Shown: positions 1-64,000 of the stretch, one piece after another
Numbering within the stretch: the stretch's first letter is position 1
Layout: each line of letters starts with the position of its first letter
DNA from: Paracoccaceae bacterium
GTDB taxonomy: Bacteria > Pseudomonadota > Alphaproteobacteria > Rhodobacterales > Rhodobacteraceae
Length of the DNA: 64,000 nucleotides
Assembly: GCA_016778765.1 (NCBI GenBank)
Contig: JADHOV010000001.1
Span: 1 to 64,000 of the forward strand
Direction of reading: 5' to 3'
Program-made: the position numbers and the translations under genes
The notes under the pieces: generated by a model
What the model was told of the DNA's origin: nothing
Databases searched by the model: none
What the model saw: the letters and a program-made list of their open reading frames with translations, nothing else

Positions 1-1
1 T

Positions 2-78
<77 letters not shown>

Positions 79-275
79 CCAGGTAAACGCTTCATAAACC
101 TACTGCCAAAGGATCACAAGCCCCGAAGCAAAGAATTTGCAAGAGATTTTGATGAGCCAAGAAGGATAGGTTCAGAACTTTGCGGTTTTTTGTTTCGAGT
201 TCTAGAACAGAGGCTGCATAAGCGTTGGCTTTTCAACAGAGTCCAACCAGCCTAGCCGCGCATGAAGAGCCTTCG

Positions 276-2279
276 CTAGGCCGTAATGCGGGGCCGGCCT
301 GACACCACAGCGGTTAGTCGCGCTTCAATGAAAACCATGCGATTCTCTGCCTGCGTTTTTGAAATATCGCGCTGCCAGCTTAGCTCAAGCGCATCAGCCC
401 CTGCAGCCTTCGCCTGCGTTATCGCCTGATCCCTCAAAATCTGCTCAAGCGTTTCAAGCGCCAGTGTTTCTTGCGTAAAATCCTGCGTGCCCGCGCCACT
501 ATGGACGCGAAACACACCTTCTGTGGGCGCGGTCACCGTACCGCTGGCGCGCATCGTAATCTGCCCGACAACTGCGCCGATAGCATTTGCAACATCGCCA
601 TGCTGGGGAAGCAGCATTGGGCAGTTCAGGCGCGCCCCAACCGCGGGGTAATAGCTTGGCGCCGAAGCGCCCAAACCTACCACAGGCAGATTTAGGCCAG
701 CATCCAGTTTTATCAATCCACGATGCCCGCTTAGCCCACGTTCCAGCAAGATATGCCCTGCCAAATCTTGCGAGGCCAACCCAAAGCTTTGCTCTTCTTC
801 GGCAAAAGCCACGTCTAACAACGCAGTGGAGGTTTGGCGAGTGAGTTGATCGATTATCATATCCGCCATATCTTGTGGGCTTTTTGCCAACCGCTGCCCG
901 GCGCCCGTGCGCCGCCGCCCAAAAACGCTAAGGGCTTTTTGCGCCGCACCGCGATCCCAAAGTTGCGAAGCGCCCAGAAAATGGCTGGCATCCGAAGGCG
1001 TTAAAGCTGCAATTTGTATCACCCCCCGCGACAGCAAGCGGCGCAAAACCTGCTGCTCTAACCGACTTTTCAGCACCTTATCCAAGGGTTGAAAATCAAG
1101 GGTGAGGCGCTGATAAAGCGCCAGATCGCGGCCTTGTAGCCCTTGCATAGCCTGCCCCCCCGCAAGGCGGCGCACAAAACGCCCATCATATTCGCTTGGA
1201 AGCGCCGTATGGAGCTGACGATCTAACGCATCATGCACCAGATCGGGGGCCTCTATCGCCGCCAAGCAAATTGGCAAAACGCGTTTGGGCCCCAGCAAAA
1301 CGCCACCCTGCAACCCTTCAGATAAGAAATGAACTTCGCTATCGCCCCCCAAACCAGAGGTGCGCATAGCAACAGCCTCCACCATGGTGCGATAAGGGCC
1401 CACTTGGGCCCCCTGCGGATCCAGCGCTGGTTGCCCGTTGAGCAAAACGGCAATATCCGTGGTGGTGCCACCAATATCAGAAACCAAAGCTGTTTTTTCA
1501 CCGGTGAGCCACCGCGCGCCTACCAGCGAGGCAGCAGGCCCGCTTAGAATGGTCTCGATGGGTTTGTCGCGCGCCAGTTGCGCCGAAATCAAGGCCCCAT
1601 CGCCGCGCACCACCATCAAAGGCGCCAGAATACCAAGCGCCGTTAATTTGAAGCTTGCCCGCTCGATCAAAGCATCAATCATCCCAATCAAACGGGCATT
1701 TAACACCGATGTGAGCGCCCGCTTTGGCCCATTTAATTTCGAGGATAGCTGATAAGACGCGCTGACCGGCTTTCCCGAGACCGCGCGGATAAGCTGGCTG
1801 GCCGCTTCTTCATGCGCCGGATTGCGCGTGGCGAACTGCCCGGCCACGGCAAAAGCTGACACCCCGGTTTGCGCCTCTACCCAGCTTTGCAAGGCGCGCA
1901 GATCCAAAGGCTGCTGCTCCGATCCTGAATGATCATGCCCCCCGGGTAATTCGATGGCCGGATCACCGGCCAATACCTCAGACAGGCCATGGCGGATCAG
2001 ATCACCGGGGCGAAACCCGATATAGACCAATCCCACCCGTCCGCCTTGCCCTTCAACCAACGCGTTCGTGGCCAATGTGGTTGATAGCGAGGCCATCGCA
2101 ATCTCTTCCGGTTTGATCCGCGAGGCGGCCAAAACCGCCGCGACAGCCTTGCCAATGCCCTCGGCCAAATCTGCGCGCGTGGTTAAGGATTTTGCGCTGG
2201 CGATCACTTCTGTTTCATCGCGCAGCAAAACTGCATCCGTAAAAGTACCACCCGTATCAACGCCCAGTAAAACGGCCAT
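276..2279 (-). CDS. Hydantoinase/oxoprolinase family protein (HyuA-like)
   Basis: This 667-residue protein starts with a sugar-kinase-like nucleotide-binding motif, DTGGTFTD at residues 8-15. A second phosphate motif, DIGGTTTD, lies near the middle, the arrangement of the Hydantoinase_A_N plus Hydantoinase_A domains. Family members are ATP-dependent amidohydrolases of hydantoins or 5-oxoproline, or subunits of acetone-type carboxylases. Those enzymes need a HyuB-like partner, and none lies next to this gene, so the substrate cannot be called. Length is normal for a stand-alone member. An AGAGGA ribosome site sits just before the ATG. Family is secure, function is not. Confidence 0.85.
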   Translation of the reverse strand: MAVLLGVDTGGTFTDAVLLRDETEVIASAKSLTTRADLAEGIGKAVAAVLAASRIKPEEIAMASLSTTLATNALVEGQGGRVGLVYIGFRPGDLIRHGLSEVLAGDPAIELPGGHDHSGSEQQPLDLRALQSWVEAQTGVSAFAVAGQFATRNPAHEEAASQLIRAVSGKPVSASYQLSSKLNGPKRALTSVLNARLIGMIDALIERASFKLTALGILAPLMVVRGDGALISAQLARDKPIETILSGPAASLVGARWLTGEKTALVSDIGGTTTDIAVLLNGQPALDPQGAQVGPYRTMVEAVAMRTSGLGGDSEVHFLSEGLQGGVLLGPKRVLPICLAAIEAPDLVHDALDRQLHTALPSEYDGRFVRRLAGGQAMQGLQGRDLALYQRLTLDFQPLDKVLKSRLEQQVLRRLLSRGVIQIAALTPSDASHFLGASQLWDRGAAQKALSVFGRRRTGAGQRLAKSPQDMADMIIDQLTRQTSTALLDVAFAEEEQSFGLASQDLAGHILLERGLSGHRGLIKLDAGLNLPVVGLGASAPSYYPAVGARLNCPMLLPQHGDVANAIGAVVGQITMRASGTVTAPTEGVFRVHSGAGTQDFTQETLALETLEQILRDQAITQAKAAGADALELSWQRDISKTQAENRMVFIEARLTAVVSGRPRITA

Positions 2280-2396
2280 CTGATCCTCTTAATGATTGAC
2301 TGTTGCAGTTGCCTCCGCCCGCACCTAGTCGCAATTAAAGCCAAAAGAAAGACAGATTACGACACAAAGCCGCGGATCAAAGCCGCTTTCGACCGG

Positions 2397-3431
2397 TTAA
2401 AGTTTTTCAAGCTGCGCTTGCGCCCAAATCGCTGCTTCTGCGACCGTTGGGTCAGGATCTGATTGCAGGCGGGCGGCCACCGCTGCCAACTCAACCTGCT
2501 GTGAATTTCCAATCGCATAAAGTACATTGCGTATAAAACGATCACGGCCGATTCGTTTGATCGGACTGCCCGAAAATTTCTGGCGAAATTCCGCATCCTT
2601 TAGCATCGCCAGCTTGGCCAATTTTGGCGCGGTTAAATCTTCGCGCGCGTGAAAGCGCATATCTTGTGCGATTTGTGCAAATTTATTCCACGGGCATGCC
2701 GCCAAACAATCATCGCAACCATAAATGCGATTTCCCATCTGCGCCCGTAAATCAAGATCCACCGGGCCTTTATGTTCAATCGTCAGATAGGAAATGCAAC
2801 GCCGCGCATCCAGCTGATATGGCGCTGGAAAAGCCTGCGTCGGGCAAGCCTGCAAACACGCCTGACAGGATCCGCAATGATCCGGCTCTTTTTCATCCAG
2901 CGGCAAATCGAGCGTTGTAAAAATGGCGCCCAAGAAAAACCAATTGCCCAGCGATCGGCTGACCAAATTGGTATGTTTGCCTTGCCAGCCAAGCCCAGCA
3001 GCCTGCGCCAAAGGTTTTTCTGGCACCGGCGCCGTATCCACAAACACTTTAACAGCGCCACCCTGCTCAGCGATCAACCAACGGGCTAAGGCTTTCAGAC
3101 GCTTTTTAATAACATCATGGTAATCTTTATTTCGGGCATAAACAGAAATTGTACCGCGATCCGGCTGCGCCAAAACCGCCATCGGATCTTCGCTGGGCGC
3201 GTAGGACCGCGCCAGCATTATAACCGATTTCGCCTCTGGCCACAGGGCGCTGGGATCCGAACGCCAGGCTTGGCGATCCTCCAGCCAAGCCATTTGTCCG
3301 TGATAATTTTTGGCCAAAAACGCGCGCAAATCGGCCTCCATCTGGGGTACGGCCGAGGGTTGGCAAATCGCCAGTTGATCAAAGCCTTCCCCCTTGGCCT
3401 GCGCCAAAAGCCGCTGTTTAAGCTCTTGCAT
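2397..3431 (-). CDS. queG: Epoxyqueuosine reductase QueG
   Basis: QueG reduces epoxyqueuosine to queuosine in tRNAs for Asn, Asp, His and Tyr, using cobalamin and two [4Fe-4S] clusters in the cytosol. The two ferredoxin-like clusters are visible as [12 protein letters not shown] and [11 protein letters not shown], and the VDTAPVPEK segment matches the conserved active-site region. A HEAT-like C-terminus follows. The frame is open to a GTG at 3479, but the ATG at 3431 ([12 protein letters not shown]) aligns better with family N-termini and gives 344 aa. The upstream gst stop is close, so the two are probably one operon. Confidence 0.93.
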
Positions 3432-3485
3432 CAGATCCCGCGCCCAATATAGGGCGCCGCGCCTCTGCCTGAGCCGCACGCCATG

Positions 3486-4151
3486 TTAGAAATCCAAATC
3501 ATTATAATGTTTAGGCGGTGGAAACCCCGGCACTTGATCCGCCAGAATACTTCGGAACGCGGGGCGAGATTTGATTTTAGCGTACCAATCTTTCACAATA
3601 GCCGAACGGTTCCAATCCACATCTGAAATATAATCAAGCACTGACAGATGCGCGGCAGCTGCAAAATCTGCCAGCGTCATCTGATCCCCCGCAAGCCAGC
3701 GGCGCTGATCCAACAGCTCAGACATATAATCAAGATGAAATTTTATCGCCTTCATACCTGCAATCACGTGTTTGCTTTCGGGAAAACCCTCACCGGTGAT
3801 TTTCTTGATCACCCGCTCATTTAGCAATTTTACCGTCACGTCTTTGTGAAACTTATCATCAAACCACGCGATCAAACGGCGCATTTCGTATTTGTCCAAA
3901 GCGGTTTTGGGCAGCAGCGCTGGATCGGGGTATAAATCCTCAAGAAATTCGCAAATCGCACCGCTTTGAGTGAGATAGCCGCTTTCATGCCGCAAAATCG
4001 GAACTTGCCCAGCCGGATTACGGCGCAAAAAATCCGTGCTGCGCTCCCAGTATTTTTCATCGACCAGCTCAACCTCAACGCGTTTTTCAGCAAGGGTCAG
4101 CCGAATTTTCCGACAAAACGGCGAGAGAGGGGCATGATACAAGCGCAGCAT
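3486..4151 (-). CDS. Glutathione S-transferase family protein
   Basis: A 221-residue soluble protein with an N-terminal thioredoxin-like GST domain (LYHAPLSPFCRKIRLTLAEK, residues 3-22) and an all-helical C-terminal domain ending in the LADFAAAAHLS segment typical of GSTs. The Ser/Cys pair in SPFCRK is where the family activates glutathione. The substrate is unknown. It sits immediately upstream of queG with a short gap and the same direction, so co-transcription is likely without implying a shared pathway. The gshA gene that supplies glutathione is elsewhere in the window. Confidence 0.88.
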   Translation of the reverse strand: MLRLYHAPLSPFCRKIRLTLAEKRVEVELVDEKYWERSTDFLRRNPAGQVPILRHESGYLTQSGAICEFLEDLYPDPALLPKTALDKYEMRRLIAWFDDKFHKDVTVKLLNERVIKKITGEGFPESKHVIAGMKAIKFHLDYMSELLDQRRWLAGDQMTLADFAAAAHLSVLDYISDVDWNRSAIVKDWYAKIKSRPAFRSILADQVPGFPPPKHYNDLDF

Positions 4152-4289
4152 TTCAGACTTTCAAAACAAATAACGTCTCACTTTGAATGCCTTGTCAGAG
4201 CGGGTTTTTCAATCCTTCAAACGCCAATTTATCCTGCTTGGCACGATTATATCGCCTAAGCCGGTTTGCCAAAGACTTGTCTGACAAAG

Positions 4290-4331
4290 GCAGCGCGCTT
4301 GGGCTCTTTTAACCAAGGGCCCAAGCGCTGC
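4290..4331 (-). terminator. Hairpin downstream of gltB
   Basis: Arms GCAGC-GC-GCTTGGGC (4290-4304) and GCCCAAGC-GCTGC (4319-4331) form a 13-bp stem with a two-base bulge and a 14-base loop. It begins about six bases after the gltB stop codon. The following bases on the minus strand are only weakly T-rich (CTTTGTC), so this may act as a transcript-stabilising hairpin as much as a terminator. Confidence 0.6.
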
Positions 4332-4336
4332 TGGGC

Positions 4337-7300
4337 TTATTCAGCCGGAATACTTTTGGATTCATCCGATAAAGGATGCGGCAGATGCACCAACATCTCT
4401 TTAGGGCACACTTGCAAAAAGTGGTCTTTTTCCACATCCCATTGGCGCAAAATATCATGCGCCTTAGGGCTGCCAGTTTCTTCAGCATGGCGTGAAATCA
4501 AAGATTTCAACTGCTCTTGCCAATGCACAATCTTGACCGGACAGGTGACCAATGTTTCCATATTCATCCGGCTTTGCGCCAGCGAGTCTGGATCATAAAT
4601 ATAGGCCATGCCACCCGTCATACCGGCGCCAAAATTGGCCCCGACAGTGCCCAGAATTACCGCAACGCCGCCGGTCATATATTCGCATCCATTGCTGCCG
4701 CAGCCTTCAACCACAGCCTTGGCACCTGAATTGCGCACGCCAAAGCGCTCACCGGCGCGCCCGCTTGCGAATAAATGGCCATCGGTGGCGCCATAAAGGA
4801 CTGTGTTGCCGATAATTGTATTATCCGCCGCCACCAAGGGGCTGGTCATTGCAGGGCGCACCACAATCATGCCCCCTGACAGCCCTTTACCAACATAATC
4901 ATTGGCATCCCCCGACACTTGCAGCTTCAGCCCGGGCGCGGCAAAGGCGCCCAAAGATTGGCCCGCGCTGCCGGTAAGCTTGATCGTTAGGTGATCCTCT
5001 TGCAGCGCATTGCGCATACCGAATTTGGTTACGATATGGCTGGATATGCGCGTGCCGACAGTGCGGTGGGTGTTTTGAACCGAATAAGACAGCTGCATTT
5101 TTTCGCCATCTTGTAAAAACCGCGCCGCGTCGCGCACAATCTCAGCATCCAGCGTATCGGGAACCGTATTGCGGGGACGGTCACGGTTATACACAACCGT
5201 GTCAGCCCCATCGACGCGGATCAAAAGTGGGTTCAAGTCCAGATCATCCAAATGTTCGGCGCCCCGGCTGACTTGCCCGAGCAGATCGGCCCGACCAATG
5301 ATCTCATCCAATGAGCGCGCGCCAATGCTCGCCAGAATTTCGCGCACCTCTTGCGCATAGAAGGTGATCAAATTCACGACTTTATCCGCAGAGCCGGTAA
5401 ATTTTGAGCGCAGCTCTTCGTTTTGCGTGCACACGCCGACCGGGCATGTGTTGGATTGGCACTGCCGCACCATAATACAGCCCATCGCAATCAATGCTGC
5501 GGTACCGATGCCAAATTCTTCGGCCCCCATCATCGCAGCCATGATGATATCACGACCCGTGCGCAAACCGCCATCGGTGCGCAAAGTAATGCGGTCGCGC
5601 AGATTGTTCATCGCCAACACTTGATGGGCCTCGGTCAATCCCATTTCCCATGGCAAGCCGGCAAATTTGATCGAGGTTGCCGGAGAGGCACCAGTGCCCC
5701 CATTATGGCCGGAAATCAGAATCACATCTGCTTCAGCTTTTGCAACCCCGGCCGCGATCGTACCCACGCCCGAAGAGGCGACCAATTTAACTGTCACTTT
5801 GCAGCGCGGGTTGATTTGTTTCAAATCATAGATCAGCTGCGCCAAATCCTCGATCGAATAAATATCGTGATGTGGAGGCGGGGAAATTAACGTAACGCCC
5901 TTGGTAGAATGGCGCAAACGGGCGATCAAATCGGTGACCTTCATGCCCGGCAGCTGACCGCCTTCACCTGGTTTTGCTCCTTGCGCGACCTTGATCTCAA
6001 GCTCTTCACATTGGTTGAGATATTCCGCAGTCACGCCAAAGCGGCCCGAAGCAACTTGCTTGATTTTCGCCGATGGGTTGTCACCATTGGGTTCGGGGTG
6101 AAAATGCGCGGGATCCTCGCCCCCTTCGCCGCTATCCGATTTGGCCCCGATACGGTTCATCGCGACGTTTAGCGTTTTATGCGCTTCCGGGCTTAAGGCC
6201 CCCAAAGACATACCCGGCGTCACAAAACGCCGGCGAATCGCGGTGATGCTTTCCACTTCCTCTAATGGCACAGGATCACCGATCGGCTTCACAGCCAGCA
6301 AATCGCGCAAATGAATTGGCGGGTTTGATTGCATGCGGGCAGAATATTGTTTCCATAAATCAAAGCTGGCCCGATCACAGGCGGTTTGCATCATATGCAT
6401 GGTCTGGGCCTCCCAAGCGTGGGTTTCACCAGTTTTGCGCGATTTATAAAACCCGCCCATCGGCAAAACACCCGTGGCACCCTGCCAAGCGGCCGCGTGA
6501 ATTTCTTCTGCTTTTTTCTGCACGCCGCTGACGCCAATGCCCGAAATCCGGCTCATCAAGCCCGGGAAATATTCAGCGCACATCGCACGGCTAAGCCCAA
6601 CAGCTTCAAAATTCAAACCGCCCCGATAGGAAGAAATCACCGAAATACCCATTTTCGACATGATTTTCAGCAAGCCTTGATCGATCGCCTCGCGATAGCG
6701 CGACACAACCTCTGTCAGGGTCCCGTTCAGCAAGCCGCGCTCAATCCGATCGTTCAAACTGTCCTCGGCCAAATAGGCATTCACCACCGTTGCCCCCGAG
6801 CCAATCAAAACCGCAAAATAATGCGGATCAATGCATTCTGCAGACCGCACATTCAGCGAACAGAACGTACGCAAGCCTTTGCGGGTGAGATGGCTGTGCA
6901 CCGCGGAGGTGGCCAAAATCATCGGCATGGCGATTTTTTCTGCGTTAGAGGCGTGATCGCTCAAAACCAAATGACCCGCCCCCGAACGTACGGCATCTTC
7001 TGCCTCTGCCCGGATGCGCTCCAAGCCTGTTTGCAGAGCTGATGGCCCCGAGCCGACGGCAAAGCTACAGTCAATCTCAACCATTGGCGCGTTAAAATGC
7101 CGGGTCAATTCCTCCCATTGCGCATTTCCAACGAAGGGGCTGTCAAGCACCAGAATTTCAGTTTGCGCGCTGCTTTCATCCAATACGTTTTTAAGATTTC
7201 CAAATCGCGTTTTCAGGCTCATCACGCGGTATTCGCGCAAGCTGTCAATCGGCGGGTTGGTCACTTGCGAGAAATTTTGCCGGAAATAATGCGACAAGGG

Positions 7301-8890
7301 GCGATATTTTTTCGACAAGACCGCGCTCGGCGTATCATCACCCATCGATGCCAGCGTTTCTTTGCCATCTTCGGCCATCGGCGCCAGAATTTGTTCGAGC
7401 TCTTCGATCGAATATCCCGCAGCAATCTGCCTTTGACGCAAATCTGCGCCGGTAAACAGCGGGGCTTCGGTGACGCTTGCCAAAGGCGCGTCTAATTCGT
7501 TGATTTTTTCAACCCAGCTGCCAAAGGGCTGCGCGGCCGCCAATTTATCTTTGATCGCTGTGTCATGGTATAATTTTCCATCACTCATATCGACCGCGAG
7601 CAATTGCCCCGGGCCCAAAGCGCCCTTTTCGCGCACCGTGGCCTCGTCAACCGGCACCATGCCGGTTTCGGATCCGGCGATCAGCAAGCCGTCGCCTGTC
7701 ACCACATAACGCATCGGGCGCAATCCATTACGGTCCAGCCCAGCGCAAACCCAGCGACCATCGGTCATCGCCAACGCCGCAGGGCCATCCCATGGCTCCA
7801 TCACCGAATTGCAATAAGAATACATATCCCGCCAAGCATCGGGCAGGTCTTTGCCCTGCTTTGACCAGGTTTCAGGCACTAACATGGTTTTCGCCATTGG
7901 CGCATTGCGCCCAGCGCGCACCAAGGCCTCGAACACCGCGTCAAGCGCCGCAGAATCAGAAGAGCCACTTGGCACGATGGGTTTGATGTCTTCAGCCGTC
8001 TCGCCAAATGCCGTACTTGCCATGCGAATTTCATGGCTTTTCATCCAATTCACATTGCCTTTCAGCGTGTTGATTTCGCCATTATGCGCGAGCATCCGAA
8101 ACGGCTGCGCCAACCACCATTGCGGAAAAGTGTTTGTGGAATAGCGCTGATGATAGATGGCAAAGGCGCTGGTGAAGCGCTCATCCATCAAATCAGGATA
8201 GAACACCGCCACCTGTTCGGCCAGCATCATGCCCTTGTAAATGATCGACCGGCAAGATAGCGAGGCGATGTAAAGTTGTCCGACACCCGACGCGGCCGCA
8301 GATTTTTCAATTCGGCGACGGATCACGTAGAGATCGCGCTCAAACGTTTCTTCATCTACCCCTTTGGAGTTGCTGATCAGAATTTGTTCAATTTCGGGCC
8401 GCGTTGCGTTGGCTTTTTCGCCTAAACAACTGACCTCAACGGGCACGTGCCGCCATCCATAGATATAATAGCCCATCCGCAAAACTTCGCTTTCAACGAT
8501 GCTTCTGCAGGTTTCTTGAGCGCCAAAATCTGCGCGGGGTAGAAACACCTGCCCCACGGCCACCAGCTCATCCTGGCGCGGTTCATGCCCCGTCCGGCGG
8601 ATTTGATCATAGAAAAACCGCACGGGTATTTGCACGTGGATGCCGGCACCGTCGCCGGTTTTGCCATCTGCATCCACAGCACCGCGGTGCCAAACCGCTT
8701 TCAACGCGGCAATGCCATTTTCAACAACTTTGCGGCTGGCCTTGCCATTGATCGAAACCACCAAACCTACGCCGCATGAGGCATGCTCATCCTCTTCGCG
8801 ATACAGGCTGTTCTGCGTCATCCATTGGCGCTTTTGTTCCTGTTGCTTCATCCAATCTGGCCCAAAGCCCGTGGTGTTTTCATGTGTCAT
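4337..8890 (-). CDS. gltB: Glutamate synthase (NADPH) large subunit
   Basis: The 1517-residue GOGAT alpha chain takes the amide of glutamine and transfers it to 2-oxoglutarate, giving two glutamates. The N-terminal amidotransferase has its catalytic cysteine at residue 39 (HASCGVGLV), implying removal of a 38-residue propeptide. The central and FMN-binding synthase domains follow, with the 3Fe-4S cysteines in the CIMVRQCQSNTCPVGVC segment. The C-terminal GXGXG beta-helix domain has the repeated NTVLYGATDGHLFASGRAGE type of sequence. It pairs with gltD 78 bases upstream in the same direction, with AAGGAGAT before the ATG. Confidence 0.98.
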   Translation of the reverse strand: MTHENTTGFGPDWMKQQEQKRQWMTQNSLYREEDEHASCGVGLVVSINGKASRKVVENGIAALKAVWHRGAVDADGKTGDGAGIHVQIPVRFFYDQIRRTGHEPRQDELVAVGQVFLPRADFGAQETCRSIVESEVLRMGYYIYGWRHVPVEVSCLGEKANATRPEIEQILISNSKGVDEETFERDLYVIRRRIEKSAAASGVGQLYIASLSCRSIIYKGMMLAEQVAVFYPDLMDERFTSAFAIYHQRYSTNTFPQWWLAQPFRMLAHNGEINTLKGNVNWMKSHEIRMASTAFGETAEDIKPIVPSGSSDSAALDAVFEALVRAGRNAPMAKTMLVPETWSKQGKDLPDAWRDMYSYCNSVMEPWDGPAALAMTDGRWVCAGLDRNGLRPMRYVVTGDGLLIAGSETGMVPVDEATVREKGALGPGQLLAVDMSDGKLYHDTAIKDKLAAAQPFGSWVEKINELDAPLASVTEAPLFTGADLRQRQIAAGYSIEELEQILAPMAEDGKETLASMGDDTPSAVLSKKYRPLSHYFRQNFSQVTNPPIDSLREYRVMSLKTRFGNLKNVLDESSAQTEILVLDSPFVGNAQWEELTRHFNAPMVEIDCSFAVGSGPSALQTGLERIRAEAEDAVRSGAGHLVLSDHASNAEKIAMPMILATSAVHSHLTRKGLRTFCSLNVRSAECIDPHYFAVLIGSGATVVNAYLAEDSLNDRIERGLLNGTLTEVVSRYREAIDQGLLKIMSKMGISVISSYRGGLNFEAVGLSRAMCAEYFPGLMSRISGIGVSGVQKKAEEIHAAAWQGATGVLPMGGFYKSRKTGETHAWEAQTMHMMQTACDRASFDLWKQYSARMQSNPPIHLRDLLAVKPIGDPVPLEEVESITAIRRRFVTPGMSLGALSPEAHKTLNVAMNRIGAKSDSGEGGEDPAHFHPEPNGDNPSAKIKQVASGRFGVTAEYLNQCEELEIKVAQGAKPGEGGQLPGMKVTDLIARLRHSTKGVTLISPPPHHDIYSIEDLAQLIYDLKQINPRCKVTVKLVASSGVGTIAAGVAKAEADVILISGHNGGTGASPATSIKFAGLPWEMGLTEAHQVLAMNNLRDRITLRTDGGLRTGRDIIMAAMMGAEEFGIGTAALIAMGCIMVRQCQSNTCPVGVCTQNEELRSKFTGSADKVVNLITFYAQEVREILASIGARSLDEIIGRADLLGQVSRGAEHLDDLDLNPLLIRVDGADTVVYNRDRPRNTVPDTLDAEIVRDAARFLQDGEKMQLSYSVQNTHRTVGTRISSHIVTKFGMRNALQEDHLTIKLTGSAGQSLGAFAAPGLKLQVSGDANDYVGKGLSGGMIVVRPAMTSPLVAADNTIIGNTVLYGATDGHLFASGRAGERFGVRNSGAKAVVEGCGSNGCEYMTGGVAVILGTVGANFGAGMTGGMAYIYDPDSLAQSRMNMETLVTCPVKIVHWQEQLKSLISRHAEETGSPKAHDILRQWDVEKDHFLQVCPKEMLVHLPHPLSDESKSIPAE

Positions 8891-8901
8891 GGATCATCTC
8901 C

Positions 8902-8964
8902 TTATGCGGCGGCGACCAATTTGCCCGAAGCCATTTCATGGCGGGCGTCGGCGCGGCCTTTCAT
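8902..8964 (-). CDS. Candidate 20-codon ORF between gltD and gltB
   Basis: After the gltD stop, an ATG at 8964 opens a 20-codon frame (MKGRADARHEMASGKLVAAA). Its stop is part of TAAGGAGAT, the gltB ribosome-binding site. Such an arrangement would allow translational coupling into gltB. The ATG has no clear Shine-Dalgarno of its own, and the frame is short enough to arise by chance. I list it as a possibility only. Confidence 0.25.
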   Translation of the reverse strand: MKGRADARHEMASGKLVAAA

Positions 8965-8968
8965 CTTG

Positions 8969-10444
8969 TTATTCTGCGGCGATAGCAGCCGAAGGTTGCA
9001 GCTCGGCAATGATGGCATTGGCCGTATCCTGCCCATCTTTGATGGCCCAAACCACCAATGAGGCTCCGCGCACGATATCGCCCACTGCGTAAACCCCCGG
9101 AAGCGCTGTTTTTCCGCTTCCAAACGCGGCTTTTATCGTTCCCCAGCGGGTCACGGGCAATTCGGGTTGGTCAAATAAATGCGGTAGATCTTCCGGTTCA
9201 AAACCCAGCGCTTTGATCACCAGATCCGCCTTTTCGACATAGCGGCTGCCTTCGATCACCTCGGGCATCCGCCGTCCGGTGGCATCAGGCGCCCCAAGGC
9301 GCATTTTATGCCCCAGCACGCCGCGCACAGGGCCGGCTTGCGCTGCAACCGCTTTCACATCCTGAATGTTCGTATCATCCACAAACGCTTCGGGCGCAGA
9401 TAGCCATTCAAAAACAACGCCTTCTTCTTCAGCATTTTCAACTTCCCGCTGCGATCCGGGCATATTGGCGCGGTCGCGGCGATACATGCATTTTACCGAG
9501 GTGGCCCCTTGGCGGATCGCCGTGCGCACGCAATCCATCGCCGTATCCCCACCGCCGATCACCACCACGTTTTTTTCGGCAGCATTCAACGCACCGCTGG
9601 TAAATTCTGGCACGTCATCGCCAAAATTTTCACGGTTTGACGTGGCCAGAAAGTCGAGCGCTTGCACAACGCCCGAGAGCGCGCCGCCCGGAACGTCCAA
9701 ATCGCGGATTTTGTAAACGCCAGTAGCCACAATCACGGCATCATGCTGCGCGCGCAGGTCCTCAAACGTGATATCTTCGCCGATATTGCAATTCAACTTA
9801 AGCGTCACCCCGCCATCAACCAATTGCTGGTTGCGGCGCATAACAATGTCTTTTTCCAGCTTGAAGCCGGGAATACCATAGGTGAGCAATCCACCTGCCC
9901 GGTCATAGCGGTCATAAATCGTAACCTGAAACCCCGCCCGGCGCAGCCGATCTGCAGCGGCTAACCCACCGGGCCCTGCGCCAATAATACCAACCGATTT
10001 ATCAAGCTCACGTGCAGGTGATAAAGGCTGCACCCAGCCTTCTTGCCATGCGGTATCGGTGATATATTTCTCGACAGCCCCAATCGTGACAGTTTCATGC
10101 CCCGATTGCTCGATCACGCAATTGCCCTCGCACAGACGGTCTTGCGGACAGATCCGCCCGCAGATCTCCGGAAAACTATTGGTCGCCTGCGACACCTCAT
10201 AGGCTTCTTGTAGGCGGCCCTCGGCGGTTAAGTGCAACCAATCGGGGATGTTGTTGTGAAGCGGGCAATGCGACTGGCAATAAGGCACCCCGCATTGGCT
10301 ACAGCGGCTGGCCTGCTCTTTTGCCTTCTCGGCTGCGAATTCGGCGTATATTTCTTTGAAATCTTCTGAACGCTCGGTTGCGCTGCGTTTTTTTGGCATA
10401 TCGCGTTCGATCGACACGAATTTTAACATTGGCTGCTTGGCCAT
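8969..10444 (-). CDS. gltD: Glutamate synthase (NADPH) small subunit
   Basis: This 491-residue beta subunit passes electrons from NADPH through FAD and iron-sulfur clusters to the GltB chain. The N-terminal cysteine-rich region (CSQCGVPYCQSHCPLHNNIP, then CGRICPQDRLCEGNC) binds [4Fe-4S] clusters. Residues around 150-165 hold the FAD motif GAGPGGLAAADRLRRAG, and VVIGGGDTAMDCVRTAIRQG is the NADPH-binding fold. A strong AGGAGG stands before the ATG. Gene order gltD then gltB, same strand, indicates one operon for ammonium assimilation. Confidence 0.98.
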   Translation of the reverse strand: MAKQPMLKFVSIERDMPKKRSATERSEDFKEIYAEFAAEKAKEQASRCSQCGVPYCQSHCPLHNNIPDWLHLTAEGRLQEAYEVSQATNSFPEICGRICPQDRLCEGNCVIEQSGHETVTIGAVEKYITDTAWQEGWVQPLSPARELDKSVGIIGAGPGGLAAADRLRRAGFQVTIYDRYDRAGGLLTYGIPGFKLEKDIVMRRNQQLVDGGVTLKLNCNIGEDITFEDLRAQHDAVIVATGVYKIRDLDVPGGALSGVVQALDFLATSNRENFGDDVPEFTSGALNAAEKNVVVIGGGDTAMDCVRTAIRQGATSVKCMYRRDRANMPGSQREVENAEEEGVVFEWLSAPEAFVDDTNIQDVKAVAAQAGPVRGVLGHKMRLGAPDATGRRMPEVIEGSRYVEKADLVIKALGFEPEDLPHLFDQPELPVTRWGTIKAAFGSGKTALPGVYAVGDIVRGASLVVWAIKDGQDTANAIIAELQPSAAIAAE

Positions 10445-10571
10445 GAAAGCCTCCTAATTTCGATTTTTGGTTATGTAGCGGAAGCCCATCAAAAAGAAAA
10501 GGCAGAAATGCTGACGTTTATTTTCATTCACACCCTGAAATGGAAAAGGATTGACAATTAAAATTAAAAAG

Positions 10572-10609
10572 TAAGTCCGATTCGGACTTAAAAAGAGTGT
10601 TCCTATTAT
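10572..10609 (+). promoter_or_regulatory. Palindromic operator over a probable uppP promoter
   Basis: TAAGTCCGA T TCGGACTTA (10572-10590) is a perfect 9+1+9 inverted repeat in the gltD-uppP divergent gap. Its right half overlaps a possible -35 element TTCGGA (10581-10586), followed after 17 bases by TATTAT (10604-10609) and then uppP at 10656. This is the geometry of a repressor site, but the regulator is not recognised. It could also act on gltD, which is transcribed the other way. Confidence 0.5.
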
Positions 10610-10655
10610 AAATCTGTTGGTTATATGATGGGATTGCACGATTAGAAGGTTCGAA

Positions 10656-11462
10656 ATGCCCCTGCTTCATTTGATTATCTTAGCTATTATTCAAGGGGTT
10701 ACCGAATTTCTTCCTGTTTCCTCAAGCGCCCATTTGATCCTATTTCCTGCGCTCACCGGCACCACAGATCAAGGGCCTGTTATCGATGTCGCCGTCCATT
10801 TGGGCACGCTGCTCGCCGTTATGCTGTATTTTCACGGCGAGGTGCGGAAGATCTTTTTTGGCGCCAACCACCTGTTGAAAGGCAGAACCACGCAACCCGA
10901 GGCCAGATTCGCGCTATACCTGATCTACGCCACCCTGCCCGCCATCGCCGTCGGCTTTATGCTCAAACTTTCTGGTGTGAGCGGCGCGATGCGCGAAAAT
11001 GTTGCGCTGATCGGCTGGGCGATGCTGGGATTCGGCCTGCTTCTCTGGTGGGCCGATCGACGCCCCAAAAGCCTGAAAACTGTTTCAGATTTCAGCCGAG
11101 GCGATGCGCTGAAACTGGGCCTCTGGCAAACGCTAGCGCTTATTCCAGGCACTTCGCGATCCGGCATTACCATCACCGGGGCGCTCTTGGCAGGCTATAG
11201 TCGGCACGAAGCCGCGCGCTTATCCATGCTGATGTCAATCCCGGTGATCCTAGCCGCGACAGCGCTGGCCAGCCTTGACCTGATTACCGAGGGAGCGACC
11301 ACACGATTGCGCGATGCGGCATTGGCCGCCGCTTTTGCAGCCTTCTCAGCGTTCATTGCTTTGGGGCTGATGATGCGCCTGCTGCGCAGCATCAGCTTCA
11401 CGCCTTATGTGATCTATCGGGTGGTTTTCGGGGCTAGCCTGATCCTTTGGGCCAGCCTTTAA
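10656..11462 (+). CDS. uppP: Undecaprenyl-diphosphatase UppP/BacA
   Basis: An integral inner-membrane phosphatase of 268 residues that dephosphorylates undecaprenyl pyrophosphate, recycling the lipid carrier of peptidoglycan and surface polysaccharide synthesis. The two active-site motifs are present: [17 protein letters not shown] near the N-terminus and [17 protein letters not shown] around residue 170. Several hydrophobic spans fill the rest. It lies divergent from gltD, and a palindromic site overlaps its likely promoter. Confidence 0.96.
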
Positions 11463-11524
11463 ACCACGCAGTCACTGTGCTAGTGACGTACTCAGAGCAT
11501 CTAATGCAGCAAAAGGACAAAACG

Positions 11525-11965
11525 ATGGCCCGCATGATTTTTATGCTGAACGGACCGAATTTGAATCTGTTGGGAAAACGCCAACCTGAACTCTACGGGC
11601 ATGACACATTACACGATATTGCCCGCGATTGCGATTTGACCGCTGACCAACTGGGCCTGACGTTGACGCATTTGCAGTCAAATCATGAAGGCCAGCTGAT
11701 TGATTGGATCCATCAAGCGCGAGAGGACGCCGAGGGCATTATAATGAACCCGGGGGCGTTCTCGCATAATTCGATCGCCATTTTGGATGCTTTAAACATG
11801 TTTGAGGGCCCAATTTTAGAGGTTCATATCTCTAATATCCATAGACGGGAAAGCTTCCGCCATCATTCTTACGTGTCGCTGCGCGCCGAGGGCGTGATCG
11901 CTGGGTTCGGCAGCCACGGATATCAGATCGCGGTTCAACATATGGCGAAATTGCTCACAGCATAG
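11525..11965 (+). CDS. aroQ: Type II 3-dehydroquinate dehydratase
   Basis: The 146-residue enzyme dehydrates 3-dehydroquinate to 3-dehydroshikimate in the shikimate pathway. Family signatures are all visible: [16 protein letters not shown] at the N-terminus with the catalytic Tyr, [30 protein letters not shown], and the substrate-binding [17 protein letters not shown]. The frame is open upstream to 11447, but the ATG at 11525 ([12 protein letters not shown]) is the family start. The start lies 62 bases after the uppP stop. Confidence 0.96.
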
Positions 11966-11977
11966 AAAGCCCTCAAA

Positions 11978-13495
11978 ATGAGCAATGTTTTATTCGACGC
12001 GCTGTTTGCCGATCATATCGGCTCTGAGGCGCCGTTCTTGATCCTGCCAGATGGGGACGTTTGGAGCTATCAGCGCTTTTTAGAAACTGCCGCACAATAC
12101 GCGCATGTGTTGGAGGCGCTTGGGCTAGAGGTCGGGGATCGATTGGCCGTGCAGGTTCAAAAATCCCCAGAAGCATTGGCCAGCTACGCGGCCTGTTTGC
12201 AAGCAGGGGTAATCTTTCTGCCTTTAAACACCGCCTATACAGCTCGTGAAATGGCCTATTTTATCGAAAATTCAGGGGCAAAACTGGTGTTGTGCGACGC
12301 CAAAGCAGAAACCGCTTTGCGCCCCGTGGCGCAGGCAGCGCAGGCGCAATTGCAGGTTTTGAATGGGGATGGCAGCGGCGGCTTTACAGGCTTGGCGATG
12401 CAACATCCCAAAAGCTTCCAACCCCGCGCCCGCAGTGGCAATGATCTGGCAGCCTTTCTGTATACATCGGGCACTACCGGGCGCTCAAAAGGGGCCATGC
12501 TTAGCCATGATAACCTGTTATCAAACGCAAAAACATTATGCGACGCATGGCGCTTTACCGCCCAAGATGTGCTTTTGCACGCTTTGCCTATTTTTCACAC
12601 TCACGGGCTTTTTGTGGCCACAAATATTTGCCTTCTTGCCGGATGCTCGATGCGGTTTTATCCCGCGTTTGACGCCAAACAGCTGATCCAAGATATGCCA
12701 ATGGCCACCACATTAATGGGGGTACCAACCTTTTACTCCCGCTTGTTAAATGACCCAAATTTCACCAAAAGCGTTACCGAAAACATGCGCCTCTTCGTGT
12801 CGGGCAGCGCGCCGCTTCTAACAGAAACGCATGAAGCCTTTGAAAGCCGCACCGGGCATCGCATTCTAGAACGCTACGGCATGACCGAGACCAATATGAA
12901 CACGTCAAACCCTTATAACGCTGAGCGGCGCGCGGGCACTGTTGGCTTTCCTTTGCCCGGTATAGAGCTGCGGATCATCGATGAAAAAACCGAAGAACTG
13001 CTTTCCCAAGGCGAAATTGGAATGATCGAAATACGCGGCCCCAACGTGTTTCAAGGCTATTGGAACATGCCAGAAAAAACCGCTGCCGAGCTGCGAGAAA
13101 ACGGGTTTTTCATCACCGGTGATTTGGGAAAAATCGATGCGCAAGGATATGTGCATATCGTCGGGCGCAGCAAAGACCTGATCATCTCGGGTGGTTATAA
13201 TATCTACCCGAAGGAAATCGAAAAAATCTTAGATGATGTGCCCGGCGTTTTGGAAAGCGCCGTGATCGGCGTGCCGCATTCAGATTTTGGCGAAACCGTG
13301 CTGGCCGTGGTGGTGCTCCGCAGCGGGGTTACTTTGCGGGAAAGCGATTTGGCCGCAGAAGTGGCGCAAAAATTAGCACGCTTTAAACATCCAAAATCCT
13401 ACCAAATCACCGCGGAATTGCCGCGTAATACGATGGGTAAAGTGCAAAAAAACCTACTGCGAGACAGGTATAAGGGCCTTTTTGCAGCGCAGTAG
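11978..13495 (+). CDS. Malonyl-CoA synthetase (MatB-type acyl-CoA ligase)
   Basis: A 505-residue ANL-superfamily adenylating enzyme. It carries the phosphate-binding loop TSGTTGRSKGAM, the YGMTETNMNTSNPY adenine region, the hinge VGRSKDLIISGGYNIYPKEIE and the C-terminal catalytic lysine in PRNTMGKVQKNLLR. Overall sequence character matches MatB, which makes malonyl-CoA from malonate, CoA and ATP, and Roseobacter genomes commonly carry this type. No malonate decarboxylase or transporter lies beside it, so a methylmalonate or other short dicarboxylate substrate remains possible. It starts 12 bases after aroQ. Confidence 0.82.
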   Translation: MSNVLFDALFADHIGSEAPFLILPDGDVWSYQRFLETAAQYAHVLEALGLEVGDRLAVQVQKSPEALASYAACLQAGVIFLPLNTAYTAREMAYFIENSGAKLVLCDAKAETALRPVAQAAQAQLQVLNGDGSGGFTGLAMQHPKSFQPRARSGNDLAAFLYTSGTTGRSKGAMLSHDNLLSNAKTLCDAWRFTAQDVLLHALPIFHTHGLFVATNICLLAGCSMRFYPAFDAKQLIQDMPMATTLMGVPTFYSRLLNDPNFTKSVTENMRLFVSGSAPLLTETHEAFESRTGHRILERYGMTETNMNTSNPYNAERRAGTVGFPLPGIELRIIDEKTEELLSQGEIGMIEIRGPNVFQGYWNMPEKTAAELRENGFFITGDLGKIDAQGYVHIVGRSKDLIISGGYNIYPKEIEKILDDVPGVLESAVIGVPHSDFGETVLAVVVLRSGVTLRESDLAAEVAQKLARFKHPKSYQITAELPRNTMGKVQKNLLRDRYKGLFAAQ

Positions 13496-13616
13496 CACGC
13501 CGCAACGCTCTAGAAACCGCCTCAGCCGCGCTTGGCATTCGGGGCCTAAGGCGGTTTTCAGCCTTGTGGCAGTTGCTGGCCTTTTCCTTTTGAATAAGTT
13601 TGGATACACCAAGGCT

Positions 13617-14282
13617 ATGATATGGACGGTTCCAAATATTTTAACCACGGGGCGCTTGCTTGCTGCGCCCGCATTGGCGCTGATGTTTTTGTATTTTAAC
13701 CGGCCCTATGCGGATTGGTTCGCGCTGCTGCTGTTTATATTTGCCGCGCTTACCGATTGGGTTGATGGATTCCTCGCCCGCACGTGGAAACAGGAAACCA
13801 AATTAGGCCAAATGCTCGATCCGATCGCGGATAAAGCAATGGTTATCATCGCGCTTCTGATCATTGTGGGGTATTCGAGCATGTCGCCATGGCTGGTGCT
13901 GCCCGCGACTGTGATTTTGTTTCGCGAAGTTTTTGTGTCTGGCCTGCGCGAGTTTTTGGGCGATAGTGCCAGCACGCTGCAGGTCACAAAACTGGCAAAA
14001 TGGAAAACCACCGCGCAAATGGCGGCGATTGCAATTTTATTCTCACAAGGTGTTTTTGAGCATTATCTGAAACTCTCGGCGCGAGAAATCGGCCCAGACG
14101 CGCTGAACAATATTCTAAACGGCGGCGCCCAAGATACGCTGGGCGTGTTCTGGAAGCATCATGCGATGATCTGGTCGGGCAATGTCGGGCTGATCTTACT
14201 TTGGGTTGCAGCCGCTTTAACCTTGATCACCGGCTTTGATTATTTCAAAAAAGCGCTTCCGTTTTTGAAAGATGAGGCATGA
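13617..14282 (+). CDS. pgsA: CDP-diacylglycerol-glycerol-3-phosphate phosphatidyltransferase
   Basis: A 221-residue inner-membrane enzyme making phosphatidylglycerol phosphate, the committed step to phosphatidylglycerol and cardiolipin. The CDP-alcohol phosphotransferase signature D-G-A-R-G-D-D is present in DWVDGFLARTWKQETKLGQM followed by LDPIADK. The N-terminus MIWTVPNILTTGRLL is the family start and fixes the ATG at 13617 rather than upstream openings. Four to six hydrophobic spans follow. Its stop overlaps the moaD start by four bases (ATGA). Confidence 0.96.
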   Translation: MIWTVPNILTTGRLLAAPALALMFLYFNRPYADWFALLLFIFAALTDWVDGFLARTWKQETKLGQMLDPIADKAMVIIALLIIVGYSSMSPWLVLPATVILFREVFVSGLREFLGDSASTLQVTKLAKWKTTAQMAAIAILFSQGVFEHYLKLSAREIGPDALNNILNGGAQDTLGVFWKHHAMIWSGNVGLILLWVAAALTLITGFDYFKKALPFLKDEA

Positions 14283-14527
14283 TAGAGGTTTTATATTTTG
14301 CTTGGCTGCGCGAGCGCATCGGCATCCCCCGCGAAACCATTGACAGCCAAGCCGCTACAGTGGCGGATCTTATAGAAGAGCTGCGCGACAAAGATCCGCG
14401 CTACGCGCTGGCGTTTTCGGATCTCTCTGCGCTGCGCGCCGCAGTGGATCAAGAATTGGTTGAATTTGACGCCCCGCTCAACGGCGCCAAAGAAGTTGCA
14501 TTTTTTCCTCCGATGACGGGGGGGTGA
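14279..14527 (+). CDS. moaD: Molybdopterin synthase sulfur carrier subunit
   Basis: An 82-residue ubiquitin-like protein ending in the diagnostic Gly-Gly (PPMTGG). The C-terminal glycine is thiocarboxylated and donates sulfur to precursor Z inside the MoaD-MoaE complex during molybdenum cofactor synthesis. It overlaps pgsA by four bases, and the next gene encodes its partner MoaE, so all three are translationally coupled. Confidence 0.96.
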   Translation: MIEVLYFAWLRERIGIPRETIDSQAATVADLIEELRDKDPRYALAFSDLSALRAAVDQELVEFDAPLNGAKEVAFFPPMTGG

Positions 14528-14529
14528 TC

Positions 14530-14973
14530 ATGCGCATCCTCATTCAAGAACACCCCTTTGATCTGGGTCAAGAAGCGCAAAACTTTGCCGAAAAACAAGA
14601 CAATTCCGGCGCAATAGTTACCTTCACCGGGATTGTGCGGAATACATCTTTAGGCGATTTAAAAACTCTCGCAATCGAACATTACCCCGCCATGACAGAA
14701 AAGGCGATTTCTGACATCGCCCAAACGGCGATTGACAGATGGTCCTTGCAGGACGCACTGGTGCTGCATCGCTATGGAAACCTTGCCCCGGGTGAGGGGA
14801 TCATGATGGTGGCAACAGCCGCCGCGCATCGCAATGACGCGTTTGCCGCCGCCGATTTTCTGATGGATTATCTCAAATCGCGCGCACCTTTTTGGAAAAA
14901 AGAAATAACCGCGTCCGGAGCAACCTGGGTAGAGGCAAAAGACAGCGACGAGCAGGCTTTGAGGCGCTGGTAG
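14530..14973 (+). CDS. moaE: Molybdopterin synthase catalytic subunit
   Basis: This 147-residue subunit converts cyclic pyranopterin monophosphate to molybdopterin using thiocarboxylated MoaD. Conserved segments include the GAIVTFTGIVR strand, the LAIEHYPAM region, [22 protein letters not shown] and the catalytic-lysine stretch APFWKKEITASGATWVEAKD. A GTG at 14524 overlaps the moaD stop. The ATG at 14530 has better spacing to the GGGGGG Shine-Dalgarno, so I use it. Confidence 0.95.
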   Translation: MRILIQEHPFDLGQEAQNFAEKQDNSGAIVTFTGIVRNTSLGDLKTLAIEHYPAMTEKAISDIAQTAIDRWSLQDALVLHRYGNLAPGEGIMMVATAAAHRNDAFAAADFLMDYLKSRAPFWKKEITASGATWVEAKDSDEQALRRW

Positions 14974-15000
14974 CCGCACCATCGCGCCCGGCTTGGGGCG

Positions 15001-15300
15001 TTAGGATCGGTCGGTTTCGCTGATCCGAGCCTGTCGCAACCCCTCCATCGCCGCGTCACGTTCTGCCCGCGCTTGGGCCAATAGGTTGGTCAGCTCAGCC
15101 TCTTTTAGGGCGGCCTCTTCACGCGCCGCATCGCGCTGAGCTGTGGCGTTAAGCAGCTCTTGTGTAACGTTGGTCATCGCCTCGATGCTGGGCAAAGAGC
15201 CCCGCAAAAGCTGCATCCAAAGCCAATGCATGCACCAGCCCATAACAAAAGCTACAAACAGCGCGAGTGCACCGATTAACATCACCTCATTGGCCTGCAT
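15001..15300 (-). CDS. Small single-pass membrane protein with coiled coil
   Basis: About 99 residues. One hydrophobic segment near the N-terminus (VMLIGALALFVAFVMGW) is followed by a charged, alanine-rich helix with heptad-like spacing (ATAQRDAAREEAALKEAELTN). No enzyme motif is seen. The gene overlaps the 3' end of the OmpA-family gene by 14 bases on the same strand, so the two are probably translationally coupled, and it may assist that envelope protein. An alternative ATG at 15306 adds two residues. Function unknown. Confidence 0.7.
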   Translation of the reverse strand: MQANEVMLIGALALFVAFVMGWCMHWLWMQLLRGSLPSIEAMTNVTQELLNATAQRDAAREEAALKEAELTNLLAQARAERDAAMEGLRQARISETDRS

Positions 15301-17173
15301 TAGCATTTATCCTTGCCTCAGCTGGCAGCGTTTCTGGATCGCCCTGCACCGGCGGTACTGGTTCATTTTCGCGCAGATAAAATTCAATCCGCCGGTTGAT
15401 ATCACGCCCTTCTGCGCTGTCATTTGCGGCAATGGGTTTGGTTTCACCATAGCCTTGCGCCACAAAACTGCCGGTTAAAATACGCCGCCTTTGCAGCTCC
15501 ATCATAACCGCCTGCGCGCGCATTTGGCTCAGTTGCAGGTTCATTTCCTCGCGCCCCTGACTGTCTGTATGGCCGGCAATTTCAAGCGGAATTTCTCCAC
15601 ATTGGCGCAATATCTCCGCGATTTTATCCAAGAGGTTCTGACCTGCCAAATTCACCCGATCCGATCCCGGGTCAAAATTGATTTTTTCAGATCGTAGCAG
15701 CCCGTTTATTTGGCTGATACAAAGGGCAGCCGGCAGCAGATCCGGCTCTGTTTTGGGGGGCGGTTGATAGGTAATCTGCAAATCGGTGCGAACAGTGTTT
15801 GGCAAGATCTGGCGCACACTTAACGCCAAGGCGGCCTGCGCATCCTTGCGATGCGACAGGCCAGAGATCGCTAGATCCTGCCGGGTCAAGCGCATTTGCG
15901 CCCGCTGCAAGGGCAGCATCGCCTCGATCAAAGACAGGATCTGTAAGGTCCAATCATTGCCCAGCGCCGGAACCAGCGATCCAGAAAACGCCACCTTATC
16001 AAATCCAAACCGGGCCTGCGCCAGCGCTTTTACCGCCCTTTGAGCGCGTTGATCTTTCAAAGGGCCCTGCAGAATTAAGTTGCCATCCGCCTCAAGCTTA
16101 AAGGAAAACTCTGCGGCGAGACCCCCGTCCGCCATATCGGGCAGATTTCTGGACGCTTCAACCCCATAGCCCTCTGGCAATCGCTGTTTTATTTTTTCAA
16201 CCACTGCGGCGATGCTATCGGCCTCTGGCAGATCGGGAAAAAACAGCTGAAGGTGGTTATCCTCTAAATGAATCGTGGCTGCGCGGATCGGTTTTACTGC
16301 ATCGAGCGCCAAGAAAATGGTTTCATCAAACCCGCTTGGGCGATCTGCGAAATTCATCAAGCAGGGCAATTCATGCGTCACGCCAAACGCTTGCAAAGCT
16401 GAAGCAAGCGCTTTGAGATGCATTTGGCTATCGACTCGGCAGGCGAGAACGCGCAACGCGCCACTGCGTTTCACCGCGCGAAAGCGATAGCCTTCGGGCG
16501 CAGCATTGGGCGCCACCACCACAACCTCATAGAGAAGGCCAGCCGGGCTAAGCTGCTCTAGATTTGTCAAAACCGCTTGCCGGCGCTCTTCCGTTTTTGC
16601 CAGCGCTTTCACAACAACGCGATCTTCCGCAATTGTCACCTCGCCGCGATGTATCTGCGCCAAAGCTTCAAACCCAAGCTGCTGGGCGGTGAGCCATGTT
16701 TCAGACGGGCGACGCTGGGCGGCGGTAAAGAAATGTTTTAGCTCCACCTGCCCCGCGGCCATATCACGCAAACCCGCCAGCAGCGTCTCTTGCGTCGGCC
16801 CGCTTGGCACATTGCCCATTGCGCGGATAAACGTTGGGGTTTTTAAAATCTGCAGGGTAAGCGCAGCTGGTGTTTTGGCGCCTGTCTCAGATACAGAAAT
16901 CTGATCTGATAGATTGTGCATCGCCACGGTTTTACGCGCCAGTGTCAAGGCTTGAAACCGCTGCGTCGCGGTTTCGGCTTGGCCAAAAAGCACCACCTGC
17001 CGCCCATCAGCGGCAACCTCAACCCAATCCAGATCCGCCTTTACAAAGGCCGCTTCAAGCCGCGATATGGTTTTTGCTTCAAGCGCCCAAACCAAAGCCA
17101 TAGCGCAGAAACAGGCCAAGATCGCGGCGCCACTAAAGGTAATAAGAATGTAGCGCTTGGCCAAAAATCGCAT
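15287..17173 (-). CDS. OmpA-family envelope protein with N-terminal membrane anchor
   Basis: A 628-residue protein with one N-terminal hydrophobic segment (ILITFSGAAILACFCAMALVW), a long region that looks like repeated BON-like folds, and a C-terminal OmpA/MotB-like peptidoglycan-binding domain. The last shows the NX2LSXXRAXXVXXXL pattern in IAGHTDSQGREEMNLQLSQM and GYGETKPIAANDSAEGRDIN. It probably tethers the inner membrane to the cell wall. The N-terminal anchor does not look like a cleaved signal. The C-terminal domain is secure, the BON-like reading is by eye. Confidence 0.82.
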   Translation of the reverse strand: MRFLAKRYILITFSGAAILACFCAMALVWALEAKTISRLEAAFVKADLDWVEVAADGRQVVLFGQAETATQRFQALTLARKTVAMHNLSDQISVSETGAKTPAALTLQILKTPTFIRAMGNVPSGPTQETLLAGLRDMAAGQVELKHFFTAAQRRPSETWLTAQQLGFEALAQIHRGEVTIAEDRVVVKALAKTEERRQAVLTNLEQLSPAGLLYEVVVVAPNAAPEGYRFRAVKRSGALRVLACRVDSQMHLKALASALQAFGVTHELPCLMNFADRPSGFDETIFLALDAVKPIRAATIHLEDNHLQLFFPDLPEADSIAAVVEKIKQRLPEGYGVEASRNLPDMADGGLAAEFSFKLEADGNLILQGPLKDQRAQRAVKALAQARFGFDKVAFSGSLVPALGNDWTLQILSLIEAMLPLQRAQMRLTRQDLAISGLSHRKDAQAALALSVRQILPNTVRTDLQITYQPPPKTEPDLLPAALCISQINGLLRSEKINFDPGSDRVNLAGQNLLDKIAEILRQCGEIPLEIAGHTDSQGREEMNLQLSQMRAQAVMMELQRRRILTGSFVAQGYGETKPIAANDSAEGRDINRRIEFYLRENEPVPPVQGDPETLPAEARINANAGQ

Positions 17174-17227
17174 AACATCGCTCGGTTTATAGGGCTGATG
17201 CCTTCATAGGCTCTCGCGCCAAAGGGT

Positions 17228-18187
17228 TCAATAAAGGAAAACCGCAAGGCCAAAGAACACCACGGGCAAAAAGCCCGTATGGCTGTTTGCCCGAAACAAT
17301 CGCAACAACAACTCGGTTTCTCCTAGGCGGAACTGACGCAATTGCCACAACATATGTAGCACAAAGGCAGCAACGCCCAGACCCGCAACCCAGAAAGCTG
17401 GCCCCTGTACCTGCAGCGCCAAAGCGCCCAGCATCAATCCCCCGCTGGTCAGGGCAAAGCCCAACAACCAAGGCCATGTCTTTGCGCCAAATAAACGCGC
17501 GGTGGATTTGATACCGATCAATGCGTCATCTTCAATATCCTGATGGGCATAAATTGTATCGTAAAACAGCGTCCAGAAAATACCGCTTAGATATAGGATC
17601 AGCGCGGCAACCTGTAACCCGCCCTGATGGGCGATAAAGGCCAATAAAACGCCCCAATTAAACGCCAAGCCCAAAAACACCTGCGGCCACCAGGTAAAGC
17701 GTTTCGCAAAAGGGTAAATCGCCACGGGGATCAGGGCGATGATCCCGCATATAATCGCCGCCGCGTTAAAGCTGAACAGAATGCAGGCGGCCAGTGCCAC
17801 CTGCGCGCCCATCCAAATCACTGCCGAGTTCACCGATACTTGCCCAGAGGGGATCGGCCGCGATTTGGTCCGTTCGACCGCCCCGTCAAATTTGCGATCT
17901 GTGATATCATTCCACGTGCAGCCAGCCCCGCGCATTAAAAAAGCCCCCAGCCCGCATCCCACAAAAATCCACAAATCGCTTAAGGCAAATTGACCATCGG
18001 CTAGAATTGCAAGAAACAACCCCCACCAGCAAGGAAACAGCAACAACCAGGTTCCAATTGGCCGATCCGCCCGCGACAGGCGTAAATAGGGCCGGCTAGC
18101 CTGCGGCGCAAAGCGATCAACCCAATTGCCTTTCACAGCATCAAAAACTTCACCCGCCACCTCTGGTTTTGTTCCCTGCTCAGACAT
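17228..18187 (-). CDS. ubiA: 4-hydroxybenzoate polyprenyltransferase
   Basis: A polytopic membrane enzyme of 319 residues that attaches the polyprenyl tail to 4-hydroxybenzoate in ubiquinone synthesis. Both Asp-rich Mg-diphosphate motifs are present: NDITDRKFD in the first half and DTIYAHQDIEDD in the second. About eight hydrophobic spans are evident. Its ATG abuts a possible rsmE start codon (CATATG), leaving essentially no intergenic promoter space. The pathway genes ubiB and ubiE lie about 5 kb further on. Confidence 0.96.
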   Translation of the reverse strand: MSEQGTKPEVAGEVFDAVKGNWVDRFAPQASRPYLRLSRADRPIGTWLLLFPCWWGLFLAILADGQFALSDLWIFVGCGLGAFLMRGAGCTWNDITDRKFDGAVERTKSRPIPSGQVSVNSAVIWMGAQVALAACILFSFNAAAIICGIIALIPVAIYPFAKRFTWWPQVFLGLAFNWGVLLAFIAHQGGLQVAALILYLSGIFWTLFYDTIYAHQDIEDDALIGIKSTARLFGAKTWPWLLGFALTSGGLMLGALALQVQGPAFWVAGLGVAAFVLHMLWQLRQFRLGETELLLRLFRANSHTGFLPVVFFGLAVFLY

Positions 18188-18199
18188 ATGTTAAGCCTT

Positions 18200-18922
18200 A
18201 TGAATTCTAAAATCAGACTCTTTGTAGATCACCCGCTGGCACCGGCGCAATCACTACCTTTAACGCGCGAGCACGCGCATTACCTATTTTCCGTGATGCG
18301 CCAAAGCGTGGGAGATCGCGTGCTGGTGTTCAACGGCCAAGACGGCGAATGGCTGGCTGAAATCACGCAAGCCGGTAAAAAATCGGGCGTGCTGAGCTGT
18401 TTGACACAAAGCAAAGCGCTGCGGCCCCCACCAGATCTCTGGCTTCTTTTCGCACCGATCAAAAAATCACGCACCGATTTTATTGTAGAAAAAGCCACTG
18501 AATTAGGTGCTGCGCGGATTTGTCCGGTGCAAACCGCCTTTACAAATTCAGAGCGGATTCGGCGCGACCGGTTGCAAGCCCATGCGATCGAAGCGGCCGA
18601 ACAATGCGGCGGCACCTATGTGCCAGTGGTTGACGCGTTACAGAAATTAAAGGCGGTTTTGGATCATTGGCCCCAAGATCGCAGCTTATTATTTTGCGAC
18701 GAAACACAGGCGGGCGCGGCCTCTTCATTCGCAGCGCTCGCACCGGGGCCCTGCGCCATTTTAATCGGTCCGGAAGGCGGGTTTCACGCGGCAGAGCGCC
18801 AGCAGATATCCAACTTGCCAAATGCGCATTGCATCAGCTTGGGCCCGCGCATTTTGCGCGCCGATACCGCGGCGGTAACCGCCCTTAGCCTCTGGCAAGC
18901 TCACCTAGGAGATTGGAGATGA
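18200..18922 (+). CDS. rsmE: 16S rRNA m3U1498 methyltransferase
   Basis: A 240-residue SPOUT-class methyltransferase that methylates N3 of U1498 in 16S rRNA. The C-terminal trefoil knot shows AILIGPEGGFHAAERQQI and the SAM-loop SLGPRILRADTAAVTALSLW. The frame begins at an ATG at 18188, but MNSKIRLFVDHPL from 18200 matches the family N-terminus. It is head to head with ubiA, twelve bases apart, and overlaps the next gene by four bases (ATGA at 18919). Confidence 0.94.
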   Translation: MNSKIRLFVDHPLAPAQSLPLTREHAHYLFSVMRQSVGDRVLVFNGQDGEWLAEITQAGKKSGVLSCLTQSKALRPPPDLWLLFAPIKKSRTDFIVEKATELGAARICPVQTAFTNSERIRRDRLQAHAIEAAEQCGGTYVPVVDALQKLKAVLDHWPQDRSLLFCDETQAGAASSFAALAPGPCAILIGPEGGFHAAERQQISNLPNAHCISLGPRILRADTAAVTALSLWQAHLGDWR

Positions 18923-19440
18923 TGCGGCCCGAGGCCGCAGCGGTTTTACTGCGCTGGCGCGATGCGTTTATCGGCGCGGCGCTTATTGCCTTAGGGCTCT
19001 ATTGGTTTACCAAAACTTTCGGGCTGTTATCCTGGGTGGGGGCCGCGCTGACCCTTATTGGAGCGCTGATTGGCTTTGCCGGGCTGCAGCGCGCGCGCTT
19101 CGCAAAAACGCAACAAGGGGCCGGTATCGTAGATGTTACCGAAGGCCAAATCACCTATTTTGGCCCCGATACAGGCGGTGTGATTGCGCTGGATGATATC
19201 ACCAAAATCAGTCTGATATATTATCAGAACCAGCAGCTGTGGAAACTCGAGCAACCGGCCCAGCCGGCGCTGTTTATTCCCACCGGTGCGACAGGCGCAG
19301 AGCGGCTGTTTGATGCCTTTACCCAGCTGCAAAATTTCCAAATCGAGCCGATGCTTCAGCTTTTGGCGCGACGCTTGAACACCCCTCAAACGATCTGGCA
19401 AAAAGACTATTTTTTAGATCCCCAAAATTACATCCATTGA
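18919..19440 (+). CDS. Membrane protein of unknown function
   Basis: A 173-residue protein with two adjacent hydrophobic segments near the N-terminus (AFIGAALIALGLYWF and WVGAALTLIGALIGFAGL), followed by a soluble part with a QITYFGPDTGGVIALDDITKI stretch that looks PH-like. ATG codons at 18919 and 18922 both fit; AGGAG at 18907-18911 serves either. It overlaps rsmE by four bases. I do not recognise a named family and the role is unknown. Confidence 0.72.
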   Translation: MMRPEAAAVLLRWRDAFIGAALIALGLYWFTKTFGLLSWVGAALTLIGALIGFAGLQRARFAKTQQGAGIVDVTEGQITYFGPDTGGVIALDDITKISLIYYQNQQLWKLEQPAQPALFIPTGATGAERLFDAFTQLQNFQIEPMLQLLARRLNTPQTIWQKDYFLDPQNYIH

Positions 19441-19494
19441 CAGCTCGGTTAATCCACAGCACATCTGCATGACTGAAACTTCGGAGATCCCGCA

Positions 19495-20868
19495 ATGTCT
19501 ATTCCCCAATCTGCTGGAGGCCCCATCGAGCACCCAGAGCAAATGGCGGCCTATCTGGCGGCTGGCTGCAAGCCGGAAAGCGAATGGCGCATCGGGACCG
19601 AACATGAAAAATTTGGCTTTTGCCAGGCAAATCAGATGCCTTTACCCTATTCTGGGGCCTGTTCAATCCAGACCATCCTCGAAGCGCTGCGCGACCGCTT
19701 CGGATGGGCGCCAGTTTTAGAAGCGGATAAATTAATCGGATTGACACGAAATGGCGCAAATATATCCCTCGAGCCGGGCGGCCAGTTGGAATTATCGGGC
19801 GCCCCTTTAAAGACCATTCATGAAACGGCCAGTGAGCTTAACCAGCATCTAGACGAGCTACGCGGCATCAGCGATGAAATTGGCGCTGGATTTATAGCGC
19901 TGGGCGCGGCGCCCATCTGGTCTCATGAGATGATGCCCGTTATGCCTAAAGGTCGCTATACTTTGATGACCGATTATATGGATCGAGTCGGCACGATGGG
20001 GAAATTTATGATGTATCGCACGTCTTGCGTGCAGGTAAATTTAGATTTCAGCTCTGAAGCGGATATGGTTCAAAAAATGCGCGTAGCGGTTGCGCTGCAA
20101 CCGATTGCAACCGCGCTTTTCGCCAACTCACCGTTTTTCGATGGGTTGCCCAATGGCCATAAAAGTTGGCGCAGCCGCGTTTGGCAAGATCTTGATGCCG
20201 ATCGCACAGGCATGTTGCCCTTCATATTTGAGCCGGGGTTTGGCTTTGAGGCTTGGGTCGAATACGCCCTCGATGTGCCAATGTATTTTGTCTATCGAAA
20301 CGGCCGATATATTGATGCTTTGGGGCAATCTTTCCGCGATTTTCTGCAGGGAAAATTGCCCGCCTTGCCCGCAGAGCGGCCCAGCCTAAGCGATTGGGCG
20401 GATCACTTAACCACTATTTTTCCCGAGGCGCGGCTGAAAACATTTATTGAAATGCGCGGAGCAGATGCGGGGCAGGCAGATCATCTATGCGCGCTTTCAG
20501 CGTTTTGGGTGGGCTTGTGTTATGATAAAACCGCGTTGGATGCGGCTTGGGATTTGGCTAAAAACTGGACGGCCGAATTTCGTGAAACGCTGCGGATAAA
20601 CAGCGCGAGAAGCGGCCTAGCAGCAGAGGTCGACGGGGTTAAATTGATCGATCTCGCCAAAGAGCTTGTTGATATCTCGCGCAAGGGCCTGATCGCAAGG
20701 GGCCGCGGCAATGTCGAAACAGGCGCCGTTGATGAAAGCCGTTTTCTAGACCCTCTCTTCGAAAATCTGGCAACCCAAAAAGCCCCGGCGGATCGATTGC
20801 TTGGTCTCTACAACAAAGAGTGGAACACAGATTTACGGCCAATTTACCACGCCGCGCGTATCGGCTAG
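19495..20868 (+). CDS. gshA: Glutamate-cysteine ligase (plant-type)
   Basis: A 457-residue enzyme catalysing ATP-dependent joining of glutamate and cysteine, the first step of glutathione synthesis. The N-terminal WRIGTEHEKFGF and the central MTDYMDRVGTMGKFMMYRTS are signatures of the plant/alphaproteobacterial GshA class, with later segments FMRGADAGQ-like (EMRGADAGQADHLCALSAFWVGL) also matching. GGAG precedes the ATG. It is separated from the neighbouring membrane-protein gene by 54 bases and has its own spacing to the flagellar remnant downstream. Confidence 0.96.
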   Translation: MSIPQSAGGPIEHPEQMAAYLAAGCKPESEWRIGTEHEKFGFCQANQMPLPYSGACSIQTILEALRDRFGWAPVLEADKLIGLTRNGANISLEPGGQLELSGAPLKTIHETASELNQHLDELRGISDEIGAGFIALGAAPIWSHEMMPVMPKGRYTLMTDYMDRVGTMGKFMMYRTSCVQVNLDFSSEADMVQKMRVAVALQPIATALFANSPFFDGLPNGHKSWRSRVWQDLDADRTGMLPFIFEPGFGFEAWVEYALDVPMYFVYRNGRYIDALGQSFRDFLQGKLPALPAERPSLSDWADHLTTIFPEARLKTFIEMRGADAGQADHLCALSAFWVGLCYDKTALDAAWDLAKNWTAEFRETLRINSARSGLAAEVDGVKLIDLAKELVDISRKGLIARGRGNVETGAVDESRFLDPLFENLATQKAPADRLLGLYNKEWNTDLRPIYHAARIG

Positions 20869-20962
20869 GCTCGCACACGCGCAAAAATATGTTGAACTTT
20901 AAACGTTAAGTCTTTCGCCAACTCTGCCTGCTAAATCTTACAGCGGGTAATGGGGAAAGAAA

Positions 20963-21661
20963 ATGGGTGGGTCAGAAAAGACTGTTGTTCAAACAATTAT
21001 CAAACGCAAAATAAGAAATCCGGAAGAACCACAAGAAAATGGCGGATGGAAAGTGGCCTATGCCGATTTCGTAACCGCCATGATGGCATTTTTTATGGTC
21101 ATGTGGTTGCTGTCATCGGCAAACGAAGATCAGCGGCGGGGGATCGCGGGATATTTCCGCCCGTCTTCAGACCTAAACCGAGCCGAAACCGGAAGCCAGT
21201 CCATGTTGGATAAAGGAATATTGCATGGTGGGGATACATTAGACGCCGCACGTGAGGCCAAGCTTGAAAGCTTGGAAGCGCAATCTTCGAGCGCCGATGA
21301 ACGACATCAAAACGCAGCGCAAAAAGACCTTAAAGCCATCAAAACGTTATTTTCTGATCTATACAAAGAAAAACTTGGGCGCCCCCTATCAGAGGCCCAA
21401 ATCGGCCTTCACCTCAGCGATGAAGGCTTCCAGTTTGATTTTTTTGAATCCAAAGGCACTGAGCTTTTTGACGCAAGCCAAAACCCCAAAACAGCGCTGA
21501 TCAAACTGCTTGATATAATCGCAAAAATGACAGCCCACATAGAATATCCGCTCGCGGTTGAAGCGCATGTGCAAGCCGCGCCTTTGGTGGTAAAGCGACC
21601 ACAGGATTGGACGATTTCGAGCGCGCGCGCAGGCAATTTCAGCGCAGGAAGGCTGATTTGA
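20963..21661 (+). pseudogene. motB: Truncated flagellar motor protein MotB
   Basis: The first part is clearly MotB: the stator transmembrane helix with its proton-carrying Asp lies in WKVAYADFVTAMMAFFMVMW (from residue 29). A periplasmic linker and the start of the OmpA-like domain follow (AVEAHVQAAPLV, then DWTISSARAGNFSAGRLI). The frame stops at 232 residues just where the second half of the peptidoglycan-binding domain should continue; I expect roughly 280 residues. What follows in another frame does not look like the missing MotB end. No motA is adjacent. The stator could not anchor normally, so I treat it as decayed, unless the frame is rescued. Confidence 0.7.
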
Positions 21662-21870
21662 AACGCTTCTTTTTAAATCAGGGCTACCACACGGTTGAGA
21701 TCACGCTCACACATACCCCAGAGGCAAAAACACTGGTCAGTCAATCGATTCATAGCATTCAGGCCGCTTTGGCCGAAGATCTCAGCACAAAGCCGCAAGC
21801 CGTGGCCACAACAGTTGAGCTGCCATTCGGGCCAAACGACGCGGCCCAGCGCCTCACACTTAGCCTCTGA
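21607..21870 (+). pseudogene. Orphan C-terminal fragment, possibly FliK
   Basis: An 87-codon frame overlapping the motB end continues for about 70 residues past the motB stop (KRFFLNQGYHTVEITLTHTP, then EAKTLVSQSIHSIQAALAED). It ends directly at the flgD ribosome-binding site. Its position between motB and flgD, and the helix-strand pattern, suggest the C-terminus of a hook-length protein such as FliK whose front was lost in a deletion that also removed the motB tail. This assignment is inference; no decisive motif is visible. Confidence 0.4.
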
Positions 21871-21883
21871 AAGGAACCTGCTT

Positions 21884-22534
21884 TTGCTTGAACCCATATC
21901 CGCCATCGATCTGAGCCCAACAAACCCCGGCAACCCGTCGCAGCCCTCGCCGCTCAGCAGCGATTTTAATGCGTTTTTGAATATGCTGACGACGCAACTA
22001 AAACATCAAGATCCATTAAATCCGGTTGATTCTGCAGATTATGCCATGCAATTGGCCGCCTTTTCGACGGTGGAACAACAGGTTTTATTGAACCAAAAAA
22101 TGGATGTGCTGCAAAATAATTTACACCAGAACACTTTGGCCAGCCTATCTAACTGGATGGGAAAAACGGTCAAACTGCCCGGATCATTCACCTATTCTGG
22201 CGGCGAAGTCACCGCTTTGATCACCCCGCCAACGGGCAGTGAGAAAACAGATTTTATCGTACAAGATGCTGCGGGGGCGGAAATCTTTCGTCACAGGCTT
22301 GGCGCCCAAGATCAAGAATTCGCATGGGCGGGCACCACCTCGAAGGGCGCTGTAGCGCCGGTTGGACATTATAATTTCGCCCTTGAAGGCTTTGCGAAAG
22401 ATCAATCATTAGGAATTTCTAAACTTGCCAGTTTGCAAACCATTGAAGAAATATCGCAACCCGCTGATGACATACTGGTCACGCTTGGAAATGGCCAAAC
22501 CCTTCCGTGGAAAAACCTTACTGGCCTGCGCTAA
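21884..22534 (+). CDS. flgD: Flagellar hook-capping protein FlgD
   Basis: About 216 residues. The N-terminal signature FNAFLNMLTTQLKHQDPLNP and SADYAMQLAAFSTVEQQVLL is diagnostic of FlgD, which caps the growing hook. A beta-rich FlgD-Ig/tudor-like region follows. No ATG fits; a TTG at 21884 with AAGGAA seven bases upstream is the best start, and a CTG at 21878 is the alternative. No flgE or other hook gene follows, so this is either functional with the rest of the cluster elsewhere or a relict. Confidence 0.85.
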   Translation: MLEPISAIDLSPTNPGNPSQPSPLSSDFNAFLNMLTTQLKHQDPLNPVDSADYAMQLAAFSTVEQQVLLNQKMDVLQNNLHQNTLASLSNWMGKTVKLPGSFTYSGGEVTALITPPTGSEKTDFIVQDAAGAEIFRHRLGAQDQEFAWAGTTSKGAVAPVGHYNFALEGFAKDQSLGISKLASLQTIEEISQPADDILVTLGNGQTLPWKNLTGLR

Positions 22535-22601
22535 CGCAGAAAACTTGCACCTGCCAAAGACATCCCTTAATCGATCGGGCAGTCTGAAAGGATAAGCGCC
22601 C

Positions 22602-23483
22602 GTGCCCATCGCCAGTTTAGAGAAATCTTTGCATGCGCAAGGGCTGTTGCAAATACCTGCGCAATGGGTCGCGCTTTCGGGGGGGCGATCAAATCGCGTC
22701 TGGCGCGTTTCACAAGCTGGAGCGCAAGATCTCTGCGTAAAACTATATCCACAAACCGCATGGCAGAACCCGCTTTTTGCAAATGATCCTGCAAGCGAAT
22801 ATTATTGCCTAGAAAATTTTCATGCAGAACAGCTTTGTCCAAAGCCACTAGGGTTGGTAGAGACGCCACAAGGGCGATGTTTGGTTTATCACCATCACCA
22901 CGGGGTCAGTTTCAGCGATCAAACCGCGCCAGTCGGCCAATTGCTGGCGCGCATCCATAGCCGGCCCGCGGTTCCGGCCGATTCAATAGCCATAAGACAC
23001 GCGCCCTGTGGATCCAGTGAATTAAACGCCCATACTATACAAATTTTGCAACGATGCGAGGGGCCAGAGCGCGCGCTGTTGGAGCGCCTAAGGCCGACCA
23101 TCCCTGTGAAAAAACCAAAAGAAGTATGTTTAATTCATGCAGATCCGGTGGCAAATAATATCGTAATATCAGGCCAAACGGCCCTGATGATTGATTGGCA
23201 AAGCCCTGCTTTGGGTGATCCAATGGAAGATCTAAGCCATTTCTTATCCCCCGCAATGCAACGCCTTTATCGTGGCAAAATACTAAACGCAAAACAGCAA
23301 AAGCAGGTTTTAAACGCGTATCAAGCGCAATATCCCCGTTTCGACTTTGCGCGTTTTGAACGATTATACCCGCATTACCGCTGGCGCATTGCCGCCTATT
23401 GCCTCTGGCAAAAACTGCAAGGCAATTCAGATTATTCAGATGCGTTTGATCAAGAAGTCACAGCATTAAAGGTTAAAGCATAA
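22602..23483 (+). CDS. Choline/thiamine-kinase-like phosphotransferase (APH fold)
   Basis: A 293-residue member of the aminoglycoside-phosphotransferase/choline-kinase superfamily. An N-terminal nucleotide loop (ALSGGRSNRVWRV) precedes the Brenner motif LIHADPVANNIVI (catalytic Asp and Asn) and the metal-binding IDWQSPALGDPMEDLSHF. Starts at GTG 22602 behind AAAGGA. The small molecule phosphorylated cannot be told from sequence; thiamine, choline and sugars are options. Its 3' end overlaps the convergent ubiB gene by 11 bases. Confidence 0.8.
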   Translation: MPIASLEKSLHAQGLLQIPAQWVALSGGRSNRVWRVSQAGAQDLCVKLYPQTAWQNPLFANDPASEYYCLENFHAEQLCPKPLGLVETPQGRCLVYHHHHGVSFSDQTAPVGQLLARIHSRPAVPADSIAIRHAPCGSSELNAHTIQILQRCEGPERALLERLRPTIPVKKPKEVCLIHADPVANNIVISGQTALMIDWQSPALGDPMEDLSHFLSPAMQRLYRGKILNAKQQKQVLNAYQAQYPRFDFARFERLYPHYRWRIAAYCLWQKLQGNSDYSDAFDQEVTALKVKA

Positions 23484-25008
23484 GCGGCAAACAATAAACC
23501 AAGGCGCCGCCCAAAGCCATCGCTCCGGAAAACAACGCCACCCGCAATAAGGTTGAGTGTGGCGCGGCCTCCTGCGCGGGTGCAGATTGCTGGATCAACG
23601 CCGCCTCAACCAAACCCGGCAGGCGGGGGCCAAAGCGCGCCAAAACGCCCGCTGCTTTGGACAAATCGCGCAATAACGCCAGCGGCCCGATACGTTTGCG
23701 AATGTAATCCTCAACCACTGGCCGCGCGACTTGCCAAATATTGATTTGCGGGTTCAAAGAGCGGGCAACCCCCTCAACCACCACCATCGTTCGCTGCAAT
23801 AAAATAAGCTCAGTTCGGGTTTCCATGCCAAATTTTTGTGTTACTTCAAATAAATAGCTCAGCAAGCGGCCCATCGATATTTGCGTTGCATCCATGCCAA
23901 AAATAGGCTCGCCGACGGCGCGCAATGCCCGCGCAAATTCATCAACATCCCGATCTGCGGGCACATAGCCTGCTTCAAAATGCACCTCTGCCACGCGTTT
24001 GTAATCGCGGCGGATGAACCCGTATAAGATTTCGGCATAGACGCGGCGCGTATATTCATCAATATGCCCCATAATTCCGAAATCATACGCGATAATATCT
24101 CCATTCGCAGCCACTTTCAAATTACCCTGATGCATATCCCCGTGAAAATACCCATCGCGCAGCGCATGGCTGAGAAATAATTTTAAAACCCGATCCCCCA
24201 ACTGGGCCAAATCATGCCCCGCAGCCAGCAGGGCCTCATTATCGCCCAGCGGTGCCCCTTCGGCCCAATCCAGCGTCATCACCCGGCGCCCCGATAGGGG
24301 CCAATTTACTGCGGGCAATTGAAACCCTGCATCAACACCCTGCGTATTGGCGGCAAATTCCGAAGCCGCCGAACTTTCAAGGCGCAGATCCAATTCGCCC
24401 ATCACAACGCCTTCAAAATGTGAAATCACATCCACAGGGCGCAAGCGGCGCGATGCGGGTGACAAAAGCTGCACCATGCGGGCCGCCAAATAAAACGCAT
24501 CAATATCTTTGCGGAAGGCTTTTTCGATTTTGGGTCGCAGAACTTTCACCGCAACATAAGCACCCGTTTCCAGCAAACGGGCTTTATGAACCTGCGCGAT
24601 AGAAGCCGCGGCCACAGCCTCGCTGAATTCCGAAAACACCTGATCGGGATCTATGCCGATTTCCTCTGCAAAGCTGGCTTTGGCCTTTGCGACCGAAAAT
24701 GGCGGCAGCTTATCCTGCAAAATGCGCAATTGCTGCGCCAAATCATGGCCCACTAAATCTGGCCGGGTTGATAATATCTGACCAAATTTAATATAGGCCG
24801 GCCCCAAAGCAGACAAGGCGCGCGGGGCAGGCGGCATGGTTGCATCCCCCTTCAACCCCAACCAGGCGAAGGGCCAACCCAAAATACGCGCGGTGATGCG
24901 CAGCGCGCGCGGAGCCTCCATCGCATCTAAAACTGCGCGCATGGCGCCCGTCCGCTCAAGCGTGGCGCCCGTGCGCACCAAACGCCATATATTATGCGGA
25001 CCCCGCAT
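23473..25008 (-). CDS. ubiB: Ubiquinone biosynthesis atypical kinase/ATPase UbiB
   Basis: A 511-residue ABC1/ADCK-family protein required for coenzyme Q synthesis, with an atypical kinase fold and ATPase activity. The family KxGQ motif appears as YIKFGQILSTRPDL near residue 75, with the VAVKVLRP lysine, HGDMHQGNLKV and YDFGIMGHID metal-binding segments following. Two hydrophobic stretches at the extreme C-terminus form the membrane anchor. It starts one base after the ubiE stop, so the pair is one operon. Confidence 0.95.
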   Translation of the reverse strand: MRGPHNIWRLVRTGATLERTGAMRAVLDAMEAPRALRITARILGWPFAWLGLKGDATMPPAPRALSALGPAYIKFGQILSTRPDLVGHDLAQQLRILQDKLPPFSVAKAKASFAEEIGIDPDQVFSEFSEAVAAASIAQVHKARLLETGAYVAVKVLRPKIEKAFRKDIDAFYLAARMVQLLSPASRRLRPVDVISHFEGVVMGELDLRLESSAASEFAANTQGVDAGFQLPAVNWPLSGRRVMTLDWAEGAPLGDNEALLAAGHDLAQLGDRVLKLFLSHALRDGYFHGDMHQGNLKVAANGDIIAYDFGIMGHIDEYTRRVYAEILYGFIRRDYKRVAEVHFEAGYVPADRDVDEFARALRAVGEPIFGMDATQISMGRLLSYLFEVTQKFGMETRTELILLQRTMVVVEGVARSLNPQINIWQVARPVVEDYIRKRIGPLALLRDLSKAAGVLARFGPRLPGLVEAALIQQSAPAQEAAPHSTLLRVALFSGAMALGGALVYCLPLML

Positions 25009-25761
25009 CTAGATTTTCCAACCCGAATGCAAACACGCAATCCCCATGGTCAGATTACGGTATTTGGCGTTTTCGAACCCCGCTTTGCGCAGCATCGACA
25101 GAAACGTCTCTTGATCGGGAAATTGCCGAATCGACTCGACAAGATATTGATAGCTATCGCGGTCATTCGCGATAATCTGACCCATCACTGGAATGACATT
25201 GAATGAATAGCGATCATACGCCCATTGCAGCGTGGTATTGGGAATATGTGAAAACTCAAGCACCACCAAACGCCCGCCCGGTTTCAGCACTCGAAACGCC
25301 TCGTTTAAAGCCTCTTGCGGGCGGGTGACGTTGCGAATTCCAAAGCTGATCGTATACACATCGAAGCTGTTATCTTCAAATGGCAGATGCATTGCATCCC
25401 CGACCACCCAATCCAGCTGGTCGTGCATTTGCGCGGCTTCTGCGCGTTTACGCCCTTCAATCAACATCGCTTCGGTTAAATCTAACACCGTGGCATGGGC
25501 GCGGCCGGCTCTTTTTAAAAAGCGGAAAGAAATATCGCCCGTACCGCCTGCCACATCCAGTAGGCGTTGACCCGCGCGGGGCGCCAACCAATCCATCATC
25601 GCATCTTTCCAAATACGATGTACGCCCCCCGACATCACATCATTCATAATATCATATTTCGAGGCAACGCTGCCAAAAACACCCTGCACAAGATCGGCTT
25701 TATCCGCCTCGGATACGGTTTCAAATCCGAAATGGGTTGTGGTTTCGCCCTGATCATTCAT
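25009..25761 (-). CDS. ubiE: Demethylubiquinone/demethylmenaquinone C-methyltransferase
   Basis: This 250-residue class I SAM methyltransferase adds the C5 ring methyl in ubiquinone synthesis. Motif I is [15 protein letters not shown]. The signatures [18 protein letters not shown] at the front and [26 protein letters not shown] in the middle are diagnostic. C-terminal [15 protein letters not shown] matches family ends. It is directly followed by ubiB and diverges from mutM across a 173-base gap. Confidence 0.97.
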
Positions 25762-25934
25762 CGCAACTGCCTTTACCTTAATAAGTCGTGTTATATAGCG
25801 GAACAGCTTGAATACAATGCGGCACTTGCGTCTTTGGCCATCGCGTTTTTACAATAGAGCTTATGCGCAGGGCGATCAGCGCCGCGTGCAGATTCGTAAC
25901 TGCCCCAAAAGGGGCGCAACAGAAAAGCAATACC

Positions 25935-26786
25935 ATGCCCGAACTGCCTGAAGTTGAAACCGTCATGCGCGGATTGGCGCCCGCAATGGAGGGCGATGTG
26001 ATAAAATTGGCCCAGGTAAACCGGCCTGATCTGCGCTGGCCCTTTCCAACACAAATGGCAAAAAGGCTCACCGGGCAGAAAGTTCAACGATTGCGCCGGC
26101 GCTCAAAATATATTCTGGTGGATTTATCTGGCGGAGAAACCCTTCTGATGCATCTGGGCATGTCAGGGCGCATATTGGTTTCAGGCGACCCGCTGGGGCG
26201 CTTTTTGCAAAGCCACGCGGCCATTGGCAAACATGATCATGTGATCTTTCACATGGAAAAAGGCACCCGCGTCACTTTCAACGATCCGCGTCGCTTTGGA
26301 GCTATGGATCTGATGCAAACCGCGGCTTGCGAAAGCCATCGATTGTTGCGCGATATAGGCCCCGAACCTTTGGGAAATGCTTTTGATGAACCCTATTTCT
26401 TCAATCACATAAAAACACGGCGTGCACCGATCAAATCCTTAATGCTGGATCAAAGTCTGGTCGCGGGTTTGGGCAATATTTACGTATGCGAAGCGCTCTT
26501 TCGTGCGGGTATTGCCCCGCATCGTGCGGGGTTTCGATTGGCTCCAAAGCGGATAAAATCGTTGGTTCCAATTATTCGCGATGTCTTGAATGAAGCAATT
26601 GCAGCCGGTGGGTCATCTTTGCGCGATTTTCGTCAGGCTGATGGTGAATTGGGCTATTTTCAACACCAATTTGATGTTTATGGGCGCGAAGGCGCACCAT
26701 GCAACGCATCGGGTTGCAAAAGCTTAATTCGAAGAATTCAACAATCAGGGCGCTCAAGTTTTTACTGCCCCTCCTGTCAAACCTAG
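25935..26786 (+). CDS. mutM: Formamidopyrimidine-DNA glycosylase
   Basis: A 283-residue bifunctional glycosylase/AP lyase that removes 8-oxoguanine and formamidopyrimidines. The mature N-terminus [13 protein letters not shown] provides the catalytic Pro and Glu. [26 protein letters not shown] and the C-terminal zinc finger (Cys pairs in CNASGC and YCPSC) are all present. The frame is open 24 codons upstream, but the catalytic proline requires the ATG at 25935. Near an aerobic phototroph's core genes it guards against oxidative DNA damage. Confidence 0.97.
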
Positions 26787-26862
26787 AAAGAACGCATTCT
26801 GGACATGGTTTTCTTACCCATGCTATGCAGACCATCTGAGGAAACAACCGAAAGCCTGGCGC

Positions 26863-27639
26863 ATGGCCTATGAAACGATCATTGTAACCGTTGAAGATCA
26901 CGTTGCCCTGATAAAGTTAAACCGTCCGGATGCGCTGAATGCGCTGAACGATCAATTGATGCAAGAATTGGCTGAGGCGCTTGCCGAGGCACAAAGCAGC
27001 GATAAAGTTCGCTGCATCATTTTGACTGGGTCTGAAAAAGCATTCGCCGCTGGCGCAGATATAAAAATGATGAGCCAGAAAAGCTTTGTCGATGTGTTCA
27101 CCGAAGATCTCTTCGCATCAGAGGCGCATAAAATCACGGCGACGCGTAAACCAATCATCGCTGCCGTATCCGGCTATGCTTTGGGCGGCGGCTGTGAATT
27201 GGCAATGATGTGTGACTTCATCATCTGTTCGGACACCGCGAAATTTGGTCAGCCCGAAATCAACCTAGGCGTATCGCCAGGGATTGGCGGCACACAACGA
27301 ATGACTCGCTCGATCGGGAAATCAAAAGCCATGGATATGTGCCTGACGGGGCGGTTTATGGAAGCCGAAGAAGCCGAAAGATGCGGGCTGGTCAGCCGCG
27401 TTGTTCCCGCAAAGAAACTGCTTTCTGAAGCGATGGTCGCCGCTGCGAAAATCGCAGAAAAATCTCAAATAACAACAGTGGCTGTGAAAGAAATGATCAA
27501 CCGATCATACGAAACAACGCTTAACGAAGGGCTACTGTTCGAACGGCGAGTTTTCCATGCCTTATTTGCTACCGAAGATCAAAAAGAAGGTATGGCGGCA
27601 TTTCTAGAAAAGCGCGAACCGCAATTTCGCGACAAATAA
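26863..27639 (+). CDS. Enoyl-CoA hydratase
   Basis: A 258-residue crotonase-fold enzyme hydrating trans-2-enoyl-CoA in fatty acid beta-oxidation. The oxyanion-hole segments [11 protein letters not shown] and [15 protein letters not shown], and the second catalytic glutamate in [20 protein letters not shown], are intact. Both catalytic glutamates are present, which supports a true hydratase rather than an isomerase. It follows mutM by 76 bases on the same strand. Confidence 0.92.
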
Positions 27640-27753
27640 GGAATTTAGAGGATTTTTATCGCTCGAGATGCCATTGCCCTGTTGACTCGTCGCAGAAGGC
27701 AGCCTAAAGACGCCGCCTGATACTTAGAAACCCAAACCATGGGAAATTTATTT

Positions 27754-28017
27754 ATGGCCAATACGCCTCAGTCAAAGAAACGCGCCCGCCAGAATGAGCG
27801 CCGCGCTGCTGTCAACAAAGCCCGTCGCTCACGCATCCGCACATTCGTGCGCCGTGTGGAAGAAGCGATAGAAAGCGGCGATAAAGATGCAGCCTCAGAA
27901 GCGCTTCGTGCTGCCCAGCCAGAAATGATGCGCGGTGTGACGAAGGGCATCTACCACAAGAATACGATCGCTAGAAAAATGTCGCGCCTGACAGCACGCT
28001 TGAAAGCGATTGCCTAA
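27754..28017 (+). CDS. rpsT: 30S ribosomal protein S20
   Basis: An 87-residue basic, helical protein that binds 16S rRNA early in 30S assembly. [17 protein letters not shown] and the [20 protein letters not shown]-terminus are family signatures. A frame extending five codons upstream exists, but MANTPQ is the conserved start. It is followed by a strong intrinsic terminator and, as in many Rhodobacteraceae, precedes dnaA. Confidence 0.97.
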
Positions 28018-28054
28018 GCCTCCTGCGCTTAATTTTTAATCGTCGAACATGTCT

Positions 28055-28086
28055 AATGCACTGCTTTTAGCGGTGCATTTTTTTTT
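28055..28086 (+). terminator. rpsT: Intrinsic terminator of rpsT
   Basis: AATGCACTGCT pairs with AGCGGTGCATT around a TTT loop, forming about 11 base pairs with one G-T wobble. It is followed directly by an unbroken T run to 28086. It lies 38 bases after the rpsT stop and separates it from dnaA. Confidence 0.93.
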
Positions 28087-28319
28087 GCATAAATCGCTTC
28101 AAGAGATTCTTTTTACAAATCTCTGAGTCAAGTCCGAAGTTCTGTTGCGACGCCTGTAAGTCTGTTGCTAAGATCTATAAGCGAGTCGTGAGACCCCGGG
28201 GGGGGACTGAACAACCGCAGCAAAGCAATTTTGTGAGTGGAACCATTTGGTTTCATGCTGGGGTGATATGCTGTGTGAACAGTACACCACCAAAATTTGG
28301 CAGCCTAGCTCTGCCTCAA

Positions 28320-28346
28320 AATATAGCGAAGTGACTTCGCAATATT
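28320..28346. repeat. Inverted repeat upstream of dnaA
   Basis: AATAT-A-GCGAAGT-G-ACTTCGC-A-ATATT is a near-perfect 27-base palindrome with one A/A mismatch and a single-base centre. It lies about 95 bases before the dnaA ATG. It could be a dimeric regulator site or a hairpin in the dnaA leader. No T run follows, so it is not a terminator. Confidence 0.7.
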
Positions 28347-28441
28347 CTGTCTTTGAAAGGGCAGATGTGGTGAATTTTTAGTCGTAGGCCCACGGTTTAG
28401 TTGGTGGTGAGCGGCGCTTGGGAATGTGGGAAGCAAATTAA

Positions 28442-29815
28442 ATGACTCCGGAAAAATGGCGCGACTTACAATCCTCAATCAAACTGACAATTGGTAATAA
28501 TAATTATCGAACCTGGATTGACCCGCTGAATTTTTCACATGTGGAAGATGACGTTGCTGTGTTCGATGTGCCCACGACGTTTTTGGGAAATTATGTCGAA
28601 CAAAATTTTGGCGATGTGATTCTACATAAGCTCAGCGAAGCGCAGGCGCAGATCCGCCGCATTCGGTTTCAAGTTGCCGCGCGCCAAACCGATATCAAAA
28701 AGCCGCTGGACACACCGACACGCCAAGACACGCCAAAATCCAGCTCTGCAAAAAATGGCGGTTTCTCGTCAGAGTTTACAAGCGCGCCAATTGATGCGCG
28801 CTTCACGTTTGACACATTTATCGTTGGAAAACCAAATGAGCTGGCATATGCGGCGTCAAAACGCGTTGCAGAAGGTGGAGCGGTCACGTTTAACCCGCTG
28901 TTTTTATATGGAGGTGTGGGCTTGGGCAAAACGCACCTGATGCATGCCACAGCCTGGGAATTGCAAGCCCGGCGCCCGGATCTAAACGTGCTTTATCTTT
29001 CGGCAGAACAATTCATGTATCGTTTCGTGCAAGCGCTGCGCGAACGCAAAATGATGGATTTCAAACAATTGTTCCGATCGGTGGATGTTTTGATGGTGGA
29101 TGATGTACAGTTCATAGCCGGAAAAGACAGCACCCAAGAAGAATTTTTTCACACGTTCAATGCTTTGGTCGATCAAAATAAGCAAATTATCATTTCGGCG
29201 GATCGCGCCCCGGGCGAAATTAAAGATCTGGAAGATCGTATCAAAAGCAGGATGCAATGCGGCTTGGTGGTGGATTTGCACCCAACCGATTATGAATTGC
29301 GTTTGGGGATCCTTCAATCGAAGGTAGAACGGCATCAAAGTCATTATCCCGATCTGGTGATTGAGCCCAACGTATTAGAATTTCTGGCGTTGCGGATATC
29401 AACAAATGTACGCGTCTTGGAAGGCGCGCTTACCCGGTTATTTGCTTTTGCCTCTTTGGTTGGACGGCCAATCAATCTGGATCTGACTCAAGATTGCTTG
29501 GCAGATGTATTGCGCGCTTCCGAGCGCAAGATCACGGTGGAAGAAATCCAACGCAAAGTCTCTGAGCATTATAACATTCGTCTGTCAGATATCATTGGTC
29601 CCAAACGCGTGCGCACCTATGCCCGCCCGCGTCAGGTGGCAATGTATTTGGCCAAACAAATGACCAGCCGCAGCCTTCCCGAGATCGGCCGCCGGTTTGG
29701 GGGCCGCGACCACACAACCGTTATGCATGGCGTGAAGCGCATCGAAGAGCTCAAGATACAGGATGGGCAAGTGGCGGAAGATCTTGAAATGCTGCGCAGA
29801 ACTTTAGAAGCCTAA
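28442..29815 (+). CDS. dnaA: Chromosomal replication initiator DnaA
   Basis: The 457-residue AAA+ initiator that binds and unwinds oriC. Domain I at the N-terminus, a variable linker (about 85-115), Walker A GGVGLGKT at 157-164, Walker B VLMVDDVQFIAGK and the DNA-binding signature GRRFGGRDHTTVMHGVKRIE in domain IV are all present. The preferred start is ATG 28442; AATTAA before it leaves only a weak ribosome site (GTGGGAAG). dnaN and recF follow on the same strand. Confidence 0.98.
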   Translation: MTPEKWRDLQSSIKLTIGNNNYRTWIDPLNFSHVEDDVAVFDVPTTFLGNYVEQNFGDVILHKLSEAQAQIRRIRFQVAARQTDIKKPLDTPTRQDTPKSSSAKNGGFSSEFTSAPIDARFTFDTFIVGKPNELAYAASKRVAEGGAVTFNPLFLYGGVGLGKTHLMHATAWELQARRPDLNVLYLSAEQFMYRFVQALRERKMMDFKQLFRSVDVLMVDDVQFIAGKDSTQEEFFHTFNALVDQNKQIIISADRAPGEIKDLEDRIKSRMQCGLVVDLHPTDYELRLGILQSKVERHQSHYPDLVIEPNVLEFLALRISTNVRVLEGALTRLFAFASLVGRPINLDLTQDCLADVLRASERKITVEEIQRKVSEHYNIRLSDIIGPKRVRTYARPRQVAMYLAKQMTSRSLPEIGRRFGGRDHTTVMHGVKRIEELKIQDGQVAEDLEMLRRTLEA

Positions 29816-29876
29816 ACCATCACAGGCGCCTACCCCGGTTTATCGCCTGGCCGCGGCAAAGATCACAGGGTTGCAC

Positions 29877-29905
29877 TTGACGGGTTTGGCTTTAGCATCA
29901 ATAAG
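29877..29905 (+). promoter_or_regulatory. Possible dnaN promoter
   Basis: TTGACG (29877-29882), a 17-base spacer and AATAAG (29900-29905) lie in the 157-base dnaA-dnaN gap, about 70 bases before the dnaN start. The -35 matches five of six consensus bases, the -10 only four. dnaN may also be read from dnaA. Confidence 0.4.
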
Positions 29906-29972
29906 TACGTAATCATTGGGCACGGCCCTGCCTTGGGCAGCTGAACGGTTCGAAAAAACAGGAGCAATTGAT

Positions 29973-31091
29973 ATGAAATTGAGCATTGAACGCAGTATAT
30001 TGCTCAGAGCGCTGTCGCAAGCTCAGTCGGTTGTTGAACGCCGCAACACCATTCCTATTTTGGCAAATGTGTTGATCGAATGCGATGAAAGCACCGTCCA
30101 TTTCCGAGCAACCGATTTGGATATTGAGGTGATCGACAAGACCCCTGCGCAGGTCGAGCGCCCGGGCGCCACAACCGTCTCTGCGGTGACCCTGCACGAG
30201 ATCGTGCGCAAACTTCCAGATGGCGCGTTGGTCACGCTGGCAGATGATGCCACAAAGGGGCGTTTATACGTAGAGGCTGGCCGGTCAAACTTTTCCTTGG
30301 CCACATTGCCCAAAGAAGATTTTCCAATCATGGCAAGTTCGGAATATACGGCGAATTTTTCAGCCCCGGCCGCGATGCTGCGCCGTTTATTTGATAAATC
30401 TAAATTTGCCATTTCTACAGAAGAAACAAGATATTACCTTAATGGCGTGTACTTACATGTAGCCGATGGCGAGGGCGGGCAAACGCTGCGCTGCGTGGCA
30501 ACCGATGGGCACCGCCTGGCGCGCATTGATGCGGCATTGCCAGAGGGCGCAAGCGATCTTCCCGGCGTGATTGTGCCGCGCAAAACCGTGGGTGAATTGC
30601 GCAAATTGCTTGACGATGATGAGATGCAAATCGCGGTCTCTGTTTCAGAAACCAAAATCCGCTTTGCCACACCCGAAATCACCATGACATCAAAGGTAAT
30701 TGATGGAACATTTCCAGATTACACGCGGGTTATTCCGCAAAATAACACGCGGCGGCTTGAAGTGGATGCTTCTGAATTCGCAAAGGCGGTGGATCGGGTG
30801 GCAACCGTGTCTTCCGAACGCTCGCGCGCCGTTAAACTATCGCTGGATGAAGATCGCTTGGTTCTCTCGGTGAACGCGCCCGATAGCGGCGCTGCCGAAG
30901 AAGAGCTTGCGGTGGCCTACTCGGATGAGATGCTTGAAATTGGCTTTAACGCCAAATACCTGCTCGAAATCGCCAGCCAAGTTGATCGTGAGAATGCAGT
31001 TTTCATGTTTAATTCCTCTGGAGATCCAACGCTGATGCGCGAAGGCGATGATGCCAGCGCGGTCTATGTTGTTATGCCCATGCGCGTGTAA
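29973..31091 (+). CDS. dnaN: DNA polymerase III beta sliding clamp
   Basis: A 372-residue protein of three similar clamp folds that dimerises into the ring holding Pol III on DNA. MKLSIERSILLRALSQAQSVVERRNTIPIL at the front, ATDGHRLARI in the middle and the C-terminal VYVVMPMRV are family signatures. AGGAG precedes the ATG at 29973, so I reject an upstream extension of 19 codons. Confidence 0.98.
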   Translation: MKLSIERSILLRALSQAQSVVERRNTIPILANVLIECDESTVHFRATDLDIEVIDKTPAQVERPGATTVSAVTLHEIVRKLPDGALVTLADDATKGRLYVEAGRSNFSLATLPKEDFPIMASSEYTANFSAPAAMLRRLFDKSKFAISTEETRYYLNGVYLHVADGEGGQTLRCVATDGHRLARIDAALPEGASDLPGVIVPRKTVGELRKLLDDDEMQIAVSVSETKIRFATPEITMTSKVIDGTFPDYTRVIPQNNTRRLEVDASEFAKAVDRVATVSSERSRAVKLSLDEDRLVLSVNAPDSGAAEEELAVAYSDEMLEIGFNAKYLLEIASQVDRENAVFMFNSSGDPTLMREGDDASAVYVVMPMRV

Positions 31092-31163
31092 GGCCAAGAT
31101 GATCCGCATCTGCCCATGCCCCTCGGCAACGTACAACATCGCCATTGAAATCATGCGCGGGCA

Positions 31164-32264
31164 ATGCTGTATCTAACCAGTCTCCATCTGTCGCATTTTC
31201 GATCGCATAAATCGTTGGAATTTAAATGTGATGCGCGGCCGGTCGCCCTGTTTGGCGCCAATGGATCTGGCAAAACAAATATTTTGGAAGCTGTATCGCT
31301 GTTTTCGCCGGGGCGCGGATTTCGCCGCGCCAGCGCCGAAGATATGGCCCGACGCCCTGAACATATCGGATGGAAGCTGCGCGGCGCGCTAACCGCGCAG
31401 GGGCGTCACCATGAGATCGAGCTAAGTTCGCGAAACGGTGCGGCGCGCAGCACCAAGATTGACGGGAAAACCGCCTCGCAAACCGCGCTGGGCGGCATCA
31501 CACGCGTGCTCTGGCTGGTCCCGGCAATGGATAGGTTGTGGATCGAAGGTGCAGAAGGGCGACGGCGCTTTTGGGATCGCATTGCGCTGAGCTTTTTTCC
31601 AAGCCATGCCGAACACAGCCTGAGCTATGAAAAAGCCATGCGTGAAAGAAACCGTTTGTTAAAAGATCAAGTGACAGATGATCATTGGTATCGGGCGCTC
31701 GAACATCAAATGGCCCTTTCAGGGGTGGCCATTATGCAAGCGCGCCAAGCGGCGCTTGCGTATATTCATGACGCGCAAATCGCGGCGAGCACCCAGTTTC
31801 CAAAAGCGAAATTAACATTGCTGCAATCCGAGAACGGCCCGCTTCCAGATAGGGTTGAAGATCTATCCGCCGCATTCGCCAGCGCGCGGGCGCGCGACCT
31901 GGCCGCCGGTCGCAGCTTGCTGGGCCCGCATCGCACAGACCTCTCTGCGCTTTATCTCAGCAAGGGCATGCCTGCCAAAGAATGTTCAACCGGAGAACAA
32001 AAAGCCCTTTTAATTTCAATTATTTTGGCCAATGCGCGCGCCTTAGCAGAGCAGATCGGCGCCCCGCCAATCTTATTATTGGATGAAGTGGCCGCGCATC
32101 TTGACGCCCAGCGCCGAGCCGCGCTTTATACTGAAATTAACACCCTAAAAGCACAAGCTTGGATGACCGGTACGGGGCCCGAATTGTTCGAAGATCTGGG
32201 CGAGGCCGCGTTGATGTTGGAGCTTGGCGATAGCGGTTCAGGCTCATTTATAAAACCCGCCTAA
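31164..32264 (+). CDS. recF: DNA replication and repair protein RecF
   Basis: A 366-residue SMC-like ATPase that helps load RecA at gaps. Walker A is LFGANGSGKTNILEAVSLFSPGRGFR, the ABC signature appears in KECSTGEQKALLISIILANAR, and Walker B in PPILLLDEVAAHLDAQRR. The C-terminus is normal. It begins 72 bases after dnaN and completes the dnaA-dnaN-recF order, with gyrB after one inserted gene. Confidence 0.96.
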   Translation: MLYLTSLHLSHFRSHKSLEFKCDARPVALFGANGSGKTNILEAVSLFSPGRGFRRASAEDMARRPEHIGWKLRGALTAQGRHHEIELSSRNGAARSTKIDGKTASQTALGGITRVLWLVPAMDRLWIEGAEGRRRFWDRIALSFFPSHAEHSLSYEKAMRERNRLLKDQVTDDHWYRALEHQMALSGVAIMQARQAALAYIHDAQIAASTQFPKAKLTLLQSENGPLPDRVEDLSAAFASARARDLAAGRSLLGPHRTDLSALYLSKGMPAKECSTGEQKALLISIILANARALAEQIGAPPILLLDEVAAHLDAQRRAALYTEINTLKAQAWMTGTGPELFEDLGEAALMLELGDSGSGSFIKPA

Positions 32265-32294
32265 AAGAGCCGAGCATCAAAGAAAGGCCAGCCT

Positions 32295-32915
32295 ATGTCT
32301 GTGAATGCGATTGACTTGCTGCTCTATACTGGCGGACTTTTGGTGCTGTTCCTCACCCCAGGCCCGGTTTGGGTGGCCCTGATTGCCCGCACGCTGGGCG
32401 GCGGTTTGGCGGCGGCTGTGCCTTTGGCATTTGGCGTGATGATGGGGGATTTGCTGTGGCCAACCATAGCGATTTTGGGCCTCAGCTGGCTGGTGACACA
32501 ATTTTCGATGATTTTGATCCTTCTCAAAGCCGTGGCTGTGGTGGTTTTTTGGGGGATGGGACTGGCCTTGCTGCGCAGCACAGATCAAGCGATTGCGCAG
32601 GATTCACGCCTGATAAAACCAGGCGCTTGGGCCGGCTTTATCGCCGGTGCAGCCGTGATCATTGGCAACCCGAAAGCAATGTTATTCTACATCGCTATTC
32701 TGCCGGGGTTTTTCGATTTTTACACGCTCACATCGCTGGATATGGCGCTTATCGCTCTGCTATCTGCCAGCATTCCCTTCACGGGAAATCTCTGCGTTGC
32801 CCTGCTGGTAAACCGCAGCCGGCAGTTTTTCACATCGCCGCAATCGCGGCAACGAATCACGCAAATTTCCGGTGGCTTGCTGATCCTGGTAGGAACGGTG
32901 ATTCCCTTCACTTAA
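32295..32915 (+). CDS. LysE-family translocator
   Basis: A 206-residue inner-membrane protein with about six hydrophobic spans and the LysE/RhtB-type start LLLYTGGLLVLFLTPGPVWVAL, which carries the conserved TPGP. Family members export amino acids or their derivatives. The substrate cannot be predicted. It is inserted between recF and gyrB. Confidence 0.88.
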   Translation: MSVNAIDLLLYTGGLLVLFLTPGPVWVALIARTLGGGLAAAVPLAFGVMMGDLLWPTIAILGLSWLVTQFSMILILLKAVAVVVFWGMGLALLRSTDQAIAQDSRLIKPGAWAGFIAGAAVIIGNPKAMLFYIAILPGFFDFYTLTSLDMALIALLSASIPFTGNLCVALLVNRSRQFFTSPQSRQRITQISGGLLILVGTVIPFT

Positions 32916-32938
32916 GCCACAAAATATAGTCTATAGGC

Positions 32939-32967
32939 GTGACATTCTCTACCAGACCTCGTATATT
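32939..32967 (+). promoter_or_regulatory. gyrB promoter
   Basis: GTGACA (32939-32944), a spacer of exactly 17 bases and TATATT (32962-32967) form a good sigma-70 type promoter 28 bases before the gyrB start at 32995. AAGGGA provides the ribosome-binding site just downstream. Confidence 0.65.
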
Positions 32968-32982
32968 GTCATTGTAATTTAA

Positions 32983-35412
<2,430 letters not shown>

Positions 35413-35444
35413 CGCGGCGGCCTACTGCGCAAACTGCATCGGGC

Positions 35445-36494
35445 TCAGATTGGTGCAATCAACCCCAGAAACTGGTCAATTTGAGATGTTTCAAGCGACC
35501 AGTCACAGACCAGGCGGGTAACCAGCTCTTCCTCTGCAGGGCCATGCGCAATATCGCCAGACCATACTGAAAAAACTGCGCCACCCTGACGCGCGCGTTG
35601 CACCACAGCCCGCGGCATATAGGCGAAAATCATATTGGCGGCGGGTTCATACTGAAACCGAACCGCGTCTGATTTGCGCAGGCCCTGCGCCAGATAAGCG
35701 CTGTTATCATTTGCTTTTTGCGCCAAGTCGCGCCAAAGATCCTGTTCAAGATAGGCCTGCATTTGCGCGGCAAGAAAGCGGTTTTTTGAAAATAAATGCG
35801 CGCCACGTTTGCGCCGCAACTCAAATTCCCAAGCGTATTTAGGATCAAAAAAGATCACCGCCTCTACACCCATCAAGCCGTTTTTCGTTCCACCAAACGT
35901 CAAGGCATCAATCCCGCATCGCCACGTCATTTCAGCCGCGCTGCACCCCAAGGCGACAATCGCATTGGCAAAACGGGCCCCATCCATATGAACCGGAAGA
36001 TCGTAGGCTTTGGCCACCGCACATAGCTCTGAAAGCTCTGAAAGCGTATAAATCCTGCCTTTTTCGGTGATTTGGGTCAATGAAACGGGCCCGCGCTGCG
36101 GACCGTGGACATCCCCTTGCGCGGTTCCCAAAATAGCCTGTTCAAGCGCATCAGGCGTCAGCTTATCATCGCTGCCAACGAGGTTTAATTTCGCCCCGCC
36201 GGTGAAAAACTCGGGCGCATTGCATTCATCTTCTTGGATATGCGCAACGGGGCTGCAATAAATTGTTGCCCAGGGCGGGCATAAACAGGCCAAGGCCAAT
36301 GTATTGGCCGCGGTGCCAGTGGCGGCCAAATATACCGCCGCATCCGGGGCCTCAAACAGAGTTTGAATTTTTGATACAACATCCAAGGTGATCGCATCAG
36401 CGCCATAAGAGGCGGCATAGCCTTGATTTGCAACGCGCAAAGCCTCTAAAACGGCCTCGGGCACCGGCCCTTGATTATCTGACGCAAAAAACAT
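35445..36494 (-). CDS. Low-specificity L-threonine aldolase
   Basis: A 349-residue PLP enzyme of the aspartate aminotransferase fold that cleaves threonine or allo-threonine to glycine and acetaldehyde. The PLP-binding lysine lies in ALTFGGTKNGLMGVEAVIFF, and the HMDGARFANAIVALG segment is diagnostic. It is convergent with gyrB, 32 bases apart, and followed head to tail by YcgN and ribF upstream. Related beta-eliminating lyases cannot be excluded. Confidence 0.9.
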   Translation of the reverse strand: MFFASDNQGPVPEAVLEALRVANQGYAASYGADAITLDVVSKIQTLFEAPDAAVYLAATGTAANTLALACLCPPWATIYCSPVAHIQEDECNAPEFFTGGAKLNLVGSDDKLTPDALEQAILGTAQGDVHGPQRGPVSLTQITEKGRIYTLSELSELCAVAKAYDLPVHMDGARFANAIVALGCSAAEMTWRCGIDALTFGGTKNGLMGVEAVIFFDPKYAWEFELRRKRGAHLFSKNRFLAAQMQAYLEQDLWRDLAQKANDNSAYLAQGLRKSDAVRFQYEPAANMIFAYMPRAVVQRARQGGAVFSVWSGDIAHGPAEEELVTRLVCDWSLETSQIDQFLGLIAPI

Positions 36495-36971
36495 TCACGC
36501 GCGCTCCTCAAACAAATGATCTTCCCAAAACTCTTCATCCACTTCAAATTCAGGAAGGGTTTTTCCACGCACCGACACGCCGGCCGCATGCACCGTCTCG
36601 GGGTCTCCGGATATCAAAGGATGCCAATCATATAAGGGTTTGCCCTGCCACAATAAAAGATAAGCACAGCTGCGCGGTAACCAATAGGCATGAGCAGCCA
36701 AGTTATCAGGGCGCAAGACGATGCATTCGGGCACAAATTGATGGCGAATTTTATATTGTCCGCAGCCACAGCTTTCATCATCCAGCAAACGGCAGGCCAC
36801 CCGCGTGAGCGCAACCTCACCAGTGTCTTCATCTTCTAATTTATTTAAGCAACATTTTCCGCATCCATCGCAAAGCGCTTCCCATTCTGCCTGAGATAAT
36901 TTTGACAGCGGTTTTTCCTCCCAAAACTTGGGGGCAAGACCGCTGCGCTTGATGCCTTCCTCTGCGCTCAT
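36495..36971 (-). CDS. YcgN-family cysteine-cluster protein
   Basis: A 158-residue UPF0260-type protein. The conserved cysteines are visible as CDGCGKCCLNKLED, then ACRLLDDESCGCGQY, suggesting a metal or iron-sulfur site. Function is unknown for the family. It starts with an ATGA overlap on the ribF stop and abuts the threonine aldolase start, so the three genes form one unit. Confidence 0.88.
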   Translation of the reverse strand: MSAEEGIKRSGLAPKFWEEKPLSKLSQAEWEALCDGCGKCCLNKLEDEDTGEVALTRVACRLLDDESCGCGQYKIRHQFVPECIVLRPDNLAAHAYWLPRSCAYLLLWQGKPLYDWHPLISGDPETVHAAGVSVRGKTLPEFEVDEEFWEDHLFEERA

Positions 36972-37906
36972 AATGCGGCCAAGATTTTTCGTGCCTGATC
37001 ACAATCACGCTGCATTTGTTCGATCAACGCCTCCAGCCCGTCAAATTTCAATTCGGGGCGCAAGAAATCAACCAAGGCCACAGAAAGGTTTGAACCGTAA
37101 AGATCGCCGAAAAAATCGAATATAAATGTTTCTAAATTAGGGGTGTTTTCGCCAAACATCGGCCGCACACCCAGCGAGGCTGCCCCGTGATAGCTACCTT
37201 GAAAAGGCCCATCCAGAACATCAACCAAAACCGCATAAACGCCAAGTTTTGGCAGATGCAGACCCTCAAGTGACATATTCGCCGTTGGATAACCAAGCTC
37301 ACGGCCCCGCTGTTCGCCGCCGATCACAATCCCTTCGATCCGGTGCCAATGGCCCAGCTGGGTTGCGGCGTCGCGCGGTCGCCCCTCGGCCAAGGCGCTG
37401 CGGATCGAGGTTGAAGACACTTGCCCTTCACCAGCTTCAATCAATGGCGCGACGGTGACCCCAAAGCCCATTTCTGCACCAAAATGTTGCAAGTCTTCAA
37501 CCGTTCCCGCGCGACCTTTTCCAAAACAAAAATCCGCCCCCACCACCAAATGGCGCAGCCCAAGACCATCCGCAATCACGTTTTGTGCAAATTCGCGCGG
37601 CGTCAGCGAAGAGAGGCTGGTGTTAAAATTCAGCTCATATAGCAGGTCAACGTTAAGCTTTGCCAGGCGCGTGGCGCGCGCCTCCGAGCTCATCAGGCGG
37701 AAAGCGGGGCTTTGGGGCACAAAATAGCTGCGTGGATGTGGCTCAAAGGTTAAAATACCCAAAGGCGCTGATAGGGCTTCAGCAGTCTGACGGGCCAAAT
37801 CAATCACAGATTGATGGCCCAAATGCACCCCGTCAAAATTGCCAACCGCCACGCTGGCGCCTTTGTCTTCGGGGTCAACATAAATATAATCACGAATAAT
37901 CTTCAT
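36968..37906 (-). CDS. ribF: Bifunctional riboflavin kinase/FAD synthetase
   Basis: A 312-residue enzyme making FMN and then FAD. The N-terminal adenylyltransferase has GNFDGVHLGHQSVID and the VGADFCFGKGRAGT loop. The C-terminal flavokinase shows GYPTANMSLEG and the NLETFIFDFFGDLYGS region. It heads the ribF-ycgN-aldolase group. Confidence 0.96.
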   Translation of the reverse strand: MKIIRDYIYVDPEDKGASVAVGNFDGVHLGHQSVIDLARQTAEALSAPLGILTFEPHPRSYFVPQSPAFRLMSSEARATRLAKLNVDLLYELNFNTSLSSLTPREFAQNVIADGLGLRHLVVGADFCFGKGRAGTVEDLQHFGAEMGFGVTVAPLIEAGEGQVSSTSIRSALAEGRPRDAATQLGHWHRIEGIVIGGEQRGRELGYPTANMSLEGLHLPKLGVYAVLVDVLDGPFQGSYHGAASLGVRPMFGENTPNLETFIFDFFGDLYGSNLSVALVDFLRPELKFDGLEALIEQMQRDCDQARKILAAL

Positions 37907-37954
37907 ACCCGTCAGGTAGCGTTCAAAGCGATCAGAAGCAAGCCACTGCGCGTG

Positions 37955-38410
37955 CTAGTCAAACTTGCGGCTTGGCGCAAGCACTGTTGCCTCGCCCACC
38001 AAGACCCGCCTGCCATCTACTTCACATTGGCAATCAAGAGTCACGCGGCGCCTTGGAAGGTCAATATCTGACACAGTCACTTCGGCGTAAACCAAATCTC
38101 CTGGCCGCACGGGCGCTAAAAATTTCAGGCTTTGGCCCAAATAAACGCTACCATGACCGGGCAGCTGTTCGCCAATGACCGCCGAAATCAAACCCGCGGT
38201 CAGCATCCCATGCGCAATCCGACCCTGAAAAATTGTATCCCGCGCATAGCTCTCATCCAGATGAACAGGGTTATGATCCGTCGAGACTTGGGCAAATAAG
38301 GCGATATCTTCGTCGCTTATCACCTTATGCAGGTGGCGCGACATGCCCATTTCGATATCTTCGATACAAATCGTACCCCTGGGAAGGTTATCCAACATCC
38401 GCCGCCTCAT
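37955..38410 (-). CDS. MaoC-family (R)-specific enoyl-CoA hydratase-like protein
   Basis: A 151-residue single hot-dog-fold protein. The hydratase-2 motif with the catalytic Asp-His pair is visible in DHNPVHLDESYARDTIFQGR, followed by IAHGML. Such proteins hydrate 2-enoyl-CoA to (R)-3-hydroxyacyl-CoA, sometimes feeding polyhydroxyalkanoate synthesis. No pha gene is nearby, so the pathway is open. It lies 48 bases from ribF on the same strand. Confidence 0.85.
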   Translation of the reverse strand: MRRRMLDNLPRGTICIEDIEMGMSRHLHKVISDEDIALFAQVSTDHNPVHLDESYARDTIFQGRIAHGMLTAGLISAVIGEQLPGHGSVYLGQSLKFLAPVRPGDLVYAEVTVSDIDLPRRRVTLDCQCEVDGRRVLVGEATVLAPSRKFD

Positions 38411-38492
38411 AATTACAAGGTAATATTAAACTGAAAAATTCAGCAATTGAGTAACTTTATTACTCAATAGGGCAGATATGCAACCCTTTATA

Positions 38493-39365
38493 TCAGCGCA
38501 AAAACCCTATTGTGTATTTTGCACTTTGCTTTTCGGCTTGCAAAAACTGCGCTAGAGCAGCTGGATCAGGATCGTGCCTGGTTTTTGTTTCGCGCGCCGC
38601 GAGCCCGCCTGAGATGAACAGCGCATCCAACCCTGCATCCGAGGCGCCTTTAATATCGGTTTGCACGCCATCGCCAATCGCCAATACAGAGGCGGGGGAA
38701 ATATCCGTTGCCAGCGCCTTTAAGCGGCGAAACGCCAAATCGTAAATCGGCGCAAACGGTTTGCCAAAATACAGACTTTCCCCTCCAATTTGCGTATAAA
38801 GCTGCGCCAATGCGCCCGCGCACCATTCGCGATGCGCACCGCGATCCACCACAATATCCGGATTGGCGCATAAAAACTTTAGGCCTTTGTCACGCGCGAT
38901 CTCAAGCTGCGGCAATATCACTTCAGGATCCACGTTCGAATCAAAGGGCCCTGTACAAACGATGCCACTGGCCTGATCTAGCGCGACACAGGTGATCTGC
39001 ATCGGGTTTTCAAGCAGTTTGAGCGGCTCAAAAAAGGCTTTATCGCGCGGCTCACCAATGAAATAAACCGCCTCGCCCACCACGCCCTGAAACATCGCGG
39101 CGCGGGCGCTATCACCAGAGGTGGCAATGCTATCCCACGCGTGATCCGACACGCCAAATTCTTTGATTTGCTTCGCCACCGAGCTGCGCGGGCGCGGTGA
39201 ATTTGTGACCAAAATAACCTTTCCACCGCGTTGCCGATAAGCGATCAGTGCTTCATTGGCTGCAGGATAAGCTTCAACCCCATTATGAACGCAACCCCAA
39301 AGGTCGACAAATAACGCCTCATATTGATCAGAAATTTCGCTGAGGTTTTGAATGATCTGAGACAT
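38493..39365 (-). CDS. TIGR01459-type HAD-superfamily hydrolase
   Basis: A 290-residue NagD-like phosphatase. Motif I is FVDLWGCVHNG, the variant of DxDGT typical of this group. VILVTNSPRPRS is motif II, and the motif IV region is VLAIGDGVQTDIKGASDAGLDALFISGG. The substrate is unknown. The DLWG form lacks the second motif I Asp, which is normal for this subfamily and does not indicate decay. Confidence 0.85.
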   Translation of the reverse strand: MSQIIQNLSEISDQYEALFVDLWGCVHNGVEAYPAANEALIAYRQRGGKVILVTNSPRPRSSVAKQIKEFGVSDHAWDSIATSGDSARAAMFQGVVGEAVYFIGEPRDKAFFEPLKLLENPMQITCVALDQASGIVCTGPFDSNVDPEVILPQLEIARDKGLKFLCANPDIVVDRGAHREWCAGALAQLYTQIGGESLYFGKPFAPIYDLAFRRLKALATDISPASVLAIGDGVQTDIKGASDAGLDALFISGGLAARETKTRHDPDPAALAQFLQAEKQSAKYTIGFLR

Positions 39366-39414
39366 TTTTGCGCTCTTTCATTTTAAGCGGGGCGTAAAAA
39401 CGCCAGAGTCAATC

Positions 39415-40335
39415 TTATAAAGTTAATTGGGGAACGATCTGTTTTTTGCGGCTCATCACACCGGGCAACACCACGCTATCCCCATCGACGCAAACGTCAA
39501 AAGATTTTTCCGCAACAGATTTAACAGCTTCATTCGGCACCAAAAGCGTGGCCTCTTCGGCCAAGATATCGACAACGAACAACAACACCTGATCCACATT
39601 ATCTTCTTGGGCCACCCGGCCCATCGCCTCCATCAAGGCCGCTTTGCGCGCCAGCACCACATGCGGTGCAGTGGTTTCCAACACCGAGACCCGAAAGGTC
39701 TGATCGCCCACCGGAAAGGATTTGCTATCCATGCGCAGCAATTCAGCATCTGAAAAAGCCGATACATCCGATTTTGCTGCAAACATTTGACCAGCATAAT
39801 CGCTTAGATTGACAGAAAGCTCTTTGGCCAAAGCCTCGGCTAAGGCGCGATCATGATCGGTGGTTGTTGGGCTGCGAAACGCCAGCGTATCAGAGAGAAT
39901 GCACGACAGCATCGCGCCTTTGACAGCGCGCGGCATTTTTGCAGCATCAGCGCCCATCAAATCATACATGATCGTGGCTGTGCAGGCCAAAGGGCGGATG
40001 GTAATATCGATCGGCGCTTTGGTTTCAAGGCCACCCACCAGTTTATGATGGTCAATCACAGCGCGAATATCGGCTTGATTGATTGCATCGGGCAATTCTG
40101 CAGGGTTATTGGTATCGACGATTATCACAGGCGCTGCGGGTGCAATCTCTGAGATAATTTTAGGTTTCTCAAGCTGCCAATGCTCGAGCATAAAAAGCGC
40201 CTCATTATTGGGCTCTCCCAAAAGGTTTGCTTGCGCCGGAATACCCTGAATCTCGTTGAGATACCAAGCCCATATGATCGGCGATCCCGTGCTATCTGTG
40301 TCGGGCGATTTATGGCCGAAAACCTGCAAAACCAT
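39415..40335 (-). CDS. ppaC: Manganese-dependent inorganic pyrophosphatase (family II)
   Basis: A 306-residue DHH-phosphoesterase. The N-terminal FGHKSPDTDSTGSPI and VIDHHK motifs bind the metals, and a DHHA2 domain at the C-terminus carries SRKKQIVPQL, which contacts pyrophosphate. It hydrolyses pyrophosphate in the cytosol, driving biosynthetic reactions. No CBS domains are present, so the simple unregulated form. Confidence 0.95.
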   Translation of the reverse strand: MVLQVFGHKSPDTDSTGSPIIWAWYLNEIQGIPAQANLLGEPNNEALFMLEHWQLEKPKIISEIAPAAPVIIVDTNNPAELPDAINQADIRAVIDHHKLVGGLETKAPIDITIRPLACTATIMYDLMGADAAKMPRAVKGAMLSCILSDTLAFRSPTTTDHDRALAEALAKELSVNLSDYAGQMFAAKSDVSAFSDAELLRMDSKSFPVGDQTFRVSVLETTAPHVVLARKAALMEAMGRVAQEDNVDQVLLFVVDILAEEATLLVPNEAVKSVAEKSFDVCVDGDSVVLPGVMSRKKQIVPQLTL

Positions 40336-40418
40336 AGTGTATTTCCTTCGCGAAAAGACCGATTCGCGCGGTTATACGCGCCCAAGCTGCGCTTGTCACC
40401 TTGCCGATCTTTGCGCGT

Positions 40419-41171
40419 TCACCCGCGCAGAAAAACGGGTTTTTCTGGGCTGGAAAGCTGCGCTTGATAGGCATAGCCGCCCAGATCAAAATCACGCAGG
40501 CTTTCCGGCGCGCTCAGGCGGCGGGTGATAATAAACCGCGCCATCGCACCGCGGGCTTTTTTGGCATAAAAGCTTACGATTTTGGGCCCCTTATCCGTAG
40601 ATTCCATAAAAACCGGCGTCACAACATCCAAAGTCAGCGCCGTCTGATCAACAGCATTAAAATATTCTTGCGAGGCGCAATTCACCAAAACCGAGGCGTT
40701 GGTCTTTTCGGCCTGCGCGTTCAGCGCCAGCGAAATACGATCGCCCCAATACTCATACAATGATTTTCCGCGCGGCGTTTTCAGACGGCTGCCCATTTCT
40801 AGGCGGTAGGGCTCGATGGCATCCAAAGGGCGCAAAAGACCATAAAGGCCGGATAAAATCCGAAGATGCGCTTGCGCCCAGCGTAGCTCCTCCGCATCAA
40901 GGCTCATGGCTTCAAGGCCTTGATAGGTGTCGCCGGCGAATGCAAACGCCGCAGCACTGCGCGCCTGCCGGCCAAAATTGGCAAAGCGCTCTTGATTAAG
41001 CTGCGCCAGTTTTTCACTGATGCCCATCAGTTTTTGCAATTGAGCTTGCGATAAAGCGCCGGCAACCTGTGCCAAATCTGCCGCTTGTTCGGGGAATATC
41101 GGTTGCGACTGCGCCAAATCCTCGCGAGGGGTCATATCAAGTTTTTTAGCAGGGGAAACAACGATCAACAT
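40419..41171 (-). CDS. yaaA: Peroxide stress protein YaaA
   Basis: A 250-residue DUF328 protein with MLIVVSPAKKLDM at the start and the SGLYGLLRPLDAIEPYRLEM and VNCASQEYFNAVD signatures. In Escherichia coli YaaA limits free intracellular iron under hydrogen peroxide, protecting DNA and proteins. Length and both ends are normal. The gene ends over a CAGAAAAAC/GTTTTTCTG palindrome that may be purely coding. Confidence 0.93.
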   Translation of the reverse strand: MLIVVSPAKKLDMTPREDLAQSQPIFPEQAADLAQVAGALSQAQLQKLMGISEKLAQLNQERFANFGRQARSAAAFAFAGDTYQGLEAMSLDAEELRWAQAHLRILSGLYGLLRPLDAIEPYRLEMGSRLKTPRGKSLYEYWGDRISLALNAQAEKTNASVLVNCASQEYFNAVDQTALTLDVVTPVFMESTDKGPKIVSFYAKKARGAMARFIITRRLSAPESLRDFDLGGYAYQAQLSSPEKPVFLRG

Positions 41172-41201
41172 GGCAGGCCTCCAACTTCTCTTATTCTCTA
41201 T

Positions 41202-43241
41202 TTAGGGGCTTTCTAGCAAAATTTCCAGAAAAGCCTCGCCAAAGCGTTGATAACGCTTTTCTCCCAAGAGCTGTTTGAGCGCCTCTGGATTAGACCCAGG
41301 CAGCTTGGCCAGCTTCGCCAATAATCCGGCAGAACAACTGAGCGGTTTCTCAATCCCGCTTTCGCCACGCGCCAGATTGGCTTGCACTGCCAAAAGGCGA
41401 TCAAACACAACGCCATTCTGCCGCCCCGCCAATTTACGCCTCTGAGGGTGCATATGCGCCGCCTCTCCGGCAATGACCTGCAAGAAATCTTGCCCAAAAC
41501 GATCCAGTTTTTTGGTGCCAATGCCACTAATCCGCGCCATATCATCCAGCGAAGCGGGGCGGGTTTCCGCCATTTCAATCAGCGTTTTATCGTTGAAAAT
41601 AATATAGGCGGGTACATTCGCAGCCTCGGCCAAAGCGCGGCGTTTGGCCTTTAAGGCCGAGAGCAAAGGCGCATCATCTTCGCTGACCAAAGCTTTGACG
41701 CGCCGGGCGGGCGGCGCCGATTTCACCGTATCGGCCCGCAAGGTTAGGCTGGCCGCGCCGCGCAACAGCGGCAAAGCAGCATCGGTCATCCGTAAAGCGC
41801 CATGGCGGCTGCTATCGGGGCGGATCAAATCATGGCCCATCATCTGGCGAAATATGGCTTGCCATTGGGATTTTGAAAACTCTTTGCCCACGCCAAACGT
41901 CCTTAGGAAGTCATGCCCATGGGCGCATATTTTATCTGTCTTATTGCCCAATAAAATATCTATAACATGGACTCCCCCGAAGCGCTCATCGCTGCGCAAT
42001 ATTGCTGATAGCGCTTTGCGCACCGCTTCGGTGGCCTCAAAACGATCCGGGGGTGCATCACAAAGATCGCAATGACCGCAAGGCGGCGTGGTCTCATCAA
42101 AATATGCCAGCAATGTTTGGCGGCGGCAGATCAAAGCCTCTGCCAGGCCCAATAGCGCGTTCAATCGGCCATGATCGGCGGCGCGGCGCTCAACCGGGGC
42201 CAGCCCCTCATCTATCTGCGCGCGACGCAGACGGATATCTTCAGGGCCATAGAGCGTAAGCGTTTCGGCCGGTCCGCCATCGCGGCCGGCGCGGCCAATT
42301 TCTTGATAATAACTTTCGATTGATTTGGGCAAATCCGCATGCGCCACCCAGCGGATATCGGGTTTATCCACCCCCATGCCAAACGCCACTGTCGCCACCA
42401 CGATCAGCCCGTCTTCATTTGCAAAGCGTCCCTCAACAATGCGCCGATCTTCTGCCTCCATTGCGCCATGATAGTAACACGCCCGATGCCCTGCCTCATT
42501 TAATGCTGCAGATAACGCTTGGGTTTTGGCCCGTGTACCGCAATAGACGATACCCGATTGGCCTTTGCGAGGGGCTACGAAATCTAAAATTTGCCGCCGC
42601 GGGCTGTCTTTTGCTGTAAAGGCCAGATGAATATTTGGCCGGTCGAACCCGCGCAGGAACACTTGCGGTTGCGATCCGGCAAATAATCGTTCGATAATTT
42701 CTTGCTGCGTGTCACGATCCGCGGTTGCGGTAAAGGCCGCAACGGGCACGTTCAACACCCGTCGCAATTCACCAATTCGCAAGTAATCGGGGCGAAAATC
42801 ATGCCCCCATTGGCTTACACAATGCGCTTCATCTACCGCGATCAGCGCGATATTAGAGCGCTTTAAAGCCGCTTGCATCGCCGTGGACGCCAAACGTTCG
42901 GGGGCCAGATAAAGCAGCTTTAGCTGACCCGCAGCCAAAGCTTGAAATACGCTATCGGTTTCCTCTTGCGTGTGCCCCGATGTTAACGCGCCAGCAGCCA
43001 CGCCGGCCGCCTGCAATCCGCGCACTTGGTCGCGCATTAAAGCGATCAACGGCGAGACCACCAAGGTAACGCCCTCACGCAGCAAAGCGGGAATTTGAAA
43101 GCATAAGGATTTACCACCACCCGTGGGCATGATGGCCAACACATTATGCCCCTCAACAACCGCCTCAACCACGTCTTCCTGCCCGGGGCGGAACGCATCG
43201 AATCCAAACACATCGCGTAAAAGCGTTTGAGGGTTGACCAT
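41202..43241 (-). CDS. recQ: ATP-dependent DNA helicase RecQ
   Basis: A 679-residue superfamily 2 helicase that unwinds duplex and joint DNA in recombination and fork repair. Motif I AIMPTGGGKSLCFQIPAL, the DEAH box AVDEAHCVSQWGHDFRPDYL, motif VI EIGRAGRDG, the RecQ zinc site (C-RRQTLLAYFDETTPPCGHC, then CDAPP), a winged helix and a C-terminal HRDC domain (about 530-600) are all present. It lies 30 bases from yaaA on the same strand. Confidence 0.96.
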   Translation of the reverse strand: MVNPQTLLRDVFGFDAFRPGQEDVVEAVVEGHNVLAIMPTGGGKSLCFQIPALLREGVTLVVSPLIALMRDQVRGLQAAGVAAGALTSGHTQEETDSVFQALAAGQLKLLYLAPERLASTAMQAALKRSNIALIAVDEAHCVSQWGHDFRPDYLRIGELRRVLNVPVAAFTATADRDTQQEIIERLFAGSQPQVFLRGFDRPNIHLAFTAKDSPRRQILDFVAPRKGQSGIVYCGTRAKTQALSAALNEAGHRACYYHGAMEAEDRRIVEGRFANEDGLIVVATVAFGMGVDKPDIRWVAHADLPKSIESYYQEIGRAGRDGGPAETLTLYGPEDIRLRRAQIDEGLAPVERRAADHGRLNALLGLAEALICRRQTLLAYFDETTPPCGHCDLCDAPPDRFEATEAVRKALSAILRSDERFGGVHVIDILLGNKTDKICAHGHDFLRTFGVGKEFSKSQWQAIFRQMMGHDLIRPDSSRHGALRMTDAALPLLRGAASLTLRADTVKSAPPARRVKALVSEDDAPLLSALKAKRRALAEAANVPAYIIFNDKTLIEMAETRPASLDDMARISGIGTKKLDRFGQDFLQVIAGEAAHMHPQRRKLAGRQNGVVFDRLLAVQANLARGESGIEKPLSCSAGLLAKLAKLPGSNPEALKQLLGEKRYQRFGEAFLEILLESP

Positions 43242-43312
43242 TCATCACCTGAAATTTGGGGCGGAGCTGCGCGCTTGAAGCGCTGCCAGAGCGCCGGTTT
43301 AAAAGGCAGCCA

Positions 43313-43597
43313 TTAGCGCAGTAAAAGCTCAGGAAGAATGTAATCACGTAAAGAAATGATGATTACAAAGGCCACCAAAGGCGCCAGATCCAACGGGTTG
43401 GTATTGGGTAAAACCCGGCGCAAAGGCTGATAAATTGGCTCTAATAGGCGGTTTATCCCCTGCCAGATCTGCGCCACCATTGGCTGGTGCAAATTCAAAA
43501 CCTGAAAATTGATCAACCAGCTCATGATAATATGCACAATCATGATGAAAAACGCGATATCCAAGATCAGCCGCAGCGGTCCATATATTGCCATCAT
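43313..43597 (-). CDS. YggT-family membrane protein
   Basis: A 94-residue protein with two hydrophobic regions (ILDIAFFIMIVHIIMSWLI and LAPLVAFVIIISLRDYIL) joined by the conserved NRLLEPIYQPLRRVLPNTNP loop. YggT proteins are implicated in envelope or osmotic functions, but the mechanism is not settled. Start may be either of two consecutive ATGs. Confidence 0.88.
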   Translation of the reverse strand: MMAIYGPLRLILDIAFFIMIVHIIMSWLINFQVLNLHQPMVAQIWQGINRLLEPIYQPLRRVLPNTNPLDLAPLVAFVIIISLRDYILPELLLR

Positions 43598-43680
43598 TAT
43601 TTTGAGTTCCCGTTATTTTTAGTAAACTACCTAGTGAAGCGGATGCCAAAGAACAAGGTGGGCCAGAAGTTTCTGACAAA

Positions 43681-44115
43681 TTAATCCCCGTCAAATTCGG
43701 CTTTTGAGGGCCATCCACGATTGCTTTTCACCGCGCCTCGAATTTTTTTAGCCGCCAAACGCCGACGTTGGCTGCCCAAAGTGGGTTTGGTGGCCACGCG
43801 CGGCTTGGGGCGCTGCAAAGCTTGCTGCAGCAAAGTCACCAACCGGTTGCGCACAATTTCTCTATTCCGGGCCTGATGGCGTGTTTCATCACATTGCAAG
43901 ATAAGCGCACCATCTTTGGTCCAGCGCCGCCCAGCCAATCGCTGCAAGCGCGCTTTAACCGGATCGCTCAGGGCTGGAGAACGCGCCGCTTCAAAGCGCA
44001 ATTCAACCGCCGAGCTCACCTTATTCACGTTTTGACCACCCGGGCCAGAGGCGCGCATGAACTGCTCGCTTAGCTCCCATTCCTCGATGATAATTTTATC
44101 CGATACGCGCAGCAT
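43681..44115 (-). CDS. arfB: Alternative ribosome-rescue factor ArfB
   Basis: A 144-residue release-factor-like peptidyl-tRNA hydrolase that frees stalled ribosomes. The catalytic GGQ lies in FMRASGPGGQNVNKVSSAVEL, with a lysine/arginine-rich C-terminal tail that sits in the mRNA channel. The frame continues 16 codons upstream, but MLRVSDKIIIEEWELSEQF at 44115 matches the family start. A separate terminator at 44162-44191 isolates it from upstream transcription. Confidence 0.93.
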   Translation of the reverse strand: MLRVSDKIIIEEWELSEQFMRASGPGGQNVNKVSSAVELRFEAARSPALSDPVKARLQRLAGRRWTKDGALILQCDETRHQARNREIVRNRLVTLLQQALQRPKPRVATKPTLGSQRRRLAAKKIRGAVKSNRGWPSKAEFDGD

Positions 44116-44161
44116 GATTTGCCTTTTGAAGTGAAGTGAACCGCAATCCCTTTTTAAGAAC

Positions 44162-44191
44162 AAAAAGGGCCGCTTGAACCAAGCGACCCTT
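44162..44191 (-). terminator. Intrinsic terminator of the small transcript
   Basis: On the minus strand AAGGG-T-CGCTTG, loop GTT, CAAGCG-G-CCCTT, then TTTTTG. The stem has 11 pairs around one mismatch and is followed by a T run. It ends roughly 46 bases upstream of the arfB ATG. Confidence 0.85.
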
Positions 44192-44259
44192 CGAGACTTA
44201 CGGAGGTGGGCCGGTTAGGCAGCCACCAATTCAGTTGATCCTGCGACCAAGGGTTGCCT

Positions 44260-44316
44260 TCAGACGCGGCTCTCCTGAACTGTTCCGACACCTCTCTCCA
44301 ATACCTCTCTAGACAC
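44260..44316 (-). CDS. Candidate 18-codon peptide
   Basis: A GTG at 44316 sits six bases behind the GGAGGT core of the extended Shine-Dalgarno and opens VSREVLERGVGTVQESRV, stopping at TGA. In the +1 frame, a longer tryptophan-rich stretch (EGNPWSQDQLNWWLPNRP) runs on, starting about ten codons earlier with LERYWREVSEQFRRAA, and would be joined if ribosomes or a sequence change shifted frame. Which frame is used cannot be decided by eye. Confidence 0.35.
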   Translation of the reverse strand: MSREVLERGVGTVQESRV

Positions 44317-44374
44317 TGGATCACCTCCTTTCACATTGTTGAACTCATCTCTACCGTGGCAGAGTTTACAGCTT

Positions 44375-44380
44375 TGTCAA
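44375..44380 (-). promoter_or_regulatory. -35 element of the small transcript
   Basis: The minus strand reads a perfect TTGACA here. At a 17-base spacing the -10 position is only ACGGTA, so the -10 is weak or displaced. Placement upstream of the extended Shine-Dalgarno supports a dedicated promoter. Confidence 0.4.
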
Positions 44381-44453
44381 ACAAATCTTTGCAGAGGAAA
44401 TAAGCTTTTCGAGGGCTCGGTCAAAAATCCAGCAGATAGGCCGACACCGAACA

Positions 44454-45356
44454 TTACTTTGCGTTTAACACAGTGCGGCATTGGCCGGGCAAATCAGCCA
44501 ATTGCAACGCCCGCTTCAGCTTTGGACGGGCCTTTGGGCGCGGCGGGCCGGGCGGCTTTGGCTTGACCTTGGGAGGATTGAGAATTCGAGCCACCCATTT
44601 CTCTGCCTCTTTACAACCATCGCCTTTCGGGGGTGGCGGCTGGTTCACGCAGTCCTGCAAGCCCGCCGGGCATTTCAGACGCACATGAAAATGGGAATGA
44701 TGGCCCCACCAAGGGCGGATTTTACGCAACCAAGCGCGATCCCCGCTTGCCTGTTTGCACATTTTAACCTTAGCGCCGGGAAATATAAAAATCCGTGCAA
44801 CGCGCGGGTCTTGCGCGGCATATTTCAAAAGCTGTAAATGCTGGCCGGTCCATTTGTCATTGGTATAGGCACCTTGCGCGCGGCGCAGCGATGTTGAAAA
44901 GATTTCTTCTCGTTGCGCAGGACTCAGCGATAAATCATCCGCACGGCGCAACCATATATCCACATCCAGACCATTTTGATGGCTGGCATGCCCGCTTAGC
45001 ATTGGTCCGCCGCGCGGTTGCGATATATCGCCAATATAAAGACCGTTCCAACCGCGCAGATTTCTGGCGCGCTGCGACAGTTTTTGAATGTAATCAATCG
45101 TCTCAGGGTGCCCCCAATTGCGATTTCGAGACAACCGCATCGCTTGCCAAGTGGGTCCAGATTCTGCCAATTGTTCGGCGCCCGCCAAACAGCCTTTGGC
45201 ATAGCTGCCAAACGCCGACGGGGTTTGATCCGATCCGGTTTGCGCGCTTCCAAATAGGTTTTTTGCGGCTTTCGCCCCGACCTGAAGCGCTGATCCGGTT
45301 AAAATACCGCAAAACAATAACAAGAAAAGCGATGCACTATGCCAGAAACGGATCAC
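44454..45356 (-). CDS. mepA: Penicillin-insensitive murein endopeptidase MepA
   Basis: A 300-residue periplasmic metallopeptidase that cuts D-Ala-meso-DAP cross-links in peptidoglycan. Zinc-ligand motifs are present: LSGHASHQNGLDVDIWL and WWGHHSHFHVRLKCP. A hydrophobic signal (FLLLFCGILTGSA) begins the protein. No ATG fits: GTG at 45356 behind AAGGGGG is the best start, and a TTG at 45374 is the alternative. Proline- and lysine-rich C-terminal tail. Confidence 0.92.
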   Translation of the reverse strand: MIRFWHSASLFLLLFCGILTGSALQVGAKAAKNLFGSAQTGSDQTPSAFGSYAKGCLAGAEQLAESGPTWQAMRLSRNRNWGHPETIDYIQKLSQRARNLRGWNGLYIGDISQPRGGPMLSGHASHQNGLDVDIWLRRADDLSLSPAQREEIFSTSLRRAQGAYTNDKWTGQHLQLLKYAAQDPRVARIFIFPGAKVKMCKQASGDRAWLRKIRPWWGHHSHFHVRLKCPAGLQDCVNQPPPPKGDGCKEAEKWVARILNPPKVKPKPPGPPRPKARPKLKRALQLADLPGQCRTVLNAK

Positions 45357-45386
45357 CGATACCCCCTTTTTCAAGTTCGCAGCTGG

Positions 45387-46763
45387 TTAGGCCATCTCAC
45401 CGCTTTCTTGATCGCCATCTTTATTCACCCATCGTAGCAAAATAAGACCAATGATGAAAAGAAAAATCAATGGCGAAACCCCCAGCCGAGGGCTTTCGGT
45501 CAACCAAGTGACCAAGCCAATCAACGCGGGCGCCAAGAAAGCGGTGGCCCGCCCCATCAACCCATAAAGCCCAAAGCCTTCGGTGGCGCGTTCCGGGCTT
45601 GTGTGGCGTACCATCATCGTGCGGCTGGCCGATTGCAAAACCCCGCCAATGCCGCCAATCACCACGCCGCAGCTCATAAACACCAAATCGGGCAGCGCAG
45701 ATCCAGCCGCCAGCGGCACCCCAAAAAACATCTCACGGCTCATATTAACCACGGTGATACAGACTAAAATCAAAATTAAAATTGCCAGCGTAATCACCGG
45801 CTTGGGCCCGTATTTGCGATCTACGAAACCGCCCAGCCAGCAAAAAACGGCCGCGGAAAGACCTGCAACAATACCAAAAGCACCCAAACTGCTAATGCCC
45901 CAATCCAAAACCAACACCGCGTAAATACCCCCGAAGCTGTAGAGCCCGTTCAACGCATCGCGATAAAACATCGAAGAGAGTAAATAGAACGAAAAGCTTT
46001 TGCGGGTCTTCAAACTGAGAATAGAGCGCCACAAACGGCTTAAGCCAGCACGAATGCACATGGGCGATTTTTCACCCGGATCCTCTTTCACCCACAAAAA
46101 ATATGGAATGATGAAGATCAGAAACCAAAGCGTAACGAAAGGTCCAACGCTGCGCGTGCCCTCTTTTTGCGTCGCATCCAACCCAAATAAAGGGTCCAAT
46201 TCAAAGAAAATTGTTTTGCCATTCTCTTGCTCGACAAAGAGCAACAACATGATAATCAATGAAACAATGCCCCCGAAATATCCGAAGGCAAACCCATCCC
46301 CAGAAATCTTACCGATCTCATCGCGGTTGCCCAAGGAGGGCAATTGCGCATTGGTGAAAATATAGGCGAATTCGGCGCCTATGAAACCGATCCCAAACGC
46401 CCCCAACATCCAAAGCATGTTCGAGCCATCCGGCAGCGTCCACCAAAGGCTGTAAGAGCCCAAGACATAGAGAAGCGCAAAGCCGACGACCCAGATGATG
46501 CGCCGGCCAGAGGTATCGGCAATCGCCCCTAAAACGGGTGCCCCGAAGCCAATGATTAACCCCGCTATGGTCAAACACAGGGACCAGAGGCTTTGCGCTT
46601 GCGCGTCTGCCTGCGTTCCGGAAACCCCCGTAGAAAGGTAATATTCCGCCGCAACCGAAGCAAAATACGGCCCAAAAATAAAGGTTAGCAGCAACGTATT
46701 GTAAGGTTGGGTGGCCAAATCGAAAAAATACCAGCCCCAGATCCGTTTGCGCGCGCTCATCAT
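45387..46763 (-). CDS. UMF1/Atg22-type MFS transporter
   Basis: A 458-residue permease with about twelve hydrophobic spans. The start WGWYFFDLATQPYNTLLLTF is typical of the UMF1 family, which resembles vacuolar Atg22 effluxers, and GAPVLGAIADTSGRR is the MFS loop motif. Substrate unknown. Two adjacent ATGs can serve as start behind GGGAGG. It lies 13 bases from the TTG start of mepA on the same strand and may share its transcript. Confidence 0.88.
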   Translation of the reverse strand: MMSARKRIWGWYFFDLATQPYNTLLLTFIFGPYFASVAAEYYLSTGVSGTQADAQAQSLWSLCLTIAGLIIGFGAPVLGAIADTSGRRIIWVVGFALLYVLGSYSLWWTLPDGSNMLWMLGAFGIGFIGAEFAYIFTNAQLPSLGNRDEIGKISGDGFAFGYFGGIVSLIIMLLLFVEQENGKTIFFELDPLFGLDATQKEGTRSVGPFVTLWFLIFIIPYFLWVKEDPGEKSPMCIRAGLSRLWRSILSLKTRKSFSFYLLSSMFYRDALNGLYSFGGIYAVLVLDWGISSLGAFGIVAGLSAAVFCWLGGFVDRKYGPKPVITLAILILILVCITVVNMSREMFFGVPLAAGSALPDLVFMSCGVVIGGIGGVLQSASRTMMVRHTSPERATEGFGLYGLMGRATAFLAPALIGLVTWLTESPRLGVSPLIFLFIIGLILLRWVNKDGDQESGEMA

Positions 46764-46880
46764 TCCTCCCCAGGCTTCATCCCCATAAGGCAGGCAAACG
46801 CAATGAACATCAAGCAGACTTTTTAAAAACTCATATGTTTCGCGCCTTTAGAGACAAATCTATCTATTGCGCGCAACGCC

Positions 46881-48173
46881 CTAAACCAACACCTCAATCG
46901 AATTCTGGGCGCCCACGCCAAATACCCGCTTGTAGCGATTAATCTCGCTTTGAGGGCCCATTGCTTTGCGTGGATTGTCTGACAATTTGACCGTTGGCTT
47001 GCCGTCAGCTGAAACGGCTTTGCACACTAAAGAAAATGAATCCAACCCTTTAGAGGGCACCAATCCTCTGAAATCATTCGTAAAATGAGTACCCCAGCCG
47101 AAGGACACTTTCACCCGACCGCTAAACTGGTGATGCAGTTTCTGGATCATCCCGGTATCCAGCCCATCCGAGAAAATAACCAGCTTTTGTCTGGGGTCTT
47201 CGCCGCGCTCTTGCCACCATTTGATCGCGATTTCTGCACCGCTTGCCGGATCACCACTATCGATACGTATGCCTGTCCACCCCGCCAAATAATCAGGCGC
47301 GTTGCGCAAAAACCCTTCTGTGCCATAGGTATCGGGCAAGATAATTCTCAAATTTCCATCATGCTCATCCTGCCAATCCGACAGAACCTGATAGGGGGCC
47401 TGCGCCAAATCTGCATCATTATGCGCCAAGGCCGAATAGATCATCGGCAATTCATGGGCATTGGTGCCGATCGCCTCAATATCATGGCGCATGGCGATCA
47501 AACAGTTTGAGGTGCCGACGAATTTCTCACCCAAACCTTCCTGCATGGCTTGCACGCACCAATCCTGCCATAAAAAAGAATGCCGGCGGCGGGTGCCAAA
47601 ATCTGCAATCCGCAAGCTGTCAATCTCGCGCAAAGTTTCGATTTTTTCCCATAATTTTGTTTTGGCGCGCGCGTAGAGCACCTCCAACTCGAACCGACCC
47701 ATTTTTTTCAACATGGCGCGGCCACGCAATTCCATCAGCGTCGCCAAAGCGGGTATTTCCCACAGCATAACTTCTGGCCAGCTGCCTTCAAATGTCAGCT
47801 CATATTGGCCATCGCGTTTTTCCAAATGATACGGGGGCAAACGCAGCCCCTCGAACCACTCCATAAAACCTGGTCGAAACATATAGCGTTTGCCATAAAA
47901 CGTATTGCCGCGCAGCCAAGTGCTTTCACCACGCGTCAGGCAGAGCCCGCGAATATGGTCCAACTGCTCACGCAATTCACCCTCATCGATCAAATCAGCA
48001 AGGCGCACCTGCGATGAACGGTTGATCAAGCTGAACACCACCGTGGTTTGAGGTTTGTTGCGCAGCACGGATTGGCACATCAGAAGTTTATAAAAATCAG
48101 TATCGATCAATGAGCGTACGATCGGGTCGATTTTCCACTTGTGATTCCAAACGCGGGTGGCGATATCAACCAA
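46881..48173 (-). CDS. pncB: Nicotinate phosphoribosyltransferase
   Basis: A 430-residue enzyme turning nicotinate and PRPP into nicotinate mononucleotide. The N-terminal DPIVRSLIDTDFYKLLMCQSV, the histidine region RRRHSFLWQDW, GTSNCLIAMRH and the C-terminal phosphate-binding VSFGWGTHFTNDF are family signatures. An ATG lies further upstream, but TTG 48173 encodes the conserved start VDIATRVWNHKWKIDP and has GGAGG with six-base spacing. This overlaps the pncA stop by eight bases, so the two are coupled. Confidence 0.93.
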   Translation of the reverse strand: MVDIATRVWNHKWKIDPIVRSLIDTDFYKLLMCQSVLRNKPQTTVVFSLINRSSQVRLADLIDEGELREQLDHIRGLCLTRGESTWLRGNTFYGKRYMFRPGFMEWFEGLRLPPYHLEKRDGQYELTFEGSWPEVMLWEIPALATLMELRGRAMLKKMGRFELEVLYARAKTKLWEKIETLREIDSLRIADFGTRRRHSFLWQDWCVQAMQEGLGEKFVGTSNCLIAMRHDIEAIGTNAHELPMIYSALAHNDADLAQAPYQVLSDWQDEHDGNLRIILPDTYGTEGFLRNAPDYLAGWTGIRIDSGDPASGAEIAIKWWQERGEDPRQKLVIFSDGLDTGMIQKLHHQFSGRVKVSFGWGTHFTNDFRGLVPSKGLDSFSLVCKAVSADGKPTVKLSDNPRKAMGPQSEINRYKRVFGVGAQNSIEVLV

Positions 48174-48774
48174 AATCAGCCTCCAATCGCACGCCGGCAT
48201 CGCACATATCGCGTTGCGCTGCTGCCAATGAGCCATTTACATCAATCCCGCGGCAGGCCCCCAATAAGACCCGCACGGAATATCCCAATTTTGCAGCATC
48301 AACGGCCGAATAATTCACACAAAAATCGGTTGCCAGCCCAACTATATCCAAATTGCTAACACCGCAATTTTGCAAATAACCATGCAAGCCAGTGGCGGTT
48401 ACATGGTCGTTTTCAAAAAAGGCTGAATAACTATCGATCAAAGGATTACCGCCTTTGCGCAGAATAAGCGCCGCCGCATCCTGATTGATATCCGCGTGAA
48501 ACTGCGCGCCAAAGCTGCCTTGGATACAATGATCTGGCCACAGCACTTGCGGGCCATATGGCATTTCAACCATATCCAGAGGCGCCTTACTATTATGGCT
48601 GCTGGCAAAGCTGGAATGCCCCTTTGGGTGCCAATCTTGCGTCAAAATCACCCGATCATATCCGACCATTAAACGATTGATTGCAGGGATGATCTGATCA
48701 CCTTCCGACACGGCCAAAGCGCCACCGGGGCAAAAATCATTCTGGACATCAATCACCAAAAGCGTTTTTGACAT
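48166..48774 (-). CDS. pncA: Nicotinamidase
   Basis: A 202-residue cysteine hydrolase that converts nicotinamide to nicotinate. The catalytic Asp is in LLVIDVQNDFCPGGALAV, the lysine in MVEMPYG-adjacent region, and the nucleophilic Cys in VGLATDFCVNYSAVDAAKLG. Zinc-site residues DWH and HS follow the first motif (TQDWHPKGHSSF). Together with the overlapping pncB it makes the nicotinamide salvage route to NAD. Confidence 0.95.
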   Translation of the reverse strand: MSKTLLVIDVQNDFCPGGALAVSEGDQIIPAINRLMVGYDRVILTQDWHPKGHSSFASSHNSKAPLDMVEMPYGPQVLWPDHCIQGSFGAQFHADINQDAAALILRKGGNPLIDSYSAFFENDHVTATGLHGYLQNCGVSNLDIVGLATDFCVNYSAVDAAKLGYSVRVLLGACRGIDVNGSLAAAQRDMCDAGVRLEADFG

Positions 48775-48892
48775 GCTTTAGGCCCTTTCGTCGCGTCACA
48801 TTACGGCTACAGGGTTATAACAGCGGCGACAGGTTTTCTACCCAACATCGGCAAGTTTTGCATCCTAAAGCCCTAATAAAGCGCGTTTGACG

Positions 48893-49846
48893 TTAAGATC
48901 GGCGTTTGAGCAACAGGCTGATCCGTGGCGTGATACCAATATCCATCCGGCTGCGCGTGCTTAAAACTGGCTTTTGCGAGCTGTCTTTTCGGCGCCGCTC
49001 GCGCAGCAAAAGATATAGACCACTCAGCACAATCACGGCTGAACCAAGCATCGTCATCCGGTCGGGAAATTCTTGAAAAAAAACAATTCCATAGAGCGCC
49101 GCCCAAAGCATTTGTGAATAATGCATCGGGGCCACCACCGCGGCCTCTCCAATGCGATAGGCTTTAATAATGCAGAGCATCGCCAAGAAACCCAGCACAG
49201 CCATACAGCCCAACAAGCCAATATCTTCCAAAGCAATTGGCGTATAGGAATAGGCCGCCAATGGACCCAGAACAATCAAATTGGCAAACATCGGATAAAG
49301 CATCAAAACAATCGTGCGTTCCTCATTGCCGATTTTACGCACGATCAAAGATGAAAGCGCACCGCATAAGGCGGCGGTTAAGGCTGCAACATGGCCAAGG
49401 GTCAGCGCGGTGCTTGCCGGACGCAACACGATCAACACCCCAACAAACCCCAAGATAACGGCTGCCCAGCGATGGGCACCAACTTGCTCTCCCAAAATCG
49501 GAATCGCCAAAACGGTGATCAGCAAGGGCATACAAAACATCAATGCATAGGTTTGCGCCAGCGGCATAACAGAAAAAGCATAAAACGCCGCCACCGCCGT
49601 AATCACCGTTGCACAGGTGCGCAGGAACACCCAGATCGGATGATGCGGCATTAGATTATCTTCATTGCGATCAGGCAGATGAAACAAAACAACAAGCGGA
49701 AAACTGAACAAAACCGAAAAGAAAATGATCTGGAACACCGAATACGTATCACCCAGCATCTTCACGATCACGTCATGGGCTGAGAAAAGCGCAAAGCCAA
49801 GCAAGGCGAACAGCGCTCCGGCGCGATTGGCGGATGTCTTTGACAT
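48893..49846 (-). CDS. EamA/DMT-superfamily transporter
   Basis: A 317-residue inner-membrane protein with ten predicted hydrophobic spans and two EamA repeats (first ALFALLGFALFSAHDVIVKM, second LGHVAALTAALCGALSSLIV). Drug/metabolite exporters of this type cannot be assigned a substrate by eye. The arginine-rich C-terminus is cytosolic. It lies upstream of leuB's terminator on the minus strand and is transcribed away from it. Confidence 0.88.
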   Translation of the reverse strand: MSKTSANRAGALFALLGFALFSAHDVIVKMLGDTYSVFQIIFFSVLFSFPLVVLFHLPDRNEDNLMPHHPIWVFLRTCATVITAVAAFYAFSVMPLAQTYALMFCMPLLITVLAIPILGEQVGAHRWAAVILGFVGVLIVLRPASTALTLGHVAALTAALCGALSSLIVRKIGNEERTIVLMLYPMFANLIVLGPLAAYSYTPIALEDIGLLGCMAVLGFLAMLCIIKAYRIGEAAVVAPMHYSQMLWAALYGIVFFQEFPDRMTMLGSAVIVLSGLYLLLRERRRKDSSQKPVLSTRSRMDIGITPRISLLLKRRS

Positions 49847-49898
49847 GGTGCTCTCATTTCTGGTGGGCGATTGGGTAAAATCTCAGATGCGGGAAATA

Positions 49899-49920
49899 GG
49901 CAAGGCGCATCCGCCTTGCC
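49899..49920 (-). terminator. Terminator of leuB
   Basis: GGCAAGGCG, loop of four, CGCCTTGCC is a perfect 9-bp hairpin 15 bases after the leuB stop. On the minus strand it is followed by TATTTCCC, a short T-rich tract, so termination may be partial. Confidence 0.7.
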
Positions 49921-49934
49921 AACGTGCCTTACCC

Positions 49935-51041
49935 TTACAAGCTGGAGTCCAACGCTGCGATAATCGCATCACCCATTTCTGCGGTGGTGATCGGTGTGCC
50001 ATCTTCGGGGCCCATAAGGTCTGGTGTGCGCGCGCCTTGCGCCAAAACGGTTTCAATCGCCTGTTCCAACCGCGTCGCCTCAGCGCCCTGATCAAAGCTA
50101 TAGCGCAACGCCATTGCAAAGCTTAGAATGCAAGCGATCGGATTGGCTTTGCCTTGACCGGCAATATCCGGCGCTGAGCCATGAACCGGCTCGTACAACG
50201 CTTTTGGACGTCCATTCGCCATCGGCAGGCCAAGGCTGGCCGAGGGCAACATACCCAAACTGCCGGTCAGCATCGCCGCGGCATCCGACAGCAGATCCCC
50301 AAACAAGTTATCCGTGACAATCACGTCAAATTGTTTGGGCCAGCGGCACAGTTGCATCGCGCCAGCATCGGCATACATATGGCTAAGCTCCACATCCGGA
50401 TAATCCTCATCATGTACTTTCTGAACCACTTCGCGCCATAATACGCCCGATTCCATGACATTGGCTTTTTCCATCGAACAGACTTTATTGCCGCGTTTTC
50501 GGGCCAATTCAAACGCACTGCGCGCCACCCGGTCAATCTCGCTTTCGGTATAGCGCTGCGTGTTGATGCCCACGCGTTCATTGCCTTCTTCAAAAATGCC
50601 GCGCGGCTCGCCAAAATAAATCCCCGAGGTCAGCTCGCGGATGATCATAATATCAAGGCCTGCGACCACATCTTTCTTCAATGATGAAAAATCGGCCAAA
50701 GCATCAAAACATTGCGCCGGTCGCAAATTGGCAAAAAGATCCATCTCTTTGCGCAAACGCAACAAACCACGCTCGGGTTTCACGCTGAAATCCAGATCGT
50801 CATATTTCGGGCCGCCAACCGCCCCCAGCAAAACCGCATCGACCTCTTGGGCTTTGGCCATCGTGTCATCATGCAGCGGCGTGCCATGCATATCATAGGC
50901 GCAGCCGCCCACCAAATCTTCAAACACGTCAAAAGGCAGGGCGCGCTTAGCCCCATACCAATCGATCACTTTGCGCACTTCGGTCATCACTTCTGGGCCA
51001 ATACCATCGCCGGCCAAAATAAGAAGGGAGGGATTTGTCAT
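49935..51041 (-). CDS. leuB: 3-isopropylmalate dehydrogenase
   Basis: A 368-residue NAD-dependent enzyme oxidising and decarboxylating 3-isopropylmalate in leucine synthesis. [20 protein letters not shown], the substrate loop LRPAQCF, and the Asp-rich [27 protein letters not shown] signature are present. The start is ATG 51041 with AAGGAG eight bases upstream; a TTG two codons further upstream is the alternative. It follows leuD by 108 bases. Confidence 0.97.
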
Positions 51042-51149
51042 TTTCAAAGACTCCTTCGGAATATGTCATTTTGCAAAAACGGGTGCGTTGGAAAGAGGAG
51101 CACCCCCAGCTGCCACGCCCATTTGGTTTATGAGGTCAAAGCCGCCCAC

Positions 51150-51755
51150 TTACACCCAAGGGTGGCTTACTTGCAATTTGCTTTCATAGGCATCGATGGA
51201 CGCAGCTTTTTCCATCGTCAGGCCGATATCGTCCAAACCGTTCAGCAAGCAATGCTTTTTGAACGCATCCACCTCAAAAGAAAAGGTTTCCCCATCCGAG
51301 GTTGTGACGGTCTGCGCCTCAAGATCAACCTCGATGCGCGCGTTTGAGCCTTTTTCGGCGTCTTTCATAAACACATCCACCTGCGCTTTTGGCAGCACAA
51401 TCGGCAGAATGCCATTTTTGAAGCAATTGTTGAAAAAGATATCGGCATAGCTTGTGGAAATCACGCAGCGGATCCCGAAATCTTTAATCGCCCATGGGGC
51501 ATGTTCGCGGCTCGAGCCGCAGCCAAAATTATCGCCCGCCACCAAGATCTCAGCTTCACGATATTGCGGCTTATTCAGCACAAAATCGGGGTTTTCGCTG
51601 CCATCATCCAGATAGCGCATTTCGTCAAACAGGTTCACACCCAAGCCCGAGCGCTTGATGGTTTTCAAAAAGACTTTTGGGATGATCATATCCGTATCGA
51701 TATTGATCAAAGGCATGGGCGCGGCAATACCACTGAGTTTTTCAAATTTATCCAT
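51150..51755 (-). CDS. leuD: 3-isopropylmalate dehydratase small subunit
   Basis: A 201-residue subunit that completes the LeuC active site. [15 protein letters not shown] and [23 protein letters not shown] are diagnostic. It starts inside the leuC stop (TAATG), so the two subunits are made in step. Confidence 0.97.
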
Positions 51756-53161
51756 TACATAATCTCCCGTACATCTGTCAGCTTACCCGTGATCGCCGCC
51801 GCGGCTGCCATCGCCGGAGACATCAAATGCGTGCGTCCACCGCGGCCCTGACGGCCCTCAAAATTGCGATTTGATGTGGCCGCGCAGCGCTCGCCCGGCG
51901 CCAGCTGGTCTGGATTCATCGCCAAACACATCGAACAACCGGCCAGCCGCCATTCAAACCCCGCCTCTTTAAAGATATCGGCCAAACCTTCTTCTTCGGC
52001 TTGCGCGCGCACCAAACCTGAGCCAGGAACCACCATCGCACGGATACCGTCTTTGATTTTCTTTCCCTTTAGAATTTCGGCCGCCGCGCGCAAATCTTCA
52101 ATCCGCCCATTCGTGCATGAGCCGATGAACACAGTGTCGATGGCGATCTCGGTAAGGGGTGTGCCTGACGTCAGCCCCATATAATCAAGAGAGCGGGCTG
52201 CAGCATCAACTTTGCCGCCCTCAAAATCACTCGAGGCGGGCACGGAAGCCGTGATCGGCAACACATCTTCAGGCGAAGTGCCCCAGGTAACCACCGGGGC
52301 GATATCTTCGGCTTTCAGCGTCACGACTTTGTCAAAATGCGCGCCCTCATCCGAAAACAGCGATTTCCAATAGGCCAGTGCAGTTTCCCAACTGGCCCCT
52401 TTGGGCGCATGCGGGCGGCCCTGACAATACGCAAAAGTTTTTTCATCCGGCGCGATCAAACCAGCGCGGGCACCACCTTCGATCGCCATATTGCAGACGG
52501 TCATCCGGCCTTCCATCGACAAATCGCGAATAGCCTCACCGCAATATTCGATCACATACCCTGTTCCACCAGCGGTTCCTGTTGCGCCGATAACCGACAG
52601 GGTGATGTCTTTCGCCGTCACGCCAGGGCGCAATTTCCCGGTGATTTCCACTTTCATATTTTTTGATTTCTTCTGGATGAGCGTCTGCGTGGCGAGAACA
52701 TGCTCAACCTCAGAGGTGCCAATGCCATGCGCCAAGGCACCAAAAGCGCCATGGGTCGCGGTATGGCTATCACCGCACACAACGGTCATCCCGGGTAAAG
52801 TCCAACCTTGCTCGGGGCCAACAATATGCACGATACCCTGGCGGACATCCGAAACAGGATAATAGTGAATGCCAAAATCAGCCGCGTTCTTATCCAGCGC
52901 TTCCACTTGAATGCGGCTTTCGGGATTGTCGATTCCTTTGGCACGATCCAGCGTGGTGGGCACATTGTGATCCGGCACGGCAATGGTTTTTTCCGGCGCG
53001 CGCACTTTGCGCCCGTTCATCCGAAGGCCTTCAAAAGCTTGCGGGCTGGTCACCTCATGTACAAGATGACGGTCAATATACAGCAAACAAGTGCCATCCT
53101 CGGACTCATGCGCCACATGCGCATCCCAGATTTTATCGTATAGTGTTTTCGGGGCGGTCAT
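51755..53161 (-). CDS. leuC: 3-isopropylmalate dehydratase large subunit
   Basis: A 468-residue aconitase-family enzyme isomerising 2- to 3-isopropylmalate with a [4Fe-4S] cluster. Cluster cysteines lie in [17 protein letters not shown] and in [20 protein letters not shown]. The [28 protein letters not shown] segment is typical. It heads the leuC-leuD-leuB operon. A 450-base gap with no leucine-rich leader peptide precedes it. Confidence 0.97.
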
Positions 53162-53611
53162 TTTTAATCCTCTCCCGTAGGGTATGAAAAGATAGGGCGA
53201 ACGTGTTTTGACGGGCCTAGGAAGGCGCGCGAACCGATTTCATCGCTCCAAAAAACCGCCAAGGCAGACGGGCGCGATCATCCATGTCAAAAATACGAGT
53301 CATTGTCATAAACCGTTCATACGCCCAAATTTATGGCGCTTCAAGCCACCCGGGCACGCCAAAAACGTTATGTCAAAACCAGCGCCCTAAGATCCAAACC
53401 AGCGCCAGTGCGCCGCGTTAACATGCGCCCTTTAAGAGCGCGCCGAAGGCGGCCAAGCCAGCCGTCGCCTGCGCAGAGCGATGCAATGCTCTGCGGCTTG
53501 CCTGTTGCCAGAAAACCTCAATCCGGGCATGCGCAAAGGTTTGATTGAGATTTCATATCAGCCATGTTACGCTTTTGCTATGCTCAGCGTCGGAGCTTTC
53601 GGCGTAACAAC
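53162..53611. other. leuC-rsfS intergenic region
   Basis: These 450 bases separate divergent leuC and rsfS. Visible structure: an 11-base direct repeat AAACCAGCGCC at 53376 and 53396 with exactly 20-base period; an 8-bp hairpin CGCAGAGC/GCTCTGCG (53472-53495) without a T run; and a minus-strand 30-codon frame at 53217-53309. No convincing promoter or riboswitch was recognised. Confidence 0.6.
53217..53309 (-). CDS. Candidate 30-codon ORF upstream of leuC
   Basis: An ATG at 53309 opens 30 codons beginning [20 protein letters not shown] and ending 55 bases before leuC. The composition is charged and aromatic, with only one leucine, so it is not a leucine attenuator. The ribosome site is weak. 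It could be chance or a small protein. Confidence 0.25.
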
Positions 53612-54037
53612 ATGGAGGACACAGTCCTGACACTATCAGTCGATGCAGCAGGCGCTGCAGCTCAGCCTTCTTATTTAGAAGGGCATAAACCGGTCTCAAG
53701 TGAAACGCTTCTTGCCCGGATCCTTGACTCCCTCGCCGAAGACAAAGCCGAAGATATTGTAGATATAGACCTGCGCGGCAAAACCGCGATCGGGGATTAT
53801 ATGGTGATTGCCTCAGGGCGCTCTACGCGGCAAGTCGCGGCGCTGGCAGAAAAATTGACAGACCGGCTGAAGCAAGAATTTGGACGCCTGTCCAAAATCG
53901 AGGGCAAAAACACCGGTGATTGGATACTCGTCGATACGGGGGATATTATTATACATCTCTTCCGCCCAGAAGTGCGCGAATTTTATCAGCTGGAAAAAAT
54001 GTGGGTGCCGCTTGGCCAGCAGGCAAAGAACGCCTGA
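53612..54037 (+). CDS. rsfS: Ribosome silencing factor RsfS
   Basis: A 141-residue protein that binds ribosomal protein L14 and blocks subunit joining in slow growth. The family core KAEDIVDIDLRGKTAIGDYM, VIASGRSTRQVAALAEKL and GDWILVDTGDIIIHLFRPEVREFYQLEKMW is intact. ATG 53612 is the best start; an upstream extension has no family support. rlmH follows 12 bases later, the usual pairing. Confidence 0.95.
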   Translation: MEDTVLTLSVDAAGAAAQPSYLEGHKPVSSETLLARILDSLAEDKAEDIVDIDLRGKTAIGDYMVIASGRSTRQVAALAEKLTDRLKQEFGRLSKIEGKNTGDWILVDTGDIIIHLFRPEVREFYQLEKMWVPLGQQAKNA

Positions 54038-54049
54038 TATAGCCTGAAA

Positions 54050-54520
54050 ATGCGTCTCACCATTTGTGCCGTTGGCCGGTTGAAATCCGGCCCCGAACAT
54101 CTTTTGATCACCGATTATGCGACCCGGTTCAATCGCATGAGCAGGTCGCTAGGATTGGGCCCTTTGAAAATTCAAGAAGTTGAAGATAAGAAAAATATTG
54201 GCATGTCAGCAGAAGCTGAATTGCTGCGCAAATCCATCCCCAATTCGGCCAGTATCTGCGCGCTTGATGAGCGCGGCCCGGTGATGAGCTCGCCACAATT
54301 CTCGCGCTATATGGCCGCGTTACGCGATCAGGGGGTCAGCGATTTGGCCTTCGTAATCGGCGGCGCCGATGGAATTGATCCAAGCTTGCGCGACGCTGCC
54401 CATGCGCAATTGTCTTTTGGCAAAATGGTCTGGCCGCATCTTTTGGCGCGGGCGATGCTCTGCGAACAAATTTACCGCGCCGCCGCAATTCTTGCCGGCA
54501 CCCCCTATCACCGAATATAA
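54050..54520 (+). CDS. rlmH: 23S rRNA pseudouridine-1915 N3-methyltransferase
   Basis: A 156-residue SPOUT methyltransferase modifying helix 69 of 23S rRNA. MRLTICAVGRLKSGPE at the start, CALDERGPVMSSPQFSRYM, FVIGGADGIDPSLR and the C-terminal HLLARAMLCEQIYRAAAILAGTPYHRI are all family hallmarks. Same strand as rsfS and gpmI. Confidence 0.97.
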   Translation: MRLTICAVGRLKSGPEHLLITDYATRFNRMSRSLGLGPLKIQEVEDKKNIGMSAEAELLRKSIPNSASICALDERGPVMSSPQFSRYMAALRDQGVSDLAFVIGGADGIDPSLRDAAHAQLSFGKMVWPHLLARAMLCEQIYRAAAILAGTPYHRI

Positions 54521-54649
54521 AGCGCTAACCCTATAAGGTACCGCCCCGAGATGAACAGCGATCGGCAAGCCTAAAAGCCACATTGCGCCAAGGCCAAGGC
54601 TTGCACCCCGATGCAGCGCAGCCTAAATCGGTTAAAAAAGGAAATCAGC

Positions 54650-56173
54650 ATGGCAGCAACACCTACAGTTCTGTGTATTTTAGACGGCTGGGGCTGTGGC
54701 ACCAGCGAGGTCGGTAATGCTCCAAAACTAGCAAAAACACCTTGCTTTGATCACATTATGGAAAGCTGCGCGACAGCAGAATTAATCACATACGGGCCAG
54801 ATGTCGGCCTGCCTTCGGGGCAAATGGGAAATTCAGAAGTTGGTCATATGAATATCGGCGCTGGGCGCGTGGTGGCTATGGATCTTGGCCAAATTGATCT
54901 AGCGATCGAAAATGGCTCTTTTGGCCAAAACGCAGCGCTTCAAGCGTTTATCGGACAGCTTCAACGCAGCGGCGGAACTGCGCATGTGATGGCTCTTGTG
55001 TCCGATGGCGGGGTGCATGGCCATATCGCGCATCTGCTTGCAACGCTGCAAGTGCTGAGCGCGGCAGGCGTGCCCAGCTGTATCCATGCGATCACCGATG
55101 GCCGCGATGTGGCCCCGGGAAGTGCGCTTGGCTTTATCGAACAGCTCAGCGCCGCGCTGCCTGCGCAAGCGCAGATCGCCACCGTGACGGGCAGATATTT
55201 TGCGATGGATCGCGACAATCGCTGGGAGCGGGTTCAAACCGCTTATGATGCAATCGTGGCGGCGCAAAGCAGCCACACCGCCGCAACAGCCGCGCAAGCG
55301 ATCACCGCGGCAGATCTGGCCGGCATCAGCGATGAATTCATCCCCGCAACGGTTGTGACCGGCTATCAGGGCGTTTCGTCAGGCGATGGGCTCTTCTGTT
55401 TAAACTTTCGCGCCGATCGGGCGCGCGAACTCCTAAGCGCTCTGGCCGATCCGCATTTTGATCATTTTCAAAGCCATGCCCAACCCGCCTGGGCGGGCGC
55501 ATTGGGCATGGTGGATTATTCCGAAGCGCATGCCGGTTACATGCAAGCCTGCTTCCCCAAAACACCCGTGGTAAACACTTTGGGGGCGTGGGTGGCACGG
55601 CATGGCAAGCGCCAGTTTCGCGTTGCCGAAACCGAAAAATATCCCCATGTCACTTTCTTTCTGAATGGTGGCACAGAACAAGCAGAACCTTTGGAAGAGC
55701 GGTTCATGCCGCACTCTCCGAAAGTGGCAACCTATGATTTGCAGCCCGAAATGGCCTCTGAGGCTGTTACAGATCATCTGATCGGCGCGATCACTGACGC
55801 CTATGATCTTATCATTGTGAACTATGCAAATCCCGATATGGTTGGCCATACGGGGGATTTGAACGCCGCCATCAAAGCCTGCGAAGCTGTTGACCGTGGC
55901 CTTGCGCGGGTGTTGAATGCGTTAGAAGAAACCAATGGGCAAATGATCCTAACAGCGGATCATGGAAATTGTGAAATGATGGTAGATCCGGAAACGGGGC
56001 AACCCCATACCGCGCATACGCTTAATCCAGTGCCGGTGGCGCTGATCAATGGCCCCGATGGCAGCGCGTTAAGGTCGGGGGGGCGGCTGGCAGATCTGGC
56101 GCCAACGCTCCTGCAGCTGATGGGGCTGGACTGCCCCTCCGAAATGACAGGCCGCAGCCTGTTGCTGCCATGA
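54650..56173 (+). CDS. gpmI: 2,3-bisphosphoglycerate-independent phosphoglycerate mutase
   Basis: A 507-residue manganese enzyme of lower glycolysis, interconverting 3- and 2-phosphoglycerate. The alkaline-phosphatase-like core is visible: CILDGWGCG, the catalytic Ser in SGQMGNSEVGHMNIGAGRVV, VNYANPDMVGHTGD and TADHGNCEMM. ATG 54650 has AAAGGA behind it; an upstream opening is not needed. It overlaps the next gene by four bases. Confidence 0.97.
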   Translation: MAATPTVLCILDGWGCGTSEVGNAPKLAKTPCFDHIMESCATAELITYGPDVGLPSGQMGNSEVGHMNIGAGRVVAMDLGQIDLAIENGSFGQNAALQAFIGQLQRSGGTAHVMALVSDGGVHGHIAHLLATLQVLSAAGVPSCIHAITDGRDVAPGSALGFIEQLSAALPAQAQIATVTGRYFAMDRDNRWERVQTAYDAIVAAQSSHTAATAAQAITAADLAGISDEFIPATVVTGYQGVSSGDGLFCLNFRADRARELLSALADPHFDHFQSHAQPAWAGALGMVDYSEAHAGYMQACFPKTPVVNTLGAWVARHGKRQFRVAETEKYPHVTFFLNGGTEQAEPLEERFMPHSPKVATYDLQPEMASEAVTDHLIGAITDAYDLIIVNYANPDMVGHTGDLNAAIKACEAVDRGLARVLNALEETNGQMILTADHGNCEMMVDPETGQPHTAHTLNPVPVALINGPDGSALRSGGRLADLAPTLLQLMGLDCPSEMTGRSLLLP

Positions 56174-57330
56174 AGCAGCTTTTCGCCCTTCTCGCTTTGC
56201 TGACCTTATTTGCGGGCCAAGGCAATGCCCGTGATTTGGCCCGCAGCCCTCACAACCTGGTAGAGGCCGCCCAAAAAGCTGCAAACACGCTGGATCAAGC
56301 CACCGCAAGTCTGGTGCGCGCAGAAACCGCATCAGATCGCGTGCGGGCCTTGACGCAATCAATCAGAAGCATCGAACACGCCTTAGCTTTAGTGCGCCAA
56401 GGCCTGCGCGAAATGGCGATGGAAACGGCGGCGATTGATGCCCATCTCACCCGCCAAGAGGATGAAATCGGACGTTTGCTTGGAGTGCTGCACAGCATCG
56501 ATAAAGACGCGGTTTACAGCAGCCTAATCCACCCCTCTGGCCCCTTGGCAACGGCGCGGGCGGGCATGATGCTTTCAGATATCGTGCCGGCATTGCAAAA
56601 TCGGGTCACGGCGCTGCAACGCGAATTAGAGGATCAAAACGCGTTGATCGCATTTCAAACCGAAATCCGCGATGCGTTAAAGCTGGGGCTGGGCGAAGTG
56701 CAGCACGCTCGCACTGCATTGGCCAGAGCGCTTGCCGATCGCAAAGACCTGCCCCGCCGCTTTACCGAAGATCCATCAAAAACCGAAATCTTACTGACCG
56801 CTGCCGATAGTTTAGACGCTTTCGCAGACGGCGTTGCGATCATCGCTGCCGATGAAGTGCCCGGATCGCTACCCTATATCGGGAATCGCAAAGGCGCGCT
56901 TCCCTTTCCCGTAGCGGGGCGGATCATCCGCCAATTCAATGAAACTGACGCGGCGGGGATCGTTCGCCCAGGTTTGGTTATTGCAACAGCCTCACAAGCC
57001 ATCGTTACAACGCCCACAGCCGCTACGATACGCTATCGCGGGCCCCTGCTCGATTATGGGCAAGTGTCGATTATCGAACCTCAGATAGGGGTGCTGATCA
57101 TCGTTGCGGGCATGGAAACAGTCTATGGCAATATTGGCGAAGTGCTGCCGGCGGGCAGCCCGATCGGCATCATGGGCGGTCAATCACAAAGCTTTGAAAA
57201 AATAATTGAACAAACTGTGATGGGCAATGGTAGCGAGCGACCAGAAACGCTCTATATAGAGGTTCGAAACGACAATATTCCGCAGGACCCACTGCTTTGG
57301 TTCGGCCAAGGAAAGGATCTTAAGAAATGA
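56170..57330 (+). CDS. EnvC-like murein hydrolase activator
   Basis: A 386-residue periplasmic protein: a cleavable signal (LFALLALLTLFAGQGNA), a long coiled coil (residues about 30-210) and a C-terminal M23/LytM-like fold (FPVAGRIIRQF to LWFGQG). The His-containing zinc ligands of active M23 peptidases are replaced (TLYIEVRNDN where LHFEVR is expected), as in EnvC, which activates amidases rather than cutting itself. ATGA overlaps couple it to gpmI and ctpA. Confidence 0.85.
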   Translation: MKQLFALLALLTLFAGQGNARDLARSPHNLVEAAQKAANTLDQATASLVRAETASDRVRALTQSIRSIEHALALVRQGLREMAMETAAIDAHLTRQEDEIGRLLGVLHSIDKDAVYSSLIHPSGPLATARAGMMLSDIVPALQNRVTALQRELEDQNALIAFQTEIRDALKLGLGEVQHARTALARALADRKDLPRRFTEDPSKTEILLTAADSLDAFADGVAIIAADEVPGSLPYIGNRKGALPFPVAGRIIRQFNETDAAGIVRPGLVIATASQAIVTTPTAATIRYRGPLLDYGQVSIIEPQIGVLIIVAGMETVYGNIGEVLPAGSPIGIMGGQSQSFEKIIEQTVMGNGSERPETLYIEVRNDNIPQDPLLWFGQGKDLKK

Positions 57331-58664
57331 GTAGGTTGATTTTGGCCGCAGGGTTTGGCCTGAGCCTTGGGGTGATGACAGCGTTGCAATTTGCGGCACC
57401 GGTTTTGGCGCAATCCAGCAATGAGCGCAGCAGTGTCTATGAACAGCTTGATCTTTTCGGTGATATTTTCGAACGCATCCGCTCGCAATATGTGGAAGAG
57501 GTGGACGAAGCTGAACTGATCGAAGCCGCGATCAATGGTATGCTGACCTCACTGGATCCACATTCCAGCTATATGTCGCCAAAAGCCGCTGCGGATATGC
57601 GTGTGCAAACCCGTGGTGAATTTGGCGGGCTGGGCATCGAAGTTACCCAACAAGATGGGTTTGTGAAAGTTGTCTCGCCCATTGATGGCACGCCCGCAGA
57701 TGCTGCGGGCATTGAAGCGGGCGATTTTATCACCCATGTTGATGGCGAAACGGTGCTTGGCTTAACGCTCAATCAAGCTGTGGAAATGATGCGCGGGCCG
57801 GTTGGCTCTGAAATTATCATCACGGTGGTGCGCGAGGGCGAAGATGAACCTTTCGATGTGTCAATCATCCGCGATACGATTAAGCTTACGGCAGTGAGAT
57901 CGCGCGTTGAAGGCAGCTCGGTGGTGCTGCGCATCACCACGTTCAACGATCAAACCTATCCCAACCTTTCTGACGGGATTGCCAAGCAAGTTGAAGAATT
58001 GGGCGGCATCGACAACGTAAACGGATTTGTGTTGGATTTGCGCAACAATCCGGGTGGCTTGCTCTCGCAAGCGATCCGCGTGTCCGACGCGTTTTTAGAG
58101 AAGGGCGAAATCGTCTCAACCCGCGGCCGCGATCCGCAGGACGGAGATCGCTATAATGCCTCGCCCGATGATCTGGCCGAGGGCAAACCCATTGTGGTGC
58201 TGATCAATGGTGGGTCTGCCTCGGCCTCGGAAATTGTGGCCGGCGCGCTGCAAGATCATCGCCGCGCCGTGGTTGTGGGCACGCGCAGCTTTGGCAAAGG
58301 CTCGGTACAAACGGTCATGCCCTTGGGCGGTGATGGTGCGATGCGCCTGACAACCGCCCGCTATTACACGCCATCAGGGCGCTCGATCCAGGCTTTGGGT
58401 GTCTCGCCTGATATTATCGTTGAGCAACCGCGCCGAGAAGATAACGAAGAGGCCGAAGATGAAGACGGTAAAAGCCAGCGCCGTTCAGAAGCGGATCTGC
58501 GCGGATCCTTGCTGAATGACAGCCTCAGCGATGAAGAAATTGAGCAGATTGAAGCAGACCAAGCCGAAGCTGAAATGGCTGCTAAACTGCGCAATGACGA
58601 TTTTCAACTGTCTTACGCAATTGATCTTCTCAAAGGCATGATGGCGCTGGCGGGGCAAGATTAA
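57327..58664 (+). CDS. ctpA: C-terminal processing protease CtpA (S41)
   Basis: A 445-residue periplasmic serine protease. A signal peptide, a PDZ domain (GGLGIEVTQQDGFVKVVSPI, about residues 95-175) and the S41 core follow, with nucleophile Ser in GGSASASEIVAGAL and catalytic Lys in GTRSFGKGSVQTVMPL. The tail is acidic (EDNEEAEDEDGK). The order envC-ctpA-rppH recurs in alphaproteobacteria and suggests a cell-division or envelope role. Confidence 0.95.
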   Translation: MSRLILAAGFGLSLGVMTALQFAAPVLAQSSNERSSVYEQLDLFGDIFERIRSQYVEEVDEAELIEAAINGMLTSLDPHSSYMSPKAAADMRVQTRGEFGGLGIEVTQQDGFVKVVSPIDGTPADAAGIEAGDFITHVDGETVLGLTLNQAVEMMRGPVGSEIIITVVREGEDEPFDVSIIRDTIKLTAVRSRVEGSSVVLRITTFNDQTYPNLSDGIAKQVEELGGIDNVNGFVLDLRNNPGGLLSQAIRVSDAFLEKGEIVSTRGRDPQDGDRYNASPDDLAEGKPIVVLINGGSASASEIVAGALQDHRRAVVVGTRSFGKGSVQTVMPLGGDGAMRLTTARYYTPSGRSIQALGVSPDIIVEQPRREDNEEAEDEDGKSQRRSEADLRGSLLNDSLSDEEIEQIEADQAEAEMAAKLRNDDFQLSYAIDLLKGMMALAGQD

Positions 58665-58668
58665 GCCG

Positions 58669-59157
58669 ATGACGCCAGAGCAGATTGCCGCGCTACCTTA
58701 TCGACGCAATGTCGGGATTATGCTGATCGACAAACGCGGATATGTATTTGTGGGACAGCGGCGCGATAACCATTCCGATGCTTGGCAAATGCCGCAAGGT
58801 GGAATAGATCCAGGAGAAACGCCAGAAGCGGCGGCTTGGCGGGAATTGGAAGAAGAAACCGGGGTTGCGCCTGCCTGCGCCACGTTAATTGCCGTGTCAA
58901 AGGGCTGGGTGAGCTATGACTTGCCTACCGATCTGGTACCCAAACTCTGGCAAGGCAAATATCGGGGGCAAGAGCAGAAATGGTATCTGATGCGATTTGA
59001 GGGCGCGGATCAGGATGTGAATATTCAAACAGAGCATCCCGAATTTTCCGCATGGGCTTGGATGCGTCCGGCAGATCTGATCGAGAATATTGTGCCGTTT
59101 AAACGCTCAGTTTATGACGCCGTTTTAAACGAATTCGCAAATTACTTGCCCGAATAA
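58669..59157 (+). CDS. rppH: RNA pyrophosphohydrolase
   Basis: A 162-residue Nudix enzyme that trims the 5' triphosphate of mRNA to start decay. The Nudix box GGIDPGETPEAAAWRELEEETG is perfect, and RRNVGIMLIDKRGYVFVGQR and QKWYLMRFEG are RppH signatures. It lies four bases after ctpA and is convergent with dxs across 180 bases. Confidence 0.95.
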   Translation: MTPEQIAALPYRRNVGIMLIDKRGYVFVGQRRDNHSDAWQMPQGGIDPGETPEAAAWRELEEETGVAPACATLIAVSKGWVSYDLPTDLVPKLWQGKYRGQEQKWYLMRFEGADQDVNIQTEHPEFSAWAWMRPADLIENIVPFKRSVYDAVLNEFANYLPE

Positions 59158-59337
59158 GCCACGCCCAAACAGGCCTGCCTTACGGGCGCAGGCTTCATGG
59201 CCAAAACTGTAAATCCGGGCGCGCACTTGCTTTCAAATCCTACAAATGACGCAGCCCAAATCGCGAGCTTACGCACGCAGCGCGGCGCATGATCTAACTG
59301 GGGCGCCGCAAAAATTTTGCCTTGACAAGAGGTTTTA

Positions 59338-61257
59338 TCAGCTGGCGGAAAACTGGAGAATATTCTGGGATGGATGCACCAATTCAAAGATGGTTTTGTG
59401 AATATCCTGCGCGGTCAAACCAGCATCTTTGTACATTTCTTGCGGCGATCCGTGGTCAATAAAGCGATCTGGTAAGGTTAAGGTGCGCAATTTCACCCCC
59501 TGCTCCAACTGACCTGATTGCGCCAAATAATGCAGCACCATAGCCCCAAACCCACCAACCGAGCCCTGCTCAACCGTTACCACCGCCTTATGGTGGCGCA
59601 TCAATTGCGTGATTAAATCTGTATCAAGCGGCTTGGCAAAGCGCGCATCGGCAATCGTCACGCGAATACCCTGCTGCGCCAACGTGATTGAGGCTTGCTC
59701 AATTTCGCCCAAATGTGCCCCAAAAGAAAGGATGGCGACATCCTCGCCCTCTTGCACAATCCGGCCTTTGCCGATCTCGAGCACGTCGCCGCGCGGGGGC
59801 ATGGCAACCCCTGTGCCGTTTCCACGCGGATAGCGAAAGGCGATCGGGCCAGCATCATGCGCCGCTGCCGTGGCCACCATATGCATCAACTCGGCCTCAT
59901 CCGAGGCAGCCATCACGGTAAACCCCGGCAGATTGCTCAGATAGGCGATATCAAACGCCCCCGCATGCGTGGCACCATCGGCCCCAACCAAACCCGCGCG
60001 GTCAATTGCAAAACGTACCGGCAAACCTTGCAGCGCCACATCATGAACCACTTGATCATAGCCGCGCTGCAAAAAGGTTGAATAAATCGCACAAAAGGGT
60101 TTCAGGCCGCTGGCCGCCATTCCTGCGGCAAATGTCACCCCATGCTGCTCCGCAATCCCGACGTCAAACACGCGCTTTGGAAAGCGGTCCGCCAAAATAT
60201 TGAGACCTGTGCCCGATGGCATCGCCGCGGTTACCGCAACAATATTGGGATCGCGTGCCGCTTCATCGCACAGCGCTTGCCCGAATACTTTTGTATAAGC
60301 CGGCGCGTTGGGTTGCGATTTTGCCTGGGCGCCGGTTGCAACGTTGAATTTTGATACGCCGTGATATTTATCCGCAGCCTGTTCTGCAGGCGCGTAGCCT
60401 TTGCCTTTCACCGTGCATGCATGGATCAACACCGGGCCCGTTGCCCGCGTGCGCGCCGCGCGCAATATCGGCAACAACTGGTTCATATCATGGCCATCTA
60501 TCGGGCCAATATACTCAAATCCCAATTCTTCGAACAAAGTGCCAGAGCCGTGCAAACCTGTTACCAATTGGCGCGCGCGCTTAGCGCTGTCGCGCAAGGG
60601 TGAGGGCAGGGCCGATTCAAACCCTTCCGCCAGCGCCTTCATTTTCGCCAAAGGTTCGTTCGAATAAAGCTTAGAAAGATAAGAGGACATCGCGCCCACC
60701 GGGGGTGCGATCGACATTTCATTATCGTTCAAAATAACAAATAAGCGCCGGCCTTCGCTGCCAGCGTTGTTTAAGGCTTCATAAGCCATACCCGCGCTGA
60801 TCGAGCCATCGCCGATCACAGCGATTGCATCCCCCGTCGGGCGCCCCATATCGCGCCCCACGGCAAAGCCCAGCGCCGCAGAAATAGAGGTTGAGCTATG
60901 CGCAGCGCCAAAGGGATCAAATTCGCTTTCGCTGCGTTTGGTAAAGCCGCTTAACCCATCTTTTTGCCGCAAACTGCGGATGCGGTCACGCCGGCCCGTA
61001 AGAATCTTATGCGGGTAACATTGGTGCCCAACATCCCAGATCAATTTATCATGCGGCGTGTTAAACACTGCGTGGATCGCCACGCTCAATTCGACAACCC
61101 CCAGCGAAGAGCCCAAATGCCCGCCAGTTTCGGACACGGCCGAAACAACCTCGCTGCGCAACTCATGTGCCAATTGGATAAGTTCTGAATCTTTTAGGCC
61201 TTTCAAATCTGCAGGGCCTGCAATTCGCTCGAGCATGGGAAGATCAGAATGTTGCAT
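59338..61257 (-). CDS. dxs: 1-deoxy-D-xylulose-5-phosphate synthase
   Basis: A 639-residue thiamine diphosphate enzyme condensing pyruvate and glyceraldehyde 3-phosphate, the first step of the MEP isoprenoid pathway that feeds carotenoids, ubiquinone and the phytyl tail of bacteriochlorophyll. The [16 protein letters not shown] region, TPP motif [18 protein letters not shown] and the transketolase pyrimidine domain with [12 protein letters not shown] are intact. AGGAGG precedes the ATG. Lying behind pufC fits supply of photosynthetic pigment precursors. Confidence 0.97.
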
Positions 61258-61280
61258 CAGACGCGCCTCCTAAGCGAGAG

Positions 61281-61318
61281 AAAAAGCGTCACATTCAAGG
61301 AGACCCTGAATGTGACGC
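61281..61318 (-). terminator. puf operon terminator
   Basis: GCGTCACATTCA pairs with TGAATGTGACGC over 12 perfect base pairs, and on the minus strand TTTTT follows. It ends only 24 bases before the dxs ATG. Confidence 0.9.
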
Positions 61319-61323
61319 CAGTC

Positions 61324-61425
61324 TCCTGTAGCCAACAGGATGGGAACCGGGGTGTGGAGACCCCGTATTTGACCCACGGGAAAATGGATCAAATCTGGCG
61401 GGGATCAGGGGCGGCATTACCGCCC
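61324..61425 (-). other. Three tandem hairpins in the puf 3' region
   Basis: Between pufC and the terminator, in minus-strand order, lie GGGCGG/CCGCCC (61409-61425), CGGGGT/ACCCCG (61348-61365) and TCCTGT/ACAGGA (61324-61340). None has a T run. Such stems usually stabilise the 3' end of the puf mRNA. The segment AGGAGAC at 61321-61327 (minus strand) can also pair with the loop of the terminator. Confidence 0.75.
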
Positions 61426-61431
61426 ACAATC

Positions 61432-62547
61432 CTATTCGTAAACCGGCGTGCCCGTGGTCGCGAGCTCGGGCCAGTATTGGATCACATTGGTGCCCTGCAG
61501 CGGCTGTTGATAGCCTTTGTGACAGGTTTTACACGCCGCTTTTGGCGCATCCCCATGCAAAGTACCAAGGCGGTTCTCAGGATAAGTATCACCCAATGGG
61601 ATCAGATACTCGGTGTTCATTTCCTGAACCATTCCGATACCCAGCGATTCTGTGCCCCATTGAGGCGTCACTTGCTCGGGATCATAGAATGCCCGCGTAT
61701 TGTGGCAGAAGACACAGTTCACACCCAAAGAGTTACTGACATAATTCATCAGCGCATAGGTGCGTTCTGCATTCTGAATGCTCGCCACATCCGGATCGGT
61801 GATGTCTTCATCGGTCCGGCTTTCCAAACTGTGCACCCCAATCACTTCACCATCTACCAAATACTTCTCAAGCGCATCAGAGGGCAAAGAGCTGTATTGG
61901 CTGAGCGGCGTGACCCGGTTCTGGTTCGACGACCATCCCGCGGTAGACGCATTGACCGGCGTCACTTTGAACCAAATGTCGCTGGGCACATTTTGTCCCC
62001 GGTGACAGGTCATGCAGGTCACCCCCACCTCTTTATTGGCGTTGACATGACCATCCCAGTTTTCATTGATATTCTGGGTCATTTGGATCATCCGGCGGGC
62101 CACAACTTTGGTGTAGAGTGTATCTTCACCATAGGTTTCGACATCGCCATCCCCGTGACAATAAGCGCAGCCTTCTTCGGGCGCTACCCAGCGGGTCATC
62201 GCCGCCATCACCCGGTTGAAGTTATCCTCCGTAACATCACCCAACACTTGAACGTTTTCATAGATGTCTTTGGCCAGCGCATCGCCAGCCTCGGGGATAT
62301 AAGGCTCATCCTCGATCAGCTCGGCAATATCAGGATCCGGAATAGCCAGTTCGGCTTTAAATTCCGGCACTGACATACCCGTGCCGCGCGGCCCGGTTTG
62401 CAGACTGTCCGTGGCATAGGGTTGCCCCCAGGCCACGATCATGATCGCCACAAAAACAGCCCCGCCTACGGCGCCAACCAGAATGCCAGGCCCGAACACA
62501 TCTTTCGGGTTCTCGCGATTCCATTTGTTAAACCAATTCGGAAGCAT
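61432..62547 (-). CDS. pufC: Photosynthetic reaction-centre tetraheme cytochrome subunit
   Basis: A 371-residue protein that donates electrons to the special pair from the periplasm. Four CxxCH haem sites are present, with first cysteines at residues 127, 178, 278 and 339. The N-terminus has a single hydrophobic span (ILVGAVGGAVFVAIMIVAW) without an obvious lipobox, so it is probably anchored by that helix. It follows pufM by four bases, with no pufX gene between. Confidence 0.97.
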   Translation of the reverse strand: MLPNWFNKWNRENPKDVFGPGILVGAVGGAVFVAIMIVAWGQPYATDSLQTGPRGTGMSVPEFKAELAIPDPDIAELIEDEPYIPEAGDALAKDIYENVQVLGDVTEDNFNRVMAAMTRWVAPEEGCAYCHGDGDVETYGEDTLYTKVVARRMIQMTQNINENWDGHVNANKEVGVTCMTCHRGQNVPSDIWFKVTPVNASTAGWSSNQNRVTPLSQYSSLPSDALEKYLVDGEVIGVHSLESRTDEDITDPDVASIQNAERTYALMNYVSNSLGVNCVFCHNTRAFYDPEQVTPQWGTESLGIGMVQEMNTEYLIPLGDTYPENRLGTLHGDAPKAACKTCHKGYQQPLQGTNVIQYWPELATTGTPVYE

Positions 62548-62551
62548 GCTA

Positions 62552-63538
62552 TCACTCCTTGCCTATAAAGGCTTCGTATGAGCCATAGCTGTCATAGCCA
62601 TACGAGCCGTCATACATAGGCGCAAAGTTATGTTCTTGTGCCCAGATGAACCAGTTATCGACAACCGTGCCGGTGAGAAGGATCCCAATACCACCCGTGA
62701 TCGGGGTGAGCACTGCGAACCACCATGCCCAGCGGTGAATACCCTCCATGGTCGCGTTAAAGCCCATCGTCCAGCGCCAGAAAAGGGCTGCACGCTCAGA
62801 GGCGGTGCCGCGATCATAGATCTGCTCGAGCTCGCGATCACCGCCGAAACGGGTCACCGCCAGAATGGTCGCCCCGTGCATGGCGAACAGCAGAACCGAG
62901 CCATAGAGGAAGACAATCGACAGAGCATGGAAGGGGTTATAATAAAGGTTGCCATAACGAATTGAGAACGCGGTGGTCCAATCGAGATGCGGGAAAATGC
63001 CATAAGGCACAGCCTCAGACCAGCTGCCCATCAGGACGGGCCGGAACAAGCCAAGCACCAAGAACAACCAAATCGCGCTGGCGAAGGCCCAGGCCACATG
63101 TTTGCCCATCTTTTGCTCTTGCGCCAAAAGATAGGTCCGCAACCACCAAGTGCACACCGAGACCAGCAAGAAGAAAGAGGCGATGATATAAAGCCCTCCA
63201 TCATTCAAGGGTGGCATGCTGAGCCCGTGCTCGGGGCCCGGAGGTTCTAGCGCCAGCCAGAAACCCTGCCGTAGGAACTCTGGCAAAGACCAGCCCACCT
63301 GCGCCAACATGCTGATGCCAACGATAAAGAACCAGGCCAAGCCGGTTGCCAGACCGATCATACCCGTCCAGCCCAAATAAACCGGGCCAAGCTGTGCGTT
63401 TCCGATCCAACCGGCCAGATTGGAAAACCAAGGGGTTCCCATCCGCTCGGCCGCCATCGTGCCCGTTTCATTATCCAAGCCCATCTCCGCAGGACCGCGA
63501 ACTTGCACTTGGGTGAATATGTTCTGATATTCAATCAT
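62552..63538 (-). CDS. pufM: Photosynthetic reaction centre M subunit
   Basis: A 328-residue membrane protein with five transmembrane helices that binds bacteriochlorophyll, bacteriopheophytin, the primary quinone and the non-haem iron. Key regions are [20 protein letters not shown] (special-pair and iron histidines), the [15 protein letters not shown] loop with an iron-ligand Glu, and [18 protein letters not shown] 63538 ([13 protein letters not shown]) is the family start, two bases after the pufL stop. Longer openings upstream are unlikely. Confidence 0.98.
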
Positions 63539-63540
63539 GA

Positions 63541-64000
63541 TTACATCCCCACCTGTGATGGCCAAATCGGCAATTCAAGCCACCAGTTCCACCATTCAGG
63601 CCAGCCTTTTGTCCAGACCGGGCCGGAAATAATGATACAAACGGCGGAAAAGAAAACCGCGTTAATCGCCAGTAAAAATCCAAGGCGGTGGATCCCCAAC
63701 GTGCCGATCGAATACCCGATAAGATCGCGAAAGAACGTATCTTCGTGATCAGGGCCCATCGCTTCTTGGCCTTTTTCGGGATTGGCCGCGCTCAGGATCA
63801 AACCGCCATGCAATGCCAACGCCAGCGTGGTGGTAAAGAATAAGGTTACCGCCAGCATATGGGCTGGATTATAATGGAAGTGTAAATATGCATAACCCGT
63901 ATTGCTGACCCAATCGAGGTGGCTGAAAATCCCATAGGGAAATCCATGCCCCCAGGCGCCCATTAATAAGGGCCGAAATACGACCAAAGTCATATAGGCA
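63541..64000 (-). CDS. pufL: Photosynthetic reaction centre L subunit (C-terminal part)
   Basis: The last about 152 codons of pufL; the gene runs off the window edge, so the start is not visible. [40 protein letters not shown], the [14 protein letters not shown] segment and [20 protein letters not shown] are conserved L features with the special-pair and iron histidines. The light-harvesting pufBA genes would be expected upstream, beyond the window. Confidence 0.97.

Follow-up and report, generated by a model that had tools for sequence, protein, structure and literature searches.

The closest catalogued RNA to the element described here is CC2171 (RF01867), an uncharacterised Caulobacter sRNA that Rfam types as an sRNA gene and that is mentioned in an R-scape revision (PMC11701678) and in a Mesorhizobium prediction (PMC5596092). 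Additionally, Caulobacter profiling found two earlier ncRNAs to be translated, their names not being given in the accessible text of that article (PMC4117421). In Rhodobacterales, ribosome-mediated attenuators, for example uORFC-8-2 before cysS, place an intrinsic terminator after a short ORF (PMC8632094). Short ORFs are also carried by the small RNAs Pos19 of Rhodobacter sphaeroides, which is 219 nt long and RpoE-dependent (PMC5036791), and rnTrpL/peTrpL of Sinorhizobium, where rnTrpL is a leaderless trp attenuator (PMC7298713). Extended Shine-Dalgarno (SD) sites have been reported in Staphylococcus aureus, where pairing extends past the standard core in the direction of the start codon (PMC13009471).

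Here, we analysed an unannotated element on the minus strand of a 64,000-nucleotide stretch of DNA from a Paracoccaceae bacterium, hereafter called the window. The element has the short ORF and the terminator of the uORFC-8-2 type, but it lacks a constant regulated gene downstream, a run of codons for a single amino acid and a supported antiterminator. Unlike Pos19 and rnTrpL as they are described in the accessible parts of those sources, it combines a 14-nt SD with its own anti-SD; and whereas the extended sites of S. aureus are general initiation sites, it would be one conserved self-closing small RNA. Our analyses suggested, with a probability of roughly 0.6, that the element is a small gene standing on its own, a Rhodobacteraceae branch of the CC2171 type that acts as a small mRNA with a self-closing translation gate.

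Relationship to CC2171 and to loci across Alphaproteobacteria

The sequence-only reading of the window knew no named family with this layout, which proved incorrect. RF01867 is a significant relative that matches positions 1-159 of the element at 38.5 bits (E 1.4e-6 genome-wide) and is its sole match in the genome, in a search that had Caulobacter vibrioides among its positive controls. This score falls below the curated cut-off of 75 bits, with much of it contributed by the 5' core, and because it lies under the formal Rfam threshold we regard the element as a divergent relative and variant, not as a member of RF01867. Both have the 5' core CAACAA..GAAAGGAGGUGAUCCAGUGUCU, a similar length and a terminator. 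In RF01867 a long-range helix joins codons 3-5 with the stretch preceding the terminator; its putative counterpart in the window element lies in the same place but has only about three pairs, one of which (25-137) shows strong covariation; the peptide differs, and an anti-SD clamp and a start-codon hairpin are extra. From these comparisons, the element appears to be a translated, self-sequestering variant distantly related to this kind of sRNA.

At its cut-off, RF01867 recognises several loci of the class that carry the long SD (hereafter super-SD); over 240 genomes, 7 pass the cut-off and 56 match at E 0.01. Of 385 alphaproteobacterial genomes, 60 from many families contain the string AAAGGAGGTGRTCCRNTG, each of them once, and its reversed control gave zero matches. 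The ORFs of these class-wide super-SD loci have 14-57 codons (median 25) and are mostly accompanied by a strong terminator, start codons in 62 loci being ATG (36), GTG (23), TTG (3) and CTG (0), and the peptides are unrelated between families. One genome (G048) carries two such loci, L272 and L288, with the peptides MSHGSAKGSVQFVGETRR and MSHCHALNAASGTTVIASAGWLRA. At three loci (L195, L217 and L220) the next frame downstream resembles, by eye, the YaiI/YqxD (DUF188) family. In L201, L219 and L220, the T-W-I/V codons of the ORF (CUGGAU/CUGGGUC, then GCCUC) are complementary to the super-SD, so the conservation of these peptides may partly be RNA pairing.

Layout, distribution and coding selection

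The free-standing transcription unit spans 44162-44380 of the window on the minus strand (Table 1). All the parts that had been named from the letters alone, namely TTGACA, the 14-nt SD, the GTG, the 18-codon frame, purine motifs, CACCTCC and the terminator, were located there, several SD-like purine runs lying within the ORF itself. The further proposal of a self-contained unit was supported as well, at a length of some 170-180 nt. The promoter letters TTGAC and CA...T are retained in most relatives; CACGGT would be the -10 element and transcription would start near 44340-44346, and the unit is probably expressed as a transcript. The terminator is present in 135 of 138 relatives, with a mean stem of -23 kcal/mol.

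Table 1. Features of the element and its downstream neighbour in the window; positions within the element (p) start at the first A of AAAGGAGG, and window coordinate = 44332 - p.
Feature	Window coordinates	Strand	Basis
Putative promoter: TTGACA (44380-44375), 16 nt, CACGGT (44358-44353)	44353..44380	-	sequence
Super-SD AAAGGAGGTGATCC, complement of 14-nt 16S rRNA tail	44318..44331	-	near-invariant, duplex energy
18-codon ORF MSREVLERGVGTVQESRV, GTG start at 44316, TGA stop 44262-44260	44260..44316	-	length and stop conservation
Hairpin H1, positions 12-20 with 27-35, contains start codon	44297..44320	-	standard pairs
H1 loop bases, predicted pseudoknot with 44193-44195	44307..44309	-	covariation 25-137
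Anti-SD CACCTCC, partner of SD 44322-44328	44202..44208	-	standard pairs, pairing probability
UCUC, 3' partner of H1 loop	44193..44196	-	covariation, standard pairs
Inner arm	44211..44288	-	standard pairs
Inner arm helix UCGG:CCGG	44285-44288 with 44211-44214	-	96% standard pairs
Inner arm helix CAGUUCAG:CUGAAUUG	44275-44282 with 44227-44234	-	77% standard pairs
Inner arm, short hairpin at stop codon		-	90% standard pairs
Intrinsic terminator GAAGGGTCGCTTGGTTCAAGCGGCCCTTTTT	44162..44192	-	stem -20.0 kcal/mol
arfB, downstream neighbour, outside the unit	43681..44115	-	neighbour comparison

A long open frame without a plausible start overlaps the unit on the minus strand (44154-44333). Its translation (VIQCLERYWREVSEQF...) is protein-like in the window, yet the frame does not stay open in relatives such as L005, and we therefore rejected it as a chance frame. 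The sole Rfam match at cut-off in the window is a tRNA gene (5-78, minus strand).

The covariance-model search of Rhodobacteraceae suggested by the sequence-only reading, run with a model built from 14 orthologues, recovered the element in 138 of 149 genomes (one per genus), almost always as one copy per genome. Conserved as a unit in so many genera, it lies far beyond chance. In Paracoccus, 123 of 125 genomes hold exactly one exact-pattern copy. Of 61 relatives searched by BLASTN, 29 gave a match, in some of the weakest cases through the SD string only, and a pattern scan for the element found it in at least 119 DNA stretches, with one match per locus listed; almost all of the matches listed are labelled as Rhodobacteraceae genera or alphaproteobacterial bins. 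A Rhodobacteraceae-type copy also lies in a metagenome-assembled record labelled Pararhizobium (L093, 3550-3732), beside genes resembling Na+-translocating NADH:quinone reductase (nqr), where transfer or a mis-binned contig may explain it.

Comparison with 16S genes of the same genus shows AAAGGAGGTGATCC to be the reverse complement of their 3' end. Across the 2.74 Mb assembly there is a single exact copy of the 14-mer, and none was found at a 16S gene in this draft; since genomes of the same genus carry it as antisense of the 16S 3' end, what it complements is the genuine 16S tail. Among orthologues the super-SD is invariant save for one A/G/C position and rare changes. Its computed duplex with the 16S tail reaches -23.9 kcal/mol, compared with -12.6 kcal/mol for the helix of SD core and anti-SD.

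The short frame of the sequence-only reading found support in the orthologues. A stop stands at codon 19 in 132 of 138 distinct orthologues, a clean count where the alignment-based one is blurred by gaps; these stops are TAG (54), TGA (50) and TAA (28), and TGG was seen 0 times against about 21 expected from base frequencies. The fixed length, the three stop types and the missing TGG show coding selection on the 18-codon ORF, which is probably translated in cells; stop and length conservation also supply the conserved ORF expected of a dual-function (coding) sRNA. Serine codon 2 varies silently among orthologues, and the AGA, TTG GAG and ACA codons are frozen, so a constraint at the RNA level acts as well. 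With most ORF codons frozen at the nucleotide level, RNA and peptide constraints are hard to separate. These results also bear on a functional 18-residue peptide whose synthesis the RNA fold merely limits, which we consider rather unlikely. The consensus MSRxxLERGVGTV, kept over many genera, and the silent variation of the serine codon speak for such a peptide; however, families sharing the super-SD have wholly different peptides, a divergent copy (L179) keeps 18 codons with another sequence, and most of the codons are invariant as RNA.

The SD:anti-SD clamp and the predicted fold

Pairing of the SD with the element's own anti-SD, which the sequence-only reading had supposed may sequester the ribosome site, was borne out by pair conservation. 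Standard-pair counts, which are inflated by the shared ancestry of the orthologues, reached 98.1% for SD 4-10 with 124-130 (51-62% when slid), 95.5% for H1 (at most 47%), 93.6% for loop 23-25 with 137-139 (at most 67.5%), 96.4% for UCGG:CCGG (at most 49%) and 94.1% for the terminator as positive control (at most 70%). In minimum-energy folds, from which the pseudoknot is necessarily absent, the SD:anti-SD pairing probability averaged 0.97, was above 0.5 in 90 of 90 folded orthologues containing the motif and reached 0.98 for the copy in the window. An internal decoy in which the anti-SD would pair with codons 8-10 (85% standard pairs) was rejected, its predicted probability being about 0.01 against 0.97 for SD:anti-SD.

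The expected covariation of GGAGGTG with CACCTCC was seen in one direction: 77 of 91 non-consensus anti-SD cells of the alignment still pair with the SD. As the SD does not vary among the aligned sequences, covariation in the strict two-sided sense cannot appear. The strongest covariation was at column pair 25-137 (G-C to A-U), above every pair in 40 tree-simulated null alignments and falling where the Rfam helix of RF01867 lies, and the second strongest at terminator pair 150-158 (E about 0.05). Against the 40 phylogenetic nulls, no pair other than 25-137 and the terminator, the inner arm included, was individually significant.

Over 52 sequences, opening the SD costs 10.5 kcal/mol, compared with 6.4 for shuffles (mean z +2.1), mononucleotide shuffles serving as a rough control only. 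The class-wide set of 60 sequences, a few Rhodobacteraceae copies included, gave a mean z of -0.5; in other families the SD is mostly more accessible than in shuffles, with exceptions such as L216 and L201. We thus rejected an anti-SD clamp as a general feature of all families, and with the SD mostly open elsewhere, the clamp cannot readily be taken for the ancestral function. The pairing of the clamp is conserved in the aligned sequences and typical of Rhodobacteraceae, and folding models suggest that clamp, hairpin and pseudoknot may form in cells.

Two other roles are touched by these data. First, the element could work in trans as an sRNA, its CAYCUCC pairing with the SDs of target mRNAs and its ORF being secondary. 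It is single-copy, terminator-ended and a relative of an Rfam sRNA, and its anti-SD is conserved at the nucleotide level; yet predicted folds bury the anti-SD in the element's own SD helix, the ORF is under coding selection, and relatives outside Rhodobacteraceae are mostly without the motif, which leaves this role doubtful. Second, the 14-nt match could act as a decoy that titrates free 30S subunits. The match covers the whole single-stranded 16S tail and is kept class-wide, and the SD is open in most other families, but one gene copy would face thousands of ribosomes unless the RNA were extremely abundant, the site is clamped in Rhodobacteraceae and stop codons are maintained; we hold a decoy to be very improbable.

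Neighbouring genes and a possible translation gate

The placement between mepA and arfB is true of this window, but mepA is not the usual neighbour: it lies directly upstream in 7 of 132 relatives, this window included, and yhhQ, which we take to be of the queuosine precursor transporter family, in 121. Downstream, arfB lies within 400 nt on the same strand in 82 of 122 relatives and within 3 kb in 14, and in 26 it is absent from the examined stretch with the element intact. The detached arfB genes, where checked, have no such leader upstream. Because arfB is absent nearby in these 26 relatives and the detached copies checked have no such leader, the unit is autonomous. The divergent copy L179 lies upstream of arfB and carries GGAUCACCUCUCC, a near copy of the 16S tail.

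These neighbourhoods bear on a leader-peptide attenuator, in which ribosomes on the 18-codon ORF would set terminator formation and hence the level of the rescue factor ArfB. The frequent downstream arfB, found also beside some divergent copies, and the resemblance of ORF plus terminator to an attenuator fit this idea, and the 5' arm of the terminator is a possible pairing partner for GGCAGCCC, which follows the stop. However, this antiterminator complementarity, visible in the sequence, is without significant covariation, no antiterminator helix being among the significant covarying pairs; among the 122 relatives the supposedly regulated gene is not always directly downstream; and other alphaproteobacterial relatives adjoin unrelated genes. 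Given these points and the 26 relatives without a nearby arfB, we rejected an arfB leader as improbable.

The preferred reading, a small mRNA with a self-closing gate, can be set out as follows. The transcript of about 175 nt would be anchored by a 30S subunit through the whole 14-nt 16S tail, and translation would start at the GTG and cover the 18 codons. The anti-SD emerges about 120 nt later than the SD, which would give ribosomes a head start during transcription. In the finished RNA, the anti-SD would cover the SD core and the hairpin the start codon, and the loop-to-tail pseudoknot would pin both. A free 30S subunit is predicted to bind the SD more strongly than the clamp does, so the gate, presumably closed by default, would open when initiating ribosomes are plentiful or early. 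We infer both the kinetic head start and the gating by ribosome supply. The output might be either the peptide or the freed CAYCUCC acting on other mRNAs. More speculatively, and with small likelihood, the elements could form a class-wide gauge of free 30S, with a site that complements the 16S tail in full, in which ribosome supply sets open small mRNA against closed RNA; in Rhodobacteraceae an internal copy of part of the 16S tail would compete with the ribosome for this site, and the freed anti-SD would act on other mRNAs.

About 93% of the genera sampled in this major bacterial family have the element, almost always as one copy, and we found no described function for it. It may offer a compact natural system where ribosome and anti-SD compete for one site. 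Furthermore, it alters the reading of the CC2171 family, to be seen as a super-SD with a short ORF, spread across Alphaproteobacteria and mostly under the Rfam cut-off.
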